A DNA stretch of 35,067 nt from a candidate division CPR3 bacterium GWF2_35_18 (GTDB lineage: Bacteria; Patescibacteriota; CPR3; GWF2-35-18), in the NCBI GenBank assembly GCA_001771135.1, contig MESW01000003.1, positions 200,719 through 235,785 on the forward strand. Reading direction: 5' to 3'. Shown piece after piece: positions 1-35,067 of the stretch. The notes below the pieces were generated by a model. It searched no databases. It had not been told where the DNA came from and worked only from the letters and a program-made list of their open reading frames with translations. The translations under genes and the position numbers were made by a program. Numbering within the stretch: the first letter of the stretch is position 1; each line of letters opens with the position of its first letter.

Positions 1-517
1 CATAATTATCCACATCGGCAAAATGAGTAAAAATTCCTTCTATTTCTAAATTAGGAAGATCCAAGATTTTTTTAATAAAAAAAAGAATCTGCGGCGATTC
101 TATCCCAATACGATGCATTCCAGTTTCAACTTTTACGTGAATTTTTACAATCTTATTCTTACGTCTGCCCTCTGTAGCTAACATTTTGGCAACATCAAGT
201 GATTGGACGGTAACAGCTAAATTATGAGTCACTATTTCCTGAAAATATTCGGCCGGAGTATACCCCAAGACAAGAATCGGAGCTTTAATTTTGAACTCAC
301 GCAATTTGAGCGCTTCTGAAATCCTTGCCACACAAAGGTAGTATATTTTTTGCTTTTCGAAAAACTTGGCAATTTCAACTAAACCATGCCCATAGGCATT
401 AGCTTTGATTGTGGCTGCTACTTTGACATTTCTTCCCACAAGTTTTCGCATCACATCCAAATTGTGTTTTAAAGTAGAAAGGTCTATTTCAACCCAAGGA
501 AAAAATTGGTGAGACAT
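1..517 (-). CDS. alr: Alanine racemase, 3' end truncated by window edge
   Basis: Not in the ORF track. Minus-strand frame from ATG at 517 reads MSHQFFPWVEIDLSTLKHNLDVMRKLVGRNVKVAATIKANAYGHGLVEIAKFF..., with the PLP-lysine motif KANAYGHG; open to the window edge. Confidence 0.93.
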   Translation of the reverse strand, partial: MSHQFFPWVEIDLSTLKHNLDVMRKLVGRNVKVAATIKANAYGHGLVEIAKFFEKQKIYYLCVARISEALKLREFKIKAPILVLGYTPAEYFQEIVTHNLAVTVQSLDVAKMLATEGRRKNKIVKIHVKVETGMHRIGIESPQILFFIKKILDLPNLEIEGIFTHFADVDNY

Positions 518-526
518 TTTAGATAA

Positions 527-844
527 TTATTGATCTTTCAATAGTACACTAACCTCTTCAGGAAGCTCTAATTTCTCATTTTTTTTGAGATGTTCTTTGA
601 TAACTGACAAACAAGCTTCTAAACCTGCTTGAGTGGTTAATTTGAAATATTCATTTAATAAACTTTGTAAGACAGCTTCATGTTCTCCATTGATTTGTAG
701 AATTTTACCATCAATAGAAACCCAAAGTTCATCTATCTTCTTCGCTCGTTCAACCGCAACTTGGATTCCAAGTATCTCCTTTTGCTTATCTATAATTGCT
801 TGCATAAGCTCTTCGTAAAGAGCCGTTTTTGTTTTTTTGTCCAT
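527..844 (-). CDS. Hypothetical 105-aa helical protein
   Basis: Intact ORF between alr and the nucleotidyltransferase, charged and helix-rich; no family recognised. Confidence 0.6.
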   Translation of the reverse strand: MDKKTKTALYEELMQAIIDKQKEILGIQVAVERAKKIDELWVSIDGKILQINGEHEAVLQSLLNEYFKLTTQAGLEACLSVIKEHLKKNEKLELPEEVSVLLKDQ

Positions 845-864
845 TTTGATTTCCTTGATTTAAA

Positions 865-2190
865 TTAATGTTTTCTCTTTATAATTTTATTCTTATTGTC
901 TTTGATTAAATGCTCTTGTTTGACTAAACAGATTTTATTCTCGGGAAGATCTTTGGCTAAAATCACTCCCGGACCGACGAATGACCCAGAGCCAATTTTT
1001 ACCCCAGGCATAATGGCTGAATTAACTCCAAATCGGACATCTGTACCCACAATCATTCCTAATTTGTTTCGATTGCTATTAATCTTCTCCTCTTTTACCG
1101 TTACAAAAATACTCTGCTCATCAAGACGAAGATTTCCAGTTACTGCTCCTGAACCCAAACTAATATTTTCTTCTAGAATACTATCTCCGATATAATTTGT
1201 ATGTAACCAAATTTCATCCCCAAGGTAAGATCTAGTAACCTCAGAACCAAATCCAATCACACAGTTTTCTCCCACCATTGAATCCCGCACCATAGTATTA
1301 TTTCCAATTACAGTATTTTTACCGATGTAACAAGGCCCTACAATTTTTGCTCCTTCCATTATTTTCACACCTTCGGCAATTATAACTTTGTCAGAAATGA
1401 TTGCTTTGTCGGAAACTTCCGCAGAGGGATCAATTAAAGTGTTTCTAATCTCTGATAAAAAATAGTCCATTACCGAAAGTACATGCCATGGATATTTCAA
1501 AATCTCCCAACGTCCGTTATATGCAACCACTTCGGCTCCTTGTTCTTTGAATAATAGATCTAAGGCTACTTCATAAATATCATCTTTATTAGATTTGTCT
1601 TTGGCGATTTTCTCTATTTTAAGTAAAAATTTCTCTGGATTGCGAAAAAGATGAGCCACCAGATTGGCTAAATTTGAAGGCATTTTATCTTCACCCGGTT
1701 TTTCTTTTATTCCCACTATTTTTCCGGATTCAAAAATAAAATATCCCAGCGGTAAATATTTTTTTATTTCATATCCAGCCACAAAAACATCAACATCAGC
1801 TCTATTTTCAAATTTTTCCATCATATTTTCATGTACTACATCATCATAGATATCATTACAGTTTAAAATATACAAACTTCGCCCGTTAAAATGTGTCCTA
1901 TAGTTTTCCACAGCCGATAGTACTGCTCCAGCCATACCATTTATTCCCTCTTTTTGTTTGACGTAGTTAATATTGAAATCGGAAAATCGTTCACTGTTAC
2001 TTACGAGCCAATCAAAAACTTTGTCTGAAGAAACCACAATTAAATCACGAAATCCTAATCTCTTCAGTGTTTCAATATGACGTTCGACAAGATTTTTCCC
2101 AAGATATGTATAGGTATTCTTCTCTGAAAGAGGCCAAAATCGAGTTGACTTCCCTCCAGCAAGAAGTAACGCTACTGGTTTTTCCGTCAT
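865..2190 (-). CDS. Sugar nucleotidyltransferase with C-terminal left-handed beta-helix repeats (GlmU/GlgC-like architecture)
   Basis: N-terminus LLLAGGKSTRFWPLS resembles the NTP-transferase signature; hexapeptide repeats (IGKNTVIGNNTMV, VRFGVNSAIMPGVKIGSGSFVGPGV). Confidence 0.85.
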   Translation of the reverse strand: MTEKPVALLLAGGKSTRFWPLSEKNTYTYLGKNLVERHIETLKRLGFRDLIVVSSDKVFDWLVSNSERFSDFNINYVKQKEGINGMAGAVLSAVENYRTHFNGRSLYILNCNDIYDDVVHENMMEKFENRADVDVFVAGYEIKKYLPLGYFIFESGKIVGIKEKPGEDKMPSNLANLVAHLFRNPEKFLLKIEKIAKDKSNKDDIYEVALDLLFKEQGAEVVAYNGRWEILKYPWHVLSVMDYFLSEIRNTLIDPSAEVSDKAIISDKVIIAEGVKIMEGAKIVGPCYIGKNTVIGNNTMVRDSMVGENCVIGFGSEVTRSYLGDEIWLHTNYIGDSILEENISLGSGAVTGNLRLDEQSIFVTVKEEKINSNRNKLGMIVGTDVRFGVNSAIMPGVKIGSGSFVGPGVILAKDLPENKICLVKQEHLIKDNKNKIIKRKH

Positions 2191-2291
2191 AATTTAAAGC
2201 TCCTTCAATGATAATTATTTTGATATATCACAATAATATTATATACCTAAATTAACCTATTTTGTAAATTTGGATAACGCTATTCAGGCAC

Positions 2292-2335
2292 ACTCATCTA
2301 AAACTGTTATAAATTACATAAGATGAGTATACCAA
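2292..2335 (-). promoter_or_regulatory. Putative promoter with inverted repeat ACTCATCT-N21-AGATGAGT
   Basis: Minus strand TTGGTA (2335-2330)-N18-TATAAC (2311-2306); repeat arms at 2292-2299 and 2321-2328. Overlapping alternative: extended -10 TTTTGGTATACT. Confidence 0.5.
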
Positions 2336-2358
2336 AAATATAGCCATTTTAACTAAGT

Positions 2359-2856
2359 TTAAAGTTTATTCTTTCGTAAATGCAATTTATACCCAATCAA
2401 ACAAAGTAATGGATGAATTATAAAAACCATAGGAATGGATAACATTATAATCAAAAGCTCTTCTAATCTGAATAAATAAAAAATAATTCCGGAGAGAACA
2501 ATATAATCTAAATGATCTACAAAAAGTAGAAACTTTCCATCAGGAATTCCCAATCTTCTCTTTATAAAACTTCCGATCGCATGACCAAAATAAGCACACA
2601 ATCCTTTTATAACGCCAATTGCCCAAGTCGATAAAACTGTTTCTACGATAACACCTGTTAGAATAGCCACGATAAAACCAATAATGGTAGTTGAATTACC
2701 CAAAATTCTGCGATGATCCTGAAGGTCAAGTTTAAAATCAAGCGGAAAATCTATTTTTTTCAAGAAAGGAATGAATTGGAAAATATTCAAAACAGTATTT
2801 ATTACCCAAAATGGAGCTACGTAGCAGAGTAATCGAATCATAATATCAATGTTCAT
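2359..2856 (-). CDS. CarS/DUF46-like (CDP-archaeol synthase family-like) membrane protein
   Basis: HRRILGNSTTIIGF...GHAIGSFIKRRLGIPDGKFLLFVDHLDYIVLSGI resembles the GDxxxSFIKRRLGI...DxxD signature; hydrophobic helices. Start overlaps the upstream stop (ATGA). Confidence 0.65.
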   Translation of the reverse strand: MNIDIMIRLLCYVAPFWVINTVLNIFQFIPFLKKIDFPLDFKLDLQDHRRILGNSTTIIGFIVAILTGVIVETVLSTWAIGVIKGLCAYFGHAIGSFIKRRLGIPDGKFLLFVDHLDYIVLSGIIFYLFRLEELLIIMLSIPMVFIIHPLLCLIGYKLHLRKNKL

Positions 2857-4325
2857 ATCCGACGCACTCCCTTTTTAATGTTTTTGATTATAAAACTGTC
2901 AACCTCTGCGGCCTGGAAAGACTCTTGGATTACATTCATCGAACGAGGGTAACATGGCTTTATGCTCATTTTAATAAAATATCTATTATGATCTCCAAAC
3001 TCAATTTGTTTTATTTCATCAAAAGTTACCATATCAGAATGAAAATTATTTACAGAAACGTAATTCTTGCTAATTAGCTCAAATGAATACTGATCCCAAA
3101 GACCTGAAGGCAAACAATTTTGCCAGGGAAAAGATAAAGGATAAAAGTTATCCAAAAGATTAAATTTCTTGATTATGGAATCCACGTTTAAAGCAGCTGA
3201 AGGTGATACTTCATAAAAGTTTAGATCACCTGCTGAATCTAGATAGAGGTAATTTTCTTCGAAAATTTCTTCATAAACTCCAAGTATTGCATGATTATTA
3301 GAATCAATTACTTTTAATCGATAAGCAATAATTGATAGATCTAGATATACTGGATAGAAAAGTAATAAACAAGTAAGAATCTTTAGTAAAAAACCACGAC
3401 GGTCAATAATCTTGTATTTTTGATCATAAAACAAAATAAGTAGTAGAAAAATATAAGCTATAGTATTCCAAATATTCAAAAACAACCCTTGCTCTTGAAC
3501 TTCATAACTATTAAAAAGATTTAATTTGTAAAAAACAATATTTCCTAAAAGATAGGAAAAGAATAAAATTCCTGAAAAATATTTTGACAAGCGATTAGAT
3601 TTAAATATTAATAACGTCCAGAAACCAAAACTAACAATTGCTTCGTAGTTAAAAAGTCCACCATCAATTAAGTTCTTTATCAAAGAAAAGGTTATAATCG
3701 CATACGCAAACATATAAATATATTTTTTATTCTGATCCTTGTATACCGCCACTTCTTGAATAAAATATATTAGAACTAATATTAATAATAGCAATAAAAT
3801 AGCAAACCCAAGATAAAAATAAATGGGAGAAATAAAATCTAAGAAAACAATTCCTCCGTCATAATTCTCCAGGTTAGATACATGAAAAAATTTAAGAACT
3901 AAACCCGTAACACCTTTTAAGATATGATTATGTAACAAACTAGTACTAGATATTTCTGACTCGTTAAAAAGAACTATGGAATCTGAAAATTGAAAATTAT
4001 TTTTTATGTAGAAAATGAAAAATACTAATGCATTAAATAAATAGGCTACAATAACTCCTATCCATATCCATAAACCATTTATCTTCTTTGTAACTTTAAT
4101 TTTTTTGAAATAAATAAATTGGGAGATTAATAAAAGACACAAAAAATAAATAAGAAACAGTATCGCTTTTAAGTTACTTCTACCTCCGGCAAAAATATTC
4201 ACAAATGCATGTATCGTAATTTGCACATAATCAAAAAGAAAAAAAGCACAAATGATCAGTATTAAAAAAATAGTTAAAGTTATGGAGCTGTCAAGATGTA
4301 ATGGTCTTTTATAAAACCTAATCAT
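2853..4325 (-). CDS. Polytopic membrane protein of unknown function
   Basis: Many hydrophobic segments plus a soluble C-terminus. The ORF-track start (4376) overlaps the pilin gene; the internal ATG at 4325 (MIRFYKRPLHLD) follows the pilin stop and is more likely. Confidence 0.65.
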   Translation of the reverse strand: MIRFYKRPLHLDSSITLTIFLILIICAFFLFDYVQITIHAFVNIFAGGRSNLKAILFLIYFLCLLLISQFIYFKKIKVTKKINGLWIWIGVIVAYLFNALVFFIFYIKNNFQFSDSIVLFNESEISSTSLLHNHILKGVTGLVLKFFHVSNLENYDGGIVFLDFISPIYFYLGFAILLLLLILVLIYFIQEVAVYKDQNKKYIYMFAYAIITFSLIKNLIDGGLFNYEAIVSFGFWTLLIFKSNRLSKYFSGILFFSYLLGNIVFYKLNLFNSYEVQEQGLFLNIWNTIAYIFLLLILFYDQKYKIIDRRGFLLKILTCLLLFYPVYLDLSIIAYRLKVIDSNNHAILGVYEEIFEENYLYLDSAGDLNFYEVSPSAALNVDSIIKKFNLLDNFYPLSFPWQNCLPSGLWDQYSFELISKNYVSVNNFHSDMVTFDEIKQIEFGDHNRYFIKMSIKPCYPRSMNVIQESFQAAEVDSFIIKNIKKGVRRI

Positions 4326-4333
4326 GATAAAAC

Positions 4334-4885
4334 CTAGAAAGAGTTCCAAGGATTGTTTCCAAATCCCCAATGCCAATAATCAGCAGCTGCTTCTAGTGTT
4401 TCCGCGTAAATTACATACATTAACGCAAAATCAGCATCTGTTTTTGAGATACAACCTGGTATTGTTGGATTATCCATACATAATTGCTTATATAATCCGG
4501 GAGCATAATACTCATAAGAATGATACTGCCCTGTTTGTTGAAAACACTTTAAACCACAAGGATCAACTGGTAAATCACCTAGATAAGGAGACAAATCTTG
4601 TTCTAAAAGGTTCCATCCGACAGCAAAATCAAAAGTATAACAAATATAACTAGGATTAGCAGGACCACAAAGATTATTAATATAAGGAGCATGCCCGTTA
4701 TCTATTATATATAGTCGAATAGCTTCATCTATCGCTTTAATATTGGCATAACGCTGTGAATCACGACTTTTTCTTATCATGGCAACGGGATTGATAGCTA
4801 AAACTACGATAGCGGTAAGAACTCCAATTATTGCGATTACAATTAAAAGCTCAATCAGTGTAAAACCCTTTAGGGCATTTTTCAT
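4334..4885 (-). CDS. Type IV pilin/pseudopilin-like protein with prepilin N-terminus
   Basis: MKNALKGFTLIELLIVIAIIGVLTAIVVLAINP: G/FTLIE cleavage and methylation motif plus hydrophobic helix; several Cys in the C-terminal domain. Confidence 0.9.
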   Translation of the reverse strand: MKNALKGFTLIELLIVIAIIGVLTAIVVLAINPVAMIRKSRDSQRYANIKAIDEAIRLYIIDNGHAPYINNLCGPANPSYICYTFDFAVGWNLLEQDLSPYLGDLPVDPCGLKCFQQTGQYHSYEYYAPGLYKQLCMDNPTIPGCISKTDADFALMYVIYAETLEAAADYWHWGFGNNPWNSF

Positions 4886-4911
4886 AATTAAACTCCAAAT
4901 AAAAATAAAAG

Positions 4912-5895
4912 TTACAACTTGTTAATTATATTCACAATTGCCTTTCCAATCTTTTGACTGCTGTGACGAATAAGACTTCTCTTTAATGGATCAGAGGAAT
5001 TCTTTTTCACTTTGGTTGTAGAAAGAAGATCTAATCGAAAAACTCGAGAATCACCTTTTAAATCATCTTCTATTTGGTACTCATTAAATTTTCGGTAGTT
5101 TTTTAAAACGTCTTCTGGGATTTTCCGCGTGTTTAGCAAAATGTAATTTACCTTTTTACCTAAATATTTTTCCAGCTCTTTCACATGATCTGAAGCTGTG
5201 AAATACGCAGTTTGTGAAGCTAAAGTCATCAAATTAATAATTTGTAAAACCTGAGCCTGAGATTCTTTTATCTCTTTACTCACTCCGTTTATAGTTAGAT
5301 TGGCGATCGTTGAATTGTAGAGATCACCCGGACCAAAGATGATTAAATCTGTATCTTTAATTTCGGCTTTGACCGCTGGATTTATTTTTACAGGCGGATC
5401 AGCTTTATACTCTATAATCCGCTCTCCTTTTGTTAACTTATTCTCTTCAATAAAATGTTCTCCAATTATCTCTTTTCCGGTTGAGTATTTAGCTTTTACC
5501 TTTGTTAAACCTAAAGAAACAGGAAGAACTTTTCCTTTCAAAGAAAAAATCTTCGCTGCAGTTTCTAAAGCTTTACTTTCTGATCCAGTAATGTCGTCTA
5601 AAGCTGTTAATATAAGATTTCCCAAATTATGCCCTTTAAGACCTTTTTCTCCTTTTTCAAACCGATAAAGTAAAAGGTCTTTTAAAAACCCATTTTCTTG
5701 GGACAAAGCCGCAATGCTTTGACGCATATCTCCAGCCGGTAAAAATCCAAACTCATTACGTAATCTACCACTGGAACCTCCGTCATCTGCTACGGTTGTA
5801 ACAGCCACAATATCATAATCATATTCTTTCAAACCAGATAGTACGACATAAGAACCAGTTCCGCCACCAATTATCATGACCTTTTTTTTATCCAT
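4912..5895 (-). CDS. yvcK: YvcK/CofD-like family protein (gluconeogenesis factor)
   Basis: MIIGGGTGSYVVLSGLKEYDYDIVAVTTVADDGGSSGRLRNEFGFLPAGDMRQSIAAL is a characteristic N-terminus. Confidence 0.93.
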   Translation of the reverse strand: MDKKKVMIIGGGTGSYVVLSGLKEYDYDIVAVTTVADDGGSSGRLRNEFGFLPAGDMRQSIAALSQENGFLKDLLLYRFEKGEKGLKGHNLGNLILTALDDITGSESKALETAAKIFSLKGKVLPVSLGLTKVKAKYSTGKEIIGEHFIEENKLTKGERIIEYKADPPVKINPAVKAEIKDTDLIIFGPGDLYNSTIANLTINGVSKEIKESQAQVLQIINLMTLASQTAYFTASDHVKELEKYLGKKVNYILLNTRKIPEDVLKNYRKFNEYQIEDDLKGDSRVFRLDLLSTTKVKKNSSDPLKRSLIRHSSQKIGKAIVNIINKL

Positions 5896-5918
5896 CTTTA
5901 TTCTCCTTCGAAATTTGT

Positions 5919-7244
5919 TTACTTTTCGACAATTTTTTTAATCTTTGCTCCAACTTTATATAATCTCTCTTCAAGTTCTTCATAACCTCTGCTTACATGA
6001 TGAATCCCATAAAGTTCGCTTACACCATCAGCCATTAAAGCCGCTAAAACCAAAGTCGCTCCAGCCCTTAAATCAGGCATTTCTAAAGTCGCTCCTTTAA
6101 GTTTTACTGATCCATTAATACGAATAGCATGAAAACCTTCGTTATCTTCTGTATTAAAATTGTATTTACTGGTATCAAATCCTTCGGGATTAAATCTTTC
6201 GGCCTTAAATCCCATATTTTTCAACTCATCCACATAACCAAAACGTTTGTCCATAACTGTCTCGTGAATTGTTGAAATACCATTTGCTTGTGAAAGAAGT
6301 AAGGCAAAAGGTGGCTGCCAATCAGTCATAAATCCTGGATGAACCCCAGTTTCGAGATCTATTGGCTGAAATTCTTTGTTGTGATTCCTCCAGAAGTGAA
6401 TACCTTTATCGGTCGCTTGGTATTCTAATCCAACCTGTGAAGCCTTATTCAAAAATGAAACTAAATATTTTGATTCAATTCCTTTCAGAAATAGCTTTCC
6501 ACCTGTTACTCCTGCGGCAATAGCAAAAGTTACAGCCTCGTTACGATCAGGCATAATTTCATAGGTAACTCCACTGAGTTTTTCAACTCCTTCAATTTCA
6601 ATTTTTCGTTCTTCAACTCGTTTTATCTTTGCTCCCATCAGATTTAACATCGTCATTAAATCGTCGATTTCCGGCTCGGCTGCGGCGTTATTGATGACGG
6701 TTTTTCCAATTGTTAAGACAGAAGCCAAAATCAAGTTCTCTGTCCCGGTATGAGTGCTTTTTTCAAAACACACTTCTGCTTCATGCAAAGAACTTCCATC
6801 AATATGGTAATAACCTTCGGTATAGGTAACTTTGGCTCCCAATTTTTCGAGAGCCTCAATATGGCGATTAACGGGACGCGCTCCTATTCGACAACCGCCT
6901 GGATTTGCAATTGTCGCTTTTTTGAAACGAGATAGCATAGGCCCTAAAATTACAAAACTGGCTCTCATTTTGGATACAATCTCTAAAGGAACCTTATGTG
7001 AAGTAATATTGCTGGCATCAAGTTCAAGCGTATGCTTTGCCTTCCATTTTGATCGAACTCCAAGAGTCGCTACCGCAGCAAGAACGGTATCTACATCAGA
7101 GATATGAGGAACGTTTTTTAGAATTACTTTTTGATCAGTCAAGATCGCGGCGGGAATCATTTTTAAGACCGCATTTTTCGCTCCCGAAATTTCAATAGTT
7201 CCTGATAAAGGAGACCCCCCTTCAATTACATATTTTTCTCTCAT
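5919..7244 (-). CDS. murA: UDP-N-acetylglucosamine 1-carboxyvinyltransferase
   Basis: GGSPLSGTIEISGAKNAVLKMIPAAIL and active-site loop NPGGCRIGARPVNRHIEAL with catalytic Cys. Confidence 0.96.
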   Translation of the reverse strand: MREKYVIEGGSPLSGTIEISGAKNAVLKMIPAAILTDQKVILKNVPHISDVDTVLAAVATLGVRSKWKAKHTLELDASNITSHKVPLEIVSKMRASFVILGPMLSRFKKATIANPGGCRIGARPVNRHIEALEKLGAKVTYTEGYYHIDGSSLHEAEVCFEKSTHTGTENLILASVLTIGKTVINNAAAEPEIDDLMTMLNLMGAKIKRVEERKIEIEGVEKLSGVTYEIMPDRNEAVTFAIAAGVTGGKLFLKGIESKYLVSFLNKASQVGLEYQATDKGIHFWRNHNKEFQPIDLETGVHPGFMTDWQPPFALLLSQANGISTIHETVMDKRFGYVDELKNMGFKAERFNPEGFDTSKYNFNTEDNEGFHAIRINGSVKLKGATLEMPDLRAGATLVLAALMADGVSELYGIHHVSRGYEELEERLYKVGAKIKKIVEK

Positions 7245-7302
7245 AATTTTCCTTATAAAATGTAAGTTAAATCTATAGAAGTTTCGATATCATATCACAA
7301 AA

Positions 7303-8679
7303 TCATTGATCTTGATTACCATTTTCACTATCTAGCTGATCATTTTTTTCAGAATTCTTTTCTTTTAAAAAAGATATCTCTGCATCACTTCGGTAATCAC
7401 CTATATAGCGGATTTCTTCTTGTAAATTAATGTTAAATTTTTGGGATACTTTTTCCTTTGCTAAATCAATTAATTCTCTAACCTCTACCGCTTTAGCGTT
7501 ACCCAAATTGATCAAAATATTCCCATGTTCTTCCGAAATCTGTGCTCCACCTCTTTTTTCTCCTTTTAGCCCACATTCGTCAATAAGTTTACCCGCGGAA
7601 AAGCCATCTGGATTACGAAAAATTGAACCTGCAGAAGGATGTCTCATATATGGTTTTTGACGTCTGATGGCGTTATATTCTTTCAAGTATAGCTCTGCCT
7701 CTTTTGAAACCCCTTTATGTAATTTCAACCGAACCACCAGAATAATATCTCCATTTTCCGAAATATTGTTATGTGTTAATCCCCATTCATAATCAGAAAC
7801 ATTACGAGTTAAAACCTTACCTTCTTTAGTTATTACGGTAAAATCGTAAATGATTTCTGAGATTGATTTCGGATTTTTCAAAAAGTTCCCTAAGAAAAAA
7901 GCCTTGGCGTTATTAAAAACTGCTCCTCCAATTGTTCCAGGAACCCCATCCAAAAACTCCATTCCGGTCAAACCGGAATCCAAAACTTTCTGGAGAAGAA
8001 AACCTGTAAGTGTCCCAGCATAAGCTTCCACGATTTCTCCACCAAAATTTATTTTCGAAGCTTTCACTTTTATGGTTAAGCCTTTTATGCCACGATCTGA
8101 AACTAAGATATTTGAACCACCACCCAAAATAAAACAGGGCAGAAAATAGTGTGACTCCTTTTTTGTTCCTAGTTTACTTCCAAATGGAGATCGACCTAAA
8201 CCGTATGGACTAGTAGATGGCTTGGGGGGTGCTGACTTGCTTTTCTGTTTTTCTATTTCAGCTAAACGATCTTTATCTTCCTCAGTCACATCTTCTGGAT
8301 CTTTGAGAAACTTATCCTGACGGCATACTGTTATTGCTTTAATAAAATCATCAATACTCTCAGCTTCAAAATAAAATTCCGCCGGACCACCAATCCTAAA
8401 AGTAGTATGATTACTCATTGATTCATTTTCTTTTACTCTACCTTCTCCTAAGTTTGCCTTTAAGAATTCCCAGTTTTCTTTATGTGGATCCTTTTGTTTT
8501 GGTTGTGCTGCAGAACTGCTAGAAGAAAAATTTCCAAAACGGGAAGTAAAAGAGGGAGGAACTGAATTCTTTGCCATATCGACAGGATTTGGAGGAACAT
8601 TTGTATTTACTTGGGTATCGTTGTTATTTGAAGAAGTATTCAAACTTTGTACTGGTTGTTTTGTTTTCTGATCATCCAT
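7303..8679 (-). CDS. murB: UDP-N-acetylenolpyruvoylglucosamine reductase with disordered N-terminal extension and internal insertion
   Basis: NHTTFRIGGPAEFYFEA, LGGGSNILVSD, GTIGGAVFNNA, GSIFRNP, CGLKGEKRGGAQISEEHGNILINLGNA. Confidence 0.94.
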   Translation of the reverse strand: MDDQKTKQPVQSLNTSSNNNDTQVNTNVPPNPVDMAKNSVPPSFTSRFGNFSSSSSAAQPKQKDPHKENWEFLKANLGEGRVKENESMSNHTTFRIGGPAEFYFEAESIDDFIKAITVCRQDKFLKDPEDVTEEDKDRLAEIEKQKSKSAPPKPSTSPYGLGRSPFGSKLGTKKESHYFLPCFILGGGSNILVSDRGIKGLTIKVKASKINFGGEIVEAYAGTLTGFLLQKVLDSGLTGMEFLDGVPGTIGGAVFNNAKAFFLGNFLKNPKSISEIIYDFTVITKEGKVLTRNVSDYEWGLTHNNISENGDIILVVRLKLHKGVSKEAELYLKEYNAIRRQKPYMRHPSAGSIFRNPDGFSAGKLIDECGLKGEKRGGAQISEEHGNILINLGNAKAVEVRELIDLAKEKVSQKFNINLQEEIRYIGDYRSDAEISFLKEKNSEKNDQLDSENGNQDQ

Positions 8680-8756
8680 TATATTTAAATTTTACAACTT
8701 AAACTATATAACTACAATCTTTATGACTTTAAAAATTAAATGTAAAATCTTAAAGG

Positions 8757-9359
8757 TTAGATTTTGTAGTTTTTTTGTATGTATATTTTTAGTTTTCTAA
8801 AAGCTTTTCCCCGATGCGAAATCTGGTTCTTTTTTTGAAGACTAATTTCAGCATTTGTTTTTCCTGTCTCATTAATAAAAATTGGATCATATCCAAAACC
8901 TTGAGCTCCTTGAATCGAATAACTAATTTTACCTTGCATTATTCCTTCAACAGTATGGCATTTCCTGTTATTTGGGTCATAAAGGCTGAGGGCACAAACG
9001 AATCTTGCCGTACGATTTGATTTCGGAACTTCTTGGAGTTCATTCAGTAGACGTCTATTTCTTTCCTCATCAGAATTTCCATATCTCTTAGAAAAAACTC
9101 CGGGACGACCATCTAAAGCCTTTACTTCAAGTCCAGAATCATCAGCAACGGTTAGAATATTCAGTTTTTCTCCGTAAGTTTTTGATTTGATCTCAGCGTT
9201 ATCAATAAAAGTTTTTCCACTTTCAATGGCTTCAAACTTATGAGGTAGATGATTATTAAAATCTTTAATCGACAATATTTCAACCGACATACCTGAGAAA
9301 ACCTCTTGAAGCTCTCTGATTTTTCCAGGATTAGTTGTTGCAAAAAGTATTTTTAACAT
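8757..9359 (-). CDS. rdgB: XTP/dITP diphosphatase (RdgB/HAM1 family)
   Basis: LFATTNPGKIRELQEV, VADDSGLEVKALDGRPGVFSKRY, GFGYDPIF, SHRGKAFRKL. Confidence 0.95.
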   Translation of the reverse strand: MLKILFATTNPGKIRELQEVFSGMSVEILSIKDFNNHLPHKFEAIESGKTFIDNAEIKSKTYGEKLNILTVADDSGLEVKALDGRPGVFSKRYGNSDEERNRRLLNELQEVPKSNRTARFVCALSLYDPNNRKCHTVEGIMQGKISYSIQGAQGFGYDPIFINETGKTNAEISLQKKNQISHRGKAFRKLKIYIQKNYKI

Positions 9360-9361
9360 CG

Positions 9362-9883
9362 TTAAATCTTCCCTTTGATAATTCTATGTTCCTCAACTTT
9401 TAAATCTTTCGTAAACAAAAAATTCCCAATCAAATTTTCTCCTGTTAAAACATCTTTCAACCAATATTTAGCATCGTCCCACATATTTTCATAAGGAATT
9501 TTATTTAATGAAAACCAATTCGGGATCATTTCTACAGTTTCTTGAGGTTCTCCCTTCCACACTTTTCCTAAATATACATGTACTTGCTGATTCCAAAAAG
9601 GTTGTTGCTTTTCTTCTAAATAAGGAAAGTAAAAGTTTAGGACAGCAACTTTATGTACGCTAGAGGGAGATAATATCAAACATGATTCTTCATAAACTTC
9701 TCTAATTGCAGCATCAAGAATACTTTCACCTTTCTCGACTTTCCCTCCAAATCCCAAATAATAATTGAATCCAAAACCTTTCTTTTTTCGCCCTAATAAG
9801 ACTCTATCTTGTTGTAACAAGTAACATAAAGTGCGCTGTGAAAGAGGATAATCTAATGTTTTCAAATAATTTTCTAAAACCAT
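9362..9883 (-). CDS. NUDIX hydrolase (MutT/MTH1-like)
   Basis: Complete Nudix box GKVEKGESILDAAIREVYEESCL. Confidence 0.92.
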   Translation of the reverse strand: MVLENYLKTLDYPLSQRTLCYLLQQDRVLLGRKKKGFGFNYYLGFGGKVEKGESILDAAIREVYEESCLILSPSSVHKVAVLNFYFPYLEEKQQPFWNQQVHVYLGKVWKGEPQETVEMIPNWFSLNKIPYENMWDDAKYWLKDVLTGENLIGNFLFTKDLKVEEHRIIKGKI

Positions 9884-9912
9884 ACTGCTTGATTTAGGGT
9901 CATATTAATTTA

Positions 9913-11352
9913 TTATACTTGAATTTCTTTATCTAAAACCTCTTTTCCAATCTTATAGATATCACCCGCTCCAAGGAGAAGCAGACAATCTCCTACCTTT
10001 AAGTTATTTCTCAAATTTTCTTTAGTCTTTTCTAAATTTCCAGAAAAGATGACATCTTCCTGATAATTTTTAATTGCCTTAGTTAAATCGTTTGAAGTAA
10101 ATCCTTTTAAGATTTTTTCATTCCTTCCTTCCGGAACATAAGTATTCATAATAAAAACTTGATCTGCTTCCGAAAAACTATGAATAAACTCTTTAAAAAG
10201 AGCTTTGGTGCGAGAATAAGTGTGTGGTTGAAAGGCAACAATTAGTCGTTTAAAATCTTTCCTTTTGGCGGCTTTAATCGTCGCTTTTATTTGAGAAGGA
10301 TGATGTGCGTAATCAGTAATAACAGTAATCCCGTATCTTTGATCAACAATCTCAAATCGCCTTCCAACTCCCTTAAAATTCACTAAAGAATCTCTGACAG
10401 ATGTCATATCTACACCTAAAATATCAGAAACGATTAAAGCCGCTGTCGCATTTAAGATATTATGTCTTCCTGGTAATGATGTTTCAAAAAGAGGAATTCC
10501 GCTTCTTTCTTTGTCCAATATCGGTCGACGTCTTTTTTCCATTCCAGTCAGTTGAAATTGCCAATGGTCATTATCAAGTAATCTTTCTGAGATAATTTTG
10601 ACCTCGGCTTTATCATGGAAACCAAAGGTAATAATTTGAGCTTTACTCTTAGTCCTTTTCAAAACATCATGAACCTCTTTTGATTCATCATTAGCAATGA
10701 TATAACCGTCTTTAGGAACTAAATCTAGAAAAGCGACAAAGGCTTTTTTTAAACTTCTTACGTCCAGGTAATAATCAGGATGATCCGATTCGATATTTAA
10801 TAAAATCGCGATTTTGGGTTTGAGATATAAAAAAGAATGGTCAAATTCACACGCTTCCGCTATAAAATAACGGCTTTCACCAAAAATGGCATTACCCTCA
10901 AACTCAGGAACATATCCTCCCACTTCAACGGTGGGATTTAAATTTGCATCTTTTAAAATTAAACCAATGAGCGCGTCGGTAGTTGTTTTTCCATGTGAAC
11001 CAGCCACACAAATTGCATATTTATCTTCCATTAGAATTCCTAGTAGCTGAGCGTGTGTAAGAACCGGAATTCCCATTTTTTTGGCTTGCGCGATCTCTAA
11101 ATTATCCTCCTTTACCGCAGGAGAGTGAACTAATAAATTAGTATCTAAGAGTACATTTTCCTTCTTATGTTCTCCAATAGAAATTAAAATGCCATTATCC
11201 TGAAGTTTCTTGGTATAAATTGATTCATGTAAATCTGACCCAGACACAAAATAGTTCTGCCCAAAAGCAATTAAAGCTACAGCAGAAACTCCACAGCCAC
11301 CAATTCCCACAAAGTGAATACGGACTTTTACCTCATTTTTATTTTCTTCCAT
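9913..11352 (-). CDS. murC: UDP-N-acetylmuramate--L-alanine ligase
   Basis: HFVGIGGCGVSAVA, GSHGKTTTDALIG, NIESDHPDYY, DYAHHPSQIKATIKAA, FQPHTYSRTKAL. Confidence 0.95.
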   Translation of the reverse strand: MEENKNEVKVRIHFVGIGGCGVSAVALIAFGQNYFVSGSDLHESIYTKKLQDNGILISIGEHKKENVLLDTNLLVHSPAVKEDNLEIAQAKKMGIPVLTHAQLLGILMEDKYAICVAGSHGKTTTDALIGLILKDANLNPTVEVGGYVPEFEGNAIFGESRYFIAEACEFDHSFLYLKPKIAILLNIESDHPDYYLDVRSLKKAFVAFLDLVPKDGYIIANDESKEVHDVLKRTKSKAQIITFGFHDKAEVKIISERLLDNDHWQFQLTGMEKRRRPILDKERSGIPLFETSLPGRHNILNATAALIVSDILGVDMTSVRDSLVNFKGVGRRFEIVDQRYGITVITDYAHHPSQIKATIKAAKRKDFKRLIVAFQPHTYSRTKALFKEFIHSFSEADQVFIMNTYVPEGRNEKILKGFTSNDLTKAIKNYQEDVIFSGNLEKTKENLRNNLKVGDCLLLLGAGDIYKIGKEVLDKEIQV

Positions 11353-12166
11353 AAGTTCTCCTACCGATAATTCCTAAAATAACATTGTCTCTATCTCCCT
11401 TACGGTAACTAAAAAAATCCTGATTATTACAACTTGTACACAAAGATAAAAATTCAATTTTTTGCTTACTACAACCGATTTTTTCAAACTGCCTTTGCAG
11501 TAAATACTGTAAATCTAAATAATATTTACCTTTCCTCTGTTGATAAATTTTTGTGTCATTACCATATTTCTCTTGAAATTTATCTATCCGATCTTTCGAA
11601 ACATTATAACAACAGTTACGAATAAAAGGGCCCACACCAATATAAATATCCTCGATATTTGCTCCTAATTTTACCATTTTTTTGATCATCTTGCTTCCAA
11701 GGTCTAAAAAAATCCCTTTCCAGCCTAAGTGAGCTACTCCAATAATTTTTTTATTCGGTTCATAAAAGAATACCGGCAAACAATCAGCCGTCTTTACCAT
11801 TAGAAAAATATCTGGTTCTATAGTAATCAAACCATCAGTTTTTAACAAAAACTGCCTCCTGTTTTTACTGTCAACAATCACAATATGATCTTTGTGTACC
11901 TGATTCATTCCGACACAACTTTGAATATCAACATCAAACTGTTTTAAATAATCTGTTATCCTTGTATCTTTATTGATGAATTCCTCTTTACCTAAACTTC
12001 CAACCTCTCTTTTTGAGATTTGAAGAACTATTTCTTCAAACTTACTAAAAATTGGAATTGAAATACGCCTAACTTCTTCAGAAATACAAGAATGTAGTTG
12101 GGAATTATCCGAATTAGTAGTATTTATGTTTGTATATTGAAGTAGTTCGGATTTGAATTTTGGCAT
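11339..12166 (-). CDS. pgeF: YfiH/PgeF-type peptidoglycan editing factor (laccase domain)
   Basis: MNQVHKDHIVIVD, TADCLPVFFYEP, GVAHLGWKGIFLDL, VGPFIRNCCYNV. Confidence 0.92.
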   Translation of the reverse strand: MPKFKSELLQYTNINTTNSDNSQLHSCISEEVRRISIPIFSKFEEIVLQISKREVGSLGKEEFINKDTRITDYLKQFDVDIQSCVGMNQVHKDHIVIVDSKNRRQFLLKTDGLITIEPDIFLMVKTADCLPVFFYEPNKKIIGVAHLGWKGIFLDLGSKMIKKMVKLGANIEDIYIGVGPFIRNCCYNVSKDRIDKFQEKYGNDTKIYQQRKGKYYLDLQYLLQRQFEKIGCSKQKIEFLSLCTSCNNQDFFSYRKGDRDNVILGIIGRRTYGRK

Positions 12167-12193
12167 ATAAAAATATCTATAGAATTAAGGAAA

Positions 12194-13564
12194 TTAATCT
12201 TTCAAGATTTTTTTGACAGCATCAAAGTCGCTCCAAGGAGTTTCAGTTGTTCCGAAACACATCGACTTTTCATGACCCTTCCCAGTAATCAAGACAATAT
12301 CTCCCTTTACTGCAAGCTTCGTGATTGCAAATTCAATTGCTGCCGATCTATCTGGAATTTTAAAGTATGTTTTTTTCTTAAAAGAAAATTTCTGAGTATG
12401 ATCACCATAGGTCATTCCTGATTTTTGACATCCTGCTTCAATTTGAACACTAATATCTTCTACTCTTTCGGTACGCGGATCTTCGGCTGTTATAATTGTT
12501 ACATCGGCGAATTTCCCAGACATTTCACCCATAAGAGGTCTTTTGGTATCATCCCTAAGACCAGCTGAACCAAAAATATGAATCAACTTTCCTTTTGGAA
12601 CAAGGTTTTTAACCACAGGAAGTACTTTTGAAAAAGCTCCTGGGGTATGAGCAAAATCAACAATCACTCGGAAATCAGAGTTTATTTTTACATCTTCTAA
12701 CCGTCCATTTAGTGTTTTAAAAGATTTTGCATGAGTAACAAAAAGTCTGGGTTCGATATCTAAAGAAAGACATGCAGTCATAGCCGCTAACATATTTGAA
12801 ACGTTATAATCTCCAATCAAAGAACTAACGACATTCATTTTTACTAACTTTTTCTTGGTAAGTTTTTTATGTTCGACTCTGTTTTTCAGGTTTGTTTTAT
12901 CAAAAGAAAGCACAAACTCCGTACTGTCTTTTTTATAAACTACATTTTGGGCTTCAACATCAGCTTCTTTTTCAATCCCATAAGACACAACTGCAGTTTT
13001 TCTTTTCTTCTCGAATAAAGATTCTAGTTTATTATATGGCTCATCATCAGCATTCAAAATTGCAATCTTAGAGCTTTTTAGAAGTTTAGTTTTAGTTTGA
13101 AGATATTTATCGTATGTCTTGTGATAATCAAGATGTTCATGAGTTATATTCGTAAGCACCCCTACGTCATATTTAAGTCCAGCCATACGATGTTGATCTA
13201 GAGCATGAGAAGTAACTTCTAAAACCATATACTCTGATCCCGCCTTGACGGCTTTATTCATATACTGTGGTATTAACCACGGATCTGGAGTGGTTACATG
13301 AAATCCGGTATCAAACTCTTTATTACCTATAATGGCTTTGATAGTAGAAATCATCGAAACTTTAAATCCACTACTTTTTAAAAAGTGATAGATTAAATTC
13401 ACAGTAGTTGTCTTTCCATCAGTTCCTGTTACTCCAATCAATTTTAGCTTTTTCCAAGGGAATCCATAACGAACATTTGAAAGAAAAGATTGCAAAAAAT
13501 GATAATAGTTTCTTAGACTCTGAGGCACGAATTTTTTAATATTGTTTTTGATTGGCATATACAT
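12194..13564 (-). CDS. murE: MurE-like UDP-N-acetylmuramyl-tripeptide synthetase
   Basis: GVTGTDGKTTTVNLIYH, TTPDPWLIPQYM, NITHEHLDYHKTYD, VDFAHTPGAFSKVL, AEDPRTE, ITGKGHEK. Confidence 0.93.
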   Translation of the reverse strand: MYMPIKNNIKKFVPQSLRNYYHFLQSFLSNVRYGFPWKKLKLIGVTGTDGKTTTVNLIYHFLKSSGFKVSMISTIKAIIGNKEFDTGFHVTTPDPWLIPQYMNKAVKAGSEYMVLEVTSHALDQHRMAGLKYDVGVLTNITHEHLDYHKTYDKYLQTKTKLLKSSKIAILNADDEPYNKLESLFEKKRKTAVVSYGIEKEADVEAQNVVYKKDSTEFVLSFDKTNLKNRVEHKKLTKKKLVKMNVVSSLIGDYNVSNMLAAMTACLSLDIEPRLFVTHAKSFKTLNGRLEDVKINSDFRVIVDFAHTPGAFSKVLPVVKNLVPKGKLIHIFGSAGLRDDTKRPLMGEMSGKFADVTIITAEDPRTERVEDISVQIEAGCQKSGMTYGDHTQKFSFKKKTYFKIPDRSAAIEFAITKLAVKGDIVLITGKGHEKSMCFGTTETPWSDFDAVKKILKD

Positions 13565-13671
13565 CTCAAATGAAAATTAGATTAAGTTTAATCTATCAAA
13601 TGTCATTAATTATTTTAATTGGTATATTTTGGATTATGACATCTGTAGACGGATTTTATCATAAATATATT

Positions 13672-13683
13672 GGTATACCAAAA
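13672..13683 (-). promoter_or_regulatory. Putative extended -10 promoter element TTTTGGTATACC
   Basis: Same TTTTGGTATACY string occurs upstream of glyS (20092-20103) and of the 865-2190 gene; here about 110 bp upstream of murE. Confidence 0.4.
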
Positions 13684-13697
13684 TACATCAGACATAA

Positions 13698-15533
13698 TTA
13701 ATTCAATGGAGCTACTCCGTAATATACAAATAGATCTTTGGCAATATCCATCCATAAAGGAACAGCCGTCTCGGCTGAATAGGTAGACGCTGTCGGACGA
13801 GTTAATTTTACTATCATCAAAAACTCCGGATCAGCGGCTGGAGCGAACCCAATAAAAGTACAGTTAGTTTGTCTTGTATCATATATACCGTTAACCGCAA
13901 TCTGAGCTGTACCGGTTTTTCCGGCGATTTTGTATCCTGGTAAAACGGCAAATTTAAATTCTCCTTTTTCAACAACAGAAACCAACATATCAACTATTTT
14001 TTTTGCTGTTTCCGGAGAAATAACCTGCTTTTCAGATGGTGAAGTGAATTCAATACTCGCATCAGTGGTTTTAATCTTCTCTACAATATAGGGAGTTACC
14101 ATCTTGCCATTATTAATAAAAGCTGTGTAGGATTGCATCATCTGTAAAGGAGTTACTGAAATTCCTTGCCCAAAAGCGGCAGTTGCCAAATCAACGCTCA
14201 TCCAATCATCCAGATCTTTGATCCATGAAGTATCTTCATCCTCAAGATTGATTCCGGTAATTTTACCCAGACCATAATCTAAAATATAATTGTAGAAAGG
14301 TTCCAAGGTAATTGCTTCTGAAACTCTAGCCATACCGGTATTATCAGAATGTTGTAATATTTCGGCTGGAGTTGATAGTCCAAAATATTTGTTATTCCAA
14401 GTTGAAATAGTGTACCCAGATATAGGATAAGGTGCACTTTCAATTTTGGTGTCTTCAGTAATCTTCCCTGTTTCCAAAGCAATACTCATGGTAATTGGTT
14501 TAAATATTGAACCTGGCTCATAAACGTCAGCAACTGCTAAATTGGGAAATAATTTCTTTCCATATTTTTTTGCTAGTTTTTCTTTATCAGTCAGTTCTTC
14601 ATCTTTCTTATCAGAATAGTCTTTTAAATAATCTTGCCAGGTTGCTGGATTATAATTTGGATAAGAAGCCATCGCCAGTATTTTTCCGGTTTGAGGATCC
14701 ATAATGATAACCGTTCCATCTCGAGCATCATATTTTTTTACCCCAGCTTCCAGTTTTTTCTCAATTAAATACTGTAGCTGTCTATTTATAGTAAGAACGA
14801 TATCGCGGCCATCATCAGATCCAACCGGAAGATAATTTCCAAGAGGTATTGGACGCCCTAAAGCATCTTTTTCCAGTGCTATTCTTCCGGCAATTCCTTT
14901 CAATTCTCCGTTATAAAAACCTTCAATTCCATAATATCCCTGATCTTCACCACGATCATTTTTCCCCACAAAACCCAAAACATGAGAAGCCATTTCGCCT
15001 TCAGGATAAGACCTTTTATAATCTTTTTCAAAATAGATTCCTTTAAGATTTGCTTCTTCAATTTTTGACTTTGTTGATTCATCCTGTTTATACGCAAGAG
15101 GCATATAAAGAAGATCTTTCTGAGACAACAGATCTTTCATTTCATCAACATGCTGTTTTTTCTCTTCATCAAGTTTTTCTTTTAATTGTTCTTCATCCAA
15201 GTCCTCTTTTTTTATCGTACTTTCATAACCAATGATTTCAATTAGTTTACTCGCGGTATCATCAATATTCTCTACTTCACGGGGAACAGCAAAAACAAGA
15301 TAAGCAGGAACATTTGTGGCCAAGGGAAATCCGTCGGAAGATAAAATTTCTCCTCGCTTAGCTGGAATCTCTTTTCCAATCCAATGCTGCTTTTCTGCTA
15401 AGGCAATATAACGCCCATGCGCTTCAACTTGTATGAAATAAAGTTTTCCAATTAGGATAAAAAAAAGAACAATAAAAGAATATTTAAGGAGTGACGACCG
15501 TAAAGACTGGGAATGATTGTTGCTATGAATCAT
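13698..15533 (-). CDS. ftsI: FtsI/penicillin-binding protein 2 family transpeptidase
   Basis: N-terminal TM, PBP dimerisation region, SxxK (GSIFKPIT), SDN, KTGTAQ motifs. Confidence 0.94.
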   Translation of the reverse strand: MIHSNNHSQSLRSSLLKYSFIVLFFILIGKLYFIQVEAHGRYIALAEKQHWIGKEIPAKRGEILSSDGFPLATNVPAYLVFAVPREVENIDDTASKLIEIIGYESTIKKEDLDEEQLKEKLDEEKKQHVDEMKDLLSQKDLLYMPLAYKQDESTKSKIEEANLKGIYFEKDYKRSYPEGEMASHVLGFVGKNDRGEDQGYYGIEGFYNGELKGIAGRIALEKDALGRPIPLGNYLPVGSDDGRDIVLTINRQLQYLIEKKLEAGVKKYDARDGTVIIMDPQTGKILAMASYPNYNPATWQDYLKDYSDKKDEELTDKEKLAKKYGKKLFPNLAVADVYEPGSIFKPITMSIALETGKITEDTKIESAPYPISGYTISTWNNKYFGLSTPAEILQHSDNTGMARVSEAITLEPFYNYILDYGLGKITGINLEDEDTSWIKDLDDWMSVDLATAAFGQGISVTPLQMMQSYTAFINNGKMVTPYIVEKIKTTDASIEFTSPSEKQVISPETAKKIVDMLVSVVEKGEFKFAVLPGYKIAGKTGTAQIAVNGIYDTRQTNCTFIGFAPAADPEFLMIVKLTRPTASTYSAETAVPLWMDIAKDLFVYYGVAPLN

Positions 15534-15590
15534 AAGGTAACATAATTTATGTAGATAAAACTAAGGGGACAAGTTTTTACTATCTTTGAA

Positions 15591-15944
15591 TTACTTCAAA
15601 CTAGCAACTGCTTGATCTGAAATATAAACAACATTCTTGTCGATTTTTTTCATCGAAAGATTTTCTTGACACTCTTTTTCGATTCGAGATAAAGCTGAAA
15701 GTTCTGAGATTTGATTTTCCAAAACTGTTTTTTCATGCATTAAGGAGTTTTGTTCTTCATCTAGTTTTACAAGTTCTGCTCCTTTAACGCCAAAAATATT
15801 ACTCAGTAAAACTTGGGCGGAAATCATGATCACGGTTAAGGCTAGTAATCCTTTTGGGAGGTCAAAAAAAACGGTACTTTTTTTATTCAATTCTTGATGC
15901 ATTAATTTGCGTCGCATTAATGAATCACTAACCTTTTTGATCAT
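15591..15944 (-). CDS. ftsL: FtsL-like septum protein
   Basis: Short single-TM plus coiled-coil ORF between rsmH and ftsI, matching the dcw position; assigned mainly by synteny. Confidence 0.65.
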   Translation of the reverse strand: MIKKVSDSLMRRKLMHQELNKKSTVFFDLPKGLLALTVIMISAQVLLSNIFGVKGAELVKLDEEQNSLMHEKTVLENQISELSALSRIEKECQENLSMKKIDKNVVYISDQAVASLK

Positions 15945-15982
15945 CGTTTATCTCCTGTTAAATTTTCTAATAACTTTGTAAC

Positions 15983-16846
15983 TTAATTTTTCTCTGCTAC
16001 TCTTAACTTCGCGGACCGTGCTCGAGGATTTTCTGCTAATTCTGAAGGAGACGCTTCTACTGGCTTTTTCGTTATTATTTTTAAACTATCTGTTTCTTTA
16101 AAAAACTCCTTCACGATTCTATCTTCAAGAGAGTGAAAACTTATGATGGCAAGTCGTCCGTTTTTTTCTAAAAGATCACAGGCTATGGGTAGTACTTCTT
16201 TTAAAGCGTTCAGTTCATCATTTACGGCAATTCGAAAGGCTTGAAATACTTTTGTGGCCGGATTTTTTTTGCTCTTCCCATAATATTTTTGTTGATAAAC
16301 GCCTTCGATTATTTTGGCTAAATCCGCCGTCGACTTAATTTCTTTTATTCCACGGGCGCGAATAAGAGAAATTCCAATGTCGCGTGCACAACCTTCTTCG
16401 CCCAATCGGCTAAGTAAATCATAAAATTCTCCTTTATTTAAAACTTTTATTAAATCCGAAGCCGTAACCTTTAGACTCTTATCCATTCGCATATCTAAAG
16501 GCTCATTTTTTGTGAACGAAAAACCTCTTCCGGAACAATCTATCTGCCAAGATGACATTCCTAAATCTAGAAGTATCCCACTAACTTTTTCTATCCCATT
16601 TCTTTTTGCAATCTCTTTGAGATTGCGAAAGTTATCAGAAACCAATATTAAATTATCAAAGTGAGAAAATAATCCTTTAGCTAAACTTATGCTTTCTTCA
16701 TCTACGTCAATCCCCAGAACTTTTCCATCTCTTTCAATGATTTTCCGAGAGTGACCCCCAAATCCAAAAGTGCAATCAATATACTGTTTTCCTTTTTGGA
16801 CCTTTAATAAATCGATTGTTTCTTTCAATAAAACCGGTTTATGCAT
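15983..16846 (-). CDS. rsmH: 16S rRNA (cytosine1402-N4)-methyltransferase
   Basis: MHKPVLLKETIDLL, YIDCTFGFGGHSRKI, GILLDLGMSSWQID, GFSF, PLDMRM, ISFHSLEDRIVKEFF. Confidence 0.96.
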   Translation of the reverse strand: MHKPVLLKETIDLLKVQKGKQYIDCTFGFGGHSRKIIERDGKVLGIDVDEESISLAKGLFSHFDNLILVSDNFRNLKEIAKRNGIEKVSGILLDLGMSSWQIDCSGRGFSFTKNEPLDMRMDKSLKVTASDLIKVLNKGEFYDLLSRLGEEGCARDIGISLIRARGIKEIKSTADLAKIIEGVYQQKYYGKSKKNPATKVFQAFRIAVNDELNALKEVLPIACDLLEKNGRLAIISFHSLEDRIVKEFFKETDSLKIITKKPVEASPSELAENPRARSAKLRVAEKN

Positions 16847-16880
16847 GTAGTTAAATTCAAAATTTTACTATTATTTAAAA

Positions 16881-17057
16881 TATCGGCGGATTGGATTTGA
16901 TCAAATTCTTCGCATCAATCAGAAAACTAAACATTATATTTGTTTAGTAATCCAATCAAGCAAAAGCCGCTTGCCCAAGGGACAGTGATCCAATCCGCCA
17001 ATAATTTCCCCCCAAAAAGCGGAGGAGGACAAGAAGACCTAGTAATAGGACTCACTG
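16881..17057 (-). other. Unexplained structured element between mraZ and rsmH (inverted repeats with alternative pairings; contains a TATAAT box)
   Basis: Perfect 12-bp arms GGCGGATTGGAT (16885-16896)/ATCCAATCCGCC (16988-16999); internal AATCCAATC (16949-16957); CTAAACA/TGTTTAG (16927-16933/16941-16947); GGACTCACTG (17048-17057) complementary to CAGTGATCC (16983-16991) apart from one bulge. Confidence 0.6.
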
Positions 17058-17104
17058 CTTACACAGAATACCCTAAAACCAAGTCGATCTATCTAACAAA
17101 GTTG

Positions 17105-17130
17105 AAAAAATTGCCAGCAAAAGCAATTTT
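17105..17130 (-). terminator. Rho-independent terminator after mraZ
   Basis: Minus strand AAAATTGC-ttttgctg-GCAATTTTTT: 8-bp stem plus T run, about 10 nt past the mraZ stop. Confidence 0.7.
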
Positions 17131-17139
17131 GAGGATTTT

Positions 17140-17571
17140 TTATAAATTAACAGAGGCTAATTTTTCAGCGATTTCGCTGCTATTCTGAGAAAGGTATTCT
17201 TTTCGTTTTTGCCATTTTGAAGAATCCCAAATTTCTACCCATCGTCCCAAACCTAAAAAGATAACTTCACTTTTTAGTGAGGCATAGGTAACCAAATTTT
17301 GCGGCATTACGAATCTGCCTTGTTTGTCTAGCTCCACTTCAGTTGCTCCACCAAGCAAAAAACGAGTAGTGTCGCGAACTGAGGAAGATACAAAAGGACC
17401 AGAAGCAGCTTCTTTAGTGAGGCTTTCCCATTGTTCTGGGGAAACCATAATTAAACAACCTTCATAACCGTGGGTAACAATCAATTTATTACCTAAACTT
17501 TCCCGAAATTTTTTCGGAACAGCGACGCGGTTTTTCTCTCCTAAGTTGTTTTTAAATTCACCAATTAGCAT
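17140..17571 (-). CDS. mraZ: Transcriptional regulator MraZ
   Basis: MLIGEFKNNLGEKNRVAVPKKFRESLG and a second AbrB-like repeat ATEVELDKQGRFVMPQNLV; adjacent to rsmH. Confidence 0.95.
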   Translation of the reverse strand: MLIGEFKNNLGEKNRVAVPKKFRESLGNKLIVTHGYEGCLIMVSPEQWESLTKEAASGPFVSSSVRDTTRFLLGGATEVELDKQGRFVMPQNLVTYASLKSEVIFLGLGRWVEIWDSSKWQKRKEYLSQNSSEIAEKLASVNL

Positions 17572-17632
17572 GTTGTTGAATTAAAATTTAGAAAGTGCAA
17601 TCGTTCATCATTTTCACAAGGTAAAAAGTATC

Positions 17633-17686
17633 TCACCACTTTTCACCACTAATCACCATTGTGAATTATTTTCGAAAAATTGTCAA
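17633..17686 (-). promoter_or_regulatory. mraZ promoter with three MraZ-type operator repeats
   Basis: TTGACA (17686-17681)-N17-CACAAT (17663-17658); direct repeats TCACCACT (17633), TCACCACT (17643), TCACCATT (17653) at exact 10-bp period (minus strand TGGTGATTAGTGGTGAAAAGTGGTGA). Confidence 0.8.
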
Positions 17687-17721
17687 GGGGTTTTTAGGGG
17701 AAATTTTAGGAGATTCCGAAT

Positions 17722-17750
17722 AAAAAAGACCCTCAATTATAGAGGGTCTT
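17722..17750 (-). terminator. Rho-independent terminator downstream of the glyS transcription unit
   Basis: Minus strand AAGACCCTC-tataatt-GAGGGTCTT followed by TTTTATT; 9-bp perfect stem. Confidence 0.88.
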
Positions 17751-17780
17751 AAACATCAAGATTTGTCGGCAAAAAACTAT

Positions 17781-18143
17781 CTATTCAAAACAATTATCTA
17801 GGAGTGATTTGATTTCTTCTTTTTCTTCTTCGTGCATCATTGGAGACAAAGTCTTTAAATAATCACAAATTAATTTCTTTCCTTCTTCAGCCACAGTTTT
17901 ATTAACTGCATCCGTCGTGTAATATTTCTTAATAAAAGAGAGTATCTCCGCTTGCTGATCTTCTTTTTTCTGAATAAGTTCCTTAAATTCTAGTTGAATT
18001 TCCTTGTCGAGCCTTCGCATCAAACTTACAAGTACATACTCATTAACAAGATCAATAATACCAGACATAGTACTATCCCTTTGATCTTCTGGAAATTTCA
18101 ATATCGAAAGTATTTGCGATAAAGTCGATCTTATATCATGCAT
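17781..18143 (-). CDS. Hypothetical 120-aa helical protein
   Basis: Intact helix-rich ORF preceding the strong terminator; no family named with confidence. Confidence 0.6.
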   Translation of the reverse strand: MHDIRSTLSQILSILKFPEDQRDSTMSGIIDLVNEYVLVSLMRRLDKEIQLEFKELIQKKEDQQAEILSFIKKYYTTDAVNKTVAEEGKKLICDYLKTLSPMMHEEEKEEIKSLLDNCFE

Positions 18144-18179
18144 AGAATTCTATTTAACCCCCCATAGGATTTTATTGTC

Positions 18180-18317
18180 CTAATCTATAAAGTTTGGAAC
18201 TTCATCAGTAACAACTCCCAAATCGTCTAACATGGGTTGTATTTCATCTTGCTTTCTACTAATAAATCGATTACTAACTTCTGATTTTGATTCTGGATTT
18301 TCATATTGTTCAGACAT
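18180..18317 (-). CDS. Possible 45-aa small protein
   Basis: MSEQYENPESKSEVSNRFISRKQDEIQPMLDDLGVVTDEVPNFID between glyS and the 120-aa ORF; short, so low confidence. Confidence 0.35.
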   Translation of the reverse strand: MSEQYENPESKSEVSNRFISRKQDEIQPMLDDLGVVTDEVPNFID

Positions 18318-18331
18318 AATAACATCTTAAC

Positions 18332-19726
18332 CTATTTTAATTTCTCTGTAAAATATTGTGGTAATTCTGATATTTTAATTCTCTCTTGTTGCATATTGTC
18401 TCGATCACGAACAGTCACGGTATCGTCTTCCAGACTTTGGTAATCAACAGTCACACACCATGGTGTTCCGATTTCATCTTGACGTCGATAACGTTTTCCC
18501 ACATTTCCAATATCATCAAACATAGTATGAAAATCTAATTTTAAGTTATCAAAAATTGATTTTGCCTTGTCTACTATTTCCTGTTTATTCGCCATCAGAG
18601 GAAAAACTGCCACTTTAACCGGAGCTAATTTAGGATGAAACTTCAAAACTACCCGTTTATTTTCTGGTTCTTCATGATAAGCATCGAGCAATGCAAACAG
18701 TGTCATTCTATCAGCTCCAGCTGAGGTCTCAATAATCCAAGGGATATATTTATCTTTTGTTTCGTTATTAGTATATAGTAAGTCAACTCCACTAAATTTT
18801 GAATGCCTCGAAAGATCCCAATCACTCCGATTATGGATTCCTTCAAATTCTTTCCAGGAAAATGGCGAGTTATACTCAATATCGGTTGCCGCCTTGGCAT
18901 AATGGGCTCTTTCCTCAGGTTCATGATCTCGAAAGCGCAAATTTTCCTTTTTGAAACCCAAACTTAAATACCATTTCATCCGTTCCTCTTTCCAATAAGT
19001 AAACCATTTTTCAGATTCCTTAAGATCAGCTTTGATAAACCATTGCATCTCCATTTGCTCGAATTCTCGTGTGCGAAAGGTAAAATTTCCCGGGGTAATT
19101 TCGTTACGGAAAGCCTTTCCAATTTGGGCAATTCCAAAGGGAATCTTCTTCCACATTGAATCCAAAACATTTTTATAGTTAAGGTAAATTCCCTGGCAGG
19201 TTTCTCCGCGCAGATATGTAGCATCTTTCTCTCCCTCAACCGTTCCGAGATAGGTTTTCATGAGCAGATTAAACTGCTTTGGCGTATCAACGTGAGTATT
19301 TATAGCATAACCGCAATCGGGACAAACTTTATCCGCATTTTTAATATATTCTTTATTTTTATCTGTTAAACTCTGCTTTGATAACATCTTACTTTTTTGT
19401 TTATCTGAAATATTTTCCAGATTATCTGCGCGAAATCGTTTATGACAACTGCGACACTCAATAAGAGGATCCGTAAAAGCAGTCACATGTCCTGAAGCTT
19501 CCCAAACTTTTGGATGGGTGATAATTGCTGAATCAAGACCGACAATTTCATCATGCTTATACACCATCTCCTGCCACCAAAGCTTCTTAATATTGTTTTT
19601 AAGCTCCACCCCAAGAGGACCATAATCATAAAATCCCGCAATTCCGCCATAGATCTCTGATCCGGGAAAAATAAATCCTCGACGTTTCGCAAGCGACGTA
19701 ATTTTTGACATTAAATCTTCAATCAT
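18332..19726 (-). CDS. glyS: Glycyl-tRNA synthetase, single-chain (archaeal/eukaryal-type)
   Basis: GGIAGFYDYGPLGVELKNNIKKLWW, RGETCQGIYLNYKNV, FGIAQIGKAFRNEITPGNFTFRTREFEQMEMQWF, IETSAGADRMTLFALLDAY. Confidence 0.96.
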   Translation of the reverse strand: MIEDLMSKITSLAKRRGFIFPGSEIYGGIAGFYDYGPLGVELKNNIKKLWWQEMVYKHDEIVGLDSAIITHPKVWEASGHVTAFTDPLIECRSCHKRFRADNLENISDKQKSKMLSKQSLTDKNKEYIKNADKVCPDCGYAINTHVDTPKQFNLLMKTYLGTVEGEKDATYLRGETCQGIYLNYKNVLDSMWKKIPFGIAQIGKAFRNEITPGNFTFRTREFEQMEMQWFIKADLKESEKWFTYWKEERMKWYLSLGFKKENLRFRDHEPEERAHYAKAATDIEYNSPFSWKEFEGIHNRSDWDLSRHSKFSGVDLLYTNNETKDKYIPWIIETSAGADRMTLFALLDAYHEEPENKRVVLKFHPKLAPVKVAVFPLMANKQEIVDKAKSIFDNLKLDFHTMFDDIGNVGKRYRRQDEIGTPWCVTVDYQSLEDDTVTVRDRDNMQQERIKISELPQYFTEKLK

Positions 19727-19755
19727 TTTTTCCTCCGTTAATACTAATTACTGAA

Positions 19756-19840
19756 CTACCGCGGACTAAAGTCCGTAGTATCTCTTACTTAGAGCAAGTT
19801 CGTTCACTTGGTTTCATCCACCCCGCCAAAGGCGGGGTGG
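19756..19840 (-). repeat. Cluster of three palindromes (REP/MITE-like) in the glyS leader
   Basis: CCACCCCGCC-AAA-GGCGGGGTGG (19818-19840), CAAGT-N6-ACTTG (19795-19810), CTAC-CGC-GGACT-AA-AGTCC-GTAG (19756-19778). Confidence 0.6.
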
Positions 19841-19856
19841 TATTCACTAAGATGAA

Positions 19857-20080
19857 TAAAAAAATCCCTCACAGCTTACTCAAAAATAAGTAAACCGTAG
19901 GGATTCCAATGTGGAACGATTCCACCCTACTTCTCCAGAAATATTACTGGAACTCTTAATTTCTTTTTTTTCAACTCTCAAGACGCCATTCTAGTCATTT
20001 TCTTTGCGAAACTTTCACCCTCATCTTCGCTCTCTAGAAAAAGAAAATTAACTAAAAATTCTCGATCATCGTTGAAAATA
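19857..20080 (-). promoter_or_regulatory. T-box riboswitch, glycine-specific (glyS leader)
   Basis: Minus strand: T-box AGGGTGGAATCG (19928-19917); antiterminator closing TAGGG/CCCTA; Stem I with AGAGAG and GGTGAAAG; specifier region AGAATGGCGTCTTGAGAG with GGC (19987-19985); Stem III TCCAG/CTGGA; terminator AATCCCT...AGGGATTTTTTT (19905-19857). Confidence 0.9.
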
Positions 20081-20091
20081 TTATTGTTTTA

Positions 20092-20121
20092 GGTATACCA
20101 AAATAACTAAGTATTTGTCAA
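20092..20121 (-). promoter_or_regulatory. Promoter of the T-box/glyS unit
   Basis: TTGACA (20121-20116)-N18-TATACC (20097-20092) with extended -10 TGG; immediately after the SpoIIM-like stop codon. Confidence 0.65.
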
Positions 20122-20718
20122 TTAAAAAAGCATCGCTAATTTACCAGACACAAAAACTTCTATACAGGCTGCAATAAAAAGTAACAAAAACATTATCGGG
20201 ACAAACTTTAATAAATTTTTAAAATTGCTCCAAAAAACCAGACCTCTTTTCCCTTTACTTGAATCTAGAATCCAATCTAAACCAAGACGAAACCCCCAAG
20301 CTCCACTTAAGATAATGGCTGGAATTTCTACAATTCCATGTGGTAAAACGGTTGCCATTACGACTAAAAACTGACCAGATAAGATTACTCCACCTACCAC
20401 AACTCCCAAAATAAATCCGTTGAAAAACAAACCTGTTAATGTCAAAAATCCAAAAAATATTCCTCCGAAAGAAAAAACTAAAGCAGCTTTGAAATTACGC
20501 GTAAAAATAAGATACACTGACTGTATATCGTTTTGAGAAGCAAGACTTTCTATCTCTTTACTCAAAACCTGCTGGAAAAATTTTATGATAATAGTTAATA
20601 TTTGAGGGAAAATTAATACAATTACAAATCCCAAAAGAAAACCAATTCCAAAAACACTGCTCGAAATTAATAACCATTTCTTATTATTTTTTAAGTAAAG
20701 TTTGATTTTTTCAATCAT
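20122..20718 (-). CDS. SpoIIM-like (stage II sporulation protein M family) membrane protein
   Basis: Hydrophobic helices; NFKAALVFSFGGIFFGFLTLTGLFFNGFILGVV...LPHGIVEIPAIILSGAWGFRLG matches the SpoIIM/DUF95 pattern. Confidence 0.85.
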   Translation of the reverse strand: MIEKIKLYLKNNKKWLLISSSVFGIGFLLGFVIVLIFPQILTIIIKFFQQVLSKEIESLASQNDIQSVYLIFTRNFKAALVFSFGGIFFGFLTLTGLFFNGFILGVVVGGVILSGQFLVVMATVLPHGIVEIPAIILSGAWGFRLGLDWILDSSKGKRGLVFWSNFKNLLKFVPIMFLLLFIAACIEVFVSGKLAMLF

Positions 20719-21394
20719 CGTAATTCCTCATTTCATCAACATCTTTAATTAGTTTAATGCTTCTAATCTGACTTTCCAAAACATCTGCTGTGTATTTATC
20801 AATAATATCCTTAATCCTTGATGATATTACATCTTCTGTAGCTATCTTCTGAATATTACTTAGTGGCAATACTCTTAAAATCTTTAACCTTCTTTCATCA
20901 TCTACTGAGAGTTTATATAATTTTGTAATTTCACGCTCATCCCAAAATCCAAGTACGTGTAACAATTTTATATTGAAAGAACCAATAAGTAAATTGATCT
21001 TCTCCCAATTATCTTTTTTCCAAAAATCCATCAGAGTTAGAACCTCGGTTAACAGTTTAAATATTCGCGGATTATTCTCAGAAACAGTAAGTCTGTCAAC
21101 AATTTCTAAGACTTGAAAAGAGTAAATACTTTTGTGAAGATCTTCTTTCAAAGATTGAAATGTTTTTTTTAACTCTACTTCAGAAATAAGATCTAAATTT
21201 CTTCCTTCTGCCAGAAAAAAACTACACCAATTAAGTAACTCCAAACTACCACTTTTTCTGGAAATTATCCGACGAGCGCCTTTTGCGACAGCCCTAATTT
21301 TCCCATAGTGTTTGGAAAAAATAGTAATAATATAATCTGCTTCTTGAATCTTTTGTTTTTTGAGAATAATACCTTCAGTTTTGTATGTAGCCAC
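20711..21394 (-). CDS. recO: DNA repair protein RecO
   Basis: TYKTEGIILKKQKIQEADYIITIFSKHYGKIRAVAKGARR...LELLNWCSFFLAEGRNLDLISEVE. GTG at 21394 (VATYKTEG) is a more likely start than 21421, which overlaps the upstream gene. Confidence 0.9.
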   Translation of the reverse strand: MATYKTEGIILKKQKIQEADYIITIFSKHYGKIRAVAKGARRIISRKSGSLELLNWCSFFLAEGRNLDLISEVELKKTFQSLKEDLHKSIYSFQVLEIVDRLTVSENNPRIFKLLTEVLTLMDFWKKDNWEKINLLIGSFNIKLLHVLGFWDEREITKLYKLSVDDERRLKILRVLPLSNIQKIATEDVISSRIKDIIDKYTADVLESQIRSIKLIKDVDEMRNYDD

Positions 21395-21398
21395 CGAT

Positions 21399-23363
21399 TT
21401 ATAATTCCCAAGTAAATTCACTGTCTGTTAGTAGTTCGTAGTCTGCTTTCACTTCTCCATTTATTTCAATTGTATACTGTGGTCTTTTTAAATCTGGCTG
21501 AGGCTGTCCGAGTCCAGGTTGTTTCTGTACCAACAGCTTATATTCTTTCGTGCCAAATAAACCAGTACCAGTAACTTTAAAAGGAAGGGTGTAGGTAAAC
21601 TTGATCGTTTTTGATGATAAAGGTATTGTTCTACTATAATTGGAAAAAACTGTTTTACCTAAATCTTCAGAAGTTGTCTTTGCTTTTTCATCATCGCCAC
21701 CTTCAATACTATTCAAGGTTGATCCCAGAGGAACATATATCCGAGTGTATACTCGAGTAGTTGAATTTAACCAACCGTCATAAGCTCCTCTATTATTGTA
21801 AGTAATTGAAACTTCCTTAGTAACCGTTCCATCATCAGCAATATTAATTTTCTGATCTACATTTCTTTCCAACCAATAATCTGATTTCAATCCTCCTAAA
21901 TTGGCATCGGAAACATGCAAGTAATCACCGTCAAATTCTTTTATCCGTCCGGCAAAATTGTATTCCTCGGCAAAACTCTGCAAAGTAGTATCATGAAAAT
22001 AAAAAAGCATATGTTTCCGTGAAATCTCCGTAAATGCTTTATCTATAAGAGATCTCCACTGATCTTTTTTGGCCGCAAAAACGCGATCGACCATTTCTCC
22101 CATAAGATCACCCAGCAAATTTTTACGATAAGGTCCTTGTAAAACTTTCTCTGAATAAAGCTCAAGTTCATAAACAACATTCGAAGCCTCAAAAGTTTCG
22201 CCATACTGTGGTAATTCAATTGGTCCTAAAACTTCCATAAACGCACGCACAAACTCAGTATCAACTCCAATTATTCCGGATATTTCAGGCACGTCGGCTA
22301 ATTTATTCCAATATATCTCAAAAGTTTCCATAGAAACTTTAAAATCTGGAGACCAATTTGAGTCTCTCATATATAAACCTGGAACCAGATAATCTTTAAT
22401 TGCTTGCGGCGCTTCCATATAGCTTTGATCTTTATCGATGTTATAAATATCTTCACTTTTCACTATTTTAAATCTTCCTTTATCCATCGAGATGATTGCA
22501 TAAGCAGTAATAAATCCTCCGGTGGGACGAAGCTCTTTATCGTTTTGAAATAGGACTAAATAATTCTTTGTTTCCGGTTCTCCTAGAGCTTCAGGAAGTT
22601 TTTCTAGAATTGGACGAACATCATGAGAAACTTTTTTGGCTGAAGTAGTTAAGTTTTTGATTTCAGTAATTTTTTCTTGAACATCATACCCAAGAATACT
22701 TTTTGGATAATCCTCAGGATTAACCTCTTGTAAATCAGACTCTAAGTTATCAATTTCTTCTAAAGCCGCGTCTAAAGAAGGAAGTAACTGTGGCATAGCT
22801 TGAACTAGCTCTTCCAGCTTTTGATCGGCATTGATTTCTTCTTCATTAGCTTTATCTGAAGTGAAACCGAAAATATTGGAAAAAGGCTCAATTCCTTGAA
22901 TAACTAAATCAGAGGCAATTACTCCATGATTAGCAGCAGAAAAAACAGCGCTTCCATCTTTATAATATTTACTTAAAAACGGTGTATATTTTAGAACTCC
23001 GAGTCGTTCATAATCTTTTTCAACAACTAGCAGTTCTGATTTTATTTCACCTAAACTCTGTTCTGCTTTCGTCAAGTTCTGTTCCGATAAAGATAGCTTC
23101 AATTCGTTTGCTGTAGCATACAACTTTAAAGAATCTTTATATAAAGTATATCCCGGACGAATGAGAATAAAATAGCCAATCAATAAAACAACTAAAAAGA
23201 TGCCCAAAATTATTCCTAAAGTTTTCCAAAATCTCTTCTTGAAAGGTTTTTTGATTTCCTGTTTTACTCCTAAAGTAGCAGTTTCGGGGTTTGAGTTTAT
23301 TCCTTGATGATTATCTAAATTAACTTCTTCGTTTGGTATTTTTTCATTGATAAAATATTCCAT
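21399..23363 (-). CDS. DUF4012-domain membrane-anchored protein
   Basis: Single N-terminal TM; NYLVLFQNDKELRPTGGFITAYAIISMDKGRFKIVKSEDIYNID typical of DUF4012. Confidence 0.88.
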   Translation of the reverse strand: MEYFINEKIPNEEVNLDNHQGINSNPETATLGVKQEIKKPFKKRFWKTLGIILGIFLVVLLIGYFILIRPGYTLYKDSLKLYATANELKLSLSEQNLTKAEQSLGEIKSELLVVEKDYERLGVLKYTPFLSKYYKDGSAVFSAANHGVIASDLVIQGIEPFSNIFGFTSDKANEEEINADQKLEELVQAMPQLLPSLDAALEEIDNLESDLQEVNPEDYPKSILGYDVQEKITEIKNLTTSAKKVSHDVRPILEKLPEALGEPETKNYLVLFQNDKELRPTGGFITAYAIISMDKGRFKIVKSEDIYNIDKDQSYMEAPQAIKDYLVPGLYMRDSNWSPDFKVSMETFEIYWNKLADVPEISGIIGVDTEFVRAFMEVLGPIELPQYGETFEASNVVYELELYSEKVLQGPYRKNLLGDLMGEMVDRVFAAKKDQWRSLIDKAFTEISRKHMLFYFHDTTLQSFAEEYNFAGRIKEFDGDYLHVSDANLGGLKSDYWLERNVDQKINIADDGTVTKEVSITYNNRGAYDGWLNSTTRVYTRIYVPLGSTLNSIEGGDDEKAKTTSEDLGKTVFSNYSRTIPLSSKTIKFTYTLPFKVTGTGLFGTKEYKLLVQKQPGLGQPQPDLKRPQYTIEINGEVKADYELLTDSEFTWEL

Positions 23364-23402
23364 AGTTCTTTCTCCTTACTAGAAACGATTTTTAATTGTT
23401 TA

Positions 23403-24026
23403 TTAAACTGCTCCGCGGCCTTTCAAAACAGCCATAGGAGTTTTAATTATCATAACTAAATCATACAGAATCGAACGCCTATTGGCATAATAAGCATCCA
23501 TCCTAACTCTTTGGTCAAAATTAATCTCGGACCGACCAGAGACTTGCCATGGTCCAGTTATTCCCGGTTTTACTTTCAGTAAATCTTGCACATAATGTTC
23601 AGCTTCTGGATATTTCCGTAATTGTTCTTCAAGTTCATCCGGTTTATACGCTCGTGGCCCAACGACACTCATCTCACCTTTTAGTACGTTTACAAATTGT
23701 GGAAACTCATCAAGTGAGGTTTTTCTTATAAATCTGCCTATTTTAGTCACACGCGGATCATCAAATATCTTGTAGCTATTTTTCTTATATTCAGCTAAAA
23801 GTTTTTTATTTTGGTAAAGAATTTTCTCCGCATTTAAAACCATAGATCGAAACTTATAAAAATTAAATATTTTACCGTTTTTACCAACTCTTTTCTGTAC
23901 AAAAATCACAGGGCCTGGAGAGCTTACATATATCAAAATCGCGACTATAAACAAAACTGGTAAGATTACTAGTAAAATAGTGATTGAAACCATAACATCT
24001 ATAATTCGTTTCAGAATAAAATACAC
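23403..24026 (-). CDS. Undecaprenyl-phosphate sugar phosphotransferase (bacterial sugar transferase, short form)
   Basis: KRIIDVMVSITILLVILPVLF, GPVIFVQKRVGKNGKIFNFYKFRSM, TSLDEFPQFVNVLKGEMSVVGPR, KPGITGPWQVSGRSEINFDQRV. Confidence 0.93.
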   Translation of the reverse strand: MYFILKRIIDVMVSITILLVILPVLFIVAILIYVSSPGPVIFVQKRVGKNGKIFNFYKFRSMVLNAEKILYQNKKLLAEYKKNSYKIFDDPRVTKIGRFIRKTSLDEFPQFVNVLKGEMSVVGPRAYKPDELEEQLRKYPEAEHYVQDLLKVKPGITGPWQVSGRSEINFDQRVRMDAYYANRRSILYDLVMIIKTPMAVLKGRGAV

Positions 24027-24052
24027 GACTATAAAAGCACAAAGCTACAGTT

Positions 24053-25183
24053 CTAAATTATAGCTTTGAACTTCCTTTCATACTCATTAAAAACAAAAGA
24101 TTTAATCTTACTTAAAAACACCTCTTCCGAAAAACTTGCGGCGTTTTTAATACAGTCCTTATTAGAAAACTTCCCCAAATCAAAATTTGTTACAGCTTTT
24201 ATCATATCAGATACTTCTTGCTTCTCAAAAAAGATTCCCGTTTTACCTTCAATCACAGTGTCCAGTAAACCGCCTTTTTTATAACCAATTACTGGTTTTC
24301 CCGCGGCCTGAGCTTCAAGAGCGGTAATTCCGAAATCTTCTTCTTGAGGATACAGAAACGCTAGACAGTTTTGGTAATAAGAGATCATTTCCGAGTCACT
24401 TAAACGACCTTTAAAGATAATATTCGGGGAAGCTATCTTCTGATACGTTTCTTTCATTGGACCAGAACCAATTATAATAAGTTTCTTATCTGGTATTTTA
24501 TTAAATGCTTCGATGGCAAGATCAACACGTTTGTGGCCTCCAAGTCGAGAAACGATTAGGAAATAATCTGTCTCTGAAGGTTTTAGTAATTTTTCTTTGA
24601 ATTTTTTTATGTTTACAGGAGGATGTATCACCACTGATTCTCGATGATAAACATTTTTAATTTTCTTTCTGATCGCTTCGGAAATCGCAACATATGAATC
24701 GACTCTTGTTGATGCTACTAAATCCCACATTCTTAAATATGAAATAACCGGCTTCAAAATAATTCTATGTGATTTTTTCACCTTATCATGATGAGCCACA
24801 TACTCATCAAAGTTCCATAGATGTCGAGGCGGAGTACAGCAGTATGATATATGCAAGGTCTCTGGTTTAGTAATCACTGCTTTTGAGGCATAACTGTTTA
24901 TCGAAAAAACTACTTCAAAATCATCAAAAATGAAGTTTTCAAATGCCATAGGGTAGATTGGTAAATAGTAACTGTTTGCCCATCTATTTTTGAATGGAAA
25001 TTTTTGCATGAATGAGGTAACAATCGGATTCTTCTGTAATTTAAATCCCTGTTTGTCTAATTTTGATTTATTCAAGATAGACGTATAAACAGGCGCTTCT
25101 GGCCAAATTTTAGTCACAGATTCGAGAGTTCGTTCTGCCCCACCGTATTGAGTTAAATAATCATGAACTAAAGCAATTTTCAC
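24053..25183 (-). CDS. Glycosyltransferase family 4
   Basis: MKIALVHDYLTQYGGAERTLE; VSRLGGHKRVDLAIEAFNKIPDKKLIIIGSGP; DFGITALEAQAAGKPVIGYKKGG. Confidence 0.92.
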   Translation of the reverse strand: MKIALVHDYLTQYGGAERTLESVTKIWPEAPVYTSILNKSKLDKQGFKLQKNPIVTSFMQKFPFKNRWANSYYLPIYPMAFENFIFDDFEVVFSINSYASKAVITKPETLHISYCCTPPRHLWNFDEYVAHHDKVKKSHRIILKPVISYLRMWDLVASTRVDSYVAISEAIRKKIKNVYHRESVVIHPPVNIKKFKEKLLKPSETDYFLIVSRLGGHKRVDLAIEAFNKIPDKKLIIIGSGPMKETYQKIASPNIIFKGRLSDSEMISYYQNCLAFLYPQEEDFGITALEAQAAGKPVIGYKKGGLLDTVIEGKTGIFFEKQEVSDMIKAVTNFDLGKFSNKDCIKNAASFSEEVFLSKIKSFVFNEYERKFKAII

Positions 25184-25201
25184 TTTTTAATCTCCTCATT
25201 T

Positions 25202-25247
25202 ACTCATCTTCACCTTATTTATATTAATTGTAGATGAGTATTAACAA
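25202..25247 (-). promoter_or_regulatory. Putative promoter with inverted repeat ACTCATCT-N22-AGATGAGT
   Basis: TTGTTA (25247-25242)-N18-TATAAA (25223-25218); arms 25202-25209 and 25232-25239; same arms and geometry as at 2292-2335. Confidence 0.5.
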
Positions 25248-25267
25248 AATTAACAATATTTTAAATT

Positions 25268-26437
25268 TCAATTTGAATTAATTTGGGCATATACTTTTAA
25301 TATATCAGTTGCCATTTTTGCCCAAGAATATCTTTGTACCTGCTTCTTTCCTCTTTCAACCTGCTTTTTTCTAATTTTAGAATTCTGAATTTTAATTATC
25401 TGGTTTGTTATTTCTGCAGTTTTTTCAGGATCAAAATATAAAGATGCTTCTCCATAAACCTCCGGTAAACAGGTTTTGTTAGAACAGATAACCGGACAGG
25501 AAGCCGCCATAGCCTCTAAACCAGTAATTCCAAAACCTTCGGCTAATGTAGCTGTAATATAGGCTAAGGCGTTCTGATATAAAATAGATAACTCCGAATC
25601 TGGGACAAATCCTAACATAAAAACTGTATCTTCTAAATTCATTTCTCGGATTTTTTCTTTCAAACGATCGTAAAAAACTGATCGCGAACAAACCAAGGCT
25701 AATTTTAAATTATCAAATTGAAGATATTTTTTGTTATTTGATTTCAGGTGTGCAAAAACTTCAAGAAGTTTTTGCACATTTTTGTAGGGATAAACATTCC
25801 CAACATATAAAAGGTATTTCTCCTTTTGAAGCCGATATTTTTCTAAAACTTCATTTTGAATTCTTCCTCCTAAATTCTGAATTCTGAAGCTATCTTCAGC
25901 TCCTTCATAAATTGCCGTAATCTTTCCTTCGGCTAAAACATAGTTTTTAATTAGCTCTTTTTTCACATAATGAGTAGGCGTAATAATCCTCTGTGATTTT
26001 GTTAGTGCCTTTTTCAAAACGTAATCATAACCCCAATGTTTAAGTTTGTAGATGAAGGTATTTCGTGTACTTGATCCTTTATTATAAAATTCGTTTTTAA
26101 TAAGATCATGAATCGTCACCACAAATTTTCCAGAATAAAGAACAGGATAGCTAAAGTGCGGAAAATGAACTAAATCAAAATGGTACTTATTTAGTTCTAG
26201 GAAGTCGAATAACTGAGATTTGATCGAGTATGGATGATGCTTCAAAATAGTTTTAGAGAAATTTTTTCCTTGAGGAATATAATCGTTATAATTCTCATCC
26301 TGTAAAAAAACAACATATTGATTCTCGAAATCAATCTTTTCAAGCTCGGTAATCAAATTTTTGACGTAACGCCCAAGTCCGGCATGTTTTAAGCCATAAA
26401 AACGCGCATCAATTCCAATCTTCATTACTCTTTTCAT
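25268..26437 (-). CDS. Glycosyltransferase family 4
   Basis: GIDARFYGLKHAGLGRYVKNLITEL; YLLYVGNVYPYKNVQKLLEVFAHL; EGFGITGLEAMAASCPVICSNKTCLPEVYGEASLYFDP. Start may be the internal ATG (MKIGIDARF). Confidence 0.93.
   Translation of the reverse strand: MKRVMKIGIDARFYGLKHAGLGRYVKNLITELEKIDFENQYVVFLQDENYNDYIPQGKNFSKTILKHHPYSIKSQLFDFLELNKYHFDLVHFPHFSYPVLYSGKFVVTIHDLIKNEFYNKGSSTRNTFIYKLKHWGYDYVLKKALTKSQRIITPTHYVKKELIKNYVLAEGKITAIYEGAEDSFRIQNLGGRIQNEVLEKYRLQKEKYLLYVGNVYPYKNVQKLLEVFAHLKSNNKKYLQFDNLKLALVCSRSVFYDRLKEKIREMNLEDTVFMLGFVPDSELSILYQNALAYITATLAEGFGITGLEAMAASCPVICSNKTCLPEVYGEASLYFDPEKTAEITNQIIKIQNSKIRKKQVERGKKQVQRYSWAKMATDILKVYAQINSN
25749..25778. repeat. 30-bp palindrome inside GT4 CDS (14-bp perfect arms, 2-nt loop)
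   Basis: TGTGCAAAAACTTC-AA-GAAGTTTTTGCACA read directly. Confidence 0.9.
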
Positions 26438-27339
26438 GATTTAACCTTTGCTAATATCAATGCAACCTCCATCTTTATATTTACAGACGCCATCACGATT
26501 TTATTTACAAGGGGATGATATCTCTTTTTATAATGTTTATCATAAAAGATGTGCATCGATTCGTGAAAAGCCCGAATTGAACGGAGTTTTGTCTCTTTCG
26601 TAGCTTTAGTTAGTTTATGACTGTTCTTTTTAATTCCTGAACTTATACCTTGATAATGTATGCAATGTGACTGCGAATTATAGATAATCTTCCAACCTTT
26701 TTCTTTGAAACGGTAACACCAGTCTAGATCTTCACCGTACATAAAAAATGATTCATCAAACATTCCCACCTCATCAATCGCTTTTTTACGAACTAACATA
26801 TAAGCCCCTTTTACACTATCAACTTCATGAATACCATCTTCATCAAGATAGGTTAGATTATAACCACCAAATAGTTTAGTTCTTGGAAAAATTCGATCTA
26901 GAAACAAAAACCTTCCCATAGACTTCCAAGGAGTGGGAAAACCTCTTTTGCATCCGCGATCAAGTTTCCCATCTGGCAATATTAACTTTGAACTCACCAC
27001 TGAGACTTTCGAATTTTTATCAAGATAAGAAACCATCTTTTCTAGGTTATCGGAAGCTAACTTCGTATCAGGATTCAGAATCAGGAAGTAATCTGTTTGA
27101 TCATAATATTTTTTAATTCCGATATTATTAGCTTTTCCAAAACCATCATTCTTGGAATAAGGTATATAGTAAACCCATGGATATTTTTGTTTGACTACTG
27201 TCTCTGTTCCATCATTCCCGGTATCAATAACTACAGTTTTAACTCGACCCTTGTATGTTTGATTTTTAACCGAATCTAAACATTGTGGCAGAAAATGAAC
27301 TGCATTATAAGAAACGATGATAATAGATACATTTATCAT
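26434..27339 (-). CDS. Glycosyltransferase family 2
   Basis: VSIIIVSYNAVHFLPQCLDSVKNQTYK; FLILNPDTKL; GAYMLVRKKAIDEVGMFDESFFMYGEDLDWCYRFKEKGW. Confidence 0.94.
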   Translation of the reverse strand: MINVSIIIVSYNAVHFLPQCLDSVKNQTYKGRVKTVVIDTGNDGTETVVKQKYPWVYYIPYSKNDGFGKANNIGIKKYYDQTDYFLILNPDTKLASDNLEKMVSYLDKNSKVSVVSSKLILPDGKLDRGCKRGFPTPWKSMGRFLFLDRIFPRTKLFGGYNLTYLDEDGIHEVDSVKGAYMLVRKKAIDEVGMFDESFFMYGEDLDWCYRFKEKGWKIIYNSQSHCIHYQGISSGIKKNSHKLTKATKETKLRSIRAFHESMHIFYDKHYKKRYHPLVNKIVMASVNIKMEVALILAKVKS

Positions 27340-28016
27340 TAGTATTCCAAATCAAACTTCGCGGGATTAACAGTAAAATTCTTTACTGCGTTATTCTTTT
27401 TAACTTCTTCAGTTAATTGATCAAGCGTAACACCTTTTTTCAAAACTAAGGACATTGTAATTTCTAGTTCTTTTCCATCCTTTGTTGACTGTACATTTAA
27501 TATATTCTGCTTAGAAAGTAATTTCTTCAAATTCTGAATTACCTTAGTATTATCAGATTTTGACGTATCAAGAACATATTCAAAAAGATAATCGTAATCA
27601 GAAAATTTTCCAAAATTAATTTTATTTAAGAAATAAACCATAAAAGCAATGATCATCGTCACAAAGACGGCTGAGCTAATTTGACCAACTCCAATTATTA
27701 AACCGGTTGCTAAAACCCAAAAAACAAAGAACATATCTTTTGAATCTTTAATTGCAGTACGAAATCTTACCACAGAAAAAGCTCCAAAAACTCCAATTGC
27801 TGTCGCCAAGTTATTGGAAATAAACATGATGATCATTGTTATAACAGGAAGCAATAAAACAATTGTGTTTACAAATGATTGAGAATAACTCACTGAGCGG
27901 TTACTCTTCTTATATACATAAGCAATTAATATTCCCAAGACAAACGATACTCCCAAGTAAATAATCAAATTTAAAGGGTCAGTAAAAATCTTAATTAATT
28001 CTTTAGTCGAAAACAT
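27339..28016 (-). CDS. DUF4956-domain membrane protein
   Basis: TM helices, then ATAIGVFGAFSVVRFRTAIKDSKDMFFVFWVLATGLIIGVGQ; adjacent to VTC and CotH genes. Confidence 0.87.
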   Translation of the reverse strand: MFSTKELIKIFTDPLNLIIYLGVSFVLGILIAYVYKKSNRSVSYSQSFVNTIVLLLPVITMIIMFISNNLATAIGVFGAFSVVRFRTAIKDSKDMFFVFWVLATGLIIGVGQISSAVFVTMIIAFMVYFLNKINFGKFSDYDYLFEYVLDTSKSDNTKVIQNLKKLLSKQNILNVQSTKDGKELEITMSLVLKKGVTLDQLTEEVKKNNAVKNFTVNPAKFDLEY

Positions 28017-28026
28017 AAAAAACCTC

Positions 28027-28743
28027 CTAATTATTTATTAATAATCTTGTAACTGAATTTGCATATTTAGAGAAAGAATTCCTTTCTAAATTATATCGTT
28101 TTATTATATACCCAAGCCAAGCAGGAATAGTGCTATTTGTTTTTATTTCTAGAACAGTAAAATGGTTATCAACAAAATGAATGTTATTACTCTTTGAATC
28201 AAGATCTTTAATTAAGTTTGCTTTTAAATCATAATCAAACGTCAATCTTAGATTATTTGTAAACTTCGAGAAATACGGTCTTCTTTTATAAACAATTATT
28301 ATTAATGGTTTTAGGTTAAGGTGATGATAATCTTTTACCAACTCTCCCTTTAATTGTCCAGTTATTTGAGGTAAAATATTTTCCTCACTGTAACTTTCTT
28401 TATCTGAAATATCGTAGTTTTGTAAGGATACTCTATCTTTAATTACAATATCCCCGACTTTTCGTTTAATCTCAAAAAAACTCTGTCCATTCAAAGGATA
28501 ACTTCGAATACGATATTTTTTTCGAAAATATACCCCATCTAATTTTTGGTTATAACAATATAAAAAAGGAGAATCATAGTATAAGCTATTTACTTCATAA
28601 AAACCCTTACTATTTATATGTGTGTCTAACTTCATATATTTAGTCACCGTCGGAATTAGTGAATCCGCAAGCGCTGTTGGTAAAATATATTTAAATTCAA
28701 ATCTACGGAAATGTAAATTATATTTTTTATCTTTTTTATTCAT
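28027..28743 (-). CDS. VTC-domain protein (polyphosphate polymerase-like, triphosphate-tunnel fold)
   Basis: FRRFEFKYILP, NSLYYDSP, FRKKYRIRSYP, FFEIKRKVGDIVIKDRVSL, LRLTFDYDL, VLEIKTNSTIPAWL. ATG at 28743 overlaps the CotH stop (ATGAATAA) and is more likely than GTG at 28755. Confidence 0.88.
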   Translation of the reverse strand: MNKKDKKYNLHFRRFEFKYILPTALADSLIPTVTKYMKLDTHINSKGFYEVNSLYYDSPFLYCYNQKLDGVYFRKKYRIRSYPLNGQSFFEIKRKVGDIVIKDRVSLQNYDISDKESYSEENILPQITGQLKGELVKDYHHLNLKPLIIIVYKRRPYFSKFTNNLRLTFDYDLKANLIKDLDSKSNNIHFVDNHFTVLEIKTNSTIPAWLGYIIKRYNLERNSFSKYANSVTRLLINN

Positions 28744-31700
28744 GAATGAAACCACTCTCAGTTAAACCAATATTATCAATAATCCAGTTACTATTCCTTA
28801 TCGACTGCAATGTCTCTGTGCCTATTTTATTTTCATCTTGTAATAAGTTTTCATCACGACTCAGTTTATCAATCAAAGAATTTACGATAACGATGTTTGA
28901 ATCATCTGATAATAATTTTTCTCCGGTAAAAACGTTATCATATGTTAAATTTTTTTCATTATTATAGAATATCGAATTAGAAATTTTACCATAACCTCCA
29001 CCGAAAAAATCTTTTTTCTGATAAGCATTTATCGCGAGATCATTGTAAATAAATACATTGTTTTGAGCTTCAACAGTAGAATGATCTTTGACTTCCATTC
29101 CCGTATGGCAACCATCAAAAAAATTATTAGTAATAAGAGGCAAGCTATTTTCTCCCACGCTAATACATTTATCTCCAGAATTCTGAATATGGTTGTTATA
29201 AATATGCACCTCAGAACCAGAGACATCAACTCCATCATTACCGTTATTAATAAAATAATTATTATACACATCTCCCGTTACAAAATCACCATCAAAGGCG
29301 TCTCCGCTATTACTATCAAAAGTAGTATAACTTAAATCAGCCTTGGCAAATTTAATGTTCAGGCCATCATCTGAGGAGCTTCCCTTCACATAACAGTGAC
29401 TGATTTTTGCTTCTGCATGATAAACCGTAAATTCTGCTGACAGATATGTATTTCTGAAGAATGTTTCGCTTCCATTTTCAAAATTTACATATTCAAACTC
29501 ACTTCCATCAGCTTGATTACCAACGACTGCAAAAACACCATAGTTTTTGTCACTCTTGGCCTTAATAATTATCGGGTTATCTTTGTTTCCGAGAGCAAAA
29601 ACCTGACCATAAGTTATTACTGATTTTCCTTCGGCAATTTTTAGATTCACACCAGAATTAATTATCAAATCGATATTCGAAGGAATCAAGATATCGTAAT
29701 TAATCTCATAGTGAGAATTCTCTTCCAAAATTATTTTATTGTCATTAAGTTTTTCTTTGAAAACTCCTAATTCGTAATCTTCAGGGAAAACTAATTCCTG
29801 CATCTTGTTTTCATTAACGAAAGCGAACCGATCGTAATTCACATTACTTTGGAGTCCAACAATCCCGGTAAATTCTGATTTTGTGGCATAAGTTATATAA
29901 CCCTTTTCTTCTAAATATCTAACAACATTTTTTATTACCGAATCTTTCACTTCAAAATTGGTGTTTTTATATAGTGTGTAGTAATAAGGAACGAATTTAA
30001 ATCGGCCCTGGGTATTATCAAAATATAGTAAATAATCTAGGTTTTCATTACCAGTTAAAGCAAGAAAGTTGTAAAAATCAACGAAAGATTCAATATCAAC
30101 CCATTGATCAATGTTTTTAATATCCTCAACATCTTTGAGAAACTCTTCTAATAATTTGGTATTGTTATCACTTTCGCGAGGATCAAAAGCAATTTTGTCC
30201 CAATTATTTTCATCTAAAGTATCAATCTCATCCTTATCAAAAATATCGGTATCAAAGGTCATTTTGTTGTTCTCAATAAAACCTTTATCAATATTCTCAA
30301 TGAGATAATATTCACCAATATTAAAACCATTTGCTTGTAAATATATCTCTTTATAAAAAGGGATTGCTAAACCTAACTTTTCAGAAACAGACATTGCCTG
30401 AATGTATTTTTGGTTTTGATCATTTCTTTCAATAAGTATCCATTTTTTTCTTCCCTCATACAAATCATCTAGTTTTAATATGATAATATCATCATATTTT
30501 GATTTCTTGAATTCTCCTTTTATATTCTGACTATTAACTTTTACTGTGATATTTTCTTTTACTTTTTCATTAAAATCAAAAAAATCCGAAATATGTACTG
30601 TATTAGCATTAATTTCTAAAATTGGTAAGTTATTAGAATTTTCTATAATTAATTGAGTATTTTCTTGTGTGATTGCATCAAAATTCATTGAGCAATCAGT
30701 TAGACTTAACTCATCTATCTCTGATAATTTTATTTCTTGCCTTGTTAAAGTGTGAATAAGTCTTATTTTAGATACGTCCAAATTCTTTATTTTTATTCGA
30801 TATGTAGTAGGACAAGTATTAGCATACAAAGTCGACTTTGTTCTCCCAGAAATAAGTACTTGATTATTATTGATTTCAGGAGAGGTAACATATTGATTTT
30901 TATTATACAGCTCTATTGATTGATAGGGTTGGTTTAATTCAAGAAAACTACCACCTATCCCTATATAAGTAATATATAAATTATCATTTTCAATAAAGTA
31001 TGAAGCAGTTGCTTTTGATAGCTCAGCCCTCAAAAATTCAACTCTTGTATTAATCTTTAATTTCAAACTATCAATCTCATTAAAAATTTCTTTAGTGGTT
31101 TGAGGATACCTCATTCCGTTTGGATTTTGGTGTGAAGCCCCTTTATAGACATCATAATCTAAAATATCTTTTAAAGTTTCTTTTTCATTTTCTAGATAGT
31201 GATTAATCTTATTATAAAAATTTTCATTATTAATATATCCCCATAGTTTCTCAGAAAAAAGTTGGTTAAAATATACATTTTTTCTTAAAGTAATTGCAAT
31301 TGGTGATTTAATATCCTCGATACTATTTCCATCATTCCCATATGATTGTATCCAAGAAACTGGATCCCATACAATAGGATAAAATTGACTGTTTTTATAT
31401 CCTAACTTCCAATTGTGCTCACTATCATAATGAATATTTTGGATAAAACTAACAAATGAATAAAAATCCGCAAAAGATTCAATATTAGAGTACTTATAAA
31501 AATCATTCACATCATCAGAATTTAACGCATTAATTATTTGATTCAACTTAATATATTCTTCTTGACCTCCTTCAATCTTCCATTTCATTGGATCAACAAA
31601 TAGTGAATACCCCGAAGTTCCATCTGAACCTATGTGTTCACCTTCAAAAATAACCGATAATTTATTTTTTAATGCAAAAGAATCGCTAATATCTTCAACT

Positions 31701-32326
31701 TGTTGATAAACACCTTTAAATTGTCCATTAATAAAAAAACTAACCCAATCAGTTCCTGGCGTTAGAAGATTAAACTCTGATGCTATCAAGTCTTCAGACA
31801 TTTTATCAGCAACAAAATCAGAAGATTTTGGATTAATTAAGTTAATAATAGAACCATCTTCCTTTTTGATTGAATATGATTTTTTTTCAAAAGCCCAATG
31901 ATATAAACTATCACCACGATATTTTAATTCTGCCTCCTGCCAATTATTATTACCTTCTTTTATTTCAATAGTAACCGGAACTCTTCCACTTTCTGGTAAT
32001 GATAAATCGAGTCCCATCAAATCACCATAATCTGCTTTTACCTCTATGATTGATATTTTCGAATTTTCTGATACTTCTTTTATATAATTTTGATTTGATA
32101 TTTTAATCGAGTTTTCAATAAAGTATTTTGTCTTAATAATCTCACTTTTAGTACTATTGAATTTCGCGAGTTGCCCTTCTTTTAAAACTTCAGAGAATAT
32201 GAATCGAATTCTCTCCGGAGCAAAAGCGTTATTTATAGACGTTAAAGTTAACAAAATAATTAATAAATTAATTATAAATGTAAATAAAAGTAGTATTTTT
32301 AGATATGAATTAAAATTCTTTTTCAT
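28736..32326 (-). CDS. Giant extracytoplasmic protein: tandem CotH-like domains plus C-terminal right-handed beta-helix
   Basis: N-terminal TM; CotH-like VTIEIKEGNNNWQEAELKYRGDSLYHWAFEKKSYSIK...DSEHNWKLGYKNSQFYPIVWDPVSW; second degenerate CotH-like unit; parallel beta-helix repeats (VYNNYFINNGNDGVDVSGSEVHIYNNHIQNSGDKCISV). Confidence 0.83.
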   Translation of the reverse strand: MKKNFNSYLKILLLFTFIINLLIILLTLTSINNAFAPERIRFIFSEVLKEGQLAKFNSTKSEIIKTKYFIENSIKISNQNYIKEVSENSKISIIEVKADYGDLMGLDLSLPESGRVPVTIEIKEGNNNWQEAELKYRGDSLYHWAFEKKSYSIKKEDGSIINLINPKSSDFVADKMSEDLIASEFNLLTPGTDWVSFFINGQFKGVYQQVEDISDSFALKNKLSVIFEGEHIGSDGTSGYSLFVDPMKWKIEGGQEEYIKLNQIINALNSDDVNDFYKYSNIESFADFYSFVSFIQNIHYDSEHNWKLGYKNSQFYPIVWDPVSWIQSYGNDGNSIEDIKSPIAITLRKNVYFNQLFSEKLWGYINNENFYNKINHYLENEKETLKDILDYDVYKGASHQNPNGMRYPQTTKEIFNEIDSLKLKINTRVEFLRAELSKATASYFIENDNLYITYIGIGGSFLELNQPYQSIELYNKNQYVTSPEINNNQVLISGRTKSTLYANTCPTTYRIKIKNLDVSKIRLIHTLTRQEIKLSEIDELSLTDCSMNFDAITQENTQLIIENSNNLPILEINANTVHISDFFDFNEKVKENITVKVNSQNIKGEFKKSKYDDIIILKLDDLYEGRKKWILIERNDQNQKYIQAMSVSEKLGLAIPFYKEIYLQANGFNIGEYYLIENIDKGFIENNKMTFDTDIFDKDEIDTLDENNWDKIAFDPRESDNNTKLLEEFLKDVEDIKNIDQWVDIESFVDFYNFLALTGNENLDYLLYFDNTQGRFKFVPYYYTLYKNTNFEVKDSVIKNVVRYLEEKGYITYATKSEFTGIVGLQSNVNYDRFAFVNENKMQELVFPEDYELGVFKEKLNDNKIILEENSHYEINYDILIPSNIDLIINSGVNLKIAEGKSVITYGQVFALGNKDNPIIIKAKSDKNYGVFAVVGNQADGSEFEYVNFENGSETFFRNTYLSAEFTVYHAEAKISHCYVKGSSSDDGLNIKFAKADLSYTTFDSNSGDAFDGDFVTGDVYNNYFINNGNDGVDVSGSEVHIYNNHIQNSGDKCISVGENSLPLITNNFFDGCHTGMEVKDHSTVEAQNNVFIYNDLAINAYQKKDFFGGGYGKISNSIFYNNEKNLTYDNVFTGEKLLSDDSNIVIVNSLIDKLSRDENLLQDENKIGTETLQSIRNSNWIIDNIGLTESGFIHE

Positions 32327-34373
32327 TATTTTTTTGTATTAAATCACTAATACTTCTATTATAAAAATTACTCTCGGACATTATAAATTCGATATTCTTA
32401 ATATCCTTTATTGATACTGCATCCACTAAAGCAGTATATAAAAATGGATCAACACCTATTGTATTAAAGTAATTTGATTTTTCTCGCTCAATATCTGCAG
32501 ATAGTTTCCAGTTAGAAAAATTATTAAATATTAACGATTCTTGTTCATTGTTAAAATTTATTCTTACTTCTTTTAAATAAAATTGACCAATTGGATCTAA
32601 CCGTATATATTTTATTTGTTCGGAATTATTGGGTTCAAAATTATACGAATAAAACCCTTCCTCATTAGATTTTAAACAAGACATTTTACTCGAAGAAAAT
32701 CCAGTCATGCTCCAATACAAACATATGTTATTTCCTAATAATTGGCGAGAATTAACATATGGTTGAATAATCTTTTTAACTTGGAAATAATCACCTTCAC
32801 TTAGAAGTATATTTCCAAGTCTAATTATTGTTTTTTCGTGAGTACTTTCAATCTCTAAAGCTTTATAATAATAATTTTTTGCATCTTCCAGTTTATTTAG
32901 ATTCTCATAGGAATATGCAGTATAAAATTGATAGATAGCATCACGAGCGTCACCTTCTATGCTGACATCAATTATTTTTTCCCATTCTTGCTTACCTTCA
33001 TAAATTTTGATTAATTCATCTATAACTTGTTTGTGGTTAATTGGACTCAGATATTTATAAAGTTCAAGAGCAATTTCCTTTTTATCTAAATTATGAATTT
33101 TCAAAACTCTATCAAATAGGCGATTGAACACACTATCTCTTTCCGTTATATATTTTACATAAATAACGTCAATAAAATTCGAAGATGTAATCGGTGTTTT
33201 CCCAATCTTAGTAAATGGGATATCTATAAATATCCAAACGAAAAAAAGAATAATAATTAAGCTATTTAAAAATAATAATATTAATTTGATTTTCTTAGAT
33301 TTGAAGAAATTAAATAATTTTCGAATAGTTGATATCGATTTAGTAAATTTATAAACATTCTCATAGTTCTGTTTATTGATTGTTTCTTTTCTTTTAATAT
33401 GAAACCGTTTTTTTAATTTTCGGTTTTCTTTTATCCAAAAAATGCTTTTTGGATATATAATTAAATTAAAAATAAATTGTTGGAATTTACGAATGTTGAT
33501 AGGAAATAGATTCTTTAAATATTCTAAAAAAGTATCGTTTTTTAATAACAATAATTGTTGATTCTTGAATGATAATTTTTTGATATATAATGGTTTTGCT
33601 CTTTCATTTCTTATAACCGAGAGTAATCGATTTTTAAATCCCTTTACTTTTTCACTTATTCCTCCCGAAGTTCTTCCATGCCAAAAAACAGCATCCGTAA
33701 TACAATAAAGTTTCCAACCCTGCCAACGTAATCTCCAAGAAACATCAATATCATCTTTGTACATAAAAAAGTCTTCATCAAAATATTCATTTTCAAATTT
33801 AATTGATTCTAATGCCTCTTTTCTATATAAAGAACCAGCTCCGGATACCCCAAAGATTTCATTTGTTCCATCGAATTGTCCATGATCGATCTGATTTTCC
33901 CCTATATCTTTGAAACGACGATTACTAAACATTTGAATACCACATGAATCAATCAAATCAGTTTTTCTGTTATTTTTGAAATCATATCTTTTAATCTTAC
34001 CCATCACCGCCCCAACATCAATATTTTCTTTAATAAACATATGTAATCTCTCTATTGCATCTTTTTCTACTAAAAAGTCATGATTCATGACAAAGAGATA
34101 TTTTCCGGAAGCTTTTTCGATTCCTAAATTATATGCTTTACAAAGACCCGCATTTTTCGTTAATTGTATGATCTTTATCTTTCCTGATTTTTTTTGAAAA
34201 CTGGAAATAATTTGTAAGTTATTTTCTGTTGAAGCACTATCAACAATAATTATTTCAAAATTATCTAATTCTTGAGAAAGAAGCGATTCTATACATCGCT
34301 GGAGAACTTTTGGTTTATTAAAGCTTAAGACTATAAATGAAATTTCTATTTTAGATAGACTCTTTTGGGTCAT
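32310..34373 (-). CDS. Glycosyltransferase family 2 fused to TM, TPR and C-terminal beta-rich region
   Basis: ISFIVLSFNKPKVLQRCIESLLSQELDNFEIIIVDSAS; FFMYKDDIDVSWRLRWQGWKLY; TM ILLFLNSLIIILFFVWIFI; TPR-like YSYENLNKLEDAKNYYYKALEIE. Confidence 0.88.
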   Translation of the reverse strand: MTQKSLSKIEISFIVLSFNKPKVLQRCIESLLSQELDNFEIIIVDSASTENNLQIISSFQKKSGKIKIIQLTKNAGLCKAYNLGIEKASGKYLFVMNHDFLVEKDAIERLHMFIKENIDVGAVMGKIKRYDFKNNRKTDLIDSCGIQMFSNRRFKDIGENQIDHGQFDGTNEIFGVSGAGSLYRKEALESIKFENEYFDEDFFMYKDDIDVSWRLRWQGWKLYCITDAVFWHGRTSGGISEKVKGFKNRLLSVIRNERAKPLYIKKLSFKNQQLLLLKNDTFLEYLKNLFPINIRKFQQFIFNLIIYPKSIFWIKENRKLKKRFHIKRKETINKQNYENVYKFTKSISTIRKLFNFFKSKKIKLILLFLNSLIIILFFVWIFIDIPFTKIGKTPITSSNFIDVIYVKYITERDSVFNRLFDRVLKIHNLDKKEIALELYKYLSPINHKQVIDELIKIYEGKQEWEKIIDVSIEGDARDAIYQFYTAYSYENLNKLEDAKNYYYKALEIESTHEKTIIRLGNILLSEGDYFQVKKIIQPYVNSRQLLGNNICLYWSMTGFSSSKMSCLKSNEEGFYSYNFEPNNSEQIKYIRLDPIGQFYLKEVRINFNNEQESLIFNNFSNWKLSADIEREKSNYFNTIGVDPFLYTALVDAVSIKDIKNIEFIMSESNFYNRSISDLIQKNNEKEF

Positions 34374-35067
34374 AATTTAAAGCTTTTTCCTTCTTTATCT
34401 GTTAATTGAAAGTTTAGGAAACATAGATATAAAACAATACTCAGAACACCCGTAGAAGATACCAAAAAAGGGTTAAAAAATCCAGTTACCAGAATACTCC
34501 CAATCCCGATAGTAAAAGACAACATTAAATAATTCAACTGATTACTTTTTTCTCTTAACCATTTGAATAATGTCAAAAATAAAAAGTATGATAATATAAT
34601 TAACCATATCAAAAAAGCTGGAATGCCAAATTTTGTGATCATATCCAAATATGACAATTCATAGGAATAATTGCCTTCCAACTCCTCAAAATTTTTTCCA
34701 AAGCCGTAACCTAAGATTGGCCGATTTTTAATTTTTTCTATCAGAATCTTATACATTTCCACTCGATATTGAGCAGAATAGGGATCGGCTTTTTTAACAT
34801 CATCTGATCTGGTATCGTCTTCCTTAGTTTTTTCTTGTGCTAGTTCTTTTACATCCTTACTTGTTTTTGTTTTAACCGAAGCTTCTTTACTACTATCAAT
34901 TTTATTATCAACATTACTTTTTTCATCAAGTTCCACACTTTCACTCGGAATTTGATCAACATCTAGCAAATCCAGGTTCGCTGGAATAGATGACAATAAT
35001 CTATTTCTATAATAATCGGTTAAAGAAAAATGAAAAATATAACTACTGATAAATATTGAACTGAAAA
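34370..35067 (-). CDS. O-antigen ligase/polymerase-like membrane protein, 5' truncated by window edge
   Basis: YRVEMYKILIEKIKNRPILGYGFGKNFEELEGNYSYELSYLDMITKFGIPAFLIWLIIL; the frame is open past the ORF-track TTG start to the window edge. Confidence 0.72.
   Translation of the reverse strand, partial: FSSIFISSYIFHFSLTDYYRNRLLSSIPANLDLLDVDQIPSESVELDEKSNVDNKIDSSKEASVKTKTSKDVKELAQEKTKEDDTRSDDVKKADPYSAQYRVEMYKILIEKIKNRPILGYGFGKNFEELEGNYSYELSYLDMITKFGIPAFLIWLIILSYFLFLTLFKWLREKSNQLNYLMLSFTIGIGSILVTGFFNPFLVSSTGVLSIVLYLCFLNFQLTDKEGKSFKL

Follow-up and report, generated by a model that had tools for sequence, protein, structure and literature searches.

T-box riboswitches (RF00230) sense uncharged tRNA and are best known in Firmicutes. 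Among the described systems, the glyQS T-box of Bacillus, Geobacillus and Oceanobacillus (RF00230, class I) provides a close comparison to the element studied here: both contain a GGC specifier, a UGGA bulge, a terminator switch, a long Stem I, a K-turn and a double T-loop end, and in both Stem II and the IIA/B pseudoknot are absent. Unlike glyQS, the present element would control a single-chain GlyRS in what is very probably a CPR genome, its bulge reads AUC for ACC and its S-turn strand appears non-canonical. In Staphylococcus aureus, a glycine T-box reportedly precedes the single-chain GlyRS gene glyS (Apostolidi 2015, cited in PMC7583486), and our element differs from it in phylum and in detailed structure. 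Deinococcus radiodurans also carries a glycine T-box outside Firmicutes, although it belongs to another phylum than our host and has two T-boxes in its genome against ten (PMC2494555). A 2008 survey found T-boxes in Firmicutes, Actinobacteria, Chloroflexi, Deinococcus/Thermus and two Proteobacteria (PMC2494555). The likeness to the class II, translational ileS T-boxes of Actinobacteria, which holds for other leaders described below, fails for the glyS element because its Stem I is long.

In the open-access literature, we found no paper describing a T-box in CPR, Patescibacteria, Parcubacteria, Microgenomates or Saccharibacteria, and the main text of the TBDB paper does not mention CPR; entries for CPR T-boxes may already exist in Rfam or TBDB. 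Since synthetase genes preceded by a glycine T-box are already on record (Deinococcus, S. aureus glyS), the pairing with glyS is not new in itself, and the interest of the element lies in its location, in a regulon of ten members and in the evidence for common T-boxes in Patescibacteria.

The window, the whole stretch of 35,067 nt analysed here, carries the leader on its minus strand, with a SpoIIM-like gene (20718-20122) on one side and glyS on the other (Table 1). A sequence-only reading of this DNA had proposed a glycine T-box here, and the RF00230 covariance model matched the leader as that reading expected, with an E-value of 8.0e-14 when the whole genome was searched. The score is below the Rfam gathering score of 93 bits, which is a curation threshold and no biological feature, so a default Rfam scan misses this T-box; indeed, scanning the window at the gathering threshold returned zero matches, the leader included. 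Five control genomes matched RF00230, two of them above the gathering score and three solely below it. Window matches to the Rfam families HgcC, STnc480 and Vg1-ribozyme were dismissed as chance.

Table 1 Features of the glyS locus (window coordinates) and positions of the other T-boxes of the host genome (G000).
Feature	Position	Strand	Basis or remark
Putative promoter	20092..20121	-	TTGACA 20121-20116, 18 nt, TATACC 20097-20092; 10/12 consensus positions
RF00230 T-box leader	20078-19896	-	covariance-model match, model positions 1-219, 63.5 bits, E 1.5e-13
Stem I	19968..20078	-	RF00230 alignment; free fold -26 kcal/mol
Stem I base, 8 bp, UUUUCAAC/GUUGAAAA	20078-20071 with 19975-19968	-	RF00230 alignment
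K-turn, GAUGA opposite GAG	20070-20066	-	RF00230 alignment, sequence level only
Distal T-loops (interdigitated double T-loop motif)	20013..20035	-	alignment and published consensus
T-loop strings	AGAGA 20035-20031; UGAAA 20017-20013	-	RF00230 alignment, sequence level only
Specifier GGC (Gly), inside AGAATGGCGTCTTGAGAG	19985..19987	-	alignment and fold; pairs with anticodon GCC
Stem III, UUCCAG/CUGGAG	19933..19952	-	fold -6.9 kcal/mol and RF00230 alignment
T-box sequence AGGGTGGAATCG	starts 19928	-	read base by base
Antiterminator	19897..19930	-	RF00230 alignment and fold -12.7 kcal/mol
A1 helix, GUAGGG/CCCUAC	within 19897..19930	-	antiterminator fold
7-nt bulge UGGAAUC	19924-19918	-	antiterminator fold
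A2 helix, GUUCCA/UGGAAU, loop CAU	within 19897..19930	-	antiterminator fold
Intrinsic terminator and U7 run	19858..19907	-	hairpin 19907-19861, -25.1 kcal/mol; U7 19864-19858
GC-rich perfect hairpin CCACCCCGCC-UUU-GGCGGGGUGG	19818..19840	-	glyS 5' UTR, after terminator
Shine-Dalgarno GGAGG of glyS	19736-19732	-	sequence reading
glyS, single-chain (alpha2-type) glycine--tRNA ligase, 464 aa	18332..19726	-	profile matches
Other nine T-boxes (loci L117-L124)	G000 C8:110116, C7:14330, C3:181062, C8:121274, C6:79826, C6:78514, C3:288219, C7:62011, C5:10520		

The leader folds with a minimum free energy of -67.5 kcal/mol against -47.8 +/- 4.2 kcal/mol for 200 dinucleotide shuffles (z -4.7), and was more stable than all 200 of them. 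A simple terminator or attenuator separating the spoIIM-like gene from glyS, resembling a T-box by chance, would on its own stop transcription arriving from upstream, and the weak prediction of a promoter would suit it. However, the full-length match at E 1.5e-13, the nine other T-boxes of this genome, whose targets fit, and the way specifier and bulge follow tRNA identity across the phylum make this explanation highly improbable. The promoter named by the sequence-only reading was retained in part: TTGACA-18-TATACC is present and lies immediately after the upstream gene, but the -10 hexamer matches at only 4/6 positions and a promoter scanner rejected it because the -10 lacks its final T.

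The following elements of a T-box leader were found: K-turn, Stem I, GGC specifier, Stem III, bulge, antiterminator and competing terminator. The RF00230 alignment and the free fold agree in presenting the GGC triplet, as had been supposed, in a Stem I internal loop, and UGGCG is left unpaired there when the fold is unconstrained. Running ARAGORN on the tRNA loci gave tRNA-Gly anticodons GCC, UCC and CCC, all with an encoded UCCA end. The predicted tRNA-Gly(GCC) is thus encoded in the genome and fits the specifier, and the bulge UGGA is complementary to the UCCA end. The family match, the presented GGC and the tRNA-Gly were the three points on which the sequence-only reading had staked itself, and all three were found. 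Within the specifier loop, the 3' side of the S-turn (GAA) is present and AGUA reads UUUA in the RF00230 alignment, so the 5' strand of the S-turn appears non-canonical at the sequence level.

The same reading had described the distal part of Stem I as short. This proved incorrect, since the distal end has its full length and both T-loops; the published consensus of the double T-loop is AGAGA with UGxRA (PMC7583486). Its description of a compact variant holds for the compactness but not for the cause, which is an absent Stem II rather than a shortened distal Stem I: about 40 model positions covering Stem II and the IIA/B pseudoknot are absent from the RF00230 alignment of the leader. Glycine T-boxes naturally lack Stem II, and their GGC pairs with GCC (PMC7583486); therefore, the compactness of the glyS leader corresponds to the normal glycine form.

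Stem III, the T-box sequence, the antiterminator and the terminator with U7 had also been proposed, and each was located on the minus strand; structure prediction gave a stable leader with an open specifier loop and with antiterminator and terminator hairpins. The sequence CCCUAC at 19902-19897, the 3' arm of A1, is common to the antiterminator and the 5' arm of the terminator, so the two hairpins exclude each other. The terminator with its U7 run ends about 120 nt before the Shine-Dalgarno of glyS, and no sequestered Shine-Dalgarno replacing the terminator, as in translational (class II) T-boxes, was seen in the leader.

We read this leader as a transcription-attenuating glycine T-box riboswitch for glyS, with a probability of about 0.92; its tRNA binding and antitermination we infer from the known mechanism. 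The GGC specifier of Stem I would read tRNA-Gly(GCC), and the two distal T-loops would contact the tRNA elbow. When tRNA-Gly is uncharged, its UCCA end would pair with the bulge UGGA and hold the antiterminator, allowing RNA polymerase to read into glyS; when it is charged with glycine, the end would be kept out, the stronger terminator would form and transcription would stop. Support comes from a genome of the same order (G001), in which a T-box with a UGGA bulge stands before the gene for a GlyRS that shares 63% identity with the glyS product.

Judged by its sequence, the leader resembles an ordinary glycine T-box apart from two minor peculiarities. As had been noticed before, the T-box letters are unusual: the bulge carries AUC where ACC is conserved, one mismatch to UGGNACC, and AUC occurs in one other T-box of our set (L021, before ileS). 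In the OFF fold, the bulge can pair with the 5' strand of A2, GUGGAA-UCG-UUCCAC (GUGGAAUCGUUCCAC), at -5 kcal/mol; we found no description of such a pairing in the literature, and in this model it could weaken tRNA capture. The AUC, the atypical S-turn strand and this pairing would also be expected of a decayed T-box, whose descent is still visible but whose terminator is no longer opened by tRNA, leaving glyS fixed low or under constitutive readthrough. Nevertheless, every base-paired element is intact, the terminator is strong, the specifier and bulge still fit the tRNA-Gly of the genome, and the AUC bulge recurs before ileS of another genome, which leaves decay an unlikely explanation beside a working glycine T-box.

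The single-chain GlyRS assigned by the sequence-only reading was borne out, the 464-aa product matching the NCBIfam profile NF003211 (PRK04173) with 642 bits and TIGR00389 with 513 bits. In the 5' UTR, the CCACCCCGCC-UUU-GGCGGGGUGG hairpin may lie outside the switch proper; its core has one other copy in the genome (G000 C2:65401-65417). A second hairpin, ACUACGGACUUUAGUCCGCGGUAGU, lies between the terminator and the glyS Shine-Dalgarno (window 19755-19779, minus strand). Just downstream of glyS, a division/cell-wall cluster occupies window 13698-17571 on the minus strand, with mraZ first (17571-17140) and a PBP2/FtsI-type transpeptidase at 15533-13698.

The host genome (1.136 Mb) is 97% complete and 1% contaminated. 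The gene for ribosomal protein L30 was absent from it and present in 13 of 14 control genomes; absence of L30 is a known mark of CPR. The best named relatives of the GlyRS belong to Curtissbacteria and other CPR (50-59% identity). The host is very probably a member of Patescibacteria/CPR as judged from sequence, and the small genome (1.14 Mb), the missing L30 and the GlyRS relatives all agree with the placement proposed earlier. Because Firmicutes are the best-known T-box group, one might suspect a foreign contig or element, through Firmicute contamination or recent transfer. We give this very little weight: the closest named GlyRS relatives are CPR, completeness is high and contamination low, L30 is absent, 128 of the 384 phylum genomes searched have T-boxes, and the enzyme is unlike the two-chain GlyQS of Bacillus.

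RF00230 matched at ten places in the host genome, one of them above the gathering score. The nine further T-boxes lie mostly before synthetase genes and concern Tyr, Arg, Ile, Thr, Trp, Val, Ser, Pro and Asp. Because we knew each target gene when picking its specifier by eye, the specifiers count as support and not as proof. On this basis, a long Stem I is seen in the leaders for Gly (GGC, glyS), Tyr (UAC, a 396-aa ORF then tyrS), Arg (CGA, GNAT and an argH-type lyase), Thr (ACC, thrS) and Pro (CCC, proS). An apical-loop specifier is seen for Ile (AUC, ileS), Asp (GAC, aspS) and Ser (UCC, a HAD phosphatase and serS), and probably for Val (GUC, valS) and Trp (UGG, an MBL protein and trpS), the Trp loop AGAAUGGG being common to two other trpS leaders. 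In nine of the ten leaders, the bulge carries the base that suits the discriminator of the matching tRNA; the exception is Asp, where bulge U faces G73 as a G-U wobble. The aspS T-box (L124, G000 C5:10520-10719) has the bulge UGGU, whereas the other tabulated CPR Asp T-boxes have UGGC (5/5); the AspRS of this locus carries a C-terminal tRNA-editing domain. The 396-aa protein encoded first after the Tyr T-box and before tyrS (L117:815-2005, minus strand) has no Pfam family.

For the phylum, 384 genomes were drawn evenly, all but one sharing only the phylum with the host, and a T-box was called at RF00230 E <= 1e-3. T-boxes were found in 128 of them, a lower bound for that sample owing to the strict search filters; only 13 of these 128 pass the Rfam gathering score, so the default cut-off hides nearly all CPR T-boxes. 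In a separate set of 38 CPR genomes chosen solely because their GlyRS resembles the glyS product, four had T-boxes, which indicates that the frequency varies by lineage. Detailed analysis covered 113 phylum T-boxes with neighbouring DNA. Of these 113, 71 have an A1 helix whose five base pairs are all Watson-Crick (arms shuffled among sequences: mean 14.5, maximum 28). Among 57 T-boxes in which the bulge base was compared with the target amino acid, the two agreed in 55 (mean 24, maximum 35 after shuffling), with expected bases taken from the tRNAs of the host genome. Terminators of <= -8 kcal/mol follow 95 of the 113 T-boxes, compared with 14 of 112 control positions; a stricter criterion gave 43 of 113, and the finder behind the figure of 95 misses terminators starting inside the T-box, such as those of the host Ile, Val and Asp leaders. 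The main targets are synthetases for Ile, Val, Asp, Thr, Gly, Pro, Tyr, Trp, Lys, Leu, His and Arg, joined by biosynthetic genes such as trpE, trpD, trpB, argG, argH, proB and a cysteine-synthase homologue. This sequence evidence indicates that T-boxes are common in Patescibacteria, often compact and hidden by default thresholds.

Transcriptional T-boxes generally require a long Stem I, and an ultrashort Stem I without the elbow motif is tied to translational T-boxes (PMC7583486, PMC7778990). The host Ile, Asp and Ser T-boxes and many of their CPR relatives resemble the actinobacterial ileS type in having an apical-loop specifier, a short Stem I, a retained Stem II and no distal double T-loop; unlike that type, the CPR leaders close with a terminator and its U-run and so look transcriptional. 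Among 49 leaders with <150 nt before the T-box, 36 had a terminator and only 13 a double-T-loop-like string. The apical-loop specifier matched the gene in 12 of 31 (expected 4.7, shuffled maximum 11), several Ile cases among the 12 being one family and not independent. Examples are the Ile hairpins CCAG-CUAUCA-CUGG and AGGAG-CAAUCA-CUCCU and the Asp hairpin GCGG-UCGACA-CCGC.

Some glycine leaders appear smaller still. At L032, L251 and the L051 tandem pair, glyS leaders have a GGC hairpin and Stem II is not evident. L051 (Patescibacteria group bacterium CRAIB_MAG31) has two minimal glycine T-boxes, about 290 and 140 nt upstream of glyS, each with its own GGC hairpin and its own terminator-like U-run. 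Scanning the 384 genomes for a minimal glycine T-box pattern (TTGGCAA, gap, GGTGGAAC) returned mostly chance matches inside genes; the only recognisable leaders, in G046 and G269, were already known.

We lean, by a small margin over even odds, towards a widespread, lineage-adapted T-box system in Patescibacteria that would include terminating T-boxes with an ultrashort Stem I as well as a few minimal glycine T-boxes. On this joint reading of the sequences, the former would hold the specifier in a hairpin loop without a tRNA-elbow motif, and the latter, with neither the elbow motif nor an evident Stem II, would keep the codon-anticodon and acceptor-end contacts alone. If true, the long-Stem-I rule for transcriptional T-boxes would fail in Patescibacteria. 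These compact and minimal leaders belong to other loci; the glyS element of the window has a long Stem I.

Most CPR bacteria are believed to rely on a host for their amino acids. With a T-box regulon, such cells would be able to sense each amino acid through tRNA charging, without a protein, and a CPR branch beside those of Firmicutes, Actinobacteria, Chloroflexi and Deinococcus would bear on the age of T-boxes relative to the split of these groups. Gene regulation in CPR bacteria is almost unknown (PMC11665869).

Outside CPR, the genomes to which GlyRS similarity led (Ignavibacteria, KSB1, Zixibacteria, Bacteroidia, Nitrospirota and others) had no T-box, except for seven of the Spirochaetia genomes searched. 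The 2008 survey had reported none in Spirochaetes (PMC2494555); the Spirochaetia/Sphaerochaeta genomes of L106, L108, L109, L110, L114, L115 and L116 contain one T-box each.
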